64,000 bases of DNA from an uncultured Prevotellaceae bacterium (lineage in GTDB: Bacteria; Bacteroidota; Bacteroidia; Bacteroidales; Bacteroidaceae). Position 1 is the first letter of the stretch. Every line of letters begins with the position of its first letter. Below are positions 1 through 64,000 of this stretch, piece by piece. Where the stretch lies: assembly GCA_900318115.1 (NCBI GenBank), contig ONJJ01000011.1, positions 1-64,000 of the forward strand, read 5' to 3'. The notes beneath the pieces were generated by a model. It was not told the DNA's origin, searched no databases, and saw only the letters and a list, made by a program, of their open reading frames with translations. Made by a program: the position numbers and the translations under genes.

Positions 1-87
1 TCCCCGCAAATCAGAACCGGGACCGACGAGTTCGATGCAATTTTCAAACGTCTTTTTGCGTCTGCCATGACTCTCCCAAATTTTCAT
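1..87 (-). CDS. possible 5' end of an unidentified gene (partial)
   Basis: An ATG at 87 opens a reading frame of 29 codons that runs off the left edge. It begins MKIWESHGRRKKTFENC. It would be divergent from the aspartate kinase fragment. Twenty-nine open codons can easily occur by chance, and I do not recognise the product, so this is a weak call kept only because the window ends here. Confidence 0.25.
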   Translation of the reverse strand, partial: MKIWESHGRRKKTFENCIELVGPGSDLRG

Positions 88-191
88 TTTTAAAAAAGTG
101 CGATTGCCTATTTTAAGACGCTCAACGCCTTAAAAAATCCACCAAGGATTGCTATTTTTTACAAAAAACTTTTTTACAAAAGGATTCTCAA

Positions 192-470
192 ATGGCCGAC
201 CGTATCGTTTGTAAATTCGGCGGAAGTTCCGTTGCCGAAGCCAAACAGTTCCAGAAAGTCAAAGCGATTGTCGAAGGCGACAAGCGCCGCAAAGTAGTCG
301 TCGTTTCCGCTCCGGGCAAACGCAACCCGAAAGAAACGAAGCTTACCGACCTTCTCTACACCACATACGATCTCGCTTCCAAGCATCTCGACTTTTCCAC
401 TCCGTGGAAAATGATCAGCGATCGTTACCTGGACATTGCCAAGGATTTGAATCTTGCGACCAAGATCGGT
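192..470 (+). pseudogene. aspartate kinase, N-terminal fragment (chimeric 3' end)
   Basis: The first ~93 residues look like a monofunctional aspartate kinase, which phosphorylates aspartate in the lysine/threonine/methionine pathway. The diagnostic N-terminal motif KFGGSSVA and the later block [10 protein letters not shown] are present. The ATG at 192 follows AAAGGA. From about 470 the homology stops and the frame runs as an antisense reading of araD until a stop at 668, so only about a fifth of the enzyme is present. No Bacteroidetes -7 box is seen upstream, where the sequence is AT-rich. The KVKAIVE...[13 protein letters not shown] style is more like Fibrobacter or Firmicutes enzymes than typical Bacteroidales ones; that is recollection, not a search. 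An assembly join or a true rearrangement could explain it. Confidence 0.75.
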
Positions 471-671
471 GACGACCTTGCCGCTCTCGAGATCCACGAC
501 GACCATGTCGCTTGCCTTCATCTCGTCGTAGCTGACGCCGGAGGGTTTGATGACCACGAGTCCTTTTTCGCGGTCAATGCCGGAGACGTTGCCCCAGGTG
601 AAAATGACCAACCCTTGCTTGACGAGGTCGAGGTTGGCCTTGAAAACTTTCTGCTTGAGTTCTTCTAACAT
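471..671 (-). pseudogene. araD: L-ribulose-5-phosphate 4-epimerase AraD, N-terminal fragment
   Basis: Starting at 671, the product opens [20 protein letters not shown] and continues through the class II aldolase/epimerase signature [10 protein letters not shown] and KPSGVSY. AraD converts L-ribulose-5-phosphate to D-xylulose-5-phosphate, the last step of arabinose catabolism. After [10 protein letters not shown] (about residue 67) the family sequence is replaced by an antisense reading of the aspartate kinase fragment, so roughly two thirds of the enzyme, including the metal-binding histidines, is missing. It lies directly downstream of araR on the same strand, the arrangement I recall for arabinose genes of Bacteroides. 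The intact gene is expected if the junction near 455-482 is an assembly error. Confidence 0.8.
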
Positions 672-758
672 GAGATTTTAAGTTTTGTTTAGTTTATGGT
701 TGAGGTCATATATTGTTGGAGTGACCTGCTATATTATATATAATAAGGTGTAGTGGTG

Positions 759-1439
759 TCAGAGTTTGAAGTGCTTGTCACGCTGGTAGGCTCTGTCGTT
801 GAACCTATAGAGTGCAGCTCCGCGTCTCGACGTCAGTTTGTCGATCTCATCGGTTTTTTCGATGAAAGGAATCTCAGCCACGCGCTTGCGGAAGTTGCGC
901 TTGTCGATGCTTTCGCCGAGTATGGCTTCATAGAGCATCTGCAGCTGAGTGAGTGTGAAGAGGGGAGGGAGAAGTTGGAATCCTACGGGTCGCTTGGATA
1001 TGCTCTCGCGCAGCATCCGCAGGGATTGGCGCACCATTTCAGTGTGGTCGAAGAGTAGTGGGGGCAACAGGGTGATATCCTCCCAATAGGCAGAGTGCTC
1101 GCGGTTGAGTTCCTTGTCCACGCGGGCGATGTCCAGAAGTGCGGAGTAGGCCACGGAGATCACGCGGTCGCCGGAGTCGCGGTGTACGCTACCGAAAGCA
1201 CCCACTTGTTTCATATATACTTCTTTCAGGCCCGTCAGTTCCGTCAGGACGCGGGCTGCGGCATCATCGACGTCTTCATCTTGCCGGACGAAACCACCCA
1301 TAAGCGACCATTCGCCGGCATGAGGTTCGAAGGGCCGCTTCTGTAGAAGTACTTTCAGGTGACCACGTTCAAAGCCGAAGATGATGCAGTCTACGGCCAC
1401 GTGGAATTTCGGATATTCTTGATAGAACAGGGAGGACAT
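759..1439 (-). CDS. araR: AraR-type Nudix-related transcriptional regulator
   Basis: A 226-residue protein of the NrtR/AraR regulator family: an N-terminal Nudix-like ligand domain (about residues 10-145) and a C-terminal winged-helix domain (about 155-226, around FTLTQLQMLYEAILG). The Nudix box at about residues 48-72 is degenerate: the REUxEExGU core reads RVLTELTGL, so two of its three glutamates are lost, as expected for a sensor rather than a hydrolase. In Bacteroides thetaiotaomicron a family member represses arabinose genes and senses L-arabinose. The neighbours (araD, symporter, galM) support the same role. I chose the ATG at 1439 because the upstream in-frame ATG would add 30 residues encoded entirely by an inverted repeat. 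Confidence 0.85.
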   Translation of the reverse strand: MSSLFYQEYPKFHVAVDCIIFGFERGHLKVLLQKRPFEPHAGEWSLMGGFVRQDEDVDDAAARVLTELTGLKEVYMKQVGAFGSVHRDSGDRVISVAYSALLDIARVDKELNREHSAYWEDITLLPPLLFDHTEMVRQSLRMLRESISKRPVGFQLLPPLFTLTQLQMLYEAILGESIDKRNFRKRVAEIPFIEKTDEIDKLTSRRGAALYRFNDRAYQRDKHFKL

Positions 1440-1469
1440 TAGTCTATAAATGCAATGGGGAATTGGAAA

Positions 1470-1529
1470 ATGGACAATGGGAAGCGGGCAATGGGGAATG
1501 GAACTTATTGCCCATTTCCCATTGTCCAT
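1470..1529. repeat. inverted repeat between the symporter gene and araR
   Basis: Arms at 1470-1491 and 1508-1529 match at 20 of 22 positions (ATGGACAATGGG against CCCATTGTCCAT at the outer ends), with a 16-base loop. It lies in the 102-base gap between the symporter stop and the araR start. There is no T tract, so a plain terminator is unlikely. It may be a mobile REP-like element or an RNA processing hairpin. Confidence 0.75.
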
Positions 1530-1541
1530 AGAATCTTGACC

Positions 1542-3287
1542 TTACCAGAAGTAAGCGTAGAAGCAAGCGCAGAGGCCCACGACGAGGAGGGTGCCGAGGA
1601 TATCCCATACGCCCCAGCTCTCGCGGATGCTCTGTTTGAACTCGGAGGTGAAGGTGATGGCATCGACCTGGGCCTTAGTGGGCGCGGGTGTGAATAAGCT
1701 GACGCAGACCATCAGGATGATGATGAACACCAGCAACCAGCACTCGAAGATGAGCCAGTTTGTCTGCCAGAACCAAGTCGTGTTCTCCCAGAAGGCACCT
1801 TCCATGACAGCCTTTCCGCTGTCTGTGAGTACATTCGTGAGCAGACGGACCATGCCGATGACGAAACCACCGATGAGTCCCCATTCACCAGCCTTCGGAG
1901 TAATCTTCTTGGAGAAGATACCGAGGGTGAAGACGGCCACCATGGCGGGAGCAATCAGCGACTGGATGTCCTGCAGGTAGCTGTAGAGATTACCCATAGA
2001 CATCATCACGGGCATCCAAGCCAGACCGAGCAGCACGACAACGACCGTTGCCATGCGACCTACGAAAACGTAGTGAGCCTCGGACATACCCTTCTTCATG
2101 GGCTTGTAGAAGTCCTCTGTGAAGAGCGTGGCGCAGCTGTTGAAGAAAGCTGCCAGGGAGGCTACGAGAGCGCAGACGAAACCGATGGTCACGATTCCCT
2201 TGATGCCGGCGGGCAGGATGTTCTTCACCATCATAGCGAAAGCGCCGTCGGTGGACTCGTGGTTGGTGATGTCCATCACGATGCCGCTGTCGGGATTCTG
2301 GGACAGGGCATAGGCAATCATGCCAGGGATGAGGAACATGAAGCAGGGGAGAATCTTGAAGAAACCTGCGGCGATGGTACCACGACGGGCGCGGGCCATC
2401 ACTTTGGCGTTGTCCTCACCGGGAACCTGACCGAGCACACGCTGTACGATGTGCTGGTCGGTGCACCAGTACCAGAAACCGATGATGGAAGCGCCGAGGA
2501 AGACCACATAGCCGGGGAATTGGGGATACATCGGGTCGGCGGGGTCGGTGTGGAACATGTGTGTGGTGCCGAAGCCGTCGTGAGCGGCATTACAGGCGGC
2601 CATCATGTTGGACCAGCCCTGAGTGATGCTGCCGTCGCCGAGGGCGGAGAGGCCCAGGAACAGAACGAGGAAGGAACCGATGATGAGGATAGGAGTCTGG
2701 ATGGTGGAGAGCGTCATGACACCCTTCATGCCGCCGAAGACCGTGAACACTGCGGTGATGGCAATGAGGCCGATGGCTCCGTACCAAAAGGGGATGCCCA
2801 GCAGGTACTTGAAGAAAATACCACCTGTGAAAGCCGTCACGCTGACCTTTGTCAGCACGTAGGCCACGAGGGTGATGATGCTCAGCCAGGAACCTGTGCG
2901 CTGGGTGTAGCGCATCTTTAGGAAGTCGGGCATGGTGATGATCTTGCCCATCTTGTTGATCATCAATTGATAGAAAGGAACGAACAGCCAGCCGAGGATG
3001 AGGATCATCCAGCCCTGCATCTCCCAGTGAGCCATGCCTACGCCGTCCTTGGCGCCCGTGCCGGCCAGACCTACGAGGTGCTCCGAACCGATGTTGGCTG
3101 CAAAGATAGCCATACCGATGACGTACCAGGGCTCGCCCTTGCCGAAAAGGTAGGCAGAGGAGTCTTCGCCCTGTTGTGCTTTCTTATCTTTCCAGATGGC
3201 GTACCAGACGGCTGCCACTACGCCAATGAGGCCGATGGCGAGAATCGCCCAGTCCAGCCAGATAAATTCATGAGATGTCCAATTCAT
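1542..3287 (-). CDS. SSS-family sodium/sugar symporter
   Basis: A 581-residue polytopic membrane protein of the solute:sodium symporter family (SGLT type), with the expected length and about 14 hydrophobic segments. The N-terminal stretch around AAWYAIWKDKK-like sequence is followed by SSAYLFGKGEPWYVIGMAIF and ANIGSEHLVGLAGTGA, the family's conserved TM1 region. It should import a sugar with Na+ across the inner membrane. Its place between galM and araR matches the AraR-controlled arabinose transporter position of Bacteroides, so L-arabinose is the likely substrate; galactose or glucose cannot be excluded from sequence alone. It is 50 bases downstream of galM and probably co-transcribed with it. 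Confidence 0.85.
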   Translation of the reverse strand: MNWTSHEFIWLDWAILAIGLIGVVAAVWYAIWKDKKAQQGEDSSAYLFGKGEPWYVIGMAIFAANIGSEHLVGLAGTGAKDGVGMAHWEMQGWMILILGWLFVPFYQLMINKMGKIITMPDFLKMRYTQRTGSWLSIITLVAYVLTKVSVTAFTGGIFFKYLLGIPFWYGAIGLIAITAVFTVFGGMKGVMTLSTIQTPILIIGSFLVLFLGLSALGDGSITQGWSNMMAACNAAHDGFGTTHMFHTDPADPMYPQFPGYVVFLGASIIGFWYWCTDQHIVQRVLGQVPGEDNAKVMARARRGTIAAGFFKILPCFMFLIPGMIAYALSQNPDSGIVMDITNHESTDGAFAMMVKNILPAGIKGIVTIGFVCALVASLAAFFNSCATLFTEDFYKPMKKGMSEAHYVFVGRMATVVVVLLGLAWMPVMMSMGNLYSYLQDIQSLIAPAMVAVFTLGIFSKKITPKAGEWGLIGGFVIGMVRLLTNVLTDSGKAVMEGAFWENTTWFWQTNWLIFECWLLVFIIILMVCVSLFTPAPTKAQVDAITFTSEFKQSIRESWGVWDILGTLLVVGLCACFYAYFW

Positions 3288-3337
3288 GTGTGTAAATTCG
3301 AATGGAGTTAATACTTATTTCTTTATTTATACTTGAT

Positions 3338-4501
3338 TTACTTGACGCTGAACTTATATGCGCAATGGCTTGTGTAGGTCTCGCCGGGGTTGAGTGAAGC
3401 GCTGGGCCATCCTTCGAGGTTCGACTTGTTGGGGGTGTCGGGGTACTTTTGGGTCTCCAGGCAGATGGCAGCGTGCTGGTTGTAGGTGATGCCCTTCTTG
3501 CCCACGGCGGATCCGTCGAGGAAGTTGCCGCTGTACACCTGAATGCCAGGTTCGTCCGTGAAGACCTCCATCAGAATGCCTGTGGCGGGGCTGTAGATGC
3601 TGGCAGCCACTTGGGTGTCGTCACCCTTCGTGTTCAGGCACCAGTTGTGGTCGAATCCGTTGCCGTTCTTGATTTGCTCGAACTCGAAGTTCTTGATGTC
3701 CTGTCCTACGGCGTGCGCCGTGCGGAAGTCCATGGGAGTGCCCTCCACGGGAGCAATCTCGCCGGTGGTCATGAAGGTGCTGTCCACGGGAGTGTACGTG
3801 TCGGCATTCACATACAGCTCATGATTGGTGATGGGCTGAGTGGGGTCGCCGTTGAGGTTGAAGTAGCTGTGGTTGGTCATGTTGATGACGGTGGGAGCTG
3901 TGGTCGTGGCCTCGTAGCGGATGTCGAGTGTGTTGTCTTCGGTCAGCGTGTAAGTCACCACGGCAGTCACTTCGCCCGGGAAGTTGTTGTCGCCGTCGGG
4001 GCTGACGATCTTCAGGCTGATGGCATTGTCCGAAGCCTGAGTGACCTGATAGACCTGATATTGCCATCCCGTGGGGCCGCCGTGCAGGCAATGGCCGAAG
4101 TTGTTCTGCGGCAGTTGGATCTCCTGTCCGTCGACGGTGATGCGACCCTGGTTGATGCGGTTGGCATAGCGACCAATGGCAGCACCGAAATCGCTGGGAT
4201 GGTTCTCACGGTCCATGAAGGTGGCAACGTTGTCGAAACCGAGGACGACGTCCTTCAGGTTGCCATCGCGGTCGGGAACCATGATGCTGACGACACGTCC
4301 GCCGAAGTTCGTCACACAGACTTCCATGCCTGCGGCATTCTTCAGCGTGTAGAGCTGGGTGCCGGCAACGCTGTCTACGAACAGTTCGGGATTCAGGCCG
4401 CTGAGTGTCAGTTCGGCCTCGGCTTTCTTCGGCTCGGTACATGCAGAGAGCATGACCAGTGCAGCACCAGCTGCGAGCATTCCTTTCGTAAAAGCTTTCA
4501 T
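3338..4501 (-). CDS. galM: aldose 1-epimerase (mutarotase), lipoprotein
   Basis: A 387-residue galactose mutarotase that interconverts alpha and beta anomers of aldoses. The N-terminus is a lipoprotein signal (basic start, hydrophobic core, lipobox LSAC, cysteine about residue 21), so the enzyme is likely exported and lipid-anchored. Family motifs are NFGGRVVSIMVPDRDG, the region GAAIGRYANRI, and NMTNHSYFNL, which carries a catalytic histidine; the C-terminal CLETQKYPD holds the catalytic glutamate. It starts the minus-strand galM-symporter-araR-araD run with its own -7 box. A second, cytoplasmic-looking paralogue lies at 7561-8682, so this copy probably acts on sugar in the periplasm before uptake. 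Confidence 0.9.
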   Translation of the reverse strand: MKAFTKGMLAAGAALVMLSACTEPKKAEAELTLSGLNPELFVDSVAGTQLYTLKNAAGMEVCVTNFGGRVVSIMVPDRDGNLKDVVLGFDNVATFMDRENHPSDFGAAIGRYANRINQGRITVDGQEIQLPQNNFGHCLHGGPTGWQYQVYQVTQASDNAISLKIVSPDGDNNFPGEVTAVVTYTLTEDNTLDIRYEATTTAPTVINMTNHSYFNLNGDPTQPITNHELYVNADTYTPVDSTFMTTGEIAPVEGTPMDFRTAHAVGQDIKNFEFEQIKNGNGFDHNWCLNTKGDDTQVAASIYSPATGILMEVFTDEPGIQVYSGNFLDGSAVGKKGITYNQHAAICLETQKYPDTPNKSNLEGWPSASLNPGETYTSHCAYKFSVK

Positions 4502-4584
4502 TGTTTGTTTGATTTTAAATGTTAGTATGAGAAATATGGATTCTTTTTGGTCTTATTGGGGCGCTTTTTCCCTTAAATCGCCCT

Positions 4585-4592
4585 CAAAGATA
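4585..4592 (-). promoter_or_regulatory. promoter -7 box for galM and the arabinose genes
   Basis: On the minus strand this reads TATCTTTG, a perfect Bacteroidetes -7 box (TAnnTTTG). It would give a leader of about 80 bases for galM at 4501. No clear TTTG -33 element is visible, as is common for regulated promoters. Confidence 0.65.
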
Positions 4593-4768
4593 CCTATTTT
4601 TTTTTGTAGTTGGTGTGTCCGCGACACTTTTTTTTCATTCTACCCGAATTTTTTCTTAAAATCTTTGCATTTTGGCCTATTGATGACAACTTTTGCTCCT
4701 CAAAACCGTCTATTTTCCCACTTTTGCTTGCTTCTTTGGTGCGGAAATGCTTTTTTCTTCACTTTAAA

Positions 4769-4800
4769 TTTGGATGAATCACAAGAAACCGCTACCTTTG
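4769..4800 (+). promoter_or_regulatory. promoter of the tRNA-Pro gene
   Basis: TTTG at 4769-4772 and TACCTTTG at 4793-4800 are 20 bases apart and end 11 bases before the tRNA. This is a textbook primary sigma factor promoter for Bacteroidetes. Confidence 0.8.
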
Positions 4801-4811
4801 CGCCCGATTTC

Positions 4812-4884
4812 CGGGGTGTAGCGCAGTTGGTAGCGTTCCTGGTTTGGGACCAGGCGGTCGCCCGTTCGAGTCGGGTCGCCCCGA
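4812..4884 (+). tRNA. tRNA-Pro (anticodon TGG)
   Basis: A 73-base cloverleaf. The acceptor stem pairs CGGGGTG (4812-4818) with CGCCCCG (4877-4883), discriminator A. The anticodon stem CCTGG/CCAGG (4838-4842/4850-4854) holds the loop TTTGGGA with anticodon TGG at 4845-4847. The T arm has the TTCGAGT loop closed by five pairs. CCA is not encoded. It sits alone between oppositely oriented sugar genes with its own promoter and terminator. Confidence 0.95.
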
Positions 4885-4908
4885 CAACCCAAGGGTTGTA
4901 AACGCAGA

Positions 4909-4950
4909 AGAGCGGAATCTGATTTCTCAGACTCCGCTCTCCTTTTTTTT
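4909..4950 (+). terminator. Rho-independent terminator after tRNA-Pro
   Basis: A 12-base-pair stem (4909-4920 with 4929-4940, one G-T pair) and an 8-base loop are followed by CCTTTTTTTT. It ends the tRNA transcript 15 bases before the convergent galK stop codon. Confidence 0.85.
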
Positions 4951-4964
4951 ATGAGTTGGTCGGA

Positions 4965-6125
4965 TTAACAGAGCTTGCGGGCACCGTCGCCAATGACCAC
5001 GTCGATGATGACGGGCTCCTTGCCGAACTTAGCCTTGAACTGCTCCTTGACGGCCTTGACAAAGTTGTCGTAGTAGTGCTCGTCGACGAGGTTGATGGTG
5101 CAACCGCCGAAGCCACCGCCCATGATGCGGGAGCCGGTGACACCCTGTTCCTTGGCCACGTCGTTGAGGAAGTCCAGCTCTTCGCAGCTGACCTCATACT
5201 CCTTGCTCAGGCCGTGGTGGGTCTCGTACATCATCTGACCTACGGTCTCGTAGTCGCCGGCCTCGAGGGCATCGCAGACCTTCAGCACGCGCTCGCGCTC
5301 GCCAATGACGTAGTGTGCACGCTTGTAGTCCTCTTCGCTGATCTTACCCTTGACCTCATCGAGCTGTTCGTAGCTGGCATCGCGCAGGCTCTCTACTTCG
5401 GGATGAATCTCGTGGATGGCAGCAGCCGCACGCTCGCAGGAGAGACGACGGTCGTTGTAGGGAGAACCGACGAGGGCGTGCTTCACGTTGCTGTTCACCA
5501 GCACGAGCTTGTAGCCCTTCGGGTTCCAGGGGAAGTAGGCCACTTCGCCCGAGCGGCAGTCCATGCGCATGAGGTGTCCGGCCTTGCCGAGGCAAGAGAT
5601 TGCCTGGTCCATGATGCCGCAGTTCACGCCGATGTATTTGTGCTCCGTCCGCTGTCCGACCTTGGCGAGTTCCAGACGCTCAATCTTGTTGTCGCCGAAG
5701 AGGTCGTTCAAACCAAAGGCGAAGCAGCTTTCGAGGGCTGCGCTGGAACTCATGCCTGCACCAAGAGGTACGTCACCGGCGAAAGCGGTGTTGAAGCCTT
5801 CCACAGGAACGCCCAGAGCCATCATCTCACGGCATACGCCGAAGATGTAGCGAGCCCATGTAGCTTTGGGACCTTGCTCGTCGTCGAGGGAGAATTGCAC
5901 GCGGTCCTTGAGGTCGATGCTGTAGGCATCCACTGTGCGGGTGCCGTTGGGCTTGATCTCGGCAATCATTCCCTGCTCCACGGCACCGGGGAATACGAAC
6001 CCGTTGTTATAGTCGGTGTGCTCGCCGATGAGGTTGATGCGGCCGGGGGCTGCGTAAACATTTCCTGTGCTGCCATCGAAGTGCTTGATGAAGCGGCTGC
6101 GAACGTCGTCAATAGTTAATTTCAT
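4965..6125 (-). CDS. galK: galactokinase
   Basis: A 386-residue GHMP kinase that phosphorylates galactose to galactose-1-phosphate with ATP, the first committed step of the Leloir pathway. Visible motifs are the galactokinase signature PGRINLIGEHTDYN (residues 27-40), the ATP-binding loop VPLGAGMSSSAALE (about 118-131) and the C-terminal GHMP motif GSRIMGGGFGGC (about 337-348). Length is typical. The gene follows the sugar transporter on the same strand after an 86-base gap with a strong hairpin, and the order transporter-galK next to galM matches Bacteroides galactose clusters. Uridylyltransferase and epimerase genes are not in this window. Confidence 0.95.
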   Translation of the reverse strand: MKLTIDDVRSRFIKHFDGSTGNVYAAPGRINLIGEHTDYNNGFVFPGAVEQGMIAEIKPNGTRTVDAYSIDLKDRVQFSLDDEQGPKATWARYIFGVCREMMALGVPVEGFNTAFAGDVPLGAGMSSSAALESCFAFGLNDLFGDNKIERLELAKVGQRTEHKYIGVNCGIMDQAISCLGKAGHLMRMDCRSGEVAYFPWNPKGYKLVLVNSNVKHALVGSPYNDRRLSCERAAAAIHEIHPEVESLRDASYEQLDEVKGKISEEDYKRAHYVIGERERVLKVCDALEAGDYETVGQMMYETHHGLSKEYEVSCEELDFLNDVAKEQGVTGSRIMGGGFGGCTINLVDEHYYDNFVKAVKEQFKAKFGKEPVIIDVVIGDGARKLC

Positions 6126-6146
6126 AATGGTAATAGTGTTTTTATT

Positions 6147-6187
6147 TAGCCTCCCGCCTACCTGCTTGGGGTAGGGCGGGGCAGGCT
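6147..6187. repeat. intergenic hairpin between the sugar transporter gene and galK
   Basis: A GC-rich imperfect inverted repeat: TAGCCT...AGGCTA outside, CCCGCC and TACC pairing with GGTA and GGGCGGG inside. It lacks a T tract, so it probably does not end transcription; it could stabilise the upstream mRNA or be a REP-like element. Confidence 0.6.
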
Positions 6188-6211
6188 ATAAGTTAATATT
6201 TGAAAATTTGA

Positions 6212-7495
6212 TTACTCAACGGGGATATCCTTGTTTACGTTCTTGCAACCGATGACGGCGTAGAACAGGATATAGGCGACCATGGCTACCTGGAGCCAGT
6301 AGGAAGTGATGGTATCGGTGCCCTTGGCGATGACGTCCTGCAGCCAAGGCATCAGGCCACCGCCAACAACCATCATCATAAAGATGCCGGAAGCAGCTTC
6401 GGTGTACTTACCCAGACCTTCGACGGAGAGGTTGAAGATACCGCCCCACATGATGGAGGTGCACAGACCGCACGCAGCCAGGCAGAACACCTTGACGGGA
6501 ACGTCGTGACCCTTGAAGGCAACGGCGGTGCTCTCAGGGAGGAAGATGGCGGCCAACAGCAGGCAGATAGCAACCGTGGCCACGCAGGTCATCTGAGTCT
6601 TGGTGCTGACTTTGCCACTGATAAAGGTGGAACTGAAACGTCCGATGAGCATCATGAACCAGTAGCTGGCAGCGAGTGTGCCGCCGATGGCTGCAGAGCC
6701 TTCGAAGCCCATGTTGGTAACGTAGAAGTTCAGGTGCATGGGGATACCAATCTCGACACCGACATAGAAGAAGATGGCGATGACGCCGAGCACGAGGTGA
6801 CGGAACTGCAGGGCACCCTTGATGGACTGCATCAGCGATCCGCTATCGCCGAAGTTCGGCTCGGGAATGGCCACGCGGCTGATGATGATGAACGAGATGG
6901 CGAACACGGCCATGCCGATGAACAGCAGGGGTGAGACGTCACTCATGCTGGTGTTCTCAGTGACGGTTCCCACGAGGATGCCAGCCAACATAGGAGTCAG
7001 CGTAGCGGTCAGGGAGTTCAGGGTGCCACCGATCTGGATGAGCTGATTACCCTTGTTGCCACCGCCGCCGAGCATGTTCAGCATGGGGTTCACGACAGTG
7101 TTCAGCATGCAGACACAGAAACCGCAGACGAGAGCGCCGAGGAGGTAGATGTAGAGATTCAGGGCCACGGGACCGCCATTCATCTCGTTCACATAAATGT
7201 CGTCGCCATAGACGCTGGACAGGTACTGCAGGGCCAGGCCGACGATACCGACGATGAGCGCTGCGAGGGCTGTCTTCTTGTAGCCGATCTTCTTCAGCAG
7301 CATGCCCGAGGGGATACCCATGAACAAGTATGCCGTGAAGTTCATCAGGTTACCCCATGAAGCGGCAAAATCATACTTGAAGCCCCAGATGTTGCCAAAA
7401 GGAGCACCCATGTTTGTGACGAAGCTGATCATCGCAAAGATGAAGCACATCGTGATAATAGCAACGAGATTGCTATTGTTCTTTGTTTGATTCAT
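6212..7495 (-). CDS. MFS glucose/galactose transporter (GluP/FucP type)
   Basis: A 427-residue major facilitator superfamily permease with about 12 hydrophobic segments. The N-terminal half contains FVTNMGAPFGNIWGFKYDF and MNFTAYLFMGIPSGMLLKKI, characteristic of the FucP/GluP proton-sugar symporter branch. It should import galactose or glucose across the inner membrane. It lies between a mutarotase and galactokinase gene on the same strand, giving a compact uptake-mutarotation-phosphorylation set. Fucose is the main alternative substrate for the family, but the neighbours favour galactose. Confidence 0.88.
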   Translation of the reverse strand: MNQTKNNSNLVAIITMCFIFAMISFVTNMGAPFGNIWGFKYDFAASWGNLMNFTAYLFMGIPSGMLLKKIGYKKTALAALIVGIVGLALQYLSSVYGDDIYVNEMNGGPVALNLYIYLLGALVCGFCVCMLNTVVNPMLNMLGGGGNKGNQLIQIGGTLNSLTATLTPMLAGILVGTVTENTSMSDVSPLLFIGMAVFAISFIIISRVAIPEPNFGDSGSLMQSIKGALQFRHLVLGVIAIFFYVGVEIGIPMHLNFYVTNMGFEGSAAIGGTLAASYWFMMLIGRFSSTFISGKVSTKTQMTCVATVAICLLLAAIFLPESTAVAFKGHDVPVKVFCLAACGLCTSIMWGGIFNLSVEGLGKYTEAASGIFMMMVVGGGLMPWLQDVIAKGTDTITSYWLQVAMVAYILFYAVIGCKNVNKDIPVE

Positions 7496-7560
7496 AGTGT
7501 TTTTTTAGTGTTTATTAAATGATTATTCCTTTCTCTTTGAACTATAGGTTGAAGGTTTTC

Positions 7561-8682
7561 TTAACCGAAAATCTTCTTCGAGATACCGCTGGCGACCTGA
7601 GCGCTGTCCGTACCGAATTTGTAAACGGTCATCTGATAGTACTCCTGACCAGGACGCAGGATGCAAGTGGGGAAGTGCGTCTGGTTGGGGGTGTCGGGAG
7701 CGTGCTGTGCCTCGAAGCAGATGGCAGAACGGCGTGGGAAGGTGCTGCCGCATTGGCCAGGATACCCGGTGGCCCAGTTGTCCGTGTACACTTGCACGGC
7801 GGGTTCTGTCGTGTAAACCTCCATGGAACGGCCGCTGGCAGGTTCGTATATCTTGGCAGCATAGCTGAGTTCGCCAAATTCCTTCTTGTTGAGGAGGAAA
7901 CTGTGGTCATAGCCTGCGCCGTTACGTGTCTGCTCGTCGTCCGCGTCAATCATGTCGCCTACGGCATGCATCTTAGTGAAATCGAAAGGAGTGCCCTTCA
8001 CGCAGCGTACTTCGCCCGTGGGAATACTCGTCTCGTCAATGGGGACGTAGAAGTCGGCATTGATATAGCATTGCAGATCGAGGATGTCGGGGGTGGGGTT
8101 GGCGATTCCTGCCAAAGAGAAGAATCCGTGGTTGGTGAGGTTGATGATGGTGGCCTTGTCCGTTGTGGCCTTGTATTCGATGGCTAATTCGTCATCGTCG
8201 GTCCAACGGTAGATGACCGTTACGTTGAGGTTCCCGGGGAAACCCTCTTCGCCGTCTTTTGAGAGATAGTGCAGGCACAGGGTCTGTGCATCCTTTTGTT
8301 CGGCATCCCAAACGCGGGCGTGGAAACCCGTGGGCCCTCCATGGAGGTGGTTGGGACCATTGTTGATGGCCAAGTCGTGGTATTCTACTCCATCCAGCGT
8401 GAATTTGCCCTTGCAGATGCGGTTGCCATAGCGACCGATGAGGGTGGAGAGGAATGGTTCGGGACTTTCGACGACTCCTTGGATGTTGTCGTGCCCCTGA
8501 ATAACGTTCCCGAACTTGCCATTTTTGTCTGGAACCATGATGGCCACGAGGGCGCCTCCATAGTTCGTTATAGACACTTCATGACCCTGTTTGTTGACAA
8601 GCGTGAACAAATCTGTTTGCTTGCCTTGGATAGTGGACTGAAAATCTTTGCGTTTCAGCCCCGAAAGAGAGCTTATTTCCAT
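7561..8682 (-). CDS. galM: aldose 1-epimerase (mutarotase), cytoplasmic
   Basis: A 373-residue mutarotase paralogous to the one at 3338-4501 but without a signal peptide. Motifs include NYGGALVAIMVPDKNG, STLIGRYGNRI, NLTNHGFFSL with a catalytic histidine, and ICFEAQHAPD near the C-terminus with the catalytic glutamate. I chose the ATG at 8682 (MEISSLSGLKRKDF). The more upstream ATG at 8718 would add MCHKCGNFNPLP, which is not like the family and starts almost at the expected transcription start. The next gene, 65 bases downstream, is the sugar transporter. Together with galK this is the galactose operon. Confidence 0.9.
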   Translation of the reverse strand: MEISSLSGLKRKDFQSTIQGKQTDLFTLVNKQGHEVSITNYGGALVAIMVPDKNGKFGNVIQGHDNIQGVVESPEPFLSTLIGRYGNRICKGKFTLDGVEYHDLAINNGPNHLHGGPTGFHARVWDAEQKDAQTLCLHYLSKDGEEGFPGNLNVTVIYRWTDDDELAIEYKATTDKATIINLTNHGFFSLAGIANPTPDILDLQCYINADFYVPIDETSIPTGEVRCVKGTPFDFTKMHAVGDMIDADDEQTRNGAGYDHSFLLNKKEFGELSYAAKIYEPASGRSMEVYTTEPAVQVYTDNWATGYPGQCGSTFPRRSAICFEAQHAPDTPNQTHFPTCILRPGQEYYQMTVYKFGTDSAQVASGISKKIFG

Positions 8683-8798
8683 AGGTAAAGGATTAAAATT
8701 TCCACATTTGTGGCACAAATTAAGCCAAAACTTTTCAGTTAAGCAAGTCTTTTGACTAAAAAAATGTGAAAAGAGTTCATAAATCCACCCATTTGCCT

Positions 8799-8806
8799 TA
8801 TCTTTG
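8799..8806 (+). promoter_or_regulatory. promoter -7 box for the aminotransferase gene
   Basis: TATCTTTG followed by CACCC, 32 bases before the ATG at 8839. It fits TAnnTTTG exactly. No convincing -33 TTTG is visible. Confidence 0.65.
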
Positions 8807-8838
8807 CACCCGATTTCAAGAACACAATACGCAGAAGT

Positions 8839-10041
8839 ATGCCAAAAATATCAGTTCGCGGCCACGAAATGCCCGCATCGCCTATTCGCAAACTTGCCCC
8901 TTTGGCCAACGACGCCAAGGCAAGAGGCATCCATGTCTATCACCTGAACATCGGTCAGCCGGATTTGCCTACTCCACAAGCAGCCCTCGATGCCATCCGT
9001 GGCATTGATCGCACCATCCTCGAGTATTCTCCCTCTCAGGGCTACAAGAGCTACCGTGAGAAGCTTGTGCACTACTACGCCAAGTACAATATCGATGTCA
9101 CGGCAGACGACATCATCATTACCAGCGGCGGTTCCGAGGCCGTGCTTTTTGCATTCCTCTCTTGTCTGAATCCTGGCGACGAAATCATAGTACCAGAACC
9201 GGCCTATGCCAACTACATGGCATTTGCTATTTCTGCCGGCGCTGTCATTCGCACCGTCACCACGACCATTGAGGAGGGATTCTCGCTTCCCAAGGTGGAG
9301 AAATTCGAAGAATTAATAAATGAACGTACGCGCGCGATACTTATTTGTAATCCTAACAACCCCACCGGCTATCTCTACACTCGGCGTGAGATGAACCAAA
9401 TTCGTGACCTCGTGAAGAAGTACGATCTCTATCTATTCTCGGATGAGGTTTATCGCGAGTTCATCTACACCGGATCTCCTTACATCTCTGCCTGCCATCT
9501 CGATGGTATTGAACAGAATGTAGTGCTCATCGACTCAGTCTCCAAGCGCTACTCCGAGTGCGGTATCCGTATCGGAGCCCTCATCACCAAAAACAAGGAT
9601 GTCCGTCAGGCCGTGATGAAATTCTGCCAGGCACGTCTCTCGCCACCCCTCATCGGACAGATTGCCGCCGAGGCATCTCTGGATGCAGGCGAGGAGTACA
9701 GCCGGGAAGTCTATGATGAGTATGTGGAACGTCGTAAATGCCTGATCGACGGGTTGAACCGCATACCAGGTGTCTATTCGCCTATCCCCATGGGTGCGTT
9801 CTACACCGTGGCCAAGTTGCCTGTGGATGATGCCGAGGATTTCTGTGCGTGGTGCCTCCGTGAGTTCAATTATGAGGGCGAGACTGTCATGATGGCTCCG
9901 GCAGCAGGTTTCTATACCACACCCGGCTTGGGCCGTAATGAGGTCCGACTGGCCTATGTGTTGAAGAAGGAAGACCTCACGCGTGCTTTGTTCGTCCTGC
10001 GCAAGGCACTTGAAGCCTATCCTGGCAGAAAAGAGAGTTGA
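8839..10041 (+). CDS. class I/II pyridoxal-phosphate aminotransferase (aspartate aminotransferase type)
   Basis: A 400-residue fold-type I aminotransferase. The PLP-binding lysine is K236 in SVSKRYSECGIRIG; other family landmarks are NIGQPDLPTP near the N-terminus, TSGGSEAVLFAF, CNPNNPTGYLYTRREM with the cofactor-contacting asparagine, and SDEVYREF with the aspartate that bonds the pyridine nitrogen. It is closest in style to bacterial aspartate aminotransferases; the exact amino donor cannot be read from sequence. It stands alone after its promoter, divergent from the galactose genes. Confidence 0.88.
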   Translation: MPKISVRGHEMPASPIRKLAPLANDAKARGIHVYHLNIGQPDLPTPQAALDAIRGIDRTILEYSPSQGYKSYREKLVHYYAKYNIDVTADDIIITSGGSEAVLFAFLSCLNPGDEIIVPEPAYANYMAFAISAGAVIRTVTTTIEEGFSLPKVEKFEELINERTRAILICNPNNPTGYLYTRREMNQIRDLVKKYDLYLFSDEVYREFIYTGSPYISACHLDGIEQNVVLIDSVSKRYSECGIRIGALITKNKDVRQAVMKFCQARLSPPLIGQIAAEASLDAGEEYSREVYDEYVERRKCLIDGLNRIPGVYSPIPMGAFYTVAKLPVDDAEDFCAWCLREFNYEGETVMMAPAAGFYTTPGLGRNEVRLAYVLKKEDLTRALFVLRKALEAYPGRKES

Positions 10042-10146
10042 AAGTATATCTTTTGAAGCAGCGAGAGCAATCAAGCTTGCTTGAATTGCCGAGTTGGGAC
10101 TCAACATTTGGCCGAGCGCGGCATAACGTGATTTGATAAGTAAACG

Positions 10147-11391
10147 TTGAGATTTGAATTTACCATAGCTCATCGCCTCTTTGGCCATCGTGACGACACA
10201 CGACGCATCTCGCGTCCGGCCGTCGCGATTGCTATGTGGGGCGTTGCCGTGGGACTGGCTGTGATGATCATTTCGGTGTGTATCATCCTGGGCTTCAAGG
10301 GTGAGATACGCGATAAGGTCATCGGCCTCGGCGGACATGTGCAAATCATTAATTACCAGAGTCTCTATAGTTCCGAGCCGCAGCCTGTTGTGGTCGATAG
10401 CCTGTTGATGTTCCGTCTCTCCCACAATCCGGGTGTAGCTCACGTCCAACGTTTTGCCACTAAGACAGGGATGCTCAAGACCGATGAGGCTTTCAAGGGC
10501 ATCTCCTTGCGTGGTGTGGCCGAGGAATACGATACGACCTTCCTTGCCAGTCATCTGGTGGAGGGGCGCCTGCCGCGTTTTCAGTCGGACACGACTTACA
10601 ATGAGGTTGCCATCTCTCGCATCATCTCTCGGGAACTCGGCCTCGGCGTCGGCGACCGCGTCTATGCGTATTTCTTTTCGGACAACGTTCGTGCGCGCCG
10701 CTATCAAATCGTGGGCGTTTATGAGACCCATCTCAATGAGTTCGACAACACTTGGGTCTTCACCGACCTGCGGGCTGTACAAAGGCTGGCAGGGTGGGAT
10801 AGTGGCCAATGCACCGGTGCCGAAGTGCTGGTAGATGACTTCGAACAACTGGAGTCTGTCACGGCCGAGGTAGCTTCCCAAATGAACCGTACCCAGGATT
10901 GTTACTCCGCCACCTATTCCACCCATAACATCCGGGAGCTCTATCCCGGAATCTTCTCCTGGCTGTCCCTGCTCGACACCAATGTCTATGTCATTCTTGC
11001 ACTCATGATTGGCCTTTCGCTGTTCACGATGACGGCTGGCTTGCTCATCATCATCCTTGAACGTACGAACTTCATTGCCGTGATGAAGAGCCTCGGAGCC
11101 TCTAACACTCAACTCCGCTTGATCTTCCTTCACTTTGCAGCTTTACTCGTGGGGCGTGGGCTGCTGTTGGGCAATCTCATAGGCATCGGCTTGGCGCTGC
11201 TGCAGAAGTATCTTGGCATTGTACATCTCGACCCTGCCACCTACTATGTTGACGTCGTTCCCATCACCCTTTCGTGGCCTCTGATTCTCCTGCTTAATGT
11301 TGCCACGCTCATCATCACCGTCCTCGTCCTCATTATCCCGACGTTCCTCGTCTCGAGGATTGAACCAGCCCGGGTGATGAGGTTTGAATAG
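10147..11391 (+). CDS. LolC/LolE-type ABC transporter permease
   Basis: A 414-residue permease with one N-terminal membrane helix (about residues 20-45), a large periplasmic MacB-like domain and three C-terminal helices carrying the FtsX domain (from about residue 280). The C-terminus ends in the classic PTFLVSRIEPARVMRFE. Such permeases extract lipoproteins from the inner membrane with the LolD ATPase. A LolA-like carrier is encoded at 50943-51572, but no LolD is in the window. The start is TTG at 10147: it gives MRFEFTIAHRLFG, the usual family N-terminus, whereas the first ATG lies inside the first membrane helix. A REP-like element follows the stop directly. Confidence 0.85.
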   Translation: MRFEFTIAHRLFGHRDDTRRISRPAVAIAMWGVAVGLAVMIISVCIILGFKGEIRDKVIGLGGHVQIINYQSLYSSEPQPVVVDSLLMFRLSHNPGVAHVQRFATKTGMLKTDEAFKGISLRGVAEEYDTTFLASHLVEGRLPRFQSDTTYNEVAISRIISRELGLGVGDRVYAYFFSDNVRARRYQIVGVYETHLNEFDNTWVFTDLRAVQRLAGWDSGQCTGAEVLVDDFEQLESVTAEVASQMNRTQDCYSATYSTHNIRELYPGIFSWLSLLDTNVYVILALMIGLSLFTMTAGLLIIILERTNFIAVMKSLGASNTQLRLIFLHFAALLVGRGLLLGNLIGIGLALLQKYLGIVHLDPATYYVDVVPITLSWPLILLLNVATLIITVLVLIIPTFLVSRIEPARVMRFE

Positions 11392-11392
11392 T

Positions 11393-11427
11393 AGACCCAC
11401 CCCCCGCCCTCCCTGTTAGGGAGGGAG
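11393..11427. repeat. REP-like palindromic element, copy 1
   Basis: AGACCCACCCCCCG leads into the hairpin CCCTCCC-TGTTA-GGGAGGG. An inverted copy lies at 11521-11553, so the pair flanks the nadC promoter region. Confidence 0.8.
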
Positions 11428-11488
11428 TGAATACTTTCAAGAATAGTACTTAAATCATTCAATATTAACAATTAAACTTTATACAGAT

Positions 11489-12394
11489 ATGAACGAAAAC
11501 AATCTTTCAATACAATCCGCTCCCTCTCTAACAGAGAGGGCGGGGGGAGAGTCTGTCAAGGAATTAGTCGACCGACTTATTGACCTCGCTTTTGCAGAAG
11601 ACATCGGCGACGGCGATCACACCACACTCTGTTGCATCCCAGCTGATGCCATGGGTAAGAGTAAACTCCTCATCAAGGAAGAAGGAATACTCGCTGGCGT
11701 GGAGATAGCTAAAGAGGTGTTCCATCGCTTCGACCCCACCATGCAGGTGGAGGTGTTCATACAAGATGGCGCCCACGTGAAACCAGGCGATGTCGCCATG
11801 GTGGTCACCGGTAAGGTACAGAGTTTGCTGCAGACCGAACGTCTCATGCTCAACATCATGCAGCGTATGTCCGGCATTGCCACGATGACCAATAAATATG
11901 TGAAGCAGCTTGAAGGCACCAAGACCCGTGTCCTCGACACCCGCAAGACCACTCCTGGCATGCGCATGCTTGAGAAGGCTGCCGTGAAGATTGGTGGTGG
12001 CTGTAACCATCGCATCGGACTGTTCGACATGATTCTCCTGAAGGACAACCACGTGGACTTCGCCGGAGGTATCGAAAATGCCATCAATCGCTGCCACGAA
12101 TACCTCAAAGCCAAGGGCAAAGACCTGAAAATCGAGATTGAGGTCCGCAATTTCGATGAACTCAACCGCGTGCTGGCTATCGGTGGCGTGGATCGCATCA
12201 TGCTCGACAACTTCACGCCGGCCGACACCAAGAAAGCCGTGGAACTCATTGGAGGCCGCTTCGAGACCGAGTCCAGCGGAGGTATCACTTTCGAGACCCT
12301 GCGTGACTATGCGGAGTGCGGAGTGGACTTCATTTCTGTCGGGGCCCTGACCCATAGCGTCAAGGGACTGGACATGAGCTTCAAGGCTTGCTGA
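11489..12394 (+). CDS. nadC: nicotinate-nucleotide pyrophosphorylase (quinolinate phosphoribosyltransferase)
   Basis: A 301-residue enzyme that makes nicotinate mononucleotide from quinolinate and PRPP in de novo NAD synthesis. Family landmarks are EDIGDGDHTTL near the N-terminus, MQRMSGIAT, DTRKTTPGMR, the KIGGGCNHRIGL block, LLKDNH and ESSGGI towards the C-terminus. The N-terminus is unusual: codons about 10-21 (SAPSLTERAGGE) are encoded by a REP-like palindrome, and the family sequence begins only at VKELVDRLIDLAF. The only ATG with the correct spacing is at 11489, so the element appears to be translated. The gene heads a plus-strand run to 17712; its stop overlaps the next ATG (TGATG). 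Confidence 0.93.
   Translation: MNENNLSIQSAPSLTERAGGESVKELVDRLIDLAFAEDIGDGDHTTLCCIPADAMGKSKLLIKEEGILAGVEIAKEVFHRFDPTMQVEVFIQDGAHVKPGDVAMVVTGKVQSLLQTERLMLNIMQRMSGIATMTNKYVKQLEGTKTRVLDTRKTTPGMRMLEKAAVKIGGGCNHRIGLFDMILLKDNHVDFAGGIENAINRCHEYLKAKGKDLKIEIEVRNFDELNRVLAIGGVDRIMLDNFTPADTKKAVELIGGRFETESSGGITFETLRDYAECGVDFISVGALTHSVKGLDMSFKAC
11521..11553. repeat. REP-like palindromic element, copy 2 (inside nadC)
   Basis: TCCCTCTCT-AACA-GAGAGGG followed by CGGGGGGAGAGTC is the reverse complement of copy 1 with about four differences. It is read in frame as part of NadC. Confidence 0.8.
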
Positions 12395-14766
12395 TGCGCC
12401 GCCTCGCCTTCCTCTTTCTCTTCATGCTGACCCTGGGCTCCATAGCCTGGGGCCAGAATGCTAATGTCCTGAAGGAACGCGAACTGAAGGAGGTGCTCGT
12501 GAAACCCAAGCGTCAGCGCTACAAGCGCAAGGGCAATCCTGCTGTGGAGCTGATGCGCAAGGTCATCGCAGCCAAGGCCAACCATGAACTCGAACGGAAT
12601 GACTTTGTTCGATATAACAAGTATCAGCGCATCACCACCGCCCTGGACAACATCACCCAAGAGATGGTGGACTCTGTCAAACTCCTGCAGAAACCCCTTT
12701 TGCGTCGGCAGATAGAGTTCTGCGAGCAGACGGGCAAGTTCATACTTCCGTTTAACTACAGCGAGACAGTCACTCAGCATCTCTATCGGCGCAATCCTCA
12801 GTTGGAGCGCAACTATGTCCTGGGCACGAATAGCGAGGGCATCACAGACCTCATTCCCATTGGTGACAACATCAATCAGGTTCTGACAAGTGTGTTCACC
12901 GATGTGAACATCTACGATGACCAGCTGATGCTCTTCGAACGTAAGTTCACCAGCCCTCTTTCCTCTCGCGCTGCCATCTCTTTCTTCCAATTCTTCATCG
13001 AGGATACCGTGAAAGTGGATGGTCACGAGGCCATCCAGCTGAATTTCGTACCCCAGAATCCTCAGGACTTCGGCTTCAGCGGCCGCATCTGGATTCTGCA
13101 TGACGGCACCTATCGTGTCTATAAGTGTATCCTCAACCTGCCCCTCCGTTCCAGCGTGAACTGGGTCAACAACCTCGTCATCGAACAGAAGTTCACGGAC
13201 CTGCCCAACGGACAACGTGTCCTTCAGACCGATGACCTTTTTGCGGAACTCGGAATCCTGAAGAAACATCGCCAGCTGGTGTTGCATCGATCCACGAACT
13301 ACACGCAGATTTCCACAGATTCCATCCCCGACATCTATTTTCTCCCCAAAGACAAACGCCGTGAAGGAACTTATGAGATCAAGGATTCTGCCTTCTGGGC
13401 CTCGCACCGAGTGGATACCTTGTCGTGGGGTGAGAGTGGCATGAAGGGTATGTCCGACAGGATGCATGAGGTCACAGACAATAATTTCTGGATGTACCTT
13501 GCCCGCTCGATTATAGTTAATAACTTCGAGACCAGCAGTGGCGTCAACCGTAGTCGCTTTGACATCGGTCCCATCATGTCCATGGTTTCGAAAAATTTCA
13601 TCGATGGCTGGCGTTTCCGTCTGGGAGGCCAGACCACGGCGAACCTCATGCCCCACTTGTTCTTCAAGGGGTATGCCGCCTATGGTGTCGGCAGCCGCAG
13701 ATGGTATGGTATGGGTGAGGTGGAGTATTCTTTCCTCCGCAAGAAGTATTCCCCCATCGAGTTCCCCCGCAACAGCATCGCCCTTCAGTGGCAGTCGGAT
13801 GTCTTCAGCCCTGGTGATCTGATGTGGCAGAATGGTCGCGACAAAGACAATGCATGGACTTCGTTCAAGTGGACCTCCGTGGAACACATGATGTTCCAAC
13901 GTCAATGGCTGGCTCGATATGAGGTGGAGACCAACAATCATCTCGGAATCAAACTCCAGTTCAAGCACTCGCGCATAACGCCTTGTGGAGCATTGTTCTA
14001 TCAGCGTCTCGACAGCCCACATCCAGCCTATACTACCACGGCAGACGATGTGCATCATCTTCGTACCTCGGAAATCACGTTGTCCCTGCGTTGGGCTCCG
14101 GGCGAGGAAATCATCAATTCCCGCCATCGTCGCCAATATGTAAACCACAACAATCCAGTCTTCGCACTCTCCCATACCTTTGGCATCAAGGGGCTCTTCG
14201 GCAGCGACTATCGCTACAATACTACGGAGCTGACAGCCTACGAGCGCATCTGGCTCAACTCCTACGGGCGCATAGACCTGAACTTCCGTGGTGCCATCGC
14301 CTGGAACAAGGCGCCTTTTCCGCTCTTGCTGATGCCTGTGGCCAACAATTCCTACATCATCACGCGTGATATGTTCTATATGATTCAGAACTTGGAGTTT
14401 GTCAACGACCGCTATGCCTCCCTTCAGGTGCAATGGGACCTCTCCGGCAAACTGCTCAACCGGATACCGCTGTTGAAGAAACTAAAACTCCGTGAGGTCA
14501 TCGGTTTCAAGATGCTCTATGGGCACCTGTCCGACAAGAATAATCCAGACCTGAATCCTGGCGACCATGATCTCTTCTACATGCCTTCCCTTCATGGCCA
14601 GAGCATCGTGCATACGATGAGCCACACGCCCTACATGGAGTTCAGCGTGGGCCTTCACAATATCCTCAAGTGTATTCGTATCGACTACGTTCGCCGTCTG
14701 AACTACCTGAACTATCCCGGAGTCAAGAAGCATGGTGTTCGTTTCTGCTTCCAATTTGATTTCTAA
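12394..14766 (+). CDS. DUF5686 family outer-membrane protein
   Basis: A 790-residue protein with a cleavable signal peptide (MRRLAFLFLFMLTLGSIAWG). It matches the Bacteroidetes DUF5686 family in its first half (ELKEVLVKPKRQRYKRKGNP, then FVRYNKYQRI) and has a long, aromatic-rich, beta-strand-like second half ending in FCFQFDF. A terminal phenylalanine after alternating residues is the usual signal for outer-membrane barrel assembly. The carboxypeptidase-like domain often found at the front of this family is absent. The ATG overlaps the nadC stop by one base, so translation is coupled. Function is unknown; some relatives are annotated as TonB-linked or surface proteins. Confidence 0.8.
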   Translation: MRRLAFLFLFMLTLGSIAWGQNANVLKERELKEVLVKPKRQRYKRKGNPAVELMRKVIAAKANHELERNDFVRYNKYQRITTALDNITQEMVDSVKLLQKPLLRRQIEFCEQTGKFILPFNYSETVTQHLYRRNPQLERNYVLGTNSEGITDLIPIGDNINQVLTSVFTDVNIYDDQLMLFERKFTSPLSSRAAISFFQFFIEDTVKVDGHEAIQLNFVPQNPQDFGFSGRIWILHDGTYRVYKCILNLPLRSSVNWVNNLVIEQKFTDLPNGQRVLQTDDLFAELGILKKHRQLVLHRSTNYTQISTDSIPDIYFLPKDKRREGTYEIKDSAFWASHRVDTLSWGESGMKGMSDRMHEVTDNNFWMYLARSIIVNNFETSSGVNRSRFDIGPIMSMVSKNFIDGWRFRLGGQTTANLMPHLFFKGYAAYGVGSRRWYGMGEVEYSFLRKKYSPIEFPRNSIALQWQSDVFSPGDLMWQNGRDKDNAWTSFKWTSVEHMMFQRQWLARYEVETNNHLGIKLQFKHSRITPCGALFYQRLDSPHPAYTTTADDVHHLRTSEITLSLRWAPGEEIINSRHRRQYVNHNNPVFALSHTFGIKGLFGSDYRYNTTELTAYERIWLNSYGRIDLNFRGAIAWNKAPFPLLLMPVANNSYIITRDMFYMIQNLEFVNDRYASLQVQWDLSGKLLNRIPLLKKLKLREVIGFKMLYGHLSDKNNPDLNPGDHDLFYMPSLHGQSIVHTMSHTPYMEFSVGLHNILKCIRIDYVRRLNYLNYPGVKKHGVRFCFQFDF

Positions 14767-14792
14767 CATAATTAAAGTATATCTCCATTATA

Positions 14793-15680
14793 ATGAAACA
14801 CACTTTCAAAGATTGGCTCCTCGCCACACGTCCTTGGTCATTCCCGGCTTCGTCAATGCCAGTGCTGGTCACGGTGGCGTGGTCGTGGAGTCGTGGTTAT
14901 GATGTGAACTGGCTCTTTGCCCTTTGGGCACTTGTGAACATCATCTTCGTTCATGCTGCCGGCAATGTGTGGAGCGATATTGCCGACTACCAGAGCGGCG
15001 TCGATGCTCCAGACACTTTCGGCGTTCGCACCCTTGTTGACGGACAATTCACGGTAGCAGAATTCCGCAAACTCTCCCTTTGTCTGAACACCATCGCCAT
15101 CATCGGCGGACTGCTGCTGGTAGGACTCACGGGCCTTACCTTATTATATATAGGTGTCGCCGGCATTCTCCTCTCGCTGTTCTATCCGCGCCTGAAGTAT
15201 GCTGCTCTGGGTGATCTGGTCATCATCTTCTGCTACGCTCTGCTCCCGATGACGGGAACCTCGTTCATCATTTCCGGAGCAATTCATTGGGAAGTCCTCT
15301 GGCTGGCTGTGCCCGTAGGACTCATCACCGTAGGCATCCTCCACGCCAATAACGTCCGCGACATCGAGACCGACCAGCGTGCAGGCATCCACACCTTCCC
15401 CCTTCTTACGGGGCGTCGTTTCGGTGCGTGGCTCTATGCCTTCGAGGTCATCTTTCCTTATCTCTGGCTCGTCGCTCTGATGATCTTCAGACTCGAACCC
15501 TGGTGGCTGGGAATGGCATTCCTTTCCATGCCTGTTGCTGTACGCAATGCCCGTACGATGCTGGATTACCAACGTGGCGGAAAGAGTTCCTATTCTAATC
15601 TCGACGAGAAGACTGCTCAACTTCAGCTCCTCTTCAGCTTCCTCCTCATCATCGGTCTTGCCCTCTCAAAACTCCTCTGA
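14793..15680 (+). CDS. UbiA-family prenyltransferase (MenA-like)
   Basis: A 295-residue integral membrane protein with about 8-9 hydrophobic helices. Two aspartate-rich motifs define the UbiA superfamily: NVWSDIADYQSGVD (about residues 58-71) and NNVRDIETDQRAG (about 190-202), which bind Mg-prenyl diphosphate. The sequence resembles 1,4-dihydroxy-2-naphthoate polyprenyltransferase, which adds the isoprenoid tail in menaquinone synthesis. Bacteria of this phylum use menaquinone, which fits. Other UbiA members cannot be excluded because no men genes are adjacent. The stop overlaps the next start (TGATG). Confidence 0.8.
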   Translation: MKHTFKDWLLATRPWSFPASSMPVLVTVAWSWSRGYDVNWLFALWALVNIIFVHAAGNVWSDIADYQSGVDAPDTFGVRTLVDGQFTVAEFRKLSLCLNTIAIIGGLLLVGLTGLTLLYIGVAGILLSLFYPRLKYAALGDLVIIFCYALLPMTGTSFIISGAIHWEVLWLAVPVGLITVGILHANNVRDIETDQRAGIHTFPLLTGRRFGAWLYAFEVIFPYLWLVALMIFRLEPWWLGMAFLSMPVAVRNARTMLDYQRGGKSSYSNLDEKTAQLQLLFSFLLIIGLALSKLL

Positions 15681-16285
15681 TGAAACTCATCTTACCTATA
15701 CTTCTGGCAGCAACCTTCTGGTTCTTGATGTTCTTTCCTCACTTGGGATTGGACTTCAATTTCTGGTTGGTGATGACCTGTGCTTCCCTGTCGCTCACCG
15801 CTCTTGCTATAGCTTTTGGCGGAACGCCCGATTTACATGTCTCGTGGCGTGAGATTCTCTTGGGAGTGGGTATAGCTGTGGTGCTTTGGTTCGTCTTTTG
15901 GGCAGGTGACAAGGTTTCCCAGTTGCTTTTCGACTTTGCCCGGCCGCAGGTGGACCTCATCTATGGCATGAAGAGTGGTACCTCGCCTACGACTATCGCC
16001 CTGTTGCTGCTCTTTATCATCGGACCAGGTGAGGAGATCTTCTGGCGTGGATACGTCCAGCGCAGGCTCTCTGAGCGTTGGTCTCCGAACGTCGGTTTCT
16101 TTCTGGCTACAGCCGCCTACACCCTCATCCATGTGCCCTCGCTGAACTTTATGCTCACGATGGCAGCCATGGTCTGCGGCATCCTTTGGGGTGGTCTCTT
16201 TCGTTTATTTCCCCGTCACTTCACTGCCATCGTGGTCAGCCACGCCCTTTGGGACGCAGCTGCCTTCGTCTGGTTCCCCTTCTGA
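15680..16285 (+). CDS. CPBP family intramembrane metalloprotease
   Basis: A 201-residue membrane protein of the CAAX protease/bacteriocin-processing (Abi) family. The catalytic motif EExxxR is present as GEEIFWRGYVQRRL (about residues 116-129), followed by a conserved histidine in YTLIHVPSLNF and a second in VVSHALWDAAAF. The family cleaves substrates in the plane of the membrane; roles range from prenyl-protein processing to bacteriocin immunity. Its translation is coupled to the prenyltransferase by a one-base overlap and the MATE exporter follows two bases after its stop. The substrate is unknown. Confidence 0.85.
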   Translation: MKLILPILLAATFWFLMFFPHLGLDFNFWLVMTCASLSLTALAIAFGGTPDLHVSWREILLGVGIAVVLWFVFWAGDKVSQLLFDFARPQVDLIYGMKSGTSPTTIALLLLFIIGPGEEIFWRGYVQRRLSERWSPNVGFFLATAAYTLIHVPSLNFMLTMAAMVCGILWGGLFRLFPRHFTAIVVSHALWDAAAFVWFPF

Positions 16286-16287
16286 CT

Positions 16288-17712
16288 ATGAGTAAGAAAG
16301 ACGAACTACTATTGCGCATTCGTGAGGGTGGAAAACTCTCCACCAGCGAACAGCTGCAGCTGACTGCCATGCTCAGCCTGCCAGCCATCCTCGCCCAGGT
16401 CTCCAGCATCCTGATGTTCTACATCGATGATGCCATGGTGGGCTCGTTGGGGGCTCGTGCTTCTGCCAGCATCGGAATCGTTGCCACGTCTATGTGGCTC
16501 TTCTGGAGCATCATCTCCTGTGCTGCCACGGGTTTCTCCGTTCAGGTGGCCCATCGGGTCGGCGCCAACGACATAGACGGTGCTCGCAGCGTCTTCCGCC
16601 AGAGTCTCATGGCTTCCATGGCGCTGGCATTGGTCACGGGAGCTGTTGGTGCCCTCATCTCAAATCCGCTTCCCCATTGGTTAGGTGGCAGCCATGACAT
16701 CTGTTCGGATGCTTCCACCTACTTCCTCATCTTCACCCTTGGCGCTCCCCTGGCGATGATTGATATGCTGGCCAGCGCCATGCTTCGCTGTGCCGGCAAC
16801 ATCAAGGTGCCTTCGGTGGCAAATATCGTGATGTGCATCCTCGATGTGTGTTTCAATTTCTTACTCATCTTCCCCACACGCACGGTGGACCTCTTTGGCC
16901 ATTCGATGTTGCTGCCCGGTGCAGGGCTCGGCGTGGCGGGTGCAGCCATTGGTACGGTCACGGCCGAAGGTGTCGTAGCCCTCTATCTGATGTGGTATGC
17001 CGCCACACGTTGTCCGGAACTTCGGTTGGTCGGCAGTCGCGGTTCCTTTGTCCCGGAGAAACCCGTCCTGAGCGAGGCCGGCAGCATCGCAGGTCCTATC
17101 TTCTTGCAACGTGTGCTGATGAATGTGGCCCAAATTACCATCACGGTCATCGTGGCTCCGTTGGGTGCTATTGCCATAGCTGCCAATGCCCTCGGCATCA
17201 CGGCCGAGAGTCTTTGCTATATGCCCGGCTATGGTATCGGCGAAGCTGCTACCACGTTGGTCGGCCAGAGTTTTGGTGCAGGTCGCCGCCGCCTGACCAT
17301 TCGTTTCGCATGGATGACCACCTTGCTGGGCGTGGCGGTGATGACGCTCATGGGAGCTGTCATGTACATGGCCGCGCCGCTGATGATGGCCTCGCTGACA
17401 CCCGATGAGGCTGTGCGACAACTGGGAACCGAGTGCTTGCGCATCGAGGCTTGGGCAGAACCAGGTTTCGCCGCCAGCATCGTGGCCATGAGTGTCTTTG
17501 TGGGTGCTGGTGACACCCGTCGTCCCGCCATGCTTAATCTTTTCTCCATGTGGGCGGTTCGTGTCACTCTCGCCGCCCTGCTCGCTCCTCACTATGGCCT
17601 TCATGGCGTATGGCTCGGCATGGCCATCGAACTCACCTTCCGTGGCATCATCTTCCTTGTCCGGATGAAGCGAGGCCGCTGGCTGAGAAAGATTAAAGTC
17701 AGGAGCAAATAA
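16288..17712 (+). CDS. MATE family efflux transporter
   Basis: A 474-residue multidrug and toxin extrusion protein with 12 predicted helices in two similar halves. Typical features are the early LPAILAQVSSILMFYIDDAMVG-like helix 1 region, MLRCAGNIKVP at the domain boundary and GIGEAATTLVGQSFGAG in the second half. It should export cationic compounds with Na+ or H+. I chose the ATG at 16288; the frame is open further upstream, but that part overlaps the CPBP gene out of frame. It is probably the last gene of the nadC transcript. Confidence 0.9.
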   Translation: MSKKDELLLRIREGGKLSTSEQLQLTAMLSLPAILAQVSSILMFYIDDAMVGSLGARASASIGIVATSMWLFWSIISCAATGFSVQVAHRVGANDIDGARSVFRQSLMASMALALVTGAVGALISNPLPHWLGGSHDICSDASTYFLIFTLGAPLAMIDMLASAMLRCAGNIKVPSVANIVMCILDVCFNFLLIFPTRTVDLFGHSMLLPGAGLGVAGAAIGTVTAEGVVALYLMWYAATRCPELRLVGSRGSFVPEKPVLSEAGSIAGPIFLQRVLMNVAQITITVIVAPLGAIAIAANALGITAESLCYMPGYGIGEAATTLVGQSFGAGRRRLTIRFAWMTTLLGVAVMTLMGAVMYMAAPLMMASLTPDEAVRQLGTECLRIEAWAEPGFAASIVAMSVFVGAGDTRRPAMLNLFSMWAVRVTLAALLAPHYGLHGVWLGMAIELTFRGIIFLVRMKRGRWLRKIKVRSK

Positions 17713-17767
17713 TACTTCGCTGTCCCAATATTCTATTTCCGTTAAATCATTATCTAATAATACTATA

Positions 17768-18610
17768 ATGCAAATAATCAAAGACCAATCCTTCGGCGGT
17801 GAGCGCCCCCTCTTCGCCATCCACGACACACGACTCGAAAATGTAACTATAACCGAGGGCGAGAGCGGCATCAAGTGCTGTCAGCGCCTCGAAGCTGATC
17901 GCTGCCGCTTCATCGGCAAATATCCCTGGTGGCACGTCGACGGCTCTCTCATCACCAACTGTTTCTTCGAAGTAGGCTCGCGTTCTGCTATTTGGTACAG
18001 CAACGATATGGTCATGCGCGATTGCATCATCGATGCGCCCAAGTTCTTCCGTGAGATGCACAATCTCACCTTGGAAAATGTCCAGATGAATGATGCCGAC
18101 GAGACCTTCTGGCGCGTCAAGGGACTCAAGGTCCGCAACGTCCGCCTCCACGAGGGCACCTATCCCTTCATGTTCTGCGAGGACGTGGATGTCGATGGTC
18201 TTGAGAGCGATTCCAAGTATGTCTTCCAGTATGTGAAGAACGCCGTGGTGCGGAATGCCAAGATTGTGACCAAGGACGCCTTCTGGGAGACGGAGAATGT
18301 TACCGTCTATGACTCCGTACTCGACGGCGAGTTTCTTGGCTGGCACAGCAAGAACCTCCGTCTTGTCCGCTGCCACATCGCCGGCGAACAGCCCCTCTGC
18401 TACATCGATGGCCTGACCCTCGAGGACTGCACCTTCGATCCTGCCTGCGACCGTGCTTTCGAGGACACTATTCTCAATGCCACCATCCGCGGACACATCA
18501 CGGAGATCAAGAATCCCATCAGCGGCCACATCGTCGCCGGTTCCGTGGGCAAGGTCACCATTGACGAGCACATCAAGCAACCCGCCAACTGCATCATCGA
18601 AACCAGATGA
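17768..18610 (+). CDS. DUF3737 family protein (right-handed beta-helix)
   Basis: A 280-residue protein built of short repeats in the style N-x-x-hydrophobic-x-x-C/S (LENVTITEG, DRCRFIGKYP, RDCIIDAPKF, VRNVRLHEG), consistent with a parallel beta-helix. It matches what I recall as DUF3737, a family with no assigned function that often travels with a PatB/MalY-type lyase. Here that lyase gene follows with a 4-base overlap (ATGA), so the two are translationally coupled. No signal peptide is seen. Confidence 0.8.
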   Translation: MQIIKDQSFGGERPLFAIHDTRLENVTITEGESGIKCCQRLEADRCRFIGKYPWWHVDGSLITNCFFEVGSRSAIWYSNDMVMRDCIIDAPKFFREMHNLTLENVQMNDADETFWRVKGLKVRNVRLHEGTYPFMFCEDVDVDGLESDSKYVFQYVKNAVVRNAKIVTKDAFWETENVTVYDSVLDGEFLGWHSKNLRLVRCHIAGEQPLCYIDGLTLEDCTFDPACDRAFEDTILNATIRGHITEIKNPISGHIVAGSVGKVTIDEHIKQPANCIIETR

Positions 18611-19785
18611 ACTACGATTTTGATTCCCTCGTCACCCGCCGGGGCACGGATTGCGTCAAGTGGGACGAGGCCGCGTCGCCCGACATCCTCCCCATGTGGG
18701 TGGCTGACATGGATTTCCAGACAGCGCCTTGCGTAGCCGAGGCAGTCCAGCGTCGGGCTGCCCATCCCGTCTATGGCTACAGCCTTGTCCCCGACAGCTT
18801 CTACGCTGCCATCCGCTGGTGGGACCGCACTCGACATGGATGGGACTTCCCTCGCGAATGGATTCAGTACACCAGCGGGGTCGTGCCTGCCGTCAGCGCC
18901 ATCATCCAGGGCCTTTGTCGTCAGGGCGAACCCGTGCTGACGTTCACTCCGGCCTACAACTGCTTTTTCTCCAGCATCCGCAACTCCCATTGCCCTTTGG
19001 TGGACTTCCCCCTCACGTGGGATGCTGCCGCAGAGACCCATAGTGTTGATTTTGCAGCCTTTGAGCAGGCGTTGCACGATAAGGGCGTCCGCCTCTTCTT
19101 GCTCTGCAATCCCCACAATCCCTCAGGACGTGTGTGGACTGAGCAAGAGCTGCGGAAGATGGCAGAAATCTGCAAGCGCAACAACGTCATCGTCCTCTCC
19201 GACGAAATCCATTGCGAGTTCGTCAATCCCCAGTTGGGGCGCCCCTTCGTCCCCTTTGGCCGCATCGCCGAGGAGGTCGGCTGTCGGTGGGTCGTGGCCA
19301 ATGCTCCCAACAAAGCCTTCAACACCGCCGGGCTTCAGATGGCCTACATCGTCACCCCTGATGCCTCCTTCCGTCAGCAGATAGACCGAGCCATCAACGA
19401 CAACGAAGTCTGCGATGTCAATGTCTTCAGTTTCGTAGCCCTTCAGGCAGCCTATTCTCCGGAGGGTGCGGCATGGTTGGACGAGCTGGTCAGCTATATC
19501 TTCGATGGCTACCGCCTCTTCCGCCAGCAGCTGAAGTCCTCGCTTCCCGCCCTTCCGTTGGCTCATCTCGAGGGTACCTATCTTGCCTGGCTCGACGTAC
19601 GTTCCCTCGGCATCCCCTCCGAGGATATTGCAGCCCGACTCTGCAACGACTACCATGTATGGCTTGCCGCCGGCGACACCTATGGGCGGCCCGGTTTCCT
19701 GCGAATCAACCTCGCCACACAACATACTCGTGTGATTGAAGGTGCCCGTAGGATTATCCGTGGACTCCAAGAAATACAGTCTTAG
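18607..19785 (+). CDS. PatB/MalY-type aminotransferase (putative cystathionine beta-lyase)
   Basis: A 392-residue fold-type I PLP enzyme of the MalY/PatB branch. It opens MNYDFDSLVTRRGTDCVKWD and MWVADMDFQTAPCV, a hallmark of this branch. The cofactor lysine sits in APNKAFNTAGLQ; CNPHNPSGRVW and SDEIHCEF are the other PLP-contact motifs. Members cleave cystathionine or cysteine conjugates to thiol, pyruvate and ammonia; E. coli MalY also binds MalT, which is not expected here. It follows the DUF3737 gene in a two-gene operon. The precise substrate is not readable from sequence. Confidence 0.85.
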   Translation: MNYDFDSLVTRRGTDCVKWDEAASPDILPMWVADMDFQTAPCVAEAVQRRAAHPVYGYSLVPDSFYAAIRWWDRTRHGWDFPREWIQYTSGVVPAVSAIIQGLCRQGEPVLTFTPAYNCFFSSIRNSHCPLVDFPLTWDAAAETHSVDFAAFEQALHDKGVRLFLLCNPHNPSGRVWTEQELRKMAEICKRNNVIVLSDEIHCEFVNPQLGRPFVPFGRIAEEVGCRWVVANAPNKAFNTAGLQMAYIVTPDASFRQQIDRAINDNEVCDVNVFSFVALQAAYSPEGAAWLDELVSYIFDGYRLFRQQLKSSLPALPLAHLEGTYLAWLDVRSLGIPSEDIAARLCNDYHVWLAAGDTYGRPGFLRINLATQHTRVIEGARRIIRGLQEIQS

Positions 19786-19827
19786 CAAGGTTCTAATTAC
19801 TAAAGAATGTTAATTATTTAACATTTC

Positions 19828-19860
19828 TTTGGCGTAATCCATCCTTTTCCCTTACCTTTG
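19828..19860 (+). promoter_or_regulatory. promoter of a candidate small RNA
   Basis: TTTG at 19828-19831 and TACCTTTG at 19853-19860, 21 bases apart. No protein gene on the plus strand follows. Confidence 0.75.
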
Positions 19861-19865
19861 CAAAG

Positions 19866-19924
19866 ATTTATGCAATGTAGAAGGAGTGGCCGCTCGTGAG
19901 AGTAGTGCTCCTTCGCTTTTTTTG
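19866..19924 (+). ncRNA. candidate small RNA of about 60 bases with terminator
   Basis: Between a good promoter and a terminator there is room only for a short transcript. The terminator stem pairs GAAGGAG (19880-19886) with CTCCTTC (19908-19914) and is followed by GCTTTTTTTT. The hairpin tip reads CTC-GTGA-GAG. No start codon with a meaningful frame lies inside, and the next gene is on the other strand. The loop resembles that of the candidate at 56914-56984. Confidence 0.55.
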
Positions 19925-20048
19925 TCCCCAATCGGCGCTTAGCCTGTTCCGCGCCAACCATTATTCCTTTGTCATCTGTTTTATCGTTTCTCGGTTACAA
20001 AGAAATCCCTGTTCCTCCATGAATGAAATGTCACGGGAATAAAGACAC

Positions 20049-20084
20049 ATCGGCCGAAGCAGGTGTTCTTCTGCCTCGGCCGAT
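20049..20084 (-). terminator. 3' hairpin of the trpB2 transcript
   Basis: Arms 20049-20062 and 20071-20084 (ATCGGCCGAAGCAG against CTGCCTCGGCCGAT, one mismatch) lie 42 bases past the trpB stop. The following minus-strand sequence is only moderately T-rich, so it may be a weak terminator. Confidence 0.55.
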
Positions 20085-20125
20085 TCCGTTTCAATATAAC
20101 AGGTAAAAACCTGGATGATTCTTTG

Positions 20126-21490
20126 TCAGATGACTTTCTCGAGTTTGGCGATGTTTGCTGCAACGTCCTCGTCCGTGACCTCGTAGTTCTGGAGGTTGCC
20201 AGCCAGATATTGGTCATAGGCGCTCATGTCGATGAGTCCGTGGCCGCTGAGGTTGAAGAGGATGACCTTCTCTTCGCCGGTCTCCTTGCACTTGTTGGCC
20301 TCGCGGATGGTGGCAGCGATGGCGTGGCAGCTCTCCGGCGCGGGGATGATACCCTCGGCCCGTGCAAAGAGCGTACCCGCCTGGAAGCTTTCCAGCTGCT
20401 GGATATCCACGGCAGACATCAAGCCGTCCTTCAGCAGCTGGCTGACAATGACACCAGCGCCATGGTAGCGGAGGCCTCCGGCGTGGATGTTGGCAGGCAT
20501 GAAATTGTGGCCCAGCGTGAACATCGGCAGTAGCGGCGTGTAGCCAGCCTCGTCGCCGAAGTCATACTGGAACTGCCCGCGTGTCAGCTTCGGGCACGAT
20601 GCGGGTTCGGCCGCAATAAACTGCGTCTTCTTGCCTTCGAGTATATTGTGGCGCATGAAGGGGAAGGAGATTCCGCCGAAGTTCGAGCCGCCGCCGAAGC
20701 AGGCAATCACCATGTCGGGATATTCTCCGGCCATTTCCATCTGCTTCTCGGCCTCCAGACCAATCACCGTCTGGTGCAGGGCAACGTGGTTCAGCACCGA
20801 CCCCAGGGTGTACTTGCAGTTGGGGGTGGACATAGCCAGCTCGATGGCCTCGGAGATGGCGGTACCCAGGGAGCCCTGGTTCATCGGGTCGCGGGTGATG
20901 ATGTCCTTGCCGGCACGTGTGGACATCGAGGGGGAAGCCTCCACGGTGGCGCCGAAGGTCTGCATGATCGAACGGCGATAGGGCTTCTGGTTGTAGGATA
21001 TCTTCACCTGATACACGGCGCACTCCAGTCCGAAGACCTTGGCAGCATAGCTGAGGGCAGCGCCCCATTGTCCGGCACCCGTCTCGGTGGTGATGTTCGT
21101 CACACCCTGCACCTTATTATAATACGCCTGCGCGAGGGCGGAGTTCAGCTTGTGGCTTCCCACGGGACTTACGCTCTCGTTCTTGAAGTAGATGTGTGCG
21201 GGCGTTCCCAGCGCCTCCTCCAGTCCATAGGCGCGCACCAGAGGTGTGGAGCGATAGTATTTATACATGTCTCGCACGGGCTCGGGGATGTGGATCCAGG
21301 GGTCTGTCTGATTCAGTTCCTGACGGGCCAGCTCCTCGGCGAAGATCGGGTAGAGGTCCTCGGCCTTCAGCGGCTGCTTGGTTCCAGGATGAAGGGGAGG
21401 TAGTGGTTTGTTGACCATGTCGGCCTGGATGTTGTACCACTCAGTAGGGATTTCGCTCTCGGAGAGGAAATAGCGTTTCTGTCTTTCCAT
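20126..21490 (-). CDS. trpB: tryptophan synthase beta-like protein TrpB2
   Basis: A 454-residue PLP enzyme of the TrpB2 type, longer than the TrpB1 of trp operons (about 390-400). The PLP lysine is in NESVSPVGSHKLNSALAQA, the phosphate-binding glycine loop is FGGGSNFGG, and ETGAGQWG carries the catalytic glutamate. It joins indole and serine to make tryptophan; TrpB2 proteins usually act without TrpA and may salvage free indole. No other trp gene is nearby, which fits a stand-alone role. Promoter and 3' hairpin suggest a single-gene transcript. Confidence 0.92.
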   Translation of the reverse strand: MERQKRYFLSESEIPTEWYNIQADMVNKPLPPLHPGTKQPLKAEDLYPIFAEELARQELNQTDPWIHIPEPVRDMYKYYRSTPLVRAYGLEEALGTPAHIYFKNESVSPVGSHKLNSALAQAYYNKVQGVTNITTETGAGQWGAALSYAAKVFGLECAVYQVKISYNQKPYRRSIMQTFGATVEASPSMSTRAGKDIITRDPMNQGSLGTAISEAIELAMSTPNCKYTLGSVLNHVALHQTVIGLEAEKQMEMAGEYPDMVIACFGGGSNFGGISFPFMRHNILEGKKTQFIAAEPASCPKLTRGQFQYDFGDEAGYTPLLPMFTLGHNFMPANIHAGGLRYHGAGVIVSQLLKDGLMSAVDIQQLESFQAGTLFARAEGIIPAPESCHAIAATIREANKCKETGEEKVILFNLSGHGLIDMSAYDQYLAGNLQNYEVTDEDVAANIAKLEKVI

Positions 21491-21530
21491 AAACGTGTTT
21501 TATTAAGGGATGAATAAAATAAATTTGCTG

Positions 21531-21538
21531 CGAAGATA
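21531..21538 (-). promoter_or_regulatory. probable promoter -7 box for trpB2
   Basis: On the minus strand TATCTTCG, one base off the TAnnTTTG consensus, about 40 bases before the ATG. Confidence 0.45.
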
Positions 21539-21772
21539 CGAAGAATCTGAGAAACAACGGGCACATTTCGCCCATTATTTTCTTTTTCATCTTCAAATTC
21601 ATGTAAAATAGGCGCTCTCAGCTAAATCTTTGCCCGTGCAGGCTGCTTTCCGAAGGCTGAAATGCTCTTCGGGCACTATGGCGGCGGTTGCTGTCGAGTG
21701 TTGTCGAGCGTTTTCGCGTACGGCGAGCGCAGGCGCAGCTTGTCGGGTGCAGGGGGCGATGGTTAGCTGCCT

Positions 21773-22387
21773 TTAGCTGAAGAGGCCGTAGAGGTTGGCA
21801 TCAATCTTGTCGGTGATGGAGCTGAAGTCCTCGGGGTTGGACTCGAACTTGCAGGTGTCGCCATCGATGATGATGAGGTTGCCGGGGTAGTTCTGTATCC
21901 ACTCCTCGTAGCGTGCGCCCAGTCCTTGCAGGTAATCGATGCGGATGCTCTGCTCGTATTCGCGTCCGCGCTTCTGGATTTGTGCGATGAGGGTGGGGAT
22001 GGTGCTGCGGATGTAGATCATCAGGTCGGGCAGTTTGACGAGTGACATCATCAGGTCGAAGAGGTCCGAATAGTTCTCGAAGTCACGGTCGGACATATAG
22101 CCTTGGGCATGGAGGTTCGGCGCAAAGATGCGTGCGTCCTCGAAGATGGTGCGGTCCTGGATGATGGTCTCCTTGGACTTGGAGATTTCCACCACATCCT
22201 TGAATCGCTTGTTGAGGAAGTAGATCTGTAGGTTGAACGACCAGCGCGACATGTCGGCGTAGAAGTCGTCGAGATAAGGGTTGAATTCGACGGATTCGAA
22301 GTTGGGCTTCCATCCGTAGTGGCGGGCAAGCATCTTTGTGAGGGTGGTCTTGCCGGAGCCGATGTTTCCAGCGATGGCGATGTGCAT
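21773..22387 (-). CDS. deoxynucleoside kinase, paralogue 2
   Basis: A 204-residue P-loop kinase of the dNK/dCK-dGK family. Walker A is GNIGSGKTTLT (residues 7-17), the DRx substrate motif is IIQDRTIFED, and the lid region holds arginines in KRGREYEQSIRIDYLQGL. It phosphorylates deoxyribonucleosides at the 5' position for salvage. It shares the same architecture and most motifs with the gene at 22525-23145 just upstream, so the pair arose by tandem duplication. By analogy with known paired kinases the two may have split specificities, for example deoxyadenosine and deoxyguanosine; this is inference. Confidence 0.85.
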   Translation of the reverse strand: MHIAIAGNIGSGKTTLTKMLARHYGWKPNFESVEFNPYLDDFYADMSRWSFNLQIYFLNKRFKDVVEISKSKETIIQDRTIFEDARIFAPNLHAQGYMSDRDFENYSDLFDLMMSLVKLPDLMIYIRSTIPTLIAQIQKRGREYEQSIRIDYLQGLGARYEEWIQNYPGNLIIIDGDTCKFESNPEDFSSITDKIDANLYGLFS

Positions 22388-22524
22388 GATGGGGGTTGGC
22401 CGTGGGCCGAAGTTTAGAGTTTATTGTTTATTGAGCACGAGCGGGGCTCGTCGTTGTTGGTCTTACGTTTCATTTCTGATATGAGGACAGCAGTCCGAGT
22501 GGCAAGGTGCCGCAAGCGGCGCTC

Positions 22525-23145
22525 CTAATCCGGGAAGAGGCCGAAGAGATAGGAGTCAATCCGGTCGATGATGGAGGCGAAGTCCTGGGGGCTGTGCTGG
22601 TAGTCAAGGTTATCGACCTCGATGGTGAGCACCCGTCCGCGGTATTTCTGGTAGATGAACTCCTCGTAGAGGCGGTTGAGGCCTTGGAGGTAGTCGATGG
22701 GTATGGACTGCTCGTAGTTGCGGCCTCGCTTCTGGATATTGCTGACGAGGTGAGGCACCGATGCTCTGAGGTAGATCATCAGGTCGGGGTAGCGCACGAT
22801 TTCGGTCATCTGCTCGAAGAGTTCCATGTAGGTCTCGAAGTCGCGGTCGCTGAGGTTGCCCATGGCGCGGTTGTTGGCCGTGAAGACATAGACGCCCTCG
22901 TAGATGCTGCGGTCCTGGATGATGGTGTGGTCCGCGTGGGCGATATCGAGCAGGTCGCGGAAACGTTGCTTGAGGAAATAGACCTCGAGGTTGAAGCTCC
23001 AACGGGGGATGTCCTTATAGTAGTCCTCGAGGTAGGGATTGACGTCAACGGGCTCGAACCGTGCCTCCCAGCCGTAGTGGCTGGCGAGCATATTGGTGAG
23101 GGTGGTCTTGCCGGAGCCGATGTTTCCTGCGATGGCGATGTGCAT
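22525..23145 (-). CDS. deoxynucleoside kinase, paralogue 1
   Basis: A 206-residue kinase of the same family: Walker A GNIGSGKTTLTN, DRS in IIQDRSIYEGVYVF, lid arginines in KRGRNYEQSIPIDYLQGL. The substrate region differs from paralogue 2 (IYEGVYVFTANNRAMG here, IFEDARIFAPNLHAQG there), consistent with different nucleoside preference. It is 137 bases upstream of paralogue 2 on the same strand. Both starts lie in the same context (GATGTGCATGATGG on the plus strand), and both leaders contain related GGCCG motifs, as expected from a duplication that included the 5' region. Confidence 0.85.
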   Translation of the reverse strand: MHIAIAGNIGSGKTTLTNMLASHYGWEARFEPVDVNPYLEDYYKDIPRWSFNLEVYFLKQRFRDLLDIAHADHTIIQDRSIYEGVYVFTANNRAMGNLSDRDFETYMELFEQMTEIVRYPDLMIYLRASVPHLVSNIQKRGRNYEQSIPIDYLQGLNRLYEEFIYQKYRGRVLTIEVDNLDYQHSPQDFASIIDRIDSYLFGLFPD

Positions 23146-23318
23146 GATGGTGTACGGCCGAGGCCGTGGTTTATAGTTTAAAGATTATAAGTAGATGAAC
23201 ACAATTAGTATACATTTTAGATTGTACCATTTAATTATGATTGGTTACTTAATATAGGTTCTTGCAGTCTCAAGCGGCAAAGCCGAGCGCGAAGTCCAAC
23301 GTTAACGTCCTGCATCGA

Positions 23319-24140
23319 CTATCGCTTTTTATAGAGCAGGATGTCGGAGAGCGTGTAGTTGTCCATGAAGCAGCTTCGGTCCACGTTGTGGCTGATGCCC
23401 GGCAGACGCCCCGTCTGGGTGTACTGCCACATGACGAAGGCGGCATTGTCGCAGAGTTCGGGGACTTCCGGATGATAGCGGGCGATCATGTATTTGTAGC
23501 CCGTGAAGGGACCGGAGAGGTATTTGTTGTAGAAGTCGCGCGAGGTGTAGAGGATGGGTCGCACGCCGTAGTGGCGCTCCACCTTGTCCACGAATTGCTT
23601 CAACTTGGAACGGAAAGAGGCCAAGGATTCCTTGCCTCGATGTTCGATGTCCACGATGGGGATGAGGTCCACTTCGTTGGGATGTACGTTGCGGGTGAAG
23701 TTCAGGAACTGGGACTGCACGCTGACGTTGGGGCGGAAGAAGTGATAGACTCCGACGTACAACCCCGCCTGTCGCGCTTCGATGAGGTTCTGGCGCAGGG
23801 TGGCATCGACGAGTTTCTCGCCCTCGGTGGCCTTGATATAGACGTATGAAATCTCGCCGCTTCCGGCCACCTTTCGCCAGTTGATACTTCCTTGGTAGTG
23901 AGAGACGTCGATGCCTTGCAGCTTGGAGTTCACGCTATGGCTGCGTACCTCGGCGGTGAGGGGGATGTCGTCGCGCAGAGGCTGTTGCGGAGTGAGCGAG
24001 GGGGGCAGGGCATCGGGCTGGGGCAGGAGGTCGTCGTAGGTGAGGACTTTCTTGGATTTCTTGTCGCCCGCGAAGGTCTTAATGGCAAACGCCGGGAGTA
24101 TGAGCAAGAGTATCAGGAATAGGATGGGGGATATCTTCAT
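23319..24140 (-). CDS. GH25 lysozyme (muramidase)
   Basis: A 273-residue protein with an N-terminal signal/anchor (MKISPILFLILLLILPAFAI) and a glycoside hydrolase family 25 domain from about residue 75. Catalytic acids are in GIDVSHYQGSINW and VDIEHRG; KATEG and YHFF are other family blocks. It should cleave beta-1,4 bonds between MurNAc and GlcNAc in the periplasm or outside the cell. Its start overlaps the cytidine deaminase stop by four bases, an odd functional pairing but clear translational coupling. Confidence 0.9.
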   Translation of the reverse strand: MKISPILFLILLLILPAFAIKTFAGDKKSKKVLTYDDLLPQPDALPPSLTPQQPLRDDIPLTAEVRSHSVNSKLQGIDVSHYQGSINWRKVAGSGEISYVYIKATEGEKLVDATLRQNLIEARQAGLYVGVYHFFRPNVSVQSQFLNFTRNVHPNEVDLIPIVDIEHRGKESLASFRSKLKQFVDKVERHYGVRPILYTSRDFYNKYLSGPFTGYKYMIARYHPEVPELCDNAAFVMWQYTQTGRLPGISHNVDRSCFMDNYTLSDILLYKKR

Positions 24141-24616
24141 GCCAATTCAGAACCGTCGAAGGTGAGAGGTAAAAGTGACTTCACGCTGGGCACGATATAG
24201 ACGCCCTCTGTGCCAAAGAGGAGTACGCGTATGGGCTGGTCGTAGCGCACTTCTGCCTCGAGCAGGGCCTGCCGGCAGGAACCGCAGGGTGTCACGGGAT
24301 GTTCCGTGAAACGTCCTGCGGTCTGGGCAGCTATGGCGATGCACACGGGAGGCTGCTCGGGAGCATTGGCCTGGGCTGCGAAGAAAGCCGTGCGCTCGGC
24401 ACACAGCCCCACGGGGAATACGGCGTTCTCCTGATTGCTGCCGCGGAACACCCTGCCGTCTGCCAGACGCAGGGCGGCACCCACTTGGAAACGCGAATAG
24501 GGGGCGTAGCTGCTGAGCGTCATCTCCTTGGCCGTCTCCACGAGTTCGAGGTCCTCTTTCGGGAGCTCATTTAAGTCGCAAAATTGAATTTTGAGGTTGA
24601 TATTTAGTTCTTTCAT
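24137..24616 (-). CDS. cdd: cytidine deaminase
   Basis: A 159-residue zinc enzyme converting cytidine or deoxycytidine to uridine forms. The zinc and proton-shuttle motif is CAERTAFF (the family's C-A-E) and the second zinc motif PCGSCRQALLE. YAPYSRFQVGAAL is the usual N-terminal block. Nearby deoxynucleoside kinases suggest a nucleoside-salvage neighbourhood. First gene of the two-gene transcript with the GH25 lysozyme; its -7 box lies 25 bases upstream of the ATG. Confidence 0.93.
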   Translation of the reverse strand: MKELNINLKIQFCDLNELPKEDLELVETAKEMTLSSYAPYSRFQVGAALRLADGRVFRGSNQENAVFPVGLCAERTAFFAAQANAPEQPPVCIAIAAQTAGRFTEHPVTPCGSCRQALLEAEVRYDQPIRVLLFGTEGVYIVPSVKSLLPLTFDGSELA

Positions 24617-24640
24617 ACCTTATTTTTGGATTTGATGGCA

Positions 24641-24648
24641 CAAATATA
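24641..24648 (-). promoter_or_regulatory. promoter -7 box for cdd and the GH25 gene
   Basis: TATATTTG on the minus strand, a perfect TAnnTTTG, with a TTG about 18 bases upstream. Confidence 0.7.
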
Positions 24649-24680
24649 CGGAACTTTTTCTTTATTCAAGAAAAAATCCC

Positions 24681-24688
24681 TACTTTTG
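24681..24688 (+). promoter_or_regulatory. promoter -7 box for the glucosaminidase gene
   Basis: TACTTTTG, 25 bases before the ATG at 24714. It lies back to back with the cdd promoter, so the two cell-wall transcripts share a 97-base divergent control region. Confidence 0.7.
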
Positions 24689-24713
24689 TGCGCAGATTAA
24701 AGCATTTTTGGGT

Positions 24714-25625
24714 ATGAAACAGCATTATTTTCTAATTTTAATATTCTCTTCCATCGTATCTGCCGTCTTCGGACAGGCTAAGAAGGACATCCGTTGGACC
24801 TACGTGGAAAACTACAAGGACATGGCCGTAGAGCAGATGCGTCGCTATCATATTCCAGCCTCCATCACGCTGGCTCAGGGAATCTGCGAGAGCGGAGCCG
24901 GCACCAGTCGTCTGGCTCGTGAGGGGCACAACCATTTTGGCATCAAAGCCAACAATGGGTGGACGGGACCTTACATGATTGTGGCGGACGACCGTCCGGA
25001 CGACCGCTTCCGCGTCTATCGCACGGACGACGAGAGCTATGAGGACCACTCCCGTTTCCTGCGCAACAGCCCGCGCTATAGTTCTCTCTTCGCGCTGAAG
25101 GAGACGGACTACAAGGGCTGGGCCCATGGACTGAAACGCTGTGGCTATGCCACGAATCCGAACTATGCTCCGATGCTCATCGGCATCATCGAACGATATA
25201 ACCTCTCGCAGTTTGACTCGTACAGCTCCGGGCGTTACCACTCGAAGACGAAGAGCGAGGCCGAGAGCGCCTTCTTCGCTGAGCACATCGTCTATAAGGT
25301 CAACAGGTGCTACCTCATCATCGCCAACAGCGGCGACACCTGGGAGAGCGTGGCCCGGGAGACGGGAGTCAGCGCCCGCAAACTGCGCAAGTACAACGAG
25401 CGCGACAAGCGCAGCCAGCTGCAGAGTGGCGACATCGTCTATCTGACGAAGAAACGTTCCAAGGGCGACAAGTCGCTGAAACTCACACCGCACCGCGTGC
25501 AGCCGGGCGAGTCGATGTATGACATCGCCCAGCGCTATGGCATCCGACTGAAGAACCTCTACAAACTAAATGCCCTCACGCCCGACTATGTGGCGCAAGT
25601 AGGGGACCTCATCTGGCTGAGATAA
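24714..25625 (+). CDS. secreted glucosaminidase with two LysM domains
   Basis: A 303-residue protein: signal peptide (about residues 1-21, ending VFGQ), a mannosyl-glycoprotein endo-beta-N-acetylglucosaminidase (GH73-like) domain at about 25-160 with the catalytic glutamate in AQGICESGAG, then two LysM modules. The first LysM starts near YKVNRCYLIIANSGDTWESV and the second near HRVQPGESMYDIAQRYG; LysM binds peptidoglycan. It should hydrolyse septal or lateral cell wall. The ATG at 24714 is preferred over a TTG two codons upstream. Confidence 0.9.
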   Translation: MKQHYFLILIFSSIVSAVFGQAKKDIRWTYVENYKDMAVEQMRRYHIPASITLAQGICESGAGTSRLAREGHNHFGIKANNGWTGPYMIVADDRPDDRFRVYRTDDESYEDHSRFLRNSPRYSSLFALKETDYKGWAHGLKRCGYATNPNYAPMLIGIIERYNLSQFDSYSSGRYHSKTKSEAESAFFAEHIVYKVNRCYLIIANSGDTWESVARETGVSARKLRKYNERDKRSQLQSGDIVYLTKKRSKGDKSLKLTPHRVQPGESMYDIAQRYGIRLKNLYKLNALTPDYVAQVGDLIWLR

Positions 25626-25626
25626 T

Positions 25627-25692
25627 GACTCTAAACTCATAAACTCTAAACTCCGGAACTACTCTAAACTCTACACTCTAAACTCTAAACCT
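25627..25692. repeat. degenerate tandem repeat of ACTCTAAACTCT
   Basis: The 78-base gap before ettA consists almost entirely of imperfect copies of CTCTAAACT. It leaves no room for an ordinary promoter and looks like a product of replication slippage. Confidence 0.75.
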
Positions 25693-25703
25693 CCAACTCC
25701 CCT

Positions 25704-27395
25704 ATGGCAGACGACAAGAAAATCATCTTTTCAATGGTTGGTGTAAGCAAGACCATCCAACAGACTCAGAAACAAGTTCTGAAGAACATCTACCTCAGTT
25801 TCTTCTATGGAGCCAAGATTGGTATCATCGGTCTGAACGGCGCCGGAAAGTCCACCTTGCTGAAAATCATCGCAGGGCTGGACCAGAGCTACCAGGGCAA
25901 CGTGGTGTTCTCGCCCGGCTACTCGGTAGGCTACCTGCCGCAGGAACCTCAGCTGGACGACGCGAAGACCGTGCGGCAGGTCGTCGAAGAGGGCGTGCAG
26001 CACATCGTGGATGCCCTGAAGGAATACGAGGAAATCAACCAGAAGTTCGGTCTGCCGGAATACTACGAGGACGAGGACAAGATGAACCAGCTGTTTGCCC
26101 GTCAGGGTGAACTGCAGGACATCATCGACGCCACGGATGCGTGGAATCTCGACACGAAGCTTGCCCGGGCCATGGATGCCCTGCGTTGTCCGCCGCAGGA
26201 TCAACTCTGCGGTCAGCTGTCGGGTGGCGAGCGCAGGCGCGTGGCCCTGTGTCGTCTGTTGCTGCAGAAGCCCGACGTGCTGCTGCTGGACGAGCCCACC
26301 AACCACCTCGACGCCGAGAGCATCGACTGGCTGGAGCAGCACCTGACGCAGTACGAAGGCACGGTCATCGCCGTGACGCACGACCGCTATTTCCTCGACG
26401 ACGTGGCCGGATGGATCCTGGAACTGGACCGTGGCGAAGGCATTCCCTGGCAGGGCAACTACAGCTCCTGGCTGGAGCAGAAGAGCAAGCGCCTGGAGCA
26501 GGAGGAGAAGACGGAGAGCAAGCGCCGCAAGACCCTGCAACGCGAGCTGGAGTGGGTGCGCATGGCGCCCAAGGCTCGTCAGGCAAAGGGCAAGGCTCGT
26601 CTGTCCTCCTACGAACGGATGCTCAACGAGGACCAGAAGGAGAAGGAACAGAAGCTGGAGATCTACATCCCGAGCGGCCCGCGCCTGGGCAACAAGGTCA
26701 TCGAGGCGCACGGCGTCAGCAAGGCCTACGGCGACAAGGTCCTCTTCCGCGACCTGAATTTCATGCTGCCTCCCAACGGCATCGTGGGCGTCATCGGTCC
26801 CAACGGCGCGGGCAAGACCACTCTGTTCCGTCTCATCATGGGCCTGGAGCAGCCGGACGCAGGCACCTTCGAGGTCGGCGAGACCGTGAAGCTCGCCTAC
26901 GTGGACCAGAGCCACCGCGACATCCATGCGGACCAGAGTGTGTATCAGACCATCTCGCAGGGCAACGAGCTGCTGCGCCTGGGCGGTCGGGATGTGAATG
27001 CGCGTGCCTACCTCTCGCGCTTCAACTTCGCCGGCGCAGACCAGGAGAAGAAGTGCGGCGTGCTCAGCGGCGGCGAGCGCAACCGCCTGCATCTGGCCAT
27101 GGCGTTGAAGGAGGAGGGCAATGTGCTGCTGCTGGACGAGCCCACGAACGACATCGACGTGAACACCCTGCGTGCGCTGGAGGAGGGTCTGGAGAGCTTT
27201 GCAGGCTGTGCCGTGGTCATCTCCCACGACCGCTGGTTCCTCGACCGCATCTGCACCCACATCCTGGCCTTCGAGGGCGACGGCAACGTCTTCTTCTTCG
27301 AGGGCAGCTACACGGACTACGAAGCCAACAAGCTCAAGCGCTTAGGCCTTGAAGAGCCTCGCCGCATCCGCTATCGCAAGCTGACGGAGGACTGA
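25704..27395 (+). CDS. ettA: ABC-F ATPase EttA (energy-dependent translational throttle)
   Basis: A 563-residue soluble protein with two ABC domains. Walker A motifs are GLNGAGKSTLLK (about residue 42) and GPNGAGKTTLFR (about 367); signatures are QLSGGERRRVAL and VLSGGERNRLHL; Walker B segments end in DEPTNHLDAES and DEPTNDIDVNT. The charged linker between the domains and the inserted arm are those of EttA, which binds the ribosomal E site and gates entry into elongation according to the ATP/ADP ratio. Length is typical (about 555-565). Confidence 0.93.
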   Translation: MADDKKIIFSMVGVSKTIQQTQKQVLKNIYLSFFYGAKIGIIGLNGAGKSTLLKIIAGLDQSYQGNVVFSPGYSVGYLPQEPQLDDAKTVRQVVEEGVQHIVDALKEYEEINQKFGLPEYYEDEDKMNQLFARQGELQDIIDATDAWNLDTKLARAMDALRCPPQDQLCGQLSGGERRRVALCRLLLQKPDVLLLDEPTNHLDAESIDWLEQHLTQYEGTVIAVTHDRYFLDDVAGWILELDRGEGIPWQGNYSSWLEQKSKRLEQEEKTESKRRKTLQRELEWVRMAPKARQAKGKARLSSYERMLNEDQKEKEQKLEIYIPSGPRLGNKVIEAHGVSKAYGDKVLFRDLNFMLPPNGIVGVIGPNGAGKTTLFRLIMGLEQPDAGTFEVGETVKLAYVDQSHRDIHADQSVYQTISQGNELLRLGGRDVNARAYLSRFNFAGADQEKKCGVLSGGERNRLHLAMALKEEGNVLLLDEPTNDIDVNTLRALEEGLESFAGCAVVISHDRWFLDRICTHILAFEGDGNVFFFEGSYTDYEANKLKRLGLEEPRRIRYRKLTED

Positions 27396-27485
27396 TGGTT
27401 TTGCCCAGCTGTATGTAGGTGTGGTGCACGGGGTCGTAGGTGATGAGTTCCATCTTCGCGCTCGTGTCGGGTGTGTCGTCTCGCT

Positions 27486-28421
27486 TTAGGACTTCTTCGC
27501 CTCGGATTTCCTGTAGAGATAGGCCACGGCGGCTCCGGAGAGGTTGTGCCACACGCTGAAGATGGCTCCTGGGATGGTGGCCAGGGGGAAGGCGGCGAAA
27601 TGGATGGTGGCGAGGCTGCTGGCCAGTCCTGAGTTCTGCATTCCGACCTCGATGGATATGGCCCTGGTCTTCGGCTCCGAAAGCCCCAGCAGCCGCCCTA
27701 TCGTGTAGCCCAGGGCGAGGCCGCAGACGTTGTGGAGCGCGACGACGAGGACGATGAGCAGTCCGCCTGCCAGCAGCTTGCCGGCGCTGGCCGCGATGAC
27801 GATGGCCACGGTGAAGGCGATGGCCACGGAGGAGAAGGCGGGGAGGTAGTCGGTGGCGCGCTCCGTGAAACGCGGCCACAGCCACTTCACTATCAGGCCC
27901 GCCACGATGGGCAGGATGACCACCCAGAGGATGCTCAGGAACATGCTCGCCACGTCCACCTGGATGCTCTTGCCCGCCAGCGCCCACGTCAGCAGGGGCG
28001 TCAGCAGCGGAGCCAGCAAGGTGGAGACGCCCGTCATCCCCACGGACAGCGCGAGGTCGCCCTTGGCCAGGTAGGTGATGACGTTGGAGGCCGTGCCGCC
28101 GGGGCAGCAGCCCACGAGCACCACGCCCAGGGCCAGCGCCTCGTCGAGCTGGAAAGCCGTGGCCAGGCACCAGGCCAGCAGGGGCATGACGGTGAACTGC
28201 GCCAGACAGCCGATGGCGACATCCTTCGGGCGGCTGAACACGATCTTGAAATCCTGCAGGTTCAGCGTCAGTCCCATGCCGAACATCACCACGCCCAGCA
28301 GGTAGTTGATGGTCTTCGGGGGCACTTGGCCCAGCACGCCGGGGTAGGCCAGCGCCAGCACGGCGGCCGCCAGCACCAGCAGCCCCATGTATTCGGATAT
28401 GTAGTGGCAGAGTCTTTTCAT
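27486..28421 (-). CDS. bile acid:sodium symporter (BASS) family transporter
   Basis: A 311-residue membrane protein with about nine to ten helices. It matches the BASS family (ASBT/YocS fold): MFGMGLTLNLQDFKIVF in the first repeat and VLVGCCPGGTASNVITYLAKGD, the crossover motif that lines the substrate site. Substrates of bacterial members include bile acids, pantoate and other organic acids; none can be assigned here. I chose the ATG at 28421 (MKRLCHYISEYMG); the upstream frame is open but its sequence is not family-like. It follows a conserved 60-residue gene on the same strand. Confidence 0.85.
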   Translation of the reverse strand: MKRLCHYISEYMGLLVLAAAVLALAYPGVLGQVPPKTINYLLGVVMFGMGLTLNLQDFKIVFSRPKDVAIGCLAQFTVMPLLAWCLATAFQLDEALALGVVLVGCCPGGTASNVITYLAKGDLALSVGMTGVSTLLAPLLTPLLTWALAGKSIQVDVASMFLSILWVVILPIVAGLIVKWLWPRFTERATDYLPAFSSVAIAFTVAIVIAASAGKLLAGGLLIVLVVALHNVCGLALGYTIGRLLGLSEPKTRAISIEVGMQNSGLASSLATIHFAAFPLATIPGAIFSVWHNLSGAAVAYLYRKSEAKKS

Positions 28422-28492
28422 AGGTTTTGCGCGCGTGAGGATGTATTGTTGCGGGCAGTCTTCGATGTTCATCAGGCGGCGGGCTGCATGAA

Positions 28493-28675
28493 TCAGTACT
28501 TGTAGAAGTTGTACTTCTCCCGCAGTTCCTGCTGCCGCTCGGCGGGCAGGGACTTGAAATATCCGCGCCAGCTGGGGCAGAAGTTGATTTGCCATCGCCA
28601 GAAGCGGCCGATGAGTGATTTGGGGTCTTTGTCGTACTGAGCGCGTAGCTTGCAGTTTTCGCAGGGGTACTTCAT
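28493..28675 (-). CDS. conserved small protein of unknown function (60 residues)
   Basis: A 60-residue cytoplasmic protein beginning MKYPCENCKLRAQYDKDPKS and ending YNFYKY. It has a CxxC pair near the N-terminus and a further cysteine in NFCPSWRGYFKSLP, so it may bind a metal. I recall close relatives annotated as hypothetical proteins in other Bacteroidales. It has its own -7 box and probably shares a transcript with the BASS transporter. No function is known to me. Confidence 0.8.
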   Translation of the reverse strand: MKYPCENCKLRAQYDKDPKSLIGRFWRWQINFCPSWRGYFKSLPAERQQELREKYNFYKY

Positions 28676-28749
28676 AATGGTTTTATAATTGGTCTTTGTT
28701 TACTGCCGGATGGGCCCTCGGCGGCAGCGCTTTCGGGCTTAACGGGTGC

Positions 28750-28757
28750 CAAAATTA
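28750..28757 (-). promoter_or_regulatory. promoter -7 box for the 60-residue gene
   Basis: TAATTTTG on the minus strand, matching TAnnTTTG, 75 bases before the ATG. Confidence 0.6.
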
Positions 28758-28929
28758 CGAAGAAAATATCGGAAAAGAGGCAAAAACGGGCTCTTTTTTG
28801 CGTCGGGCGGTGTTTTTATGCTTCTTTTTGCGTTTCTTTAGCCGCCTTTTTCCTATCTTCGCCGCAGAAAAGGCTCCTGATCGCCGCAAAAACTGTATTC
28901 TAAAGATTAAATAAACACATATTCCGAAG

Positions 28930-31017
28930 ATGAAGAAACTACACTTTTGGCTGGCGGCACTCGGCGTGGTGCTGGCGGCCTGCAACCAGCCGCCGACTCC
29001 CGAGCAGCGCGCACAGGAGCTGGTGGCGCAGATGACCATCCAGCAGAAGGCAGCCCTGATGCTGCACCCCTCGGCCTCCATCCAGGAGCTGGGCATCCCG
29101 GCCTACAACTGGTGGAACGAGGCCCTGCACGGCGTGGCCCGCAACGGCAAGGCCACCGTCTTCCCGCAACCCATAGGCATGGCTGCCTCCTTCGACGAGG
29201 CGCTGCTGCTGCAGGTCTTCACGGCCGCCAGCGACGAGGCCCGCGTGAAGAACCGCCAGGCCATCGAGGCGGGCGAAGTGGGGCAGTACCAGGGACTTAC
29301 CTTCTGGACGCCGAACATCAACATCTTCCGCGACCCGCGATGGGGACGCGGCATGGAGACCTACGGCGAGGACCCCTACCTGACGGGGCAGCTGGGCATG
29401 GCCGTGGTGCGCGGACTGCAGGGAGAGCCCGACGCTCCCGTGCTGAAAGCCCACGCCTGCGCCAAGCACTTTGCCGTACACTCGGGCCCCGAATGGAACC
29501 GCCACAGCTTCGACGCCGAGGTCAGCGAACGTGACCTGCGCGAGACCTACCTGCCAGCCTTCAAGGACCTCGTCACCAAGGCCGGAGTGCAGGAAGTCAT
29601 GGTGGCCTACAACCGCTTCCGCGGCACACCCTGCGCCGCCAGCGACTACCTCATCAACACCATCCTGCGCGGCGAGTGGGGCTACCAGGGGCTGGTGACC
29701 TCCGACTGCTGGGCCATCACGGACTTCTTCGAGGACAACCGCCACGGCTACAGCGAGGACGCCGCACATGCGGCCGCCAAGGCCGTGCACGCCGGAACGG
29801 ACCTCAACTGCGGCACCACCTACCAGAAGATTCCCGAGGCCGTGGAGGCCGGACTGCTGGACGAGGAGGACGTGGACCGGGCCGTGGTGCGGCTGCTGGC
29901 GGCACGCATCCGCCTGGGTGAGCTGGACCACAACGTACAGCCCTGGGACCACCTGAAGGACGACATCGTGGAGGGCAAGCAGCACCTCGCCCTGGCCCGC
30001 AAGATGGCGCAGGAGAGCCTGGTACTGCTGCAGAACCGCGGCGACCTGCTGCCCCTGCGCGGCGACGTGCGCCTGGCTCTCGTGGGACCCAACGCCGACG
30101 ACCGCGAGATGCAATGGGGCAACTACAACGGCGTGCCCGACACCACCATCACCCTGGCCGCAGCCCTGCGCCAGCGCTTCCCCGGCATGAAGGTGCTGCG
30201 CGGATGCGACCACGTGGGCGGAACCCCGGAGAATGTGCTCGCCCAGCTGAAGGACGCCGACATCGTCATCTTCGCCGGAGGACTGTCGCCGCGGCTGGAA
30301 GGGGAGGAGATGGAGACCAACCTGCCCGGCTTCCGCGGAGGCGACCGCACCAGCATCGAGCTGCCTGCCGTGCAGCGCCAGCTGCTGCGACGCCTGCACG
30401 AGGCCGGCAAGCGCATCGTCTTCGTCAACTTCTCAGGCTCCGCCGTGGCCCTCGAGCCCGAGACCGAGACCTGCGACGCCATCCTGCAAGCCTGGTACCC
30501 CGGCGAGGAAGGCGGAGCGGCCATCTGCGACATCCTCTTCGGCGACGTGGCACCCTCCGGCAAGCTGCCCGTCACTTTCTACCGTGCCGACGACCAACTG
30601 CCTGACTTCGAATCGTATGCCATGCAGGGCCGCACCTACCGCTACTTCCAGGGCAGCCCCCTCTTCGCCTTCGGCCACGGCCTGAGCTACACCACCTTCA
30701 GCTACGGCCAGGCCAGCGTCACGCGCGACGCCATCACCATCCCCGTCACCAACACCGGGGAGCGCGACGCCACGGAGATCGTGCAGCTCTACGTCCGCCG
30801 TCCCTCCGACGCCCAAGGTCCCCTGAAGACCCTCCGCGGCTTCCTCCGCGTCCAGATCCCCGCCGGCGAGACCGCCGAGGTCACCTTCGCCCTCACCCCC
30901 GACACCTTCCTCGCCTGGGACGAAGCCCGGCAGGACATGCTCCCCCAGGACGGCGAATGGGAACTGCTCTACGGCGGCAGCTCAGACAACCTGCAAACCC
31001 TTAAATACGTGCGCTGA
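28930..31017 (+). CDS. GH3 beta-glycosidase (beta-glucosidase/xylosidase type), lipoprotein
   Basis: A 695-residue enzyme with a lipoprotein signal (lipobox VLAAC, cysteine about residue 18). The GH3 N-terminal barrel spans about 35-330, with KHFAVHSGPEWNRH and the nucleophile aspartate in VTSDCWAITDFF (about residue 257). The alpha/beta sandwich domain spans about 350-560 and a fibronectin III-like domain follows to the end. This lacks the PA14 insert common in larger Prevotella GH3 enzymes. The motifs resemble xylan-active GH3 members; glucosidase activity is also possible. Several hundred bases of repeats follow the gene. Confidence 0.9.
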   Translation: MKKLHFWLAALGVVLAACNQPPTPEQRAQELVAQMTIQQKAALMLHPSASIQELGIPAYNWWNEALHGVARNGKATVFPQPIGMAASFDEALLLQVFTAASDEARVKNRQAIEAGEVGQYQGLTFWTPNINIFRDPRWGRGMETYGEDPYLTGQLGMAVVRGLQGEPDAPVLKAHACAKHFAVHSGPEWNRHSFDAEVSERDLRETYLPAFKDLVTKAGVQEVMVAYNRFRGTPCAASDYLINTILRGEWGYQGLVTSDCWAITDFFEDNRHGYSEDAAHAAAKAVHAGTDLNCGTTYQKIPEAVEAGLLDEEDVDRAVVRLLAARIRLGELDHNVQPWDHLKDDIVEGKQHLALARKMAQESLVLLQNRGDLLPLRGDVRLALVGPNADDREMQWGNYNGVPDTTITLAAALRQRFPGMKVLRGCDHVGGTPENVLAQLKDADIVIFAGGLSPRLEGEEMETNLPGFRGGDRTSIELPAVQRQLLRRLHEAGKRIVFVNFSGSAVALEPETETCDAILQAWYPGEEGGAAICDILFGDVAPSGKLPVTFYRADDQLPDFESYAMQGRTYRYFQGSPLFAFGHGLSYTTFSYGQASVTRDAITIPVTNTGERDATEIVQLYVRRPSDAQGPLKTLRGFLRVQIPAGETAEVTFALTPDTFLAWDEARQDMLPQDGEWELLYGGSSDNLQTLKYVR

Positions 31018-31060
31018 AAGGATTTATCTTCTTAGGACTGGCTGGGAATCTTTTTATAGG

Positions 31061-31111
31061 ACACAGAGGCACAGAGACACAGAGTTCATCTTTTTCTCTG
31101 TGCCTCTGTGT
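31061..31111. repeat. perfect 16-bp inverted repeat (CACAGAGG family)
   Basis: Arms ACACAGAGGCACAGAG (31061-31076) and its exact complement at 31096-31111, with a 19-base loop. A further half copy, CTCCGTGCCTCTGTG, lies at 31157-31171. Such palindromes recur in many bacterial genomes. It may also act as a 3' hairpin for the GH3 transcript. Confidence 0.85.
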
Positions 31112-31223
31112 TGAATTATATTCTTTAATTTTTTAATTTTTTAATTTTTCCTTTTTCTCCGTGCCTCTGTGGCTTTGAACCTTTATTTAAATAGATTCAT
31201 GAAGGGGCAAACGTCGCCAAGCG

Positions 31224-31318
31224 GACGATAAAATTGACGATAAGATTGACGATAAGATTGACGTCCTTAATAATAGCGATTTTGTCGTCAATCGGCGTCA
31301 ATCTTTACGTCAATCGGA
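31224..31318. repeat. 12-bp tandem repeat with inverted half
   Basis: Three and a third copies of GACGATAARATT (31224-31263) are followed at 31286-31318 by complementary copies (GTCAATCGG, GTCAATCTTT, GTCAATCGG). With the neighbouring palindrome, the 396-base gap 31018-31413 holds repeats and no gene that I can support. Confidence 0.75.
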
Positions 31319-31413
31319 ATAAAATCCAATCTTTCAATCCCTATAAACACCAATCCCCGCAGCAGCCTCATTCGTGTTGCAGCGGGGATTTATAATTTTA
31401 TAATTTTTTGAAC

Positions 31414-31518
31414 TTACCTGATACAGCTGGTGGTAGTCAGCGCTGTGATGAGTGCCGTCAGCACCGTGATCACGATATCAATGACCCGCTTCCAGGTCTT
31501 CTTCGTACCTTCCTTCAT
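31414..31518 (-). CDS. smalltalk protein
   Basis: A 34-residue protein: a short basic start (MKEGTKKTWKRVIDI), one hydrophobic segment (VITVLTALITALT) and a C-terminal TTSCIR. This is the recognisable pattern of the Bacteroidetes smalltalk family, tiny membrane-directed proteins found beside HU-like genes. The start at 31518 fits family length; the frame is open further upstream but that part comes from a palindromic repeat. It lies downstream of the HU-like gene. The cell-wall amidase that often follows is missing here. Function is unknown. Confidence 0.8.
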   Translation of the reverse strand: MKEGTKKTWKRVIDIVITVLTALITALTTTSCIR

Positions 31519-31545
31519 TCTTCTACACCTCCTCTCTTCTGTTTT

Positions 31546-31654
31546 TTGACCGCGGATTCCGCGGATTGCGCGGCTCTTAATTCGGAAAGGGTGTGCCGCC
31601 CTGGTATTCGTCATTTCAGAACCGTGTAATCCGCGTCATCCGTGATCCTTTGAT
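31546..31654. repeat. palindromic repeat rich in CCGCGGATT
   Basis: CCGCGGATTCCGCGGATTGCGCGG at the left and GTGTAATCCGCGTCATCCGTGATCC at the right form an interrupted inverted repeat between the HU-like and smalltalk genes. It resembles the ACGGATNACGGAT elements dispersed in many genomes. Confidence 0.6.
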
Positions 31655-31684
31655 TCACTGTGCGCGAGCCCGCTTCACCCCGCA

Positions 31685-31718
31685 GGCCCCCTCCCTTGAG
31701 AGGGGGCGGGGGTGGGCT
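31685..31718. repeat. REP-like palindromic element, copy 3
   Basis: GGCCCCCTCCC-TTGA-GAGGGGGCGGGGGTGGGC, the same style as the copies near nadC. It ends two bases from the stop codon of the HU-like gene. Confidence 0.75.
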
Positions 31719-31719
31719 T

Positions 31720-32238
31720 TTACGGTTCGTCGTTGCCGCCGCCTTCTCCGCCTTCGTCGGGCTTGGGTGTCCAGTCGGCATTGGTCTCGCCCTTGGTCTC
31801 GGCCTCGATGATGGCCTGCTGAGCCTTGCGGGTGGCCACGCGCTCGAACTGCACGTCGGAGAGCATGTTGTCGAAGGCGGTACTCATGCTGTACACGGCG
31901 CGGTAGTCCGTGATGTTCGCGGTGGTGAAGTTGTCGAAGTCCACGGCACCCTTCTGCTTGAAGCTCGGCTGGAAGCTGCCCAGGTCGCCCAGATCCACCT
32001 TGAAGCCCTGGGTCAGGAACTCGCGCGTGTGGTCGACGATGGCGGTGAGCACTCCCAGTACCACGTCGCGGCCGTAGGGGCTGCCGTGATCCTTGATGTG
32101 CTTGGCCAGCTGGGGCAGGCTGACGATGCCGTTGAGCTGCAGGTTTGCGTAAACCTTTTTCGGGTCGTCTTCATGCATGGGGTTGGGACGCAGACCGAGG
32201 CTGTACTTCACGGTCTGATAAGATTCGTTTTGTGCCAT
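31720..32238 (-). CDS. HU-like DNA-binding protein (HU-related family)
   Basis: A 172-residue histone-like protein of the HU-related Bacteroidetes type: an HU/IHF fold at about residues 10-130 and an acidic, glycine-rich tail (DEGGEGGGNDEP). Motifs include VKYSLGLRPNP, SLPQLAKHI and KVDLGDLGSFQPSF. It probably bends or compacts DNA. Together with the smalltalk gene it marks a conserved two-gene unit of Bacteroidales accessory regions. The expected leader is about 95 bases from a strong -7 box. Confidence 0.88.
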   Translation of the reverse strand: MAQNESYQTVKYSLGLRPNPMHEDDPKKVYANLQLNGIVSLPQLAKHIKDHGSPYGRDVVLGVLTAIVDHTREFLTQGFKVDLGDLGSFQPSFKQKGAVDFDNFTTANITDYRAVYSMSTAFDNMLSDVQFERVATRKAQQAIIEAETKGETNADWTPKPDEGGEGGGNDEP

Positions 32239-32339
32239 AATCTTTTTCCTTTCTTAGTTTTAGAGTTGTTGAACAATAGTGTTGACTGAGTGTGTAGGTC
32301 ATAGGATTCGTCGCGACATTCTTCCTTCCTTTCACGTTG

Positions 32340-32347
32340 CAAAGATA
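32340..32347 (-). promoter_or_regulatory. promoter -7 box for the HU-like gene
   Basis: TATCTTTG on the minus strand, a perfect match, about 100 bases upstream of the ATG. Confidence 0.7.
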
Positions 32348-32518
32348 CACATTTTTCGCGAATCCACCAAATATTTTCGCAATTATTTTCAGGGATTTAC
32401 GGAAAAAAGTGCATTATTATTTTGGCCATTCCATCAGACAAACAAAATCCCCCGCGCTTCACAGCGAAGGGGTGGAACGAGAGATCTTATAAAAAATGAA
32501 AATCAGCGAGCTGATGAC

Positions 32519-32917
32519 TCAGAAGGCAGCAGCCTGGAGTTCAGCCGTGATGGCGGTCATGCAAGCTGAGAGCCTGTTGTAGGTCTTCTCGCCTGCCGTC
32601 TTCAATCCCCGCGCATACTGCCGCATGAGCGAAGGGTTGATACCGGCACGGCGTGCGATGTCCGTGATGTTCAGGAAAGAGAAATAGTCGAAGAACGACT
32701 GGAGGTCGTACTTGAAGAGGAAGCTCACCTGCTCGGGCGTTCCGCCCTGCTCCGCGAAGTCCGCCTTCGCCTCTTCCAGGCAGACCATCAGATCCTCCTT
32801 CGCCTCCTTGACGGAGCGGCCCGCGGCAGTCAGCCCACCTCCGTACACATCCTCTTCCGTGCTGCACCAGAACGTGCCGTCGGAAGCCTGCGAAATTGTT
32901 ACAACAACCTGTCTCAT
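32519..32917 (-). CDS. HicB-like antitoxin
   Basis: A 132-residue protein with a HicB-type partial RNase H fold in the first half (MRQVVVTISQASDGTFWCST, then GRSVKEAKEDLMVCLEEAK) and a helix-turn-helix in the second half (ITDIARRAGINPSLMRQYARG). HicB binds and silences HicA and represses the operon through its DNA-binding domain. It lies 91 bases downstream of the hicA-like gene on the same strand. Confidence 0.82.
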   Translation of the reverse strand: MRQVVVTISQASDGTFWCSTEEDVYGGGLTAAGRSVKEAKEDLMVCLEEAKADFAEQGGTPEQVSFLFKYDLQSFFDYFSFLNITDIARRAGINPSLMRQYARGLKTAGEKTYNRLSACMTAITAELQAAAF

Positions 32918-33008
32918 AGTATCTTGTGCATTTGCTATATATCAAAAGAAAGAGCTCCTGAACATGAACGGTGCCAGCTAGCAGAACGTCCCGAAATACT
33001 GGCTGGGG

Positions 33009-33191
33009 TTATTCCCCAACCAGCTTTTTCAAGATTTTCAGCGCAAGCCCCGTGGGGACTTCGCTGGCGTGCCTCGGCACCCATTCGGACGCTCCTGTTC
33101 GCGGATTTGTCCATTTGTCGTGCCGCCCTCCGTGTCGAGCCAGGACGCATCCGGCATCCTTTAGGCTCCGTAACAACTCGGAAGTTTTCAT
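33009..33191 (-). CDS. HicA-like mRNA interferase toxin
   Basis: A 60-residue protein of the HicA family, which cleaves mRNA. The double-stranded-RNA-binding-like fold begins MKTSELLRSLKDAGCVLARH and the catalytic histidine is in the HGGRHDKW block. The C-terminal SEVPTGLALKILKKL is a typical HicA ending. The toxin gene precedes the antitoxin, as usual for hicAB. It starts about 45 bases from a perfect -7 box. Confidence 0.85.
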   Translation of the reverse strand: MKTSELLRSLKDAGCVLARHGGRHDKWTNPRTGASEWVPRHASEVPTGLALKILKKLVGE

Positions 33192-33234
33192 TATTCATAA
33201 GAGCTCTTTTGTCTCACCTTTCGGTTTGACGCCG

Positions 33235-33242
33235 CAAAGGTA
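33235..33242 (-). promoter_or_regulatory. promoter -7 box for hicAB
   Basis: TACCTTTG on the minus strand, with TTTG about 20 bases upstream (GGCCAAAT on the plus strand at 33270-33277). Confidence 0.7.
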
Positions 33243-33451
33243 ACGTTTTTGTTATATTCGGCCAAATATTTCGGGCAGAAATATTACCTATACACTTTTT
33301 TTCCCTCCTTTTTTCATCCACAACGTCTGATTCCCGTCATTTTCTGTTCGGGCAGACAAAAGAGCAGAATCGTATGGACGAAACTGGAAAAACGTACGGA
33401 CGAGTTTGGGATTTCGTCCGTACGAGTTGGCAGAGGTGGCTTGGGGGCTGT

Positions 33452-34351
33452 TCAGGGACGGCTGCGGAGGTAGTACTCGCTGAAGTCCTTGCAGTCCGGA
33501 GGCAGCTGGTGGTGCTCCAGGTTGGGCAGGGCGTGCTGGAGCTGGAGGAAGAGGTGCTCGCCGGGAAGGTCGCGGTCGGGGTACATGTGGAAGGGCGTGT
33601 CGAGCTCGTCGTGGATGGCGCAGAGGAGCTGGACGTCGCGGGGCTTGAAGAGGGTGGCGGAGGGGATGGCCACGGCCTTGTGTCCGGCGGAGAGCATGGC
33701 CCAGCAGTCGGAGCAGCCCTCGGTGATGTAGAGCGGTTCGCCGGGGCGCAGCAGACGCAGCACGGGCTGGTTATAGAGGACGCACTCGGAGCCTGCGGGG
33801 AAGAGGAAGCGTTGCTTGGGCTCGGGCATGAGGTTGCGGTTCTGGATGCCCACGAGGCGCCCGTCGGGGTCGAAGTAGGGGATTTGCAGCCAGGGCGTCC
33901 CTTGCTTGTCGCGCCATGATGTGAGGCGACAGTAGCGGATGACTTCGGGGTGCAGGCGCCGCCCGGCGAAGAGGAACCGGCGGGCTTCTTCGTTGAGGAA
34001 GGGGTGCTCGAAATAGCGGGCGTAGCGCTGGACGTCGAATGGTCTTTCCTTCTGCTGGAACTCCCTCTCCTTTTCGGGGAGAGGGCAGGGGAGAGAGGCT
34101 CCCTCGGCCAGCCAGCGGCAGGCATCGAGGAAGGGTTTGTGGAGCAGCCCCATCGCGAGGTCTATCACCCCGCCGTGGGCGCCGCAGGCGAAGCAGCGGT
34201 ACGTGTTGCGCCGGACGCTGAAGGAGAGCGAGGCGTGGTGATCGTCGTGGAAGGGGCAGAGGCACTTGTGCCTGCTCACCTGGAGTCCGAGTCGCTCCGC
34301 GACCCCCTCGATGGGAAGGTCGCGAAGCCGTTGAAGTTCAAATCTGTCCAT
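33452..34351 (-). CDS. small CHC2 zinc-finger/TOPRIM primase
   Basis: A 299-residue DNA primase-like protein. The N-terminal zinc finger is CLCPFHDDHHAS...CFACGAHGG (about residues 25-60); the TOPRIM domain (about 190-290) begins PLYITEGCSD with the catalytic glutamate, and YPDRDLPG carries the DxD-like acids. A REP-like palindrome is translated at about residues 84-94 (SLPCPLPEKER), between the finger and the catalytic core. I start at 34351 because the frame upstream is only another REP element. With the DUF3987-like ATPase it looks like the replication pair of an integrated element. Confidence 0.85.
   Translation of the reverse strand: MDRFELQRLRDLPIEGVAERLGLQVSRHKCLCPFHDDHHASLSFSVRRNTYRCFACGAHGGVIDLAMGLLHKPFLDACRWLAEGASLPCPLPEKEREFQQKERPFDVQRYARYFEHPFLNEEARRFLFAGRRLHPEVIRYCRLTSWRDKQGTPWLQIPYFDPDGRLVGIQNRNLMPEPKQRFLFPAGSECVLYNQPVLRLLRPGEPLYITEGCSDCWAMLSAGHKAVAIPSATLFKPRDVQLLCAIHDELDTPFHMYPDRDLPGEHLFLQLQHALPNLEHHQLPPDCKDFSEYYLRSRP
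34071..34102. repeat. REP-like palindromic element, copy 4 (inside the primase gene)
   Basis: CTCCCTCTCC-TTTTC-GGGGAGAGGG then CAGGGGAGAGAG; same palindrome-plus-G-rich-tail layout as the intergenic copies. It keeps the reading frame. Confidence 0.75.
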
Positions 34352-34357
34352 AATAAC

Positions 34358-34395
34358 AGACCCACCCCCCTGCCCCTCCCTGTGAGGGAGGGGAG
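34358..34395. repeat. REP-like palindromic element, copy 5
   Basis: AGACCCACCCCCCTGCC then CCTCCC-TGTG-AGGGAGGGG, 7 bases upstream of the primase start codon. Its inverted partner is at 34471-34510. Confidence 0.8.
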
Positions 34396-34470
34396 TATAA
34401 TGTATCTGACTCATTAGGGGCATTAGGGTCATTCTTTAATGTTAATAACAAAACCTATTCTTGAAGGGTA

Positions 34471-34510
34471 ACCACCCCCTCCCTCACAGGGAGGGTGAGG
34501 GGTGGGTCTT
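34471..34510. repeat. REP-like palindromic element, copy 6
   Basis: ACCCCCTCCCTCAC-AGGGAGGGTGAGGGGTGGGTCT, inverted relative to copy 5. Together the two fill most of the gap between the ATPase stop and the primase start. Confidence 0.8.
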
Positions 34511-35809
34511 TTATTTCAGGTACTCTTCCGTCTTGGTGTAGAGTCCTGTCTGTGCGGAGTAGGTGATGAAGCCTCGGTTCTTCCACACTTGCAGCTGATG
34601 GCGCGTGCCGCTCAGGCTCTTGCCCATGCTGGTGCGCAGGGCTTCGAGCTGCTGCTCGCTGAATGAGGCGGAGAGGCTGTCGAGCATGTTCTTCGGGCCG
34701 CTTTTCTGGGCGTCGTCGGCTGTCGCGTCGGTGTGCTTGAACATATCTCCGAACACCCTGACTTTCGAAAAAAGGTCGTAGTAGCAAAACCACGCCATGT
34801 AATCGGCGATGGAGCGTGTCCATGTCTGGTCGTTCAGTATCCAGAGCACGGCGGCTTTCTTCCATGCGGCGAAGATGCTTCGGTGGGAGAGTTCGAAGAG
34901 CATGTCGTCGTCGGCCAGGTCGGAGAGACGCGCCATCTCCTCGGCCAGCAGGTCGGCCTGCTTGTTCATGGGCTTCACCACGAAGCGCCCCTTGCAGGCC
35001 TGCAGCCGCATGAGGTATGCGTCCAGCCGGCTGAGGAACTCCTCGTCGTAAGTGCCCTGGCGCGGTATGCGTCCCACTCGCTCGCCGAGCGGTTTGTAGG
35101 CGAAGGGTATGCGGCCGAAGAAGCCGTTGGTGAGGTCCTTGCGGTAGAACGCTCGCGCCGCCTCGGGCGTGGAGCTGAACGTGATGTTCACGCGCAGCAG
35201 CGGGTTGCCCGTGACGCCGTCGGCCGTGGCCCGGAGTGCGCCTGCGCGCTGGCGGTCGTAGATGTTGCGGATGGTCTGGCTTACCTGCCGGTGCCCGCCG
35301 CAGATGCGGTCGGCCATCTCCACCTCGGGCAGGTTCAGGTACTGTGTGCGCCCGCCCTGCGCCTCCATGGCCATGGCGTTCTGGATGAAGGCGGGGTTGG
35401 TGATGTCTGCCGGCGGGAACCAGAAGCTGACGGCCGGGCGCTCGGGCTTCTCCTTGTTCGCCCCCCTGGTCTTCACCTGGCGCTGCCATTCCACCAGCTT
35501 CTGGTATTCACCATCATCGTGCCGGCGGAAGGGCCGCATGATGGCCTCGATGAGATGCGTCAGCTGCGCCTTGCCTACGCCCGAGGGGCCGATCAGATGC
35601 CCCATCTGGCCGCATAGCTCGTAGTAATTGTTGTCGGAGTACATGAATTCCACGTCCGTAAGGTGCGCCGCGAGAGCGGGAATCGCCATCGGAATCAGCG
35701 GCTCGCGCATGTCGCGTGAGGCCTGTGAGAGGAGGAGTTTGCAAACTTCTGTGCCCTTTGCGGGCTTTGGCATCGCAGGAGCGATGTTGCTAAAAATGTT
35801 GTAAGTCAT
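34511..35809 (-). CDS. DUF3987-like P-loop ATPase
   Basis: A 432-residue protein with a Walker A motif GPSGVGKAQLTHLI (about residue 73-86) and a likely Walker B in YLNLPEVEMAD (about 158-168). The layout, with an N-terminal ALAAHLTDVEF block and a C-terminal winged-helix-like segment (EQQLEALRTSMGKSLSG), resembles DUF3987 proteins that accompany primases in Bacteroidetes mobile elements. It may be a helicase loader or helicase. It is upstream of the primase in one transcript, with two REP elements in between. Confidence 0.65.
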   Translation of the reverse strand: MTYNIFSNIAPAMPKPAKGTEVCKLLLSQASRDMREPLIPMAIPALAAHLTDVEFMYSDNNYYELCGQMGHLIGPSGVGKAQLTHLIEAIMRPFRRHDDGEYQKLVEWQRQVKTRGANKEKPERPAVSFWFPPADITNPAFIQNAMAMEAQGGRTQYLNLPEVEMADRICGGHRQVSQTIRNIYDRQRAGALRATADGVTGNPLLRVNITFSSTPEAARAFYRKDLTNGFFGRIPFAYKPLGERVGRIPRQGTYDEEFLSRLDAYLMRLQACKGRFVVKPMNKQADLLAEEMARLSDLADDDMLFELSHRSIFAAWKKAAVLWILNDQTWTRSIADYMAWFCYYDLFSKVRVFGDMFKHTDATADDAQKSGPKNMLDSLSASFSEQQLEALRTSMGKSLSGTRHQLQVWKNRGFITYSAQTGLYTKTEEYLK

Positions 35810-35860
35810 TGCTTCTTAGAGAATTAAATGTCAGTTAGATGTCGTTTTAACTTTCTTTTA

Positions 35861-36020
35861 GTCTCAAATCTCAAATCTCAGTTGTTTTTTTGAGGACGTA
35901 TGCATCCTCGCGACCATATACATACATATCTAATTATCAATTAGTTATAATGTATATAAGACCCATTTCGGAGTGTATCTTCGACCTCATTTTCGAACTG
36001 AGATTTGAGATTGAGATTTC
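35861..36020. repeat. inverted repeat flanking a 115-base intergenic segment
   Basis: AGTCTCAAATCTCAAATCTCAGT (around 35861-35883, shown in part: CAAATCTCAAATCTCAGT) and its near complement ACTGAGATTTGAGATT at 35998-36013. The enclosed AT-rich segment has no clear promoter. It lies upstream of the DUF3987-like gene. Confidence 0.65.
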
Positions 36021-36024
36021 CGGC

Positions 36025-36558
36025 TCAAATCACCTGCCTCTCAAAGAGGCCGCTCACCAGGCGCAGCTCCTCGGCCGCCTCGCGACAGAAGTCCCGGAAG
36101 GTGTAGAAGTCGGTGAACTTAGGCCGTTTGAGAACAGCATAGAGCGAGCCGTCGGCCGCACGATGAACATTAACGCACACTCCGCTAAAGACAATCGGGT
36201 TGCGCTGCTCCGCTGCCGCTTTCACCCTGAGGTCGGTCTCCACAGCTGTGTAGTGGTCTTCGTCGTCGCGTGTCAGCATACAATTAATGTACTCGCCCAC
36301 GGACATGCGCCCACGCTTGCGCGAAATGATCTTCAAGTCCACGCCCAACTCCGTGTTGGGAAAGAGGTCGCGGAAGAGGCGCTGGCTGATGTCTGCCTCG
36401 GCGGCGTCGGTTGCCTCGTCATCTGCTTGTCTTTTGCAGAATACGACAGCAAGCGGTTCGTTACTCTTGAAGTACTCGCTGAGTACCTCGCCAATGACCT
36501 TGGGTTCGTTCTTCTTCGCAGAACCCGATGGCCTTCTGATTTCTAAATCCTTTTTCAT
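36025..36558 (-). CDS. hypothetical protein (177 residues)
   Basis: A soluble, charged protein I do not recognise. It opens MKKDLEIRRPSGSAKKNEPK, continues KVIGEVLSEYFKSNEPLAVV, faintly like the start of DUF721/DciA-type proteins, and contains SRKRGRMSVGEYINCML and DFYTFRDFCREAAEEL. It lies at the head of the minus-strand ATPase-primase run, so a role in replication or partition of the element is possible. A weak promoter-like TTCCTTTG on the minus strand lies about 80 bases upstream. Confidence 0.65.
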   Translation of the reverse strand: MKKDLEIRRPSGSAKKNEPKVIGEVLSEYFKSNEPLAVVFCKRQADDEATDAAEADISQRLFRDLFPNTELGVDLKIISRKRGRMSVGEYINCMLTRDDEDHYTAVETDLRVKAAAEQRNPIVFSGVCVNVHRAADGSLYAVLKRPKFTDFYTFRDFCREAAEELRLVSGLFERQVI

Positions 36559-36759
36559 AGTTTAATAGGATTTAAGCCTGTTAGACCATCCGCTTAGGCT
36601 ACAACCACAGATAGCCAAGAACTGAGTTATTCTGTTCTCGGCTGCAAAGGAACGGTGTGATTAGATGGGGAACTATATGTGATTTCCCATCCGAATAATC
36701 CCATTCGCTATTTATTGGAATCCCATTCTAAGGGAAATCCCAACTGCCTGATATACAAA

Positions 36760-36803
36760 CAAAAAAGCGGAGATTAGGAATGCAAAAAAATCCTATCTCC
36801 GCT
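36760..36803 (-). terminator. Rho-independent terminator of the two-gene unknown operon
   Basis: Arms AGCGGAGATTAGGA (36766-36779) and TCCTATCTCCGCT (36791-36803) pair along 13 bases. On the minus strand the stem is followed by TTTTTTG. It lies about 45 bases past the stop at 36846. Confidence 0.8.
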
Positions 36804-36845
36804 AAATTTATTTTTTATGGGATTCCCAAAATCCCATTTTCCCAT

Positions 36846-37784
36846 TCACTTTTTCTTCTTCTGCTTCACAAAAACGTCATAGCCCGAAGGCTTGTCGGCA
36901 AAATGCTTGGAAAGTGAATCCTTGTTATTCTGCATCTGACTGAAACTCTCACCAAGGAAATCCAGCCATAGCTGACGCGGAATAGATTTCCCCTCGTTCT
37001 TATAGACCAAGTAGAATGTATATCTTAAATGTGCAACGGGCATGGCTGTAGAAATCTTTGATTCCTGTTTCTTCACGACATCGTTCTCTATAAGGTATTC
37101 CACGGCCTCCATCATCGCGTTGAAATCCCGGGTAGTCATTATGGGGGTTTCGCTATCAGGCAGGGCGCCTTTCATGAACTCCAGGCGTTTCCTTACGCCT
37201 ACCTTTACCTTTATTCTTTCTTGAGGTGAAATGACAGGATTTATCGGGTCGGTATATTCTTTGGGGTTTCCCAATCTGTCGCTCATGTATTTGCCTGTGC
37301 TGATGTACCTCTGTATGTAGATGGCAAAGTCGTCCTCTATATTGCTATCGAAAAGCGTGACAACAGATTGGAGTTCTGAGTGCTCTGCGATTTGGGACAT
37401 AAGTATCTCTGTATGCCTTATTATTCTCCAGTCATCGCTCGCTGTCATGCAGGCAATAATGGAATAGACGATGCATGAAGTGGCCACTTCGAGTTCTTCT
37501 TTCTGAAACGATCTCGACGCTTCTGTGGCCTCGTCTCTCAGCTCGCAGAAGGTGTCGTTCCACATACGGCGCGTTGTCTGGTCTATATTTTCGGGGTCCT
37601 TCAGTATTTGGTCAAAGCCTATGAAGCAGTTGACCCATATTTCCTCCGGCGAGAACCTGAGAGTAGCCATCTGCGTCTCCTGCTCCTTGTAGGCCGCGTC
37701 TATCGTGCGGAAAACCGCATTTCCCTTGAACTTTTCCTTTATGCTCCGCTTACTCTCTGGAGTCAACAATCTTCTCACAATCAT
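36846..37784 (-). CDS. unidentified protein, second gene of a two-gene operon
   Basis: A 312-residue, largely helical, soluble protein with a lysine-rich tail (FVKQKKKK). No motif that I know is visible; landmarks are SPEEIWVNCFIGFDQIL, SCIVYSIIACMTASDD and ISPQERIKVKVGVRKRLEF. It overlaps the upstream gene by 35 bases and ends in a good terminator, so the two are surely one unit. AT-rich composition and rare-looking codons (ATA, AGA) set it apart from flanking core genes. Its position next to a restriction-modification system suggests, but does not show, a defence role. Confidence 0.75.
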   Translation of the reverse strand: MIVRRLLTPESKRSIKEKFKGNAVFRTIDAAYKEQETQMATLRFSPEEIWVNCFIGFDQILKDPENIDQTTRRMWNDTFCELRDEATEASRSFQKEELEVATSCIVYSIIACMTASDDWRIIRHTEILMSQIAEHSELQSVVTLFDSNIEDDFAIYIQRYISTGKYMSDRLGNPKEYTDPINPVISPQERIKVKVGVRKRLEFMKGALPDSETPIMTTRDFNAMMEAVEYLIENDVVKKQESKISTAMPVAHLRYTFYLVYKNEGKSIPRQLWLDFLGESFSQMQNNKDSLSKHFADKPSGYDVFVKQKKKK

Positions 37785-38697
37785 AGTCTGCTATTTGTTT
37801 TCTGATTTCGTCAAGTTTCTCAATCAACACGAATGTCGCTCCATCGCCAATGTCCGCAAGCTGGCCTCTCTCGAAGTCTCTAATCACTCTATCGTCAATA
37901 GAAGCAAAGGCATAGGCAACATCCTTGAAGTTCACCACGCTGGAATTGTAGAAATAATACGATAGCTTATAGTTATTTTGGGCACTTAGAGCAATTATCT
38001 GTGCCCAGTCCTCAATTTTATCGTCGTCCACGTTTATCGGAATCCTCTTGGAACCTGTCAGCGTTATTTTACCTTTCAAGGCATTGACAGCCTGAGTAAA
38101 GAGCATGAGTCCCTGCAGTCGTTCTTTCATTTGCAGAGTGGCATCAATTCCCTTGACTCTGTCTGGATTGGGAAATTCCCATACCACTCTTTTTACCGAG
38201 TCATTATATTTTATGATTCTTTCACGTATGATCTCCTTGAAATTGCTTGCCTGCCATTTTCTCTTGATAACCATTTTCAAGCCATACTCACACAAATGTG
38301 CATCGAATGCCCGTTTGAGATACTTGGCCACCTTGTCTGTATCAGGGCCGAAAGCGTTGTTTTTCTCAATCGCTATCTGACTCACATCAGGCCTGTTGTC
38401 AACTATAACATAACAACCAGGGTGCTCAGTCACCGGATTCCTCTCATGACCTTCGAGTAAAGTCTTGTCCTTCTCGTTGCATAGCTCCCAGACGAACACG
38501 CCATCCCTTCCTATATAATTAAGGTTCGTCAGAAGGATGTCTTCCTTCCTTTTTTTCCCGACAACAGTCAAGCCATCATGCAGCAGATTGCTGATGATTT
38601 CAGTTGCCATATCTATGGCTTTCTTTCCCGTTTCCTTATAAAAGAGGCTTCTGTTGCCTTCTTGGATCTCGTATGAGTAAATTGCATAAACTGCCAT
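37750..38697 (-). CDS. unidentified protein, first gene of a two-gene operon
   Basis: A 315-residue soluble protein that I cannot assign. It starts MAVYAIYSYEIQEGNRSLFY, has HPGCYVIVDNRPDVSQIAIE in the middle and FEFPNP-like VVWEFPNPDRVKGIDATL later. I have a vague memory of related hypothetical proteins in other gut Bacteroidetes with the same VDNRP...AIE and EFPNP blocks, but no named family. It is led by a perfect -7 box and an 8-bp palindrome in the leader. It is divergent from the DNA methylase genes. Confidence 0.78.
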   Translation of the reverse strand: MAVYAIYSYEIQEGNRSLFYKETGKKAIDMATEIISNLLHDGLTVVGKKRKEDILLTNLNYIGRDGVFVWELCNEKDKTLLEGHERNPVTEHPGCYVIVDNRPDVSQIAIEKNNAFGPDTDKVAKYLKRAFDAHLCEYGLKMVIKRKWQASNFKEIIRERIIKYNDSVKRVVWEFPNPDRVKGIDATLQMKERLQGLMLFTQAVNALKGKITLTGSKRIPINVDDDKIEDWAQIIALSAQNNYKLSYYFYNSSVVNFKDVAYAFASIDDRVIRDFERGQLADIGDGATFVLIEKLDEIRKQIADYDCEKIVDSRE

Positions 38698-38720
38698 ATG
38701 TTATAATTAATGTTTACCTG

Positions 38721-38741
38721 GCCAGACCTATCTGGTCTGGC
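38721..38741 (-). promoter_or_regulatory. perfect palindrome in the leader of the two-gene operon
   Basis: GCCAGACC-TATCT-GGTCTGGC: 8 paired bases each side. It lies between the -7 box and the ATG at 38697, so it may be an operator or a leader hairpin. Confidence 0.6.
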
Positions 38742-38753
38742 TTGTTTTGACTG

Positions 38754-38761
38754 CAAAAATA
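38754..38761 (-). promoter_or_regulatory. promoter -7 box for the two-gene operon
   Basis: TATTTTTG on the minus strand, 57 bases before the ATG, matching TAnnTTTG. Confidence 0.7.
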
Positions 38762-38825
38762 CAAAAATATTTAGAGAAAAAGAATCTTTTTAGCCAATAG
38801 TTATTCTATTATCGTCTTTTTTCGC

Positions 38826-38833
38826 TATCTTTG
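38826..38833 (+). promoter_or_regulatory. promoter -7 box for the methylase operon
   Basis: TATCTTTG, a perfect match. It predicts a transcript starting near 38838-38840 and hence a leader of about 275 bases before the ATG at 39114. Confidence 0.7.
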
Positions 38834-39138
38834 CACCCGAACACCGCCAATATAGGCCTTAGCGAAGGTGTGCGGTGTGACTTTTGTGGGTGAAATAGAT
38901 AGTTGTATCTATATTCTATAGAGGCTCCCGTAAATTCCGACCAGAATAGTAACGAACCTCATGGAATCAGGATACACCTGTGATAGGGTGTACCTGTTCC
39001 ATATATGTTTCGTTACGGGTCCTTGGTCGGATACCCAGCGGGAGGCATATACAGGAACGTGGTACACTTTCTTAATACCTGAATGTTTTCGTTTCACGCT
39101 AAAATCCGACCAAATGACAGTAACGAACGAAGAACAGG
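38834..39138 (+). promoter_or_regulatory. structured leader RNA of the restriction-modification operon
   Basis: Three hairpins can form. I: ACACCGC (38841-38847) with GCGGTGT (38872-38878). II: ATAGATA with TATCTAT (about 38895-38912). III: a long stem in which TCCGACCA (38936-38943) pairs with TGGTCGGA (39024-39031), GTAACGAA (38949-38956) with TTCGTTAC (39009-39016), and TGGA.CAGG.TACACC with GGTGTACCTG.TCCA inside. The start-codon region repeats the left arm: TCCGACCA (39105-39112), GTAACGAA (39120-39127), GAACAGG (39132-39138). The right arm can therefore pair with either, and the second choice covers the ATG at 39114. Confidence 0.6.
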
Positions 39139-39800
39139 AAAGACAGGTTGTTTCACGCCAGCGAGTGGCTGACCACGGCGAGGTATATACTGCCAAGCGG
39201 GAGGTCAACGCGATGCTCGATTTGGTGAAGGAGGAGACGGAGCGCATTGACTCGCGTTTCCTGGAACCTGCGTGCGGCACGGGGAACTTCCTCGTGGAAA
39301 TCCTCAGCCGAAAGATGGAAGTGGCGAGGCGGCGCTTTGCCCGCAACCGCTTCGAATATGAACTCGCCTCGGCACAGGCCATCAGCTCGATCTATGGCAT
39401 TGAGCTGCTGCCCGACAATGTGGAGAGTTGCCGCGAGAGGCTTTTGCAGCAATATCTTGATACTTACCGCCAGCACCTCGGCACAGATGCTGCGGCTGAA
39501 CAGCATCGATGCATCCGCTTCCTGCTGGAGAAGAATATCCTTTGCGGCGACGCCCTGACGATGCTGCAGCAGGACGGCACGCCCATCACCTTCTGCGAAT
39601 GGACGTTCATCGGCATGGACGGCAAGGTGAAGCGGCGCGACTTTGAGCTGGCAGAGCTGCTGCGCAACGTGGAGTTCGACAAACCCAAGCCGGGCGAGTA
39701 CGGCAACCTCTTCAGCGATCTGGACGAGCCCGTGTTCGTGCATCTGCCCAAACGTGAATACCCCCTGACCGATTACCTTAATCTTCCTGACTATGAATAA
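39114..39800 (+). CDS. DNA methyltransferase subunit 1 (SAM-binding type)
   Basis: A 228-residue protein of the small N6-adenine methylase family that precedes Eco57I-like methylases in Bacteroidetes. The SAM-binding motif I is FLEPACGTGNFLVEIL (about residues 42-57). The usual catalytic NPPY motif is absent; it is found in the next gene instead. Other landmarks are QRVADHGEVYTAKREV at the N-terminus and NILCGDALTML. I start at 39114 (MTVTNEEQERQVV): the longer frame to 38961 would translate the leader hairpin. It overlaps the next gene by 8 bases. Confidence 0.82.
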   Translation: MTVTNEEQERQVVSRQRVADHGEVYTAKREVNAMLDLVKEETERIDSRFLEPACGTGNFLVEILSRKMEVARRRFARNRFEYELASAQAISSIYGIELLPDNVESCRERLLQQYLDTYRQHLGTDAAAEQHRCIRFLLEKNILCGDALTMLQQDGTPITFCEWTFIGMDGKVKRRDFELAELLRNVEFDKPKPGEYGNLFSDLDEPVFVHLPKREYPLTDYLNLPDYE

Positions 39801-41295
39801 ACTTGGCTACAACCCCGATGTGCTGTCGTGCCTGGCCAACCTGAGCAACGACGAAGTGTTCACCCCTCCGCAGTTGGCCAATCAGATGCTGGACATGCTG
39901 CCGCAGGAACTGTTCCGCAGCCCCGACACGCGGTTCCTGGACCCGTGCTGCAAGAGCGGCGTGTTCCTGCGCGAGATTGCCCGGAGGCTGATCGCCGGCC
40001 TTGCCGACCAGATACCCGACCTGCAGGAGCGCATAGACCACATCCTTCACCATCAACTCTACGGCATCGCCATCACGCGCCTGACATCGCTCATGAGTCG
40101 TCGCAGCCTCTACTGCTCCAAGGATGCCGACGGCAAGTACAGCATCTCGCATTTCGACGACCCCGACGGCCACATCCGCTACCGAGACATCCGCCACACC
40201 TGGCAGAACGGCAAGTGCGCCTATTGCGGAGCCAGCAAGGAAGTATATGACCGCGCCGCCGACCTCGAGTCCCATGCCTACGAGTTCATTCACACAGATA
40301 ATCCCAAAAAACTTTTCAAGAATATGACCTTCGATGTAATAATAGGAAACCCGCCGTATCAGCTGAGTGATGGGGGAAATGCGGCAAGTGCAATTCCTCT
40401 ATATCATTTGTTCGTAGAGCAAGCAAAAAAGCTGCAACCAAAATATCTGATAATGATTATTCCAGCAAGATGGTACGCGGGGGGACGTGGTTTAGAGTCC
40501 TTTAGAGAGACAATGTTAAATGACAGCAGAATAAAGCATCTTACGGATTATGCAGATAGTAGTGAATGCTTCCCTGGAGTTAATATCGCTGGAGGAGTTT
40601 GCTATTTCTTGTGGGATAATAGTTATAATGGGGATTGCGAAGTTAGAAATATAACCAAAGGAAATGAATTAACGATAAAGCGTAGTTTATCGGAATATCA
40701 AGTTTTCGTTCGCTCAAATTTGGCTATTAATCTAATACGGAAGATTCAGACAAAAGATTTCAAAAGTTTATCGTGTATCGTCTATTCGTCTAATCCCTTT
40801 GGCTTTCGAACGTATGTTAGAGGCGAGAAACGAGAATTTCCAAATTCTACAAAACTGATTACAAGCGAAGGTGTAGGATACGTTAAAAGACAAGAAATAT
40901 CCAAGTGTCAAGAAGCTATAGACAAATATAATGTTATTTTGACGCGTGCAATGTCTGGTGGTAATAAACCTGGAACTGATGGTAAATATCAAATCATACC
41001 TGCTACGATGCGTGTAATGCTTCCCAATGAAATATGTGCAGAAACGTATATTTGTATTGGTGCGATGGATTCAAAACGCGAAGCCCTAAATTTACATTCT
41101 TATTTATCGACCATGTTTGTTCGCTTCTTAATGTTGCAGGCGATGACAGGCATCATGATTAATAAAGATGCTTTCCAGTTCGTCCCCCTCCAAGACTTCA
41201 CCCGTCCCTGGACCGACGAAGAACTCTACGCGAAGTACGGCCTGACGGATGAAGAGATCCAGTTCATCGAGTCGATGATCAGGCCGATGGAATAA
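39793..41295 (+). CDS. Eco57I-like N6-adenine DNA methyltransferase, subunit 2
   Basis: A 500-residue methylase. Motif I is the family variant FLDPCCKSGVFLREIARRL (about residues 45-63), the catalytic motif IV is VIIGNPPYQ (about 181-189), and a CxxC pair occurs in NGKCAYCGA. From about 190 to 460 the protein is much more AT-rich at the DNA level, with ATA, AGA and TTA codons, and then returns to GC-rich sequence for the last 40 codons. This middle part probably holds the target recognition domain and may have been exchanged. With subunit 1 and the GIY-YIG helicase it forms a restriction-modification system. Confidence 0.87.
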   Translation: MNKLGYNPDVLSCLANLSNDEVFTPPQLANQMLDMLPQELFRSPDTRFLDPCCKSGVFLREIARRLIAGLADQIPDLQERIDHILHHQLYGIAITRLTSLMSRRSLYCSKDADGKYSISHFDDPDGHIRYRDIRHTWQNGKCAYCGASKEVYDRAADLESHAYEFIHTDNPKKLFKNMTFDVIIGNPPYQLSDGGNAASAIPLYHLFVEQAKKLQPKYLIMIIPARWYAGGRGLESFRETMLNDSRIKHLTDYADSSECFPGVNIAGGVCYFLWDNSYNGDCEVRNITKGNELTIKRSLSEYQVFVRSNLAINLIRKIQTKDFKSLSCIVYSSNPFGFRTYVRGEKREFPNSTKLITSEGVGYVKRQEISKCQEAIDKYNVILTRAMSGGNKPGTDGKYQIIPATMRVMLPNEICAETYICIGAMDSKREALNLHSYLSTMFVRFLMLQAMTGIMINKDAFQFVPLQDFTRPWTDEELYAKYGLTDEEIQFIESMIRPME

Positions 41296-41330
41296 AAAAA
41301 CAGATAAAATAACTTTGGCGCTCTTTGACA
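41274..41330. repeat. duplicated segment, left end of copy A
   Basis: The last codons of methylase subunit 2 and the bases after it (GATGATCAGGCCGATGGAAT, then GGCGCTCTTTGACA) recur at 46151-46212. Confidence 0.85.
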
Positions 41331-41352
41331 GACTGAGAAAAAGGGGATTTCC

Positions 41353-41384
41353 TTTGGTGGTTCAGATAACATTGCGTACTTTTG
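41353..41384 (+). promoter_or_regulatory. promoter of the 180-residue/ParE-like module
   Basis: TTTG at 41353-41356 and TACTTTTG at 41377-41384, exactly 20 bases apart, 22 bases before the ATG. Confidence 0.8.
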
Positions 41385-41406
41385 CACCATCAAAAGCGAA
41401 AACATC

Positions 41407-41949
41407 ATGCATCACATCAATCCAAAAGATCCATTCTTCACACCTGAAGTGGTGGAATACATGCGGCAGAAGAACCTGGAAAACATCTCCTACGAAGAGA
41501 ACGTGGAGGTATTGCAGGCGATCATAGATGTGTATTCCCTGAAACCCGAGATCCGCTACGATTGGACGGGCAATGACGTGGTTCATGAGGCCGAAGCGGT
41601 GTACTTCTCCCGGAAGGAGCTCAAGGCAAAGCGCTTGGAGGCAGCCAAACTGGTGGAAGTGGATGGTAACGTTGTCACTTTGGACGAGGTATTCGCCATC
41701 CTATCGCACAGGGACAAAGGCTTCAAGGAAGAGTATCTGGAGAATGAAGCTTTGGCCCTGAAGAATTGCCCTGACCACGTGGAGAAGTTGCGTCGTGACT
41801 TCTTTGTTACAGGCTACTATCCGGGACGTGACCAAGGACCTCAGACCGAAGAGGAATGGGAAGAACTGCTCGCAGAGATAGATGAGGAGGATTGCATTCC
41901 TGACGAGGAAGTACGTCGAATGTGTGAAGAGTGGCTGTCATGCGCGTAA
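41407..41949 (+). CDS. putative antitoxin partner of the ParE-like toxin (180 residues)
   Basis: A 180-residue acidic protein overlapping the toxin gene by 10 bases. It opens MHHINPKDPFFTPEVVEYMR and ends with a strongly acidic segment (EEEWEELLAEIDEED) of the kind that wraps around RelE/ParE toxins. No DNA-binding domain is obvious and it is about twice the usual antitoxin length. The promoter is its own, so the pair is a cassette placed between methylase and helicase genes. I do not recognise the family; antitoxin function is inferred from position. Confidence 0.65.
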   Translation: MHHINPKDPFFTPEVVEYMRQKNLENISYEENVEVLQAIIDVYSLKPEIRYDWTGNDVVHEAEAVYFSRKELKAKRLEAAKLVEVDGNVVTLDEVFAILSHRDKGFKEEYLENEALALKNCPDHVEKLRRDFFVTGYYPGRDQGPQTEEEWEELLAEIDEEDCIPDEEVRRMCEEWLSCA

Positions 41950-42224
41950 TCTGGTCCAAACGGGCTATTGCTCAACGCCTGCAACAAGAAAAGTGGTTGG
42001 CAGATATCAGAGGCTTGGATTTTGCCCGCACCTTTAATGCCAATATAGACAAAGCTATTGACCAAATTGCCCAAATGCCGGATATTGGGCAAAGAGAGAA
42101 GACGGCACGGGGCGGAATGAGTGTTCGTTCCGTGCTGACACACCCCAAATGCCGCATCGTCTATGGGTATGATGACAAGACTGTTGTTATCATCAGTCTT
42201 AAGTTCGCGATGATGCTCGAATAG
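41940..42224 (+). CDS. RelE/ParE family toxin
   Basis: A 94-residue protein of the RelE/ParE superfamily: MRVIWSKRAIAQRL at the start (the usual strand-helix opening), AIDQIAQMPDIGQ in the middle, and the closing strands VRSVLTHPKCRIVYGYDD and KTVVIISL. Members either cleave ribosome-bound mRNA or poison gyrase; the sequence is nearer ParE in style. A GTG at 41931 is an alternative start. The gene ends 54 bases before the helicase ATG. Confidence 0.82.
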   Translation: MRVIWSKRAIAQRLQQEKWLADIRGLDFARTFNANIDKAIDQIAQMPDIGQREKTARGGMSVRSVLTHPKCRIVYGYDDKTVVIISLKFAMMLE

Positions 42225-42241
42225 CTCCCTTTTTCTGCTCT

Positions 42242-42404
42242 GTCATTCTGAGTGCCATAACCATAAAAGAAACGAGTTATGGCAACAAACTATTTCCCAC
42301 GGAAGTCGGAGTCGGCTCCGAAGATTTATGCCTACGAGGACAAATATGACCCTAACCTGAAAGGGATTCTGAAGGTGGGCTATACCACAATCGGCGTGCC
42401 GGAA
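42242..42404. repeat. duplicated segment, right end of copy A
   Basis: Sequence from the toxin stop through the first 42 helicase codons recurs at 46944-47102 with about 90 percent identity. Confidence 0.88.
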
Positions 42405-44816
42405 CGTGTGCGCCAGCAGTATAACATCGTCCGCCCGGGCGAGCCGCCCTATAGGATACTGGTCGAAGAGAGCGCCATGCGCGAGGACGGCACCGTGTTC
42501 CTCGACCACGACGTGCACCGGGCGCTGGTGAAGATGGGATGCCGGCACGTGGAGGGCGAATGGTACCGCTGCACGCCGCAGCAGGTGCGCGCTGCCGTGG
42601 TGGCCGTGAGGGAAAGATTAGACGTGGCCTGGACGCGCGACAGGACATTCGGTATGCGCGACGAGCAGGCGGCGGCTGTAGAGAAGACGGCCAGTTACTT
42701 CGAGAACTTTAAGAAAGAATCATCCCCCCTCGGGGGGAAAGTAGGGGGGCCTCGCACGCCTCACTTCCTATGGAACTGCAAGATGCGTTTCGGCAAGACC
42801 TTCACCACCTATCAGCTGGCCAAGCGCATGGGATGGACGCGCGTGCTGGTGCTCACGTTTAAGCCCGCCGTGGCGCAGGCGTGGGAAGAAGACCTGATGA
42901 CACACGTGGATTTCGAAGGCTGGCAATTTATCGCACGCAACGCGGAAGCCACGATAGACTATCAGTTTGAGCACGCCGACAAACGGCGACCCATGGTGGT
43001 CTTCGGCTCCTTCCAGGACTTCCTCGGAAAGAACACGGCCAGCGGAGGCATGAAGCTGAAACACGAATGGGCCAGGGAGTTCAACTGGGACTGCATCGTG
43101 CTGGACGAATACCACTACGGCGCCTGGCGCGAGAATGCCAAGGAACTGATTGGAGCCAGCGAGGACCTGGGCGGAGAGATAGAGAACCCCGACTACTTCG
43201 ACGAAGACCTGATACCGATAACCTCCAACCACTACCTCTATCTTTCGGGCACGCCTTTCCGCGCCATCGCCTCGGGAGAATTCATCGAGGAACAGATCTA
43301 CAACTGGACCTACAGCGATGAACAACGCGAGAAGGAGCGTTGGGGCGACAAACCCGGCAACCCCTACGCCGCCTTGCCGAAGATGGTGCTGCTGACCTAC
43401 CAGCTGCCAGCGGAGATCACGCGAGTGGCCGAGGAAGGCGAGTTCGACGAGTTTGACCTGAACTCCTTCTTCGAGGCCGAGGGCAAGGGCGACGCGGCCA
43501 TCTTCAAACATCACGACGAGGTGCAGAAATGGCTGGACATGCTGCGAGGTCAGTATCTGCCGACATCCGTCAACGACCTGAAGGCGGGCAACAGAAAGCC
43601 GCCGCTGCCGTTCTTGAACGGAGACCTGTACTCGAACATGAACCATACGCTCTGGTTCCTGCCCAACGTGGCCGCCTGCTTTGCCATGCGGAACCTGCTC
43701 AGGGAACTGCAGAACACATTCTACCACGACTACCGGGTCATCGTCTGCGCCGGCACACAGGCAGGTATCGGACAGCAGGCCTTGCCTCCAGTAGAGCGGG
43801 CGATGGCGAACCCCGACCCGTTGCATTGCAAGACCATCACCCTGACCTGCGGCAAGCTGACAACGGGCGTGACCGTTCGTCCGTGGACGGGTATCTTCAT
43901 GCTGCGCGACACCTCATCCCCGGAAACCTACTTCCAGTCGGCATTCCGCGTGCAGTCCCCCTGGACCATCACCAACAGCGACGGGCTGCATCCCAATCAG
44001 GTGGAGATCCTGAAGAAGGTGTGCTATGTCTTTGACTTCGCTCCCAACAGAGCTTTGCGCAAGGTGTCGGAGTATTCATGCCAGCTGAATGTGGAGGAAG
44101 GGAACCCCGAGAAATGTGTGGACGACTTCATCCACTTCCTGCCCGTGCTCTGTTATGAGAACGGCGTGATGAAGCAACTGTCGGCCAGCGATGTGCTCGA
44201 CATGGCGATGAACAACACGTCGGCAACGCTGCTGGCACGCCGATGGGAGAGCGCTCTGCTGGTGAACGTGGACAACTTCACGCTGCAACGCCTGATGAAC
44301 AACCACGACGCGATGGCGGCGCTGATGAAGATTGAGGGATTCCGATCGCTGAATCAGGATATCGAGACCATCATCAACAAGACCGACGCCATCAAGAAGA
44401 AACGCAAGGAGAACGAGGACGGCCTCTCGGCACGGGAGAAGAAACAGCTCTCGGAAGCGGAAAAGGAAATCAAGAGCAAGCGCCGGCAGATTCAGGAGAA
44501 ACTGATGAAGTTTGCCACGCGCATACCTATCTTCATGTATCTCACGGACTTCCGCGAATACTCGCTGAAGGATGTCATCCTGCAGCTGGAACCGATGCTG
44601 TTCGAGCGCGTAACGGGCCTGACGAAGCAGGACTTTGCGCTACTGGTGAGCCTGAATGTATTCAACGAAGCCCTGATGAACGATGCCGTCTATAAGTTCA
44701 AACGCTACGAAGATGCCAGCTTGACGTACTCCGGAATCGACCGCCACGAAGGCGAGAAGTTGGTGGGCGGCTACAGCACGGTCATTACTCAAGAGGAATA
44801 CTTGGCGCAGAAGTAG
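42279..44816 (+). CDS. GIY-YIG (T5orf172-like) nuclease/superfamily 2 helicase fusion, restriction subunit
   Basis: An 845-residue protein. The N-terminal ~110 residues (KIYAYEDKYDP...LKVGYTTIGV, then a distal YR pair) resemble a GIY-YIG/T5orf172 nuclease. A superfamily 2 helicase follows: Walker A NCKMRFGKTFTTYQ (about residue 165), motif II VLDEYHYGAW, motif III LSGTPFRAI, and a C-terminal charged coiled-coil (about 700-755) before a final domain. It should translocate on and cut DNA lacking the methylation set by the two upstream methylase subunits. Residues about 148-158 (SSPLGGKVGGP) come from a REP-like element read in frame, just ahead of motif I. Confidence 0.82.
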   Translation: MATNYFPRKSESAPKIYAYEDKYDPNLKGILKVGYTTIGVPERVRQQYNIVRPGEPPYRILVEESAMREDGTVFLDHDVHRALVKMGCRHVEGEWYRCTPQQVRAAVVAVRERLDVAWTRDRTFGMRDEQAAAVEKTASYFENFKKESSPLGGKVGGPRTPHFLWNCKMRFGKTFTTYQLAKRMGWTRVLVLTFKPAVAQAWEEDLMTHVDFEGWQFIARNAEATIDYQFEHADKRRPMVVFGSFQDFLGKNTASGGMKLKHEWAREFNWDCIVLDEYHYGAWRENAKELIGASEDLGGEIENPDYFDEDLIPITSNHYLYLSGTPFRAIASGEFIEEQIYNWTYSDEQREKERWGDKPGNPYAALPKMVLLTYQLPAEITRVAEEGEFDEFDLNSFFEAEGKGDAAIFKHHDEVQKWLDMLRGQYLPTSVNDLKAGNRKPPLPFLNGDLYSNMNHTLWFLPNVAACFAMRNLLRELQNTFYHDYRVIVCAGTQAGIGQQALPPVERAMANPDPLHCKTITLTCGKLTTGVTVRPWTGIFMLRDTSSPETYFQSAFRVQSPWTITNSDGLHPNQVEILKKVCYVFDFAPNRALRKVSEYSCQLNVEEGNPEKCVDDFIHFLPVLCYENGVMKQLSASDVLDMAMNNTSATLLARRWESALLVNVDNFTLQRLMNNHDAMAALMKIEGFRSLNQDIETIINKTDAIKKKRKENEDGLSAREKKQLSEAEKEIKSKRRQIQEKLMKFATRIPIFMYLTDFREYSLKDVILQLEPMLFERVTGLTKQDFALLVSLNVFNEALMNDAVYKFKRYEDASLTYSGIDRHEGEKLVGGYSTVITQEEYLAQK
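42722..42752. repeat. REP-like palindromic element, copy 7 (inside the helicase gene)
   Basis: ATCCCCCCTCGGGGGGAAAG then TAGGGGGGC: the hairpin CCCCCC-TC-GGGGGG plus G-rich tail, translated between the nuclease and helicase domains. Confidence 0.75.
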
Positions 44817-44838
44817 TCTTGGAGAAGTGTCTTGGGAG

Positions 44839-45156
44839 TCACACCGTAGCCACCAAGTCCACGGGGCTCCTCTTGATGACAAGGGGATAACGCTCGGGAT
44901 GCTTGAGGCTCTCGATTTCGAGGTCGATGTCCAGGGCTGGCCATTCGATGGCGCTGCGGCCGCTCATGCGAACGTCCAGGACATGGCTGATGCTGGCAAC
45001 TCGCATCCACGGGACGCGGTTGTAGGAGAGGAAATAGTCCTGACCGCAGACGCTGAGCAGGATGCCGTCGGCATTAATCATCAATACGCTTGCCGATGTG
45101 CTCGCAGTATTGTTCTTGAAACTGTAGCTGCTCTCGCGATGAAAAACAGGACTCAT
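44839..45156 (-). CDS. DUF2442 domain protein
   Basis: A 105-residue protein with the compact DUF2442 pattern: DGILLSVCGQDYFLSYNRVP, then WPALDIDLEIESLKHPE and PLVIK. The family frequently occurs in toxin-antitoxin-like pairs, often with DUF4160, but no partner is seen here. It is convergent with the helicase gene, with 22 bases between their stops. The promoter region is shared, base for base, with the MntA-HepT module 860 bases away. Confidence 0.72.
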   Translation of the reverse strand: MSPVFHRESSYSFKNNTASTSASVLMINADGILLSVCGQDYFLSYNRVPWMRVASISHVLDVRMSGRSAIEWPALDIDLEIESLKHPERYPLVIKRSPVDLVATV

Positions 45157-45179
45157 AACTGGGTTTTATGACTTATTCT

Positions 45180-45215
45180 GCCGCAAAAATACAAATAATT
45201 TCTGATTCGCCGCAC
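45180..45215. repeat. 36-bp promoter repeat, copy A
   Basis: This segment, which contains the minus-strand -7 box TATTTTTG (45184-45191) of the DUF2442 gene, is identical to 46041-46076. Confidence 0.85.
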
Positions 45216-45371
45216 TTTCTGCAAAGAAAATTTGCAGGAAGGCGGGGAAAAGGGGGAAAATTTTTGGAAATGGGGGATGAGGAAAGTTGGAAGTTAGGTA
45301 TTGCTGAACATGCTCTCTCTATCCATCGTGCAAACTGCGTCTCACTGGCGAGTGTGGAACGTCTTTTCTCT

Positions 45372-45713
45372 TCAGTTCTCTCCCAGCAGAGCCTTCAGTT
45401 CCTGATGCAGTAGTGGCAGGTGGTTGATGACGATGCTCCAGAGGATGTCGGAGGAGAGGCTGTCGTAGCCGTGAATGATGTAATTGCGCGTGTCCACAAT
45501 CTTGCGGGCATTGGTGATTGGGATGTCGGGCATCTCCCGGAGAACGCGGTTCATGGCTTCGCCCATGATCTCTACGTTCCGCTCAACGGCACGTCGGAGC
45601 ATGAGGTCCTTGTTGAAGACCTCGAAGAGCTTGGGCTTGCCTTCGAAATAGCTGTTTATTTCCTCCACGGCTCCGAGAACATCATAGAGGTATTTCAGTA
45701 ATTTCTCATCCAT
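45372..45713 (-). CDS. HepT-like protein (DUF86) of a MntA-HepT module
   Basis: A 113-residue helical protein of the HEPN/HepT family. The RNase motif Rx4-6H appears as RNYIIHGYDSL (about residues 80-90). HepT toxins are ribonucleases silenced when the partner MntA adds AMP groups to a conserved tyrosine, here the Y in HGY. I start at 45713 (MDEKLLKYLYDVL) because it overlaps the mntA stop by 8 bases and matches family length; the longer frame upstream translates the antisense of nothing family-like. Confidence 0.85.
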   Translation of the reverse strand: MDEKLLKYLYDVLGAVEEINSYFEGKPKLFEVFNKDLMLRRAVERNVEIMGEAMNRVLREMPDIPITNARKIVDTRNYIIHGYDSLSSDILWSIVINHLPLLHQELKALLGEN

Positions 45714-46011
45714 AGACGACGGTTTTTGTGCGTTCGACGTTGCGCTTGAAGATGGGATTTCGGATGGCTTGTTCTTCCACGAGGTCCACACTTCGGCCGA
45801 GTGCTGCTTCTAGCGAGTGCTTCAGTTCGAAGAAGTTGGTGAGGTAGTCGGGGATGACGGCGGTGTCGAAGTCCACGAGGAAGTCGACGTCGCTGTGGTC
45901 GGTGAAGCGGGGAGTGAGCACGGAACCGAAGGCATAGAGATGGCGCACCCCGTGCTTGCGGCAGAGGGCTGTGATGTGGTCGTGGGTGCGTTCGAGGATG
46001 TTACTCTTCAT
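45706..46011 (-). CDS. MntA-like minimal nucleotidyltransferase antitoxin
   Basis: A 101-residue nucleotidyltransferase. The signature GSxx...DxD reads YAFGSVLTPRFTDHSDVDFL (about residues 24-43) with the catalytic aspartates. A third acid is in RSVDLVEEQAI. It inactivates HepT by AMPylation. The start at 46011 (MKSNILERTHDHI) is chosen over the upstream in-frame ATG because that extension would cover the promoter repeat. Confidence 0.85.
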   Translation of the reverse strand: MKSNILERTHDHITALCRKHGVRHLYAFGSVLTPRFTDHSDVDFLVDFDTAVIPDYLTNFFELKHSLEAALGRSVDLVEEQAIRNPIFKRNVERTKTVVYG

Positions 46012-46040
46012 AGGTTCGCGTAGCTTTTGTTTCGTTTTCC

Positions 46041-46076
46041 GCCGCAAAAATACAAATAATTTCTGATTCGCCGCAC
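46041..46076. repeat. 36-bp promoter repeat, copy B
   Basis: Identical to 45180-45215 and placed at the same strand in front of the mntA-like gene, including its -7 box. Confidence 0.85.
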
Positions 46077-46150
46077 GTTTTGACAAAAAAAAGTGGAGCG
46101 AGGGGGCAAAAAGGGAACGAAATAAGGGATGTGAGGACGTGCATCGTGCC

Positions 46151-46212
46151 GATGATCAGGCCGATGGAATAAAAAAATGATAAGAAAAGATAAATAAAGG
46201 CGCTCTTTGACA
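46151..46212. repeat. duplicated segment, left end of copy B (methylase 3' relic)
   Basis: GATGATCAGGCCGATGGAAT and following A tract, then GGCGCTCTTTGACA, match the 3' end of methylase subunit 2 and its downstream bases. No further methylase sequence precedes it. Confidence 0.85.
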
Positions 46213-46229
46213 AGATTTTAAAGGTTTTG

Positions 46230-46261
46230 TTTGGAAGATTCGAATAACCTCACTACCTTTG
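46230..46261 (+). promoter_or_regulatory. promoter of the copy B cassette
   Basis: TTTG at 46230-46233 and TACCTTTG at 46254-46261 with 20 bases between, like the copy A promoter. Confidence 0.8.
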
Positions 46262-46283
46262 CACCACGAAAAAGAAGTAAGGT

Positions 46284-46436
46284 ATGATTAAGGTGTACGA
46301 ATCCAAAGAAGAAAAGTTGGCGGCTTTCAAGAAGTCTGTTGCTCTTCGCAAAGTGTGGGAAGACTTAACTTCCGGAAGGATGTCGTTTGAGGAATTCAAG
46401 CGGCAGGGATATCGCACAGTTGAAATTACCCGGTAA
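46284..46436 (+). CDS. small protein of 50 residues, putative antitoxin
   Basis: The frame from the ATG at 46284 encodes 50 residues: MIKVYESKEEKLAAFKKSVA at the start, SGRMSFEEFKRQGYRTVEIT near the end. It lies 22 bases from a perfect promoter and its stop overlaps the next ATG (TAATG). The coupling and the matching position of an antitoxin gene in copy A suggest an antitoxin or accessory role. The family is unknown to me. Confidence 0.65.
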   Translation: MIKVYESKEEKLAAFKKSVALRKVWEDLTSGRMSFEEFKRQGYRTVEITR

Positions 46437-46939
46437 TGAATCTGGAATTCTCTTTATCTGCACTTAACGAAGATGCCCCCTACAAGCTTGAATCATCAGG
46501 TCTGTACTCTTTTTCTTTCGTGACCGAGCAGGGGAAGAAGTATGAAATCGGATTCATCCAAGATTTAATGATTTCTGATGAGGGTATCTACCAATTCTTC
46601 ATCAGCACCGAAGATAAATTCAAGACGGCTCCTGACGTAAAGATTCAGCAGACCGTTATGGTGGTGATGACAGCGTTCTTCAAAACACAAGGTGTGGTAC
46701 TTGATTATATCTGCGCCACAGAAGATAACCGACAAGCAGCAAGAGACAGAATGTTCCATCGGTGGTTTGAACAAGCGATGGACAGAGACCAGTATTGCAT
46801 GCGAAATATGTCAGTCGAAATAGATGGTATCCTGTATTATGCATCTGTAATTCTCAGGATGGATAATCCACGGTATGACGCTGTTATGGAGGCTGTTGAC
46901 AGGTTCATTGCCGACTTCCAAGACAAACTGAAAGATTAA
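46436..46939 (+). CDS. DUF6169-like protein, putative partner of the 50-residue protein
   Basis: A 167-residue protein with the pattern YKLESSGLYSFSFVTEQGKK at the start, QTVMVVMTAFFKTQG in the middle and a tail of MFHRWFEQAMDRDQYC. I recall similar Bacteroidetes proteins under DUF6169; the assignment is moderate. It replaces the ParE-like toxin at the equivalent place of copy A, so a toxin role is plausible but not shown. Confidence 0.6.
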   Translation: MNLEFSLSALNEDAPYKLESSGLYSFSFVTEQGKKYEIGFIQDLMISDEGIYQFFISTEDKFKTAPDVKIQQTVMVVMTAFFKTQGVVLDYICATEDNRQAARDRMFHRWFEQAMDRDQYCMRNMSVEIDGILYYASVILRMDNPRYDAVMEAVDRFIADFQDKLKD

Positions 46940-46943
46940 TCTT

Positions 46944-47102
46944 GTCATTCAGAGTGCCATAACCATAAGACAAACGAGTTATGGCAACAAACTATTTCCC
47001 ACGGAAGTCGGAGTCGGCTCCGAAGATTTATGCCTACGAGGACAAGTATGACCCGAACGTGCGAGGGCTGCTGAAGGTGGGCTATACCACGATTGGCGTG
47101 CC
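46944..47102. repeat. duplicated segment, right end of copy B
   Basis: Matches 42242-42404, from the spacer upstream through helicase codon 42, then stops abruptly. Confidence 0.88.
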
Positions 47103-47217
47103 AGGGAGGGGCGGGTGCTGCTGCGGCGTGATGATCCGGGTGGAGCGCGGGGCGCGGGGCCCGTGCCCCCTCACTTCCCCAGCTCGAGCAGAGCGGACTG
47201 GAGGAGGGGAGAGGTGA
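46981..47217 (+). pseudogene. truncated copy of the GIY-YIG/helicase gene
   Basis: The first 42 codons (MATNYFPRKSESAPKIYAYE and on to TTIGVP) are nearly identical to the intact gene at 42279. After 47102 the frame reads unrelated GC-rich sequence to a stop at 47217, the last 47 bases of which overlap the 3' end of the convergent GH2 gene. It cannot encode an active enzyme. Confidence 0.88.
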
Positions 47218-49708
47218 GGAGGATGCGGATGGCGGGGGATTCGGAGGTGGAGGTGTCTGAGCCGCGGGAGTTAGAGTCGGAGGTGTCTGAGCCACGGGAG
47301 TCAGAGTCGCGGGAGCCGGAGGTGCGGGAGCCGGGGAAGGTGCGGGCGGCGGGTGCGATGTAGGCGAGCAGGCGGCCGGAGTGGGCGCGTTGCTGGAAGT
47401 CGCGCTGGGGGCTGGTGTCGCGGGCGTCGGCGTTCTCGAGTCCGAGCAGGCGGGCGGGGCCCTGGACGATGCAGGTGATGTTGTTGTCGGCCAGGGGGAC
47501 GAGGTTGCCTTGCTCGTCCACGACTTCGATGCTGACCTGGATGACGTCGTCGGGGGCGGCGAAGGTGGTCTTGTCGGGCGTGGCGCGCAGGGCGTAGGGG
47601 CGCCCGCAGGTGCGGATGTCCGATGTGGCTCCGTTGGAGGCTTCGCAGCGCAGGGTGCCTGGGGCGTAGTCGATGTCCCAGTAGAGGACGTCGGTGGCGG
47701 GGTCGCGCGTGGGCTGGCCGCCTACGGGCTGGTAGTTGGCGGCGGCGGAGGCGTCGGCGTCCTGGGGGCAGAGCAGCAGGCGGGCGGTGGGGGCGTTGGT
47801 GTAGCAGACGACGCGCACGCGCTGGCCGGGGTCGTAGTTCCAGAGGGCTGAGGCGTAGGTGGAGACCCACTCGCGGCTCTCGCGCCCGCGGTAGCGCCGG
47901 CTGTTGGGGCGCGCGGCGGGGTAGGTGCCGATGTAGCATACGGGTGTCTCGCTCCAGAGTGCTGCCCGGTAGTGTCCTATGGGCTTGACGTTGCCTGCGA
48001 GGTCGAGCAGTCCTGCCTCGGAGCCTCGTGCGGGCCAGGCTCCGCTCTCGCCGAGGTAGTCGATGCCGGTCCAGAGGAACTGGCCGAAGATGTGGGGGTT
48101 GTCGCGCACGGCTTTCCAGGCGGGGAGGTCGTGGCGGTTCTCGCTGCCGTAGATGACGCGGCCGGGGTAGCGCTGGTGGTCTTCGGCGTAGCGGCTCTCG
48201 GTGTAGTTGTAGCCGACGACGTCCACGGCTTCGGGGTAGGCTGTCTCGTTGCTCATGACGACTCCTGCCAGGGCTCCGGTGACGGCGCGCGTGGGGTCGA
48301 TGTCGCGCACGATTTTGGAGAGTCGCTGGGCGATGATGCCTATGCGCTCGGCGTTGGGCTGCTGGGGCTTGTAGCCGCCGTACATGGGCTGCGTGAAGTC
48401 CTCGCCGCCGCGGTCGAGCACGGGGTGTGAGTAGGGGTCGTTGGGGTAGTCCACCTCGTTGCCTATGCTCCAGAGGAAGATGCTGGGGTGGCAGCGGTCG
48501 CGGCGCACCATGTCGGCCACGTCGCGGTCTATCCATTCCTCGAAGTAGTCGTAGGTGCCCTCGAATCCGGGTGTGCCCTGGTTCCATCCTTTCAGCCACT
48601 TGCGCTTGGGGAATTCCCATTCGTCGCTGGCCTCGTCCATGACGAGCAGGCCCAGCGAGTCGCAGAGGGCGTAGAGGGCTGGCGCGTGGGGATTGTGGCT
48701 CATGCGGATGGCGTTGGTGCCCAGGGACTTGAGCGTCTGCAGGCGACGCTTCCACACGGCGGGTGGCACGGCCGTGCCGAGGGTGCCGGCGTCGTCGTGG
48801 AGGCATACGCCCTTGACCTTCATCCACTCGCCGTTGAGGGCGAAGCCGCGGTCGGGGGAGAACTCCAGGGTGCGCAGTCCCAGGGGCACTTCGGAGCAGT
48901 CCGTCTGCTGTCCGTCCACGAGCAGGCGCGCGCGTACCTTATATAGATAGGGGTCGCTGAGGGTCCATCGGCGGGGCCGGGGGATGGTGACGAGGCAGTC
49001 GCGCCCCTTGCCGCCGGCGACCTTCCGGCCCTGGGCATCGAGGATGTCCACCTCGACCTGGGCTGACGGAGCGTCTTGGTTGAGTTCTGCGCTCACGCGG
49101 ACGACGGCTTTCTTGTCGTTGATGCTCTTCAGCTGCCAGGAGGTGCCCCAGAGGGCGAAGTGGACCTGGGGGGCGGCGACGAGCCAGACGGGGCGGTAGA
49201 TGCCGGAGCCCGTGTACCAGCGGGAGTCGTTCTGCCGGGAGTGGTCCACGCGCACGGCCAGGACGTTGTCCTCGCCGGGGCGGAGGTGGGGTGTGAGCTC
49301 GTAGAGGAAGGAGGCGAATCCGCTGGGGCGATAGCCGAGCAGGTGGCCGTTGAGGTACACGCTGGAGCGGTTGTACACGCCTTCGAAGTAGATGTAGAGG
49401 CGGCCGGAGGCTGCTGCTGCGGTTTCTGCGGGCGTGAGGTGGCGGCGGTACCAGGCGATGCCTCCGGGGAGGTAGCCCTGGCAGGAGCCGCAGTCGGGCG
49501 ACATGGGCAGCGCCACACTCCAGTCGTGGGGCACGCCGACGCGCGCCCAGCGGCTGTCGTCGTACTGGGGGCTGAGGGCTGCGGTGTCGTCGGCGAGGCG
49601 GAAGAGCCAGCCGTCGGCGAGCGGGCTGGAGGTGCCGAAGGAGGGCTGAGCCAAGGCTGCGGAGGCGAGGGTCAACAGGCAGGATGCGAGGAGGATGCGG
49701 GTTTTCAT
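47171..49708 (-). CDS. GH2 beta-galactosidase-like glycosidase, secreted
   Basis: An 845-residue enzyme with a signal peptide (MKTRILLASCLLTLASAALA). Order: sugar-binding jelly roll (about 30-200), Ig-like domain (about 200-300), TIM barrel (about 300-590) and C-terminal beta domains. The acid/base glutamate is in LWSIGNEVDYP; VIYGSENRHD is the likely nucleophile region. MSHNPHAPALYALCD is the usual barrel block. Near the C-terminus lies a serine/aspartate-rich stretch of 10-residue repeats (about residues 796-828) that other members lack. The 3' end abuts the helicase relic and may have been remodelled by that recombination. Confidence 0.88.
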   Translation of the reverse strand: MKTRILLASCLLTLASAALAQPSFGTSSPLADGWLFRLADDTAALSPQYDDSRWARVGVPHDWSVALPMSPDCGSCQGYLPGGIAWYRRHLTPAETAAAASGRLYIYFEGVYNRSSVYLNGHLLGYRPSGFASFLYELTPHLRPGEDNVLAVRVDHSRQNDSRWYTGSGIYRPVWLVAAPQVHFALWGTSWQLKSINDKKAVVRVSAELNQDAPSAQVEVDILDAQGRKVAGGKGRDCLVTIPRPRRWTLSDPYLYKVRARLLVDGQQTDCSEVPLGLRTLEFSPDRGFALNGEWMKVKGVCLHDDAGTLGTAVPPAVWKRRLQTLKSLGTNAIRMSHNPHAPALYALCDSLGLLVMDEASDEWEFPKRKWLKGWNQGTPGFEGTYDYFEEWIDRDVADMVRRDRCHPSIFLWSIGNEVDYPNDPYSHPVLDRGGEDFTQPMYGGYKPQQPNAERIGIIAQRLSKIVRDIDPTRAVTGALAGVVMSNETAYPEAVDVVGYNYTESRYAEDHQRYPGRVIYGSENRHDLPAWKAVRDNPHIFGQFLWTGIDYLGESGAWPARGSEAGLLDLAGNVKPIGHYRAALWSETPVCYIGTYPAARPNSRRYRGRESREWVSTYASALWNYDPGQRVRVVCYTNAPTARLLLCPQDADASAAANYQPVGGQPTRDPATDVLYWDIDYAPGTLRCEASNGATSDIRTCGRPYALRATPDKTTFAAPDDVIQVSIEVVDEQGNLVPLADNNITCIVQGPARLLGLENADARDTSPQRDFQQRAHSGRLLAYIAPAARTFPGSRTSGSRDSDSRGSDTSDSNSRGSDTSTSESPAIRILLTSPLLQSALLELGK
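47246..47335. repeat. 30-bp in-frame tandem repeat inside the GH2 gene
   Basis: Two close copies and one degenerate copy of a 30-base unit (plus strand TCGGAGGTGTCTGAGCC...) encode 10-residue units of the GSDTSDSNSR type. Confidence 0.75.
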
Positions 49709-49760
49709 AGGCGGGGAGTGAAGTGCTTGTGTGGGAGGGGAGAGGGAAGTTAAAAGGAGA

Positions 49761-49855
49761 ACCTAGCTAGGAGAACCTAGGAATCCTTAGGAACTCCTAG
49801 GAATCCCTAGGAAACCCTAGGAAACCCTAGGAACTCCTAGGAAACCCTAAGGAGA
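49761..49855. repeat. tandem CCTAGGAA-type repeat
   Basis: About nine imperfect copies of a 10-base unit (AACCCTAGGA, AACTCCTAGG, AATCCCTAGG) fill the gap between trxB and the GH2 start. Each unit contains the self-complementary CCTAGG. Confidence 0.85.
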
Positions 49856-49859
49856 AGAG

Positions 49860-50792
49860 TTACAGGGCGGCCAGGTAGCGTTCGGCTTCGATGGCAGCCT
49901 TGGCGCCCGAGCCGGCGGCCACCACGGCCTGGCGGTAGTGCGGGTCGGCCACGTCGCCTGCGGCAAAGACGCCGGGGATGCCCGTGCGGGGCGAGTCGCC
50001 CTCGGTCTGGATGTAGCCTACCTCGTCCGTCTTCACCCAGGGGAGGAAGATGTCGGAGTTGGGCTTGTGGCCTATGGCGAGGAAGAATCCGTCGATGGGG
50101 AGGTCGTAGCGGCGCTCGTCGGCTTCGCCCTTGCGATAGACCACGTGGGCGCCTTCCACTCCGTTCTCGCCGTAGAGGCCCAGGGTGTTGTGCTCGAAGA
50201 GGACTTCGATCTTGGGGTTCTGCAGCACGCGGTCCTGCATGATCTGCGTGGCGCGGAGGTAGGGCTTGCGCACGATGAGATAGACCTTCTGTGCGAGTCC
50301 GGCGAGGTAACTGGCTTCCTCGCAGGCGGTGTCGCCTCCTCCGACCACGGCCACGGTCTTCTTGCGGTAGAAGAATCCGTCGCAGGTGGCGCAGGCCGAT
50401 ACGCCCTGTCCGCGGTATTTCTCCTCGTCGGCGAGTCCGAGGTACTTGGCGCTGGCGCCGGTGCAGATGATGATGCTGTCGGCCGTGGCCTCCGTCTCGT
50501 CGTCGAACCATACGTGGTAGGGACGGGCTGAGAGGTCCGTGCGCACGGCGCTGGCGGAGCGTATCTCGCAGCCGAAGCGCTCGGCCTGGCTGCGCAGGTT
50601 GTCCATGAGTTCGTTGGCGTCGATGCCCTCGGGGAAGCCGGGGAAGTTCTCCACCTCCGTGGTGGTGGTCAGCTGGCCGCCGGGCTGCAGGCCTTCGTAG
50701 AGCACGGGGGAGAGGTTGGAGCGGCCGGCGTAGATGGCAGCTGTGTAGCCGGCAGGGCCGCTGCCGATGATGAGAAGTTTGATGTGTTCCAT
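49860..50792 (-). CDS. trxB: thioredoxin reductase
   Basis: A 310-residue FAD/NADPH flavoenzyme that reduces thioredoxin. The FAD-binding GSGPAGYTAAIYAGR is at the N-terminus, the redox pair is in SACATCDGFFY (about residues 134-144), the NADPH site VVGGGDTACEEA follows, and the C-terminal FAGDVADPHYRQ is the second FAD motif. Length and motif order are typical. Both flanks are repeats, so the promoter is not identifiable. Confidence 0.95.
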   Translation of the reverse strand: MEHIKLLIIGSGPAGYTAAIYAGRSNLSPVLYEGLQPGGQLTTTTEVENFPGFPEGIDANELMDNLRSQAERFGCEIRSASAVRTDLSARPYHVWFDDETEATADSIIICTGASAKYLGLADEEKYRGQGVSACATCDGFFYRKKTVAVVGGGDTACEEASYLAGLAQKVYLIVRKPYLRATQIMQDRVLQNPKIEVLFEHNTLGLYGENGVEGAHVVYRKGEADERRYDLPIDGFFLAIGHKPNSDIFLPWVKTDEVGYIQTEGDSPRTGIPGVFAAGDVADPHYRQAVVAAGSGAKAAIEAERYLAAL

Positions 50793-50796
50793 ATTG

Positions 50797-50940
50797 GGGG
50801 GGGTAATGGGGTTAATGGGGTTTATGGGGCTTATGGGGTTAATGGGTCTAATGGGCTTGGGAGGTAATGGGCTTTGGAGGTAATGGGCTTGGGGGGTAAT
50901 GGGCTTTGGGGTAATGGGCTTGGGGGGTAATGGGCTTGGG
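50797..50940. repeat. G-rich tandem repeat of the TAATGGGCTTGGG type
   Basis: The 150 bases between the LolA-like stop and the trxB start consist of units of 10-18 bases such as TAATGGGGTT, TAATGGGCTTGGG and TAATGGGCTTTGG. The plus strand carries at least ten G runs of three or more, enough for G-quadruplex formation. Confidence 0.85.
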
Positions 50941-50942
50941 TG

Positions 50943-51572
50943 CTATCTGAGGTCCACGACTTCTGTGTCGGGATAGTCCTTGCGGGGGAAGGTGAAGTCG
51001 GCGTCCTGTGCGGGCTGGTTGGTGGCGAAGGAGAGGATGCTCAGGCGCACCCAGTTTCCATTCTGCTTGGCGCGGAAGCAGAGGGGGTTGTAGGTCGATT
51101 GGTCCACGTCCACGTAGATCTCCGTGAAGGCGGCCTTCTTGCTCTTGGCGGCCAGGCGCACCTCGTAGGTGGGCTTCCCGCGGAGCGACGACTTGCGGAG
51201 GGAGTATCTGTAGCCTTTCTTGTAGATGTAGATGAGCGCCGAAGGGTTCATGGCTGCCAGCTCCTCGTCCGTGGGTTCGGAGATGTTGACTTCGCTGGCG
51301 TCGGAGAGCATGGACCATTGTGTCTTGCCGTCGAACCAGGTGGTGATGTCGGGGGTCTTCATCCGGAACTTGCGGCCGCTGATGAGCATGGTGCCGGAGG
51401 TCTCGCTCTCGGGAGTGGTGCCGCGGAACTGGGTGGCCTTGAACTGGGCCTGGATGCAGCCGGACTGCGTCATGCGCGAGGCGGCGGCGTCCAGCACGGA
51501 ACGTGCGCTCTGGGCCTGGCCCGTGAGGCTGCACGCGAGGAGGATTGTGAGTAAAAATGCGAGTCTTTTCAT
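50943..51572 (-). CDS. LolA-like outer-membrane lipoprotein carrier protein
   Basis: A 209-residue periplasmic protein with a signal peptide (MKRLAFLLTILLACSLTGQA) and a LolA-type fold: GTMLISGRKFRMKTPDITTW and KTQWSMLSDASEVNI are characteristic of the Bacteroidetes branch. It should ferry lipoproteins from the LolCDE complex to the outer membrane, and a LolC/E-type permease is encoded at 10147-11391. It is downstream of ftsK on the same strand but has its own promoter beside a palindrome. Confidence 0.85.
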   Translation of the reverse strand: MKRLAFLLTILLACSLTGQAQSARSVLDAAASRMTQSGCIQAQFKATQFRGTTPESETSGTMLISGRKFRMKTPDITTWFDGKTQWSMLSDASEVNISEPTDEELAAMNPSALIYIYKKGYRYSLRKSSLRGKPTYEVRLAAKSKKAAFTEIYVDVDQSTYNPLCFRAKQNGNWVRLSILSFATNQPAQDADFTFPRKDYPDTEVVDLR

Positions 51573-51594
51573 TGCTTTCTTTGGATTTTGGGGA

Positions 51595-51602
51595 CAAAAT
51601 TA
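51595..51602 (-). promoter_or_regulatory. promoter -7 box for the LolA-like gene
   Basis: TAATTTTG on the minus strand, 23 bases before the ATG. Confidence 0.7.
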
Positions 51603-51632
51603 ACCCATAACGGCGAGATTGTCGTTATGGGT
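51603..51632. promoter_or_regulatory. perfect 10-bp palindrome overlapping the LolA-like promoter
   Basis: ACCCATAACG, ten spacer bases, CGTTATGGGT. It begins next to the -7 box and covers where a -33 element would be, the position of a repressor operator. It could also be a 3' hairpin of the ftsK transcript. Confidence 0.6.
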
Positions 51633-51672
51633 CGATACTTTTTTGGGCGCCGTCGGCGTTTTTTAAAGTTTT

Positions 51673-54300
51673 TTAGCCGAGGTTATTCAGTAGCATCTCC
51701 AGCGCGGCGGCATCTTGGATGAGAACGTCGCGCGGTTTGGCTCCTTGTGCGGGGCCCACGACGCCTGCTTTCTCCAGCTGGTCCATCAGTCGTCCGGCGC
51801 GGTTGTATCCGATGGCGAACTTGCGCTGGATCATGCTCGTGGAGCCCTGTTGGGAGCTGACGATGAGCTGTGCCGCTTCGGCGAACATGGGATCCAGGTG
51901 CTGGAGGTCGGCATCGTTGACGCCTCCGCCGGTATCTTCCATGGGCGGACGCGGGAGCGCGAAGGGTCCCGTGTAGCTCTGCTGGCAGGCGATGTAGTTC
52001 GCTATGGCTTCCACCTCGGGCGTATCGACGAAGGCGCATTGCAGTCGCACGGGCTCCGAGCCTGCCAGGAAGAGCATGTCGCCCTTGCCCACGAGTTGGT
52101 TGGCACCCGGGCGGTCCAGGATCGTGCGCGAGTCCACCATGGCGCTGACCTTGAAGGCCATGCGGGCGGGGAAGTTGGCCTTGATGGTACCCGTGATGAT
52201 ATTCGTCGTCGGGCGCTGGGTGGCGATGATCATGTGGATGCCCACGGCGCGGGCCAGCTGGGCGATGCGGGCGATGGGGAGCTCGATTTCCTTGCCGGCA
52301 GTCATGATGAGGTCGCCGAACTCGTCGATGATGACCACGATGTAGGGCATGAACTTATGGCCGTTCTGCGGGTTGAGCTGGCGGTTCTTGAATTTCTCGT
52401 TGTACTCCTTGATGTTGCGCGCGCGCGCTTTCTTCAAGAGGTCATAGCGCGTGTCCATCTCGACGCAGAGGCTCTTCAGGGTGTTCACCACCTTCTGCAC
52501 GTCGGTGATGATGGGTTCGTCTTCCTCGTCGTCCTCAATCTGTGCAAGGAAGTGGTTGACAATGGGCGAGTAGATGGGGAACTCCACCTTCTTCGGATCG
52601 ACCATGACGAACTTTAGCTCGGCGGGATGTTTCTTGTAGAGCAGGGAGGTGATGATGGCGTTCAGGCCCACGGACTTACCCTGGCCCGTGGCGCCGGCTA
52701 CCAACAGGTGGGGCATCTTCACCAGGTCGGCGATGAACACCTCGTTGGTGATGGTCTTGCCCAGCGCCATGGGCAGTTCCATGGTGGTCTCCTGGAACTT
52801 CTTGCTGTTGAGGATGCTTTCCATGGAGACGATCTGGGGCTTGGCATTAGGAACCTCGATACCGATGGTGCCCTTGCCGGGAATGGGGGCGATGATGCGG
52901 ATGCCCAGGGCTGCCAGCGAGAGCGCGATGTCGTCCTCCAGGTTGCGGATCTTGGAGATGCGCACGCCGGGGGCCGGGGTGATCTCGTAGAGCGTGATGG
53001 TGGGACCCACGGTGGCCTTGATGCTCGAGATGTTGACCTGGAAGTCGTGCAGCACTTTGACGATTTGATCCTTGTTCTTCGTCTGTTCCTCCATGTCGAT
53101 GTTGGAGCGCGGGTCGATCTCGTAGTGTTTCAGCAGGTCCAGGGTGGGGTAGTGGTAGTTCTCGAGGTCCAGCTTGGGGTCGTAGGGCTCCAGGGCTGCC
53201 TCGTGTCCGGCGTCGGCCAGGTCCTCTTCGGCCGGCTGCTCGATGGTGAACTCTGCCTCGGTGGCGGCGGACTCGGCCGGCTCGTCGCCCGTGGCGGTCA
53301 CGATCCAGTCGGGTTCGCCCGTGGCGGCGGGCGCCGTCTGGGCTGGATTCATCACGGCAGGCGATTCCTGCTCCGTGGCGGCGGGGCTGGGCTCCGTGGG
53401 CAGGTAGATGGTGGCCACGGGGATGTCGTCGGGCACGTCCGCGGGAGTGTTGTCCTGCTCCTCGGTCCCGGCCTCCGTAGGTTCGCCCTCGGCGTCGTCC
53501 TCGGCCGTGTCTTCTCCCTCCGGGATGTCTTCTTCCTGCTTCCTCTTCGGCGTCAGCACCTGCTTCAGCCAGAGGAACAGGCGTGCTATGCGGGGATGGC
53601 TGTGGCCGAAGTCGCGTGCGAGCTGCTTCGGGTGCATCAGGCGCTTGATGAAACGGATGGTCTCGGCGCTGAGGTAGCAGAGGTAGGCCAGCAGCGTGAG
53701 CAGGATGATGATGAACGTGCCCACCTGTCCGCTGGCGCCCTCGAGGATTTCCACCAGGTGAATGCCGTGGTAGCCGCCGGGGCTGATGTAGCTCATTTCA
53801 GGGTTGCCGGAGAAATAGGACGTGAGGAAGAAGGCGGCTGCCACGCTGGTCCAGCAGAGCAGGAACGCGCAGTTCACGAACCATTTCCAGAGGCGTATGT
53901 GGAAGGCGTCGAGCAACTTGAAGGCTGCCGCGAAGAGGAAGATGGGAATGAAGAAGGCTCCGAGGCCGAAGTTCTCCGTCATCCAGAACTGGCTCCACCA
54001 GGCTCCAGCCCTGCCGCACCAGTTCATGGGCGTTCCGGCGTAGGAGGATTCGAAGAGCTTCTGGTCCATGTCGCCCGTGAAGAGGAACGACACCAGGCTC
54101 AGCAACGTGAAGAAAGACAGCGCCAGCAGCAGCACGCCGCCGACGATGCACGCTACTTCTTTCCGGTCCAGGGGCTCGGCCTTGCCACCTTGCAGGGCAT
54201 CGCCCAGAACGAGGGTCTTCTTCTCCGCTTCGGCGGACGCAGGTGCGCCACGTCTCGTTGTACGTTTACGAGGCGCTTTTGAGGTGCTTTGTGTGGTCAT
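51673..54300 (-). CDS. ftsK: FtsK/SpoIIIE DNA translocase
   Basis: An 875-residue septal DNA pump. Four to five membrane helices occupy about residues 50-210, followed by a variable acidic linker (about 240-370, rich in E, A, P and T), the alpha-beta motor and the C-terminal gamma domain (QRKFAIGYNRAGRLMDQLE) that reads KOPS-type sequences. Walker A is VAGATGQGKSVGLN and Walker B is VVIIDEFGDL. It coordinates chromosome segregation with division. It lies divergent from a DUF5063 gene, with both promoters in the 116-base gap. Confidence 0.95.
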   Translation of the reverse strand: MTTQSTSKAPRKRTTRRGAPASAEAEKKTLVLGDALQGGKAEPLDRKEVACIVGGVLLLALSFFTLLSLVSFLFTGDMDQKLFESSYAGTPMNWCGRAGAWWSQFWMTENFGLGAFFIPIFLFAAAFKLLDAFHIRLWKWFVNCAFLLCWTSVAAAFFLTSYFSGNPEMSYISPGGYHGIHLVEILEGASGQVGTFIIILLTLLAYLCYLSAETIRFIKRLMHPKQLARDFGHSHPRIARLFLWLKQVLTPKRKQEEDIPEGEDTAEDDAEGEPTEAGTEEQDNTPADVPDDIPVATIYLPTEPSPAATEQESPAVMNPAQTAPAATGEPDWIVTATGDEPAESAATEAEFTIEQPAEEDLADAGHEAALEPYDPKLDLENYHYPTLDLLKHYEIDPRSNIDMEEQTKNKDQIVKVLHDFQVNISSIKATVGPTITLYEITPAPGVRISKIRNLEDDIALSLAALGIRIIAPIPGKGTIGIEVPNAKPQIVSMESILNSKKFQETTMELPMALGKTITNEVFIADLVKMPHLLVAGATGQGKSVGLNAIITSLLYKKHPAELKFVMVDPKKVEFPIYSPIVNHFLAQIEDDEEDEPIITDVQKVVNTLKSLCVEMDTRYDLLKKARARNIKEYNEKFKNRQLNPQNGHKFMPYIVVIIDEFGDLIMTAGKEIELPIARIAQLARAVGIHMIIATQRPTTNIITGTIKANFPARMAFKVSAMVDSRTILDRPGANQLVGKGDMLFLAGSEPVRLQCAFVDTPEVEAIANYIACQQSYTGPFALPRPPMEDTGGGVNDADLQHLDPMFAEAAQLIVSSQQGSTSMIQRKFAIGYNRAGRLMDQLEKAGVVGPAQGAKPRDVLIQDAAALEMLLNNLG

Positions 54301-54328
54301 ATAATCGTTTCTATTCCTTATTCGGGCG

Positions 54329-54336
54329 CAAATTTA
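54329..54336 (-). promoter_or_regulatory. promoter -7 box for ftsK
   Basis: TAAATTTG on the minus strand, about 28 bases before the ATG. Confidence 0.65.
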
Positions 54337-54389
54337 AGCATTTTCTGAAACTTTTCGCGCAAAGTTTCGGATTTTTTTTCAAAAAGAAG

Positions 54390-54397
54390 TAATTTTG
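54390..54397 (+). promoter_or_regulatory. promoter -7 box for the DUF5063-exonuclease-RlmI operon
   Basis: TAATTTTG followed by CACC, 19 bases before the ATG at 54417. Confidence 0.7.
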
Positions 54398-54416
54398 CAC
54401 CCCAAAACATACAAAA

Positions 54417-54923
54417 ATGGATATAGTTTACTCTTCTCCCGTCGTGGAATTCGTCACAGTAGCGGCAGAATTCTGCGCTTTCCTCGAACAGAGCGAGGGG
54501 CGCGACAAGGACACGCTGACGGACACGCTGCTGAAGCTGCTGCCCCTGTTGTACCTCAAGGCCGAGCTGCTCCCTCATGTCGAGGGAGGCGACCTCTATG
54601 GCGCCGAGTCCTTCGTTACGGAGGGCGACTACGAATGGCTGCGAGGAACCCTCACGGCAGTCATGGGCGAGGACGATGCCTACGAGGACCTGGTTTACGA
54701 CGAACAGATGCAGACCGACGAGGCGCATTGGCGCAGCGTGGGCGAGCAGCTGGCAGACATCTACCAGCCCGTGCGCGACTTCGTGGAGACCTTCCGCACG
54801 GGAGTGGAGGACAATATTGCCGAGGCGCTGTGGACCCTGAACGACAACTTCGAACTCTACCTCGGAGCGGACATCGTGGACGTCATGCGGCGCCTGCATC
54901 GAGTGAAATACTCCATTCGCTGA
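54417..54923 (+). CDS. DUF5063 domain protein
   Basis: A 168-residue acidic helical protein. The pattern VVEFVTVAAEFCAFLEQ, then LLKLLPLLYLKAELLP and a C-terminal ALWTLNDNFELYLGADIVD matches the DUF5063 family, which has no assigned function and is widespread in Bacteroidetes. It is the first gene of a three-gene run with the exonuclease and rRNA methylase, suggesting a link to RNA metabolism by association only. Confidence 0.82.
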   Translation: MDIVYSSPVVEFVTVAAEFCAFLEQSEGRDKDTLTDTLLKLLPLLYLKAELLPHVEGGDLYGAESFVTEGDYEWLRGTLTAVMGEDDAYEDLVYDEQMQTDEAHWRSVGEQLADIYQPVRDFVETFRTGVEDNIAEALWTLNDNFELYLGADIVDVMRRLHRVKYSIR

Positions 54924-54957
54924 CACCCAGACTTTCAAACAACAGACTATTCACCAA

Positions 54958-55593
54958 GTGAGAACCATATACAGTAAATTCGACAAGGCTGCCATCCAGA
55001 GCCTGCCCGTGGTGCAGTTCCAGGGGCGGGTCATCGTCATCCAGACGGCGGGCGAGGCAGATCGTGCCGTGGACTACCTGATGCAGTTCCCGCGATTGGG
55101 AATCGACACGGAGACGCGCCCCAACTTCAAACCCGGAGGAATGAACCCCGTCGCATTGCTGCAGGTGTCCACGCCCGACACTTGTTTCCTCTTCCGCCTC
55201 AACCGCTTCGGACTCACCGACGCCCTCGTGCGCCTGTTCACCTCCGAACGCATCCAGAAGGTGGGGCTCTCCCTGCACGACGATTGGGCACAGCTGCGTA
55301 AACGTAAGGAATTCAAGCCTGTTAACTTCATCGAGTTGCAGGACTACGTGAAGCCCCTCGGAGTCGTCGATATGAGCCTGCAGAAGCTCTATGCTAACTT
55401 CTTCGGCCAGAAGATTTCCAAGACGCAACGTCTGACGAACTGGGAGGCCGACGTGCTGACCGAGGCGCAGAAACGCTACGCCGCCACCGACGCGTGGACC
55501 TGCCTGCGACTCTACGACATCATCACGGAATTGTTCAACACACATGCCTACCGCCTCGTGCTGGTGCCCGAACCCGAAACTTCCAAATCATGA
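54958..55593 (+). CDS. DEDD-type 3'-5' exonuclease (RNase D-like)
   Basis: A 211-residue exonuclease domain protein. The three motifs are visible: ExoI LGIDTETRPNF (about residues 45-55), ExoII LSLHDDWAQL (about 105) and ExoIII YAATDAWTCLRLYD (about 178-191), the last with the tyrosine of the DEDDy class. It could trim RNA or DNA 3' ends. No HRDC domain follows, unlike full-length RNase D. The start is GTG at 54958, 34 bases after the previous stop; no better ATG exists upstream of the ExoI motif. Its stop overlaps the next start (ATGA). Confidence 0.85.
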   Translation: MRTIYSKFDKAAIQSLPVVQFQGRVIVIQTAGEADRAVDYLMQFPRLGIDTETRPNFKPGGMNPVALLQVSTPDTCFLFRLNRFGLTDALVRLFTSERIQKVGLSLHDDWAQLRKRKEFKPVNFIELQDYVKPLGVVDMSLQKLYANFFGQKISKTQRLTNWEADVLTEAQKRYAATDAWTCLRLYDIITELFNTHAYRLVLVPEPETSKS

Positions 55594-56771
55594 CAAATAT
55601 CTATCTCAAGCGCGGCAAGGACGAATCCCTGCGCCGCTTCCATCCCTGGGTCTTCTCCGGGGCCATTCACCACTTCGAAGAGCAACCTGCCGAGGGAGAC
55701 CTCGTGCGTGTGCTCACCGCCGAGGGCGAATTCATCGCCGTAGGACATTGGCAGGTCGGCAGCATCGCCGTGCGCGTGCTCTCGTTCGTTGAGGAACCCA
55801 TCGACGACGCTTTCTGGCGCCGCCGCATACAAGTGGCGCTGGACGCCCGTCGGAGCATGGGGGTGGCAGACAATCCTCAGAACGACACCTTCCGACTGGT
55901 CCACGGCGAGGGCGACAACCTGCCGGGGCTGGTCATCGATATCTATGGCGCCACGGCCGTCGTGCAGGCTCATAGCGTCGGCATGCACGTGGTGCGCCAG
56001 CAGGTGGCCCAGGCCCTGAAGGACGTCATGGGCGAGCGCCTGCAGAACATCTTCTACAAGAGCGAGACCACGTTGCCGTTCAAGGCCGGACTCGGTCAGG
56101 AGAACGGCTTCCTGCTGGGCGGAAGTCCTGATGATGTGGCCATGGAGAACGGCCTCAGATTCCACATCGACTGGCTGCGTGGCCAGAAGACGGGCTTCTT
56201 CGTGGACCAGCGGGACAACCGCAGCCTCCTGGAGCGCTACTCCGCGGGTCGCCACGTGCTGAACATGTTCTGCTACACGGGCGGCTTCTCGGTCTATGCC
56301 ATGCGCGGAGGCGCAGCCCTCGTACATTCTGTGGACAGTTCTGCCAAGGCCGTGGACCTCGTCAACGCCAATGTGGAGCTGAATTTCCCGGGCGACACCC
56401 GTCACGAGGCTTTCGCGGAGGATGCTTTCCGCTTCCTCCAGCAGATGGAGCAGGATGCCTACGACCTCATCGTTCTGGATCCTCCGGCCTTCGCCAAGCA
56501 CAAGGATGCCCTGCGTAATGCCCTGAAGGGCTACACGCGACTGAACCTGCGTGCGTTCGAGAAAATCCGTCCGGGAGGCATCCTCTTCACCTTCTCTTGT
56601 TCTCAGGCGGTCTCCAAGGACCAGTTCCGCATGGCGGTGTTCACAGCTGCTGCCCAAAGCGGCCGCAATGTGCGCATCCTCCATCAGTTGCATCAGCCCG
56701 CCGACCATCCCATCAACATCTATCATCCCGAAGGCGAGTACCTGAAAGGACTGGTGCTTTACGTCGAATAG
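55590..56771 (+). CDS. RlmI-like class I rRNA cytosine methyltransferase
   Basis: A 393-residue SAM-dependent methylase with an N-terminal PUA-type RNA-binding domain (MTNIYLKRGKDESLRRFHPW, then GAIHHFE), a central EEHD-like domain and a C-terminal Rossmann fold. SAM motif I is VLNMFCYTGGFSVYAM, and the later motifs are DLIVLDPPAFAKHK and LFTFSCSQAVS with the catalytic cysteine. The family makes 5-methylcytosine in 23S rRNA. The ATG at 55590 overlaps the exonuclease stop by four bases. Confidence 0.88.
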   Translation: MTNIYLKRGKDESLRRFHPWVFSGAIHHFEEQPAEGDLVRVLTAEGEFIAVGHWQVGSIAVRVLSFVEEPIDDAFWRRRIQVALDARRSMGVADNPQNDTFRLVHGEGDNLPGLVIDIYGATAVVQAHSVGMHVVRQQVAQALKDVMGERLQNIFYKSETTLPFKAGLGQENGFLLGGSPDDVAMENGLRFHIDWLRGQKTGFFVDQRDNRSLLERYSAGRHVLNMFCYTGGFSVYAMRGGAALVHSVDSSAKAVDLVNANVELNFPGDTRHEAFAEDAFRFLQQMEQDAYDLIVLDPPAFAKHKDALRNALKGYTRLNLRAFEKIRPGGILFTFSCSQAVSKDQFRMAVFTAAAQSGRNVRILHQLHQPADHPINIYHPEGEYLKGLVLYVE

Positions 56772-56901
56772 GCGTTGCTGTAATGCTAAATTCGTTAACA
56801 TTAGGTGGGGTTTCTATAGTCTGAAAGTTAAAAGATATAAAAACGAAACGAATATCACGAAAAAAAGAACGCCAATTGTGCGCACATAATTAAATAATGT
56901 G

Positions 56902-56909
56902 TACTTTTG
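56902..56909 (+). promoter_or_regulatory. promoter -7 box of a candidate small RNA
   Basis: TACTTTTG, with an ATTGTG about 24 bases upstream as a possible weak -33 element. Confidence 0.65.
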
Positions 56910-56913
56910 CATC

Positions 56914-56984
56914 GTGTTTTTCATGGTATTAGATTTAAGGTTAATGAAAGGATAGGTTGTCGTGAGACAACCTTCCTTTTTTTG
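56914..56984 (+). ncRNA. candidate small RNA or leader of about 70 bases with terminator
   Basis: From the promoter, a short segment (GTGTTTTTCATGGTATTAG, then ATTTAAGGTTAATG) runs into a terminator: AGGTTGTC (56954-56961) and GACAACCT (56966-56973) around a GTGA loop, flanked by AAGGA/TTCC and followed by seven T. The next gene, leuB, begins over 200 bases on and has its own -7 box. I recall very similar short segments elsewhere in Bacteroidales genomes but cannot verify it. Confidence 0.6.
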
Positions 56985-57152
56985 TGTACCCCTATCTTTC
57001 TGCCCATTACTTTTGGTGCCCCTGTCTTTTTGCAGCCCAATCGCCGCTTAAAATGTGTTTCATTTGCCTGCCGCAGGTGCAGAAATGCTTAAAGTTTCTG
57101 CTTCGCAGCCCAAAGAATTTGGCTTTTCGGCTCGTAAATGAAGACTTTTTCG

Positions 57153-57160
57153 TAACTTTG
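57153..57160 (+). promoter_or_regulatory. promoter -7 box for leuB
   Basis: TAACTTTG followed by CCCCG, about 40 bases before the ATG. The 57000-57150 stretch upstream holds small hairpins (for example GCAGAA...TTCTGC) but no gene I can support. Confidence 0.7.
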
Positions 57161-57200
57161 CCCCGCAAATAGTAACAACCCAAACATCAAAACAAAGACT

Positions 57201-58262
57201 ATGGATTTCAAGATTGCAGTTTTGCCCGGCGATGGAATCGGGCCCGAGATTAGTGAACAAGGCGTGGCCGTGATGACTGCCGTGTGCCAGCGCTTCGGCC
57301 ACCACGTCAGCTACGAATATGCCATCTGCGGCGCCGACGCCATCGACAAGGTGGGCGACCCCTTCCCCGAAGAGACTTTCCAGACTTGTATGCGCGCCGA
57401 TGCGGTCCTCTTCTCGGCCGTCGGCGACCCTAAATATGACAACGACCCCACGGCCAAGGTCCGTCCGGAGCAAGGCCTGCTGGCGATGCGCAAGCGGCTG
57501 GGGCTCTTCGCGAATATACGTCCCGTGGAGACCTTCGACTGCCTGATCCATAAATCACCCCTGAAGGACGAACTCGTCCGCGGCGCAGACTTCATCTGCA
57601 TCCGGGAACTGACGGGCGGTATGTACTTCGGCGAGAAGTACCAGGACAACGACAAGGCCTACGACACCAATTTCTACTCCCGTCCGGAGATTGAACGCAT
57701 CCTGAAGGTCGGCTTCGAGTATGCCCGCAGGCGCCGCAAGCACCTGACAGTCATCGACAAGGCCAACGTGCTGGCCAGCAGCCGCCTGTGGCGTCAGATT
57801 GCCAAGGAGATGGCTCCGCAGTACCCCGACGTGCTGACGGATTTCATGTACGTGGACAACGCCTCGATGCGCATGCTGCAGGAGCCCCGCTTCTTCGATG
57901 TCATGGTGACGGAGAACACCTTCGGCGACATCCTTACGGACGAGGGCTCGTGCATCACCGGCTCCATGGGACTTCTGCCTTCCGCCAGCACGGGTGAGCA
58001 CACGCCCGTCTTCGAACCCATCCACGGCTCCTGGCCGCAAGCCAAGGGGAAGAACATCGCCAACCCGCTGGCGCAGATTCTCTCCGTGGCCATGCTCTTC
58101 GAGTACTTCGGCCTTCAGGAAGAGGGCGACCTCATCCGCGATGCCGTCAGCGCCAGCCTGGATGCAAATGTCCGCACGCCCGAGATTCAGGTTGAGGGCG
58201 GAGCCACCTTTGGCACGAAGGAAGTGGGAGCGTGGATCGTAGAGTACATTCAGAAAGCATGA
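57201..58262 (+). CDS. leuB: 3-isopropylmalate dehydrogenase
   Basis: A 353-residue NAD-dependent dehydrogenase of leucine synthesis, oxidising and decarboxylating 3-isopropylmalate. Landmarks are [11 protein letters not shown] at the N-terminus, [10 protein letters not shown], the metal-binding aspartates in [13 protein letters not shown] and the NAD-binding [18 protein letters not shown]. Length is typical. It is separate from other leu genes in this window, with its own promoter, and its stop overlaps the TPR protein start (ATGA). Confidence 0.95.
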
Positions 58263-58426
58263 GAGTTCTTCGCTCTTTACCAGCAAGCATGAGAGGCCTT
58301 CTTCCATTCTCAGGTAGTATGAGAAGTCTTCTTCCGTTCTCAGGTAGCATGAGAAGTCTTCTTCCATTCTCAGGTAGCATGAGAAGCATTCTTCCGTTCT
58401 CAGGTAGCTTGAGAAGCCTTCTTCTT
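58256..58426. repeat. 30-bp tandem repeat with an in-frame ATG in each unit
   Basis: A degenerate unit (58256-58285), four close units (58286-58405) and a partial one (58406-58426). Each begins AGCATGAGA or a variant and encodes [10 protein letters not shown]. The first ATG is the one overlapping the leuB stop. Confidence 0.9.
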
Positions 58427-59230
58427 TTGTGCCTGATGGCGTGGCCCTCGCTAATCCAGGCCCAAAGCTATCAGCAGCTTATCCGTCAGGCTTTCGAGGC
58501 GATGGCTGCGGACAGCCTGGTGCAGGCAGAACTTTTGTTCCGTCAGGCCCTGCAAGATTCCCCGGGCGCACAAGGTAACGCCATTGTTTACGGGCAGTTG
58601 GCAGCGATAGCCGAGCGTCAGGGCAAGGACCAGGAGGCGCTGCAGGATTACGACGAAGCCATCCGTATGGCTCCCCAGAACCTGAATCTGCTGCTGGGGC
58701 GCGCCTCGCTGTTCCTGAAATTGGGGCGCGAGGAGCGTGCGCGGGCAGAGTACGACGTCATCCTGGCTGCCCGTCCGGATCATCCCGAGGCCCTGCTCAT
58801 GCGTGCCTATACGTATCAGCGCACTCGCCTGTTCAAGGAAGCGCGAACGGACTACAACCACCTGCTGCGTCTGCAGCCCACGAATGAGCAGGCGCTGCTG
58901 GGGCTGGCTCTGGTCTGCGACAAGGATCGGCGTCCGCGCGAGGCCATGGAGCTGGTGAATCGCGTCGTGGAACTCTATCCGAAGCATGCCGATGGCTATG
59001 CCCTGCGCGCAGGCTTCGAAGCAGACCGCAAGCAATATGAGCACGCCGAGGCGGACTTCGACGAGGCCATCCGTCTCTCGCCCGAAGACCCCAGCCTCTA
59101 TCTCGCCCGCGCCCAGTTCTTCACTCGGCTGAAGCGGAGCAGCGAAGCCCGTGAGGACACCCAGCGTGCGGCACGCCTCGGGGCCTCTGCCGAGGAAATC
59201 GCAGGAGCGCTTGGCATGAAGACTCAGTGA
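58259..59230 (+). CDS. secreted tetratricopeptide repeat protein
   Basis: A 323-residue protein counted from the ATG that overlaps leuB. Residues 1-50 are four to five near-identical 10-residue units ([10 protein letters not shown]); the last unit runs into a good signal peptide core ([19 protein letters not shown]). The ATG at 58379 alone would give a signal peptide of ordinary length, so translation may start at any of five positions. From about residue 75 to 310 there are six to seven TPR units (for example [20 protein letters not shown] and [19 protein letters not shown]). TPRs mediate protein contacts; no partner is evident. Confidence 0.82.
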
Positions 59231-59293
59231 CATTAGCAAGGTTAGCAAGGTTTTTGAAATTCTGTTTTGCAAGACGGGACTCATCAGTAATCG

Positions 59294-62110
59294 TCATTTC
59301 TTCGGTTTCCGACTGAAGTTCCAGCCGATGTGAGCCATGACGTAGCTGGGAATACCGCGCTGCCAGGTGCTGCTGATGCCGTCGGAGCCCACGTGCCAGG
59401 AGGTGTGGGAGATCTGGCTGAGCAGGTCGTAGCCTGCGAGTTTGGCGGTCAGTTGCCCTTTGAGGAAACTGCGTGAGAGCTGGGCGTTCCAGATGAGATG
59501 GTTGGTGTTCAGCGAACTGTCCTCGAATCCTCGGCGATGGTATTCTCGCAAGTCGGTGCTTAGGTGCAGTTCCCAGGGCAGGCGCCAATGGAGGTTCACC
59601 CCGTAGCTGATGTCCCAGATGTTCGTGGTCCGATAGGTGGTCATGGGGCTCCACGCACGCTCCCACTCGGCCTGTGCTGTCGTTTCGACGTCGAATCGTT
59701 CGTTGAGTTTATAGCGTAGGCTGAATCGTTCGCGGAGGTTCACGCGTCGCGTGGTGGTTTCCTCGCCATTGGCGACGTAGGCTACGTTGTGGCGGAAGAT
59801 GCGCACGTCGTTTGTCAGTCGCCAGTGGCGTGCGCTGTCGAGGGCGGAGGTGAAGTTCACGCTGCCGTCCCACCACCAGTTGCCGTTGACGTTCTTGGGT
59901 CGGTAGGTGTAGGCTCCGGACTGCGAGTCGTAGTCGTAGGTCTGCATGATTTGGCGGAGGGTTACGTCATAGCTGGATCTGAGGCTCAGCGTCTGCTCAC
60001 GTCGGGGCACTTGGTGAGTGTAGGTGGCTGTGATGAGGTGGCGGCTTGCGTTCTTCAGGTCGGGATTTCCCAGCCGTCGGCTGAGGGGGTTGCTCTCGTC
60101 GGTGTAGCCGATGAGCTCTGTGATGTCGGGTGTCTGTGTGGTGTGGCGATAGGTAGCTTGCCAAAAGTTGTGGCGCTTCATGTCGTAGAAGTAGAGCATC
60201 GCATAGGGGTTGAAGAGGATGTTCTTCTGCTCAATTTCCGTGTCGATGGGATAGCGCGTGTAGCGTTCGCGCTCGTACTGGCGGGAGATGGGTAAAACGG
60301 CGGAGAAGATGACCTGCCGTTTCTCGGGTTCGTAGGCTGAGTATTGCAGATTCAGGGATGCGGCATTGCTGCGTGTCCAGTGGCTGGTCCACAGGCTGTT
60401 GAGGCTATCCTGCAGGGCTGCGGTCAGCAAGGGAATCTCGCCCAGCGAAGGCGCCATGGCAGAGAAGACGCTGTCGCGGTCCAGTCGGTAGAGGGGATTT
60501 GCGGCAGAGGAGAATTGCTGCATGTGGGAATACTGGAAAAGCAGGTGCCAGCCTTTGCCCATCGTCAGGTCGTATTCGAGGCTACCCATCCATGAATGTC
60601 CACGGCTGCGGTCGGGTCGGTGCTCATTGCGGCGGTCAACCGCGGTTGTGGGACGGAAGTATTCGAGGTCGTAGTGTTGGTAGGAGTCGCGGCGTGAGTG
60701 GTTGAATCGTGTGTTCAGGTGCAGCCTTAGGGCATCGCCCCACGGCAAGGATTTGATGGCCATCAGGTAGTTCTCGAGCGACCAGTTGCGCCCGTCGGTG
60801 TAGCTGTCCGTGAGTGTGTGGTTCGTCAGCGTTTCGGAGGTCGCTGTCTCAGAGTTCCCGTTGGTCCAACTGCGTGTGGGGCTGGTGTTGAAGATCGTAT
60901 TCATCATGAGGTAGAACGGTGCTTTCAGGTTGAAGTAGTTCGTGGCGCTGGCTGTGAAACTCTTGTTGCGGTTGGCGTTCTGGCTGCGTGTGAAGACGTC
61001 GCCCGTCTGCAGGTAGGTGGAACTGCTGGTTCGGCTCTCGTTCCTGGTGTCGTCCCATTCCACGCTAGCTCCCACCTCGTCGCTCCACTTGCCCTGTCGT
61101 TCGTAGCTGTAGTTGGCGTTCAGGATCTTGTGGGTTTTCAGCCCCATCGGCTGGTTCGTGGGAGTCCAGTCACCGTCGCTGCCCGGTCGCCGGTTCTCGT
61201 TGACGTTGTTGGCATTCCCGAAGAGGGTGAGGCGGCTGTTGTCGGTGTATCGGAGTCCGAAGGCGCGCGCCATCCATCTCTCGTGGGTGCCTGCTGCCGC
61301 CTCGGCGTTGGCGATATATCCTTGGGAGTACTCGCGCTTGAGCTGGACGTCCATCACGAAGTCTTTCTTCTCGGTATCATAGCCCAGATACTCGCTTTCT
61401 TGTGTGGATTTGTGGTAGGCTTTCACGTTCTTGACCGTGAAGTAGGGCAGGTTGTCCAGCATCATCTTGTTGTTGCCCTTGAAGAAGTCTTTTCCGTTGA
61501 GCGTCAGGTAGTCCACCTTCTCTCCGTTGACGAGTATCTCGCCGTCTTCCTTCAGTTCCACTCCCGGCAGCTGGCGGATGAGGTCGTCCAGCATAGAGCC
61601 TTCTGCGAGGTTGAAGGCGGTGGCGTCGTACACCATCGTGTCGCCCTTCCACACCAGTTGGATTTTCGATGCCTTGACCACGAACTCCTCCATCTCTGTT
61701 TCCATTGCCACGTCCCTGCCCGTCTTCTTCAGGTAGATGGCCGGCACGTGGAAACTGCTGTTGCGACGAATCCGCTTCAGTTCATAGTCGATGCAGGATG
61801 TGGCATAGCCCGGAGCCGCAGCACGGACGATATAGCGAGCTTGGTGAGCAGGGACTCTGAGGCTGTAGCTCTGTCCCCAGACTTGAGTGCCGGAGCGGTA
61901 AGTGCGCGCGGTGTCGCGAGCGATGACGTTGCTGTCTGTGGTCAGCACCTCAATGTAGGCGCTATCCAAATAGGTCCTTGTGAAGGAGTCGAAGACCTGT
62001 CCGTAGAGTCGCACTTGGCGTACCTCTTTGTCGTCGGCAGGTGCGGCGGACAAGGACATAGTAATGGCTGTGGTGGCTGCTATAGCCATCAGAAAGAACT
62101 TGTATTTCAT
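59294..62110 (-). CDS. TonB-receptor-like outer-membrane beta-barrel protein (OMP_b-brl_3 type)
   Basis: A 938-residue outer-membrane protein: signal peptide (MKYKFFLMAIAATTAITMSL), a carboxypeptidase-regulatory-like beta sandwich (about 30-130), a plug-like domain with DDLIRQLPGVELKEDGEILV and GEKVDYLTLNGKDFF, and a long barrel ending near WNFSRKPKK. This is the Bacteroidetes OMP beta-barrel family 3, related to TonB-dependent receptors but without a clear TonB box. The cargo is unknown. It is the last gene of the sigma factor operon. Confidence 0.85.
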   Translation of the reverse strand: MKYKFFLMAIAATTAITMSLSAAPADDKEVRQVRLYGQVFDSFTRTYLDSAYIEVLTTDSNVIARDTARTYRSGTQVWGQSYSLRVPAHQARYIVRAAAPGYATSCIDYELKRIRRNSSFHVPAIYLKKTGRDVAMETEMEEFVVKASKIQLVWKGDTMVYDATAFNLAEGSMLDDLIRQLPGVELKEDGEILVNGEKVDYLTLNGKDFFKGNNKMMLDNLPYFTVKNVKAYHKSTQESEYLGYDTEKKDFVMDVQLKREYSQGYIANAEAAAGTHERWMARAFGLRYTDNSRLTLFGNANNVNENRRPGSDGDWTPTNQPMGLKTHKILNANYSYERQGKWSDEVGASVEWDDTRNESRTSSSTYLQTGDVFTRSQNANRNKSFTASATNYFNLKAPFYLMMNTIFNTSPTRSWTNGNSETATSETLTNHTLTDSYTDGRNWSLENYLMAIKSLPWGDALRLHLNTRFNHSRRDSYQHYDLEYFRPTTAVDRRNEHRPDRSRGHSWMGSLEYDLTMGKGWHLLFQYSHMQQFSSAANPLYRLDRDSVFSAMAPSLGEIPLLTAALQDSLNSLWTSHWTRSNAASLNLQYSAYEPEKRQVIFSAVLPISRQYERERYTRYPIDTEIEQKNILFNPYAMLYFYDMKRHNFWQATYRHTTQTPDITELIGYTDESNPLSRRLGNPDLKNASRHLITATYTHQVPRREQTLSLRSSYDVTLRQIMQTYDYDSQSGAYTYRPKNVNGNWWWDGSVNFTSALDSARHWRLTNDVRIFRHNVAYVANGEETTTRRVNLRERFSLRYKLNERFDVETTAQAEWERAWSPMTTYRTTNIWDISYGVNLHWRLPWELHLSTDLREYHRRGFEDSSLNTNHLIWNAQLSRSFLKGQLTAKLAGYDLLSQISHTSWHVGSDGISSTWQRGIPSYVMAHIGWNFSRKPKK

Positions 62111-62131
62111 AAGTTTAAGAATGTTTCAGGT

Positions 62132-62974
62132 CTAATCCTTAAGAGCTTGCTGCGCGAGTATTAGGAACTCTGTTGTGAGGGGGAGGTGCTCTTGATCGAT
62201 AGTCTGTCTTGCAAGATTTGCGATCTCATCCCTGTATTTCTTGCGTTGATCTTTTCGTAGTAAGTGTCCGTAATCCCTGCAAGTCACGAACAGGGCCGCC
62301 GTAGCAGCCACGGCTTCTGTTAATTGCAGGCTGTGGTTATCGATGAGTTTTTGATAAAGAACTTTCTGAATCTCGATTCGGACAAGGACGTCCTGTTCCG
62401 TCTTGATGGATGTAATAACGGCCTGTTTCATTTCCTGTTCGGCTTTTCCTTGGGCGTAGGTATATATGAGTCTCCCTTTTATTTCCCGTTCGCCGTTGGT
62501 GGGCTCTGTCCATTCCACGGCGTAGAGGTGGCGATAGTTCTGATCTTCCTCTGCCGTGTAGCAGGACAGCATCCAATGTTGCATGGAGCTTGTGCCGATC
62601 TTCACATGGCTACTATTGCTGTCGCCTACGCGGCATAGTTGGGCGTCGATGGGAATGTCCTTGCCTCCTCGGTGGCTGCGAGTAAGGTAGCAGTTCTTCT
62701 CTCCTCGGTCTTTTTCCATCTGGATCAGGATGTTGTCGAGGAGCTTGCGGTCGCTCACGTCCAGCGTGAACGTGTAGATGTCTCGCTGCGACAACAGCCG
62801 ATGCTCGCCTTTCTTGCCGGAGGGGAAGGGATCCATCTGCGAGTTGAGATTCTTCTCCACTTGAACGTTCTTGGATTTGATGAATTTGTCGAACGTGCGC
62901 TGTACGTTCTTCTGCGCCACGGCGTTGGTGGTCATCAGGATGGCTGCGATGGCCAGGGTCAGGAATCGTTTCAT
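62132..62974 (-). CDS. secreted protein of unknown function (280 residues)
   Basis: A protein with a signal peptide (MKRFLTLAIAAILMTTNAVA) and a mixed alpha/beta body, not recognised. Features include NVQRTFDKFIKSKNVQVEKN, YTFTLDVSDRKLLDNILI and a helical C-terminal region (VAATAALFVTCRDYGH). It lies between the putative anti-sigma factor and the barrel protein, so it may be part of the same envelope system. I start at 62974; the upstream extension lacks the signal sequence at its front. Confidence 0.72.
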   Translation of the reverse strand: MKRFLTLAIAAILMTTNAVAQKNVQRTFDKFIKSKNVQVEKNLNSQMDPFPSGKKGEHRLLSQRDIYTFTLDVSDRKLLDNILIQMEKDRGEKNCYLTRSHRGGKDIPIDAQLCRVGDSNSSHVKIGTSSMQHWMLSCYTAEEDQNYRHLYAVEWTEPTNGEREIKGRLIYTYAQGKAEQEMKQAVITSIKTEQDVLVRIEIQKVLYQKLIDNHSLQLTEAVAATAALFVTCRDYGHLLRKDQRKKYRDEIANLARQTIDQEHLPLTTEFLILAQQALKD

Positions 62975-63009
62975 ATCTGATATCTTGTTTTTAGCGTTGG
63001 TGAGTGTAG

Positions 63010-63822
63010 TTAGTGGCAATTGGGGAAAATTGTGTAGTATAGTTGGGCCTCTTCGGCCTGGAGCTGAAGTTCGATGTCGCGTGCCTGTCGGTCAACCTCG
63101 TATAGCCGCTTGCGGACTTGGCTTTGCAAGCTTGCAGCTTGTTCAGAGATTTGTGCCAAGTAGGCGTTCACTTCCGGTTCCATTTCTTTGATGATCGCCA
63201 GCAGTTGAGCCTCGCGTTCAGGGCTTATGGGGTTGTCGGCGGGCTGGAGAGTGAGATGGTGGAACTCCTTGCTGCTGAGGGTTGGTGTGTCGTCCCATTC
63301 GTAGTCGTAAGCCGGCAGCGAATAGTCTTTAGGCATTCGGACACGTATGGGTAGGTCCTCACGATTGAGGTTCATCGCTCGCTGGTAGGTCAGGGTGCGG
63401 CTGTCTGTGAAGTAGCCTCTGATGCCAAGGATATCCTCTTCGGCCAGGGGATCTGCCTGGGGCTTGTCCCACGATGCAGTCGAGAGCAGTGGGTGGGTGG
63501 CCTCAATCATTTCCGGAGCTGAGACATCCGTCTCGGCCAACAGTTCCAACACTTCCTTGTCCACGGCGGGCTGCTGGGGAACCATCAGCCAGTAGGCAGC
63601 CAGCAACAATGCGGCAGCTATTGACAGACTCGTCCACAACGCAATCCTGCGGACAGGGGTAGGGCGAACGGAACTCTGGCCTGCCGCAACCAAATCCTCG
63701 TCGCTGACCTCACGCGTCAGAGCATCCCACTCCGTCTCGTCCAGCGGGCGGCGGTTGTCGGCAAAAACGTCTTGGACTTCAGCCCAAAGGCGTTCGTCTG
63801 TAAATGTGTCTTGCTGTTTCAT
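63010..63822 (-). CDS. putative membrane anti-sigma factor
   Basis: A 270-residue protein with one membrane helix (about 60-80, IALWTSLSIAAALLLAAYWL) between a cytoplasmic N-terminal part and a larger periplasmic part. Its start overlaps the ECF sigma factor stop by four bases, the usual arrangement for an anti-sigma factor. The N-terminal domain has no zinc-binding motif. The periplasmic part ends in a coiled-coil-like region (EPEVNAYLAQISEQAASLQ). The assignment rests on position and topology. Confidence 0.68.
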   Translation of the reverse strand: MKQQDTFTDERLWAEVQDVFADNRRPLDETEWDALTREVSDEDLVAAGQSSVRPTPVRRIALWTSLSIAAALLLAAYWLMVPQQPAVDKEVLELLAETDVSAPEMIEATHPLLSTASWDKPQADPLAEEDILGIRGYFTDSRTLTYQRAMNLNREDLPIRVRMPKDYSLPAYDYEWDDTPTLSSKEFHHLTLQPADNPISPEREAQLLAIIKEMEPEVNAYLAQISEQAASLQSQVRKRLYEVDRQARDIELQLQAEEAQLYYTIFPNCH

Positions 63823-64000
63823 TGTGAGAATTGTTTGAGGTTTTGGAGGAGTGCTGTGCGCGCTCGGTTGATTAGGGAGGAGGTTGCGGTCTGACTGAGT
63901 CCGAGGATAGAGGCAATTTGAGCGTTGTCGAGGTCATCCAGGAGTCGCATGGTCAGCACGCGCTGCCATCGAGGTGGTAGTTGGCTGAGTGCCAGGCTTA
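63819..64000 (-). CDS. RNA polymerase ECF sigma factor, C-terminal part
   Basis: The last 59 codons of a sigma-70 family protein enter from the right edge. They form region 4: LSQLPPRWQRVLTMRLLDDL then the helix-turn-helix NAQIASILGLSQTATSSLI, which reads the -35 element. It ends KQFSQ and overlaps the next start by four bases (ATGA). The N-terminal region 2 lies outside the window. Confidence 0.85.
   Translation of the reverse strand, partial: SLALSQLPPRWQRVLTMRLLDDLDNAQIASILGLSQTATSSLINRARTALLQNLKQFSQ

Follow-up and report, generated by a model that had tools for sequence, protein, structure and literature searches.

The leader of the methylase operon and its surroundings

Within the window, i.e. 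the whole stretch of 64,000 nucleotides that has been analysed here, a methylase-helicase operon is located on the forward strand; its first gene (39114..39800) encodes a DNA methylase, matched by the Pfam profile MmeI_Mtase below the curated cut-off, and is preceded by a structured leader. Two overlapping minus-strand genes without a Pfam match (36846-38697) are located divergently from the operon, and a ParE-type toxin gene (41931-42224), together with a small upstream gene without a Pfam match, is found inside it (41407-42224). Elsewhere in the window, we have noted a HepT-like gene and a nucleotidyltransferase gene on the minus strand (45372-46086), which we take to be a likely toxin-antitoxin pair, and a small RNA of the FopS family (56914-56986; RF04319, 79.2 bits).

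The elements of the leader are all located on the plus strand. The sequence TATCTTTG at 38826..38833 is a box of the TAnnTTTG type, which we take to be the -7 promoter element of the Bacteroidota, recognised from its sequence and from the enrichment of TAnnTTTG in other members of the family; transcription would therefore start near 38838-38842. A motif of this type is also named in the available part of PMC9723704. The 5' hairpin contains a small hairpin with an AGCG loop (CCTTAGCGAAGG, 38857..38868; called from its sequence and from the enrichment of AGNG loops), and a linker (GACTTTTGTGGGTGAAAT, 38879..38896), recognised from its sequence and from a related motif in other members, is situated ahead of hairpin P1 (38895..38912); P1 has been placed with the covariance model R2 and varies with its pairing preserved outside the window clade, being invariant inside it. 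An alternative 5' domain (38921..38960), supported by locus-matched pairing, is closed by stem P2 (GAGGCTC at 38921-38927 and GAACCTC at 38954-38960, with one mismatch) and encloses the left arm, strand A (38925..38956), which comprises CTCCCG, TCCGACCA and GTAACGAA and has been identified from its sequence, by a repeat finder and by its covariation with A'. An apical hairpin (GATACACC / GGTGTACC, 38971..38994), predicted by folding and covarying outside the window clade, is followed by the right arm, strand A' (39009..39044), which is the proposed output strand and is supported by the repeat finder, permutation tests, covariation and constrained folds.

Between A' and the gene, the sequence GGAACGTGGTACACTTTCTT (39054..39073) reads as a degenerate terminator-like hairpin with a U tract when it is aligned by eye with GGAAAGCGGTACGCTTTCTTT of the leaders L234-L237. 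The minimum free energy fold, in which A pairs with A', predicts a start-codon hairpin at 39086..39133; a stem around the ATG is also visible, by eye, in the leaders L231-L238 that carry a copy of A''. This third strand, A'' (39104..39127), contains the ATG (39114-39116) and is supported by the repeat finder, constrained folds and exact complements. The positions of A, of A' and of the copy at the ATG agree with those given in an earlier sequence-only reading of this DNA; P1 and P2 come in addition to the elements listed there. A conserved leader peptide has been considered and rejected: an ATG at 38961 begins a frame (38961-39800) that runs open into the methylase in the window and in two relatives (L033, L034), but is not open in three others (L035-L037).

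Two mutually exclusive pairings of the right arm

The leader is predicted to fold far more stably than its composition would imply: the stretch 38834-39140 reaches a minimum free energy of -105.2 kcal/mol, a value that none of 100 dinucleotide shuffles has attained (z -5.68), in line with the earlier claim that the leader is structured. The repeat finder reports an inverted repeat of 24 nt, 79% complementary, between 39009-39032 and 39104-39127. By exact matching, TCCGACCA (38936-38943) and ATCCGACCAA (39104-39113) are both complementary to TTGGTCGGAT (39023-39032), and GTAACGAA occurs at 38949-38956 and again at 39120-39127, its complement being TTCGTTAC (39009-39016). Three words had been proposed to recur at the start region; for one of them, GAACAGG, no conserved role in the pairing is apparent. 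Of the pairing at the start, relatives preserve the TCCGACCAA part, and the GTAACGAA part incompletely.

The best fold of 38837-39150 (-105.9 kcal/mol) contains A:A'; when the A:A' pairs are forbidden, the best fold (-101.9 kcal/mol) contains A':A'', which encloses the ATG. The gap between these two global folds is 4 kcal/mol, and both are thus plausible by energy. The right arm had been thought able to pair either with the left arm or with the ATG region, but not with both, and a thermodynamic comparison of the two states had been suggested; the comparison yields both states, as two near-equal folds. When A pairs with A', the start-codon hairpin is predicted to have a weak inner pairing that takes up the A and the T of the ATG, so that the start would not be wholly free there. 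A further exclusion should hold between P2 and the full A:A' hairpin, since the 3' side of P2 is located inside that hairpin.

Compensatory changes among related methylase leaders

From the window clade, 12 distinct leaders have been compared, the sources of which, where titled, are mostly Prevotella or Bacteroidaceae of ruminants. Across these 12 leaders, 8 of the 9 pairs in the outer stem of hairpin III and 7 of the 9 pairs in its inner stem have changed on both sides, with no shuffle out of 300 scoring as high for either stem. P1, the loop-3 helix and the apical helix are near-invariant (300, 32 and 27 of 300 shuffles as high, respectively) and say little within the clade, as there is hardly any variation.

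More distant methylase leaders often keep the order of the elements with little of the sequence, as judged by eye; in three of them (L006 (= L040), L039 and L041) the element is absent by eye, and it is therefore not universal in homologous operons. Homologous leaders without the repeats, or without compensatory changes, had been named as evidence that would speak against the sequence-only reading: three leaders do lack the element, and the window clade is rich in compensatory changes. Another three methylase leaders (L015, L042, L044) have P1/P2-like elements and a far longer apical region, also by eye.

Distribution of related leaders

A covariance model of homologous methylase leaders, another suggestion made from the sequence, has been built from ten leaders that are all outside the window clade (model R1), and A:A' covaries: in 98 distinct R1-type rows, 92.5% of the A:A' cells are paired and 38 of 40 pairs have changed on both sides, with a covariation score of 0.649 versus 0.227 in shuffled and at most 0.107 in slid versions, the rows having been aligned to R1 itself, which biases them towards the structure of the model, and two of them coming from its training set. 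These training loci, L101 and L127 (= locus of L020), are also contained in the test sets of 99 rows and of 80 proteins. A second model, R2, has been built from the window clade alone; in 34 R2-type rows, 92.0% of the A:A' cells are paired and 48 of 53 pairs have changed on both sides (9 of 43 rows removed as opposite-strand matches; non-redundant n=20). Outside the window clade, P1 and the apical hairpin vary with their pairing kept, in rows that include opposite-strand ones.

At E≤0.01, R1 has matches in 196 of the 301 genomes sampled from the bacterial family, spread over 22 of 30 genera, with up to at least 10 copies per genome where 10 candidates were scored; copy numbers are lower bounds, because 9-10 candidates per genome were scored in the R1 and R2 scans of approximately 300 genomes. 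At E≤0.001, R1 matches 17 of 247 genomes drawn from the phylum and none of 39 genomes outside Bacteroidota, all of which carry methylase homologues, and at E≤1 it has no match in 13 loci of such homologues. Eight R1 matches at E≤1 fall in the window's own genome, and six of these have E≤0.002. With R2, leaders are found in 21 of the 301 genomes, other genera included. To look for a link to phages, viral contigs were searched with one exact P1 pattern, which occurs in one contig.

R1 aligns with the window leader over its full length and places its elements correctly, but the score is weak (8.6 bits; E 0.04 in 421 bases); the leader is not reported when R1 scans the whole window, and none of 20 R2-type loci is detected by R1. 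At E≤1 in 95 other loci, R2 matches L138 (E 7e-6), L154 (0.22) and L216 (0.56), all of them on R1 matches, and L138 is the only clear sequence bridge between R1-type and R2-type leaders. The window leader has the features of the family, i.e. a covarying A:A' with P1 upstream, A'' complementary to A', and P2 as an alternative; by its architecture, it appears to be a member of a large family of structured RNAs of Bacteroidia. We treat R1-type and R2-type leaders as two branches of one architecture; they may well share a common descent, which is argued mainly by this architecture.

Competing strands matched to their own locus

The pairing of A' with the region downstream has been compared between own and foreign partners in 60 R1-type leaders, obtained from 99 rows by the removal of redundancy (74) and by an ORF gap of 40-160 nt; the window clade is outside these, and outside the sets for the promoter-box, terminator and constrained-fold counts. 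A' pairs with its own downstream region at -27.1 kcal/mol and with foreign ones at -19.2 kcal/mol (0 of 2000 permutations); the pairing of A with A' is also locus-matched (0 of 2000). For A against the downstream region, as a control, the count is 1421 of 2000, and for A' against the reversed downstream region it is 58 of 2000, a weak residue. The own A'' is the best partner in only 12 of the 60 leaders and within the best 5% in 26, so that the A':A'' signal is strong on average and not per leader. In 20 non-redundant R2-type leaders, A' pairs with its own start region at -25.2 and with foreign ones at -20.6 (0 of 5000 permutations; own best in 6 of 20), and the control with A gives 4690 of 5000.

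Constrained folds of the same 60 R1-type leaders lead in the same direction: forbidding A:A' costs a median of 6.3 kcal/mol when the own downstream region is present and 15.9 when a foreign one takes its place, the own cost being lower in 58 of 60, and a cost of at most 5 kcal/mol occurs with the own region in 24 of 60 leaders and with a foreign region in 1 of 60. As the own-region cost is almost always the lower, near-equal competing folds are a locus-matched property.

An exact complement of A', 9-13 nt long and ending at most 3 nt from the ATG, is found in 18 of 32 R2-type leaders (L138 and L233 (no ORF) left out): in 11 of the 13 window-type methylase leaders, where it measures 9-11 nt, and in 7 of the 19 others (L231, L232, L234, L236, L237, L238, L240); the other 14 of the 32 are without a long A'' at the ATG. 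The downstream coding sequences are unrelated, and the copy at the start codon therefore belongs to the RNA element. In R1-type leaders, A'' is usually located farther upstream of the start, by eye. P2 is locus-matched as well, at -7.78 own versus -5.33 foreign in the 60 R1-type leaders (0 of 2000; own best in 5 of 60) and at -9.61 versus -7.55 in 30 R2-type leaders (0 of 5000; own best in 3 of 30), the latter set remaining after 10 of 43 rows, and then redundant ones, were left out.

Terminator-like hairpins and upstream motifs

A terminator-like hairpin with a U tract (dG ≤ -8 kcal/mol) follows A' in 52 of 84 leaders, versus 11 of 163 coding stretches; five loci and then redundant ones were left out of this set, and the window clade is not among the 84. 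Of 62 hairpins with dG ≤ -6, 55 have their start within the right arm, and in 28 of the 55, counted by hand, this start is 7-9 nt from the end of the arm; such an overlap is what an antiterminator/terminator pair needs. A mutually exclusive antiterminator and terminator are thus predicted for the family, but not for the window itself, where GGAACGTGGTACACTTTCTT is degenerate and is not called in the terminator scan; transcriptional control may therefore be lost there.

Upstream of P1, a TAnnTTTG box is located within 160 nt in 102 of 116 other members (a set that includes the wrongly placed L239), versus 45 of 551 coding pieces. Two further motifs are found ahead of P1: a hairpin of 4 bp whose loop is AGNG, in 29 of 114 members versus 2 of 442 coding pieces, and the linker motif, in 45 of 114 versus 32 of 442, three loci and those with short upstream sequence having been left out; both are candidate binding sites.

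Genes behind the leaders

The longest sense ORF has been taken as the first gene of each locus, so that some assignments are wrong; 6 of 97 loci have no ORF under this rule. The first genes of 80 non-redundant loci (three loci left out, then redundancy), among the 25 of 91 Pfam families listed and with overlapping counts, include EcoRI methylases (8), MmeI methylases (7), SNF2 (6), ResIII (6), N6_Mtase (5), acyltransferase-3 (5), Eco57I (4), N6_N4 methylases (3), HsdM_N (3), PAP2 (3), PLD (3), D12 (2), PAPS reductase (2), glycosyltransferase-2 (2) and sulfatase (2); the share of methylases may be inflated, as R1 was built from methylase leaders. In the PADLOC result, the 25 models listed, out of 156, include methylases of types I, II and III. 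First genes that were scanned individually encode SNF2 or ResIII helicases, HsdM, DUF4011, MBOAT and acyltransferase-3 proteins, and those of L132 and L196 have no family match. In the window's own genome, two EcoRI-type methylases, an SNF2/PLD protein and proteins with phosphatase-N or Big_2 domains are located behind the R1 matches, and a C5 methylase is located behind the weakest of the RNA matches.

Behind R2-type leaders, we have found a D12 DNA methylase (L227), a lipid A acyltransferase (L231), an Mrr/ResIII nuclease-helicase (L232), a sulfatase/EptA-type protein (L234), an acyltransferase-3 protein (L240), proteins with a PAPS-reductase domain (L235, L241) and a DUF4007 protein (L242), and no family match for the first genes of L243 and L244. 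Five R2-type loci with DUF4007 or PAPS-reductase-domain genes (L242, L244, L235, L241, L246) are, we assume, possibly DNA sulphur-modification systems. At L014 (1501-3074) and L125 (416-3352), the leader architecture is followed by genes for a membrane protein, a glycosyltransferase and a small membrane protein, which we take to be a gtr-like operon; class-level members presumably stand before lipoprotein-like and SusC-like genes, as judged by eye. The role of the leader had been tied to the timing of the methylase against the nuclease, a link that finds no support here: since unrelated genes follow the same kind of leader, its function is not specific to restriction-modification.

A proposed switch and its alternatives

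Comparison across the loci shows three predicted helices that compete around strand A', with a terminator-like hairpin in most of the sampled R1-type and R2-type leaders. We consider it probable, at about two chances in three, that the window leader is a cis-acting, bistable 5' leader RNA, i.e. an attenuator in which A' would serve as the single output strand, and one copy of a family in Bacteroidia, as the folding models and the sequence comparisons suggest. An attenuator or a translational switch had already been proposed, and the exclusive pairings, the compensatory changes and the presence of A'' at the ATG in 11 of 13 window-type methylase leaders argue for such an architecture; our confidence is tempered by the partial pairing of the ATG in the predicted ON fold and by the three homologous methylase leaders without the element.

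The switch would work as follows. When A pairs with A', the terminator would be denied A', A'' would leave the start unmasked and the operon would be read (ON). When the 5' domain closed by P2 holds A, A' would be free and the terminator could form (OFF, level one); in the branch of the window, the free A' could also pair with A'' and mask the start of the transcripts that have read through (OFF, level two). With a degenerate terminator of its own, the window leader may depend solely on the masking of its start codon.

The alternative that survives best, although we regard it as unlikely, is a processive antitermination RNA: the leader, alone or with a NusG-type factor (e.g. of the UpxY family), would modify RNA polymerase for the read-through of leader terminators and of long foreign operons, and the rearrangement of A, A' and A'' would free an active 5' domain. 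The terminator-like hairpins of the leaders and the long defence and surface-gene operons downstream fit this explanation, as do the UpxY proteins of Bacteroides, which, according to the available part of PMC7315117, keep the transcription of capsule operons from ending early in the untranslated region; however, there is no NusG-like gene among the first genes listed (25 of 91 Pfam families), and the locus-matched A'' would be superfluous.

A riboswitch, in which the 5' domain (P1, P2, P3) would bind a metabolite and A/A'/A'' would be the expression platform, seems improbable to us: a covarying alternative 5' domain, P2, is indeed located ahead of a switching platform, but the loop that P2 closes is variable in sequence among the leaders, with no invariant pocket by eye, the downstream genes have no metabolite in common, and no Rfam riboswitch matches. 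Equally improbable is a static structure, in which the hairpins would only shield the 5' end of the mRNA or insulate the operon and the likeness of A'' would be a by-product; such a structure would account for the very stable folds (z -5.68), but not for near-equal competing folds that are tied, in 58 of 60 leaders, to the downstream strand of the same locus, nor for the covariation of both P2 and A:A', which share one strand. A DNA-level element, with the repeats as sites for a regulator, a methylase or a recombinase, is very improbable: the repeats are indeed palindromic and recurrent, and the genes behind them often move between genomes, but the DNA-target reading that had been offered as an alternative is disfavoured by the promoter box upstream on the same strand (102 of 116) and by the many G-U pairs on the transcribed strand (e.g., at two pairs, UG in 50 of 98 rows and GU in 52), and U tracts on the transcribed strand and repeated words that differ among loci also stand against it.

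Under the attenuator reading, our preferred guess for the signal is a shared trans-acting factor that would bind the 5' hairpin, the linker, P1 and P2. A wider proposal, which we offer only tentatively, is a new class of regulatory RNA in Bacteroidia made up of three-strand switches, variable in sequence and conserved in architecture, with several copies per genome, in which one strand would control both transcription and the start codon, and one shared signal (e.g. phage attack or envelope stress) would serve DNA-modification, defence and envelope-modifying operons. The RNA family has no Rfam match at the gathering level, occurs in 196 of 301 sampled genomes and precedes genes of restriction, defence and lipopolysaccharide modification. 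Should it switch in the way that its structure suggests, phage defence and surface identity across Bacteroidia, gut Bacteroides relatives included, would be subject to a widespread RNA control, and silent periods of such operons would become testable. The family also provides many natural RNAs with matched competing strands, which are useful for studies of co-transcriptional folding.

Comparison with known RNAs and regulators

At the gathering score, Rfam has no match at the element in the window or in 20 loci; in E-value mode, the region 38700-39250 gives two chance-level matches, of which KCNQ1OT1_1, at 8.8 bits against a gathering score of 70, covers 38768-38924 and with it part of the leader, and further sets of 10 and 11 loci give no gathering-score match at the element. 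A literature search by title and abstract opening, with subscription literature mostly outside it, has found no published description of the leader family. Flavo-1 RNA (RF01705) resembles the leaders, in the available parts of PMC2864571 and PMC9723704, in being a repeated, structured RNA of Bacteroidetes without an assigned role; the leaders differ from it in that Rfam reports no Flavo-1 match for 11 class-level loci at E≤1, most of which come from other bacterial families than that of the window, or for 10 further loci at E≤0.5. The candidates HMP2_4205 and HMP_4078 (132 and 109 bp), as described in the available part of PMC8040213, are also palindromic and structured and come from Bacteroidetes, HMP2_4205 being predicted as a terminator near TPR genes; compared by description only, members of the leader family may be among the unnamed candidates of that study.

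By analogy, attenuation would be the closest known kind of control and the control of capsule operons by UpxY the closest known biology. In transcription attenuators, an antiterminator and a terminator compete; the leaders share with them a stem that has sequence in common with a following terminator-like hairpin, and a position ahead of an operon, but differ in having a third strand, which is matched to the locus and lies on the start codon or close to it, in their many copies before unrelated genes and in the degenerate terminator of the window. As to the UpxY-controlled capsule leaders of Bacteroides, in the available part of PMC7315117, the upxY genes head their own capsule operons, while none has been noted among the first genes listed beside the leaders described here, which sets the two apart by gene context; they have in common the Bacteroidales, surface operons and premature termination in the untranslated region.
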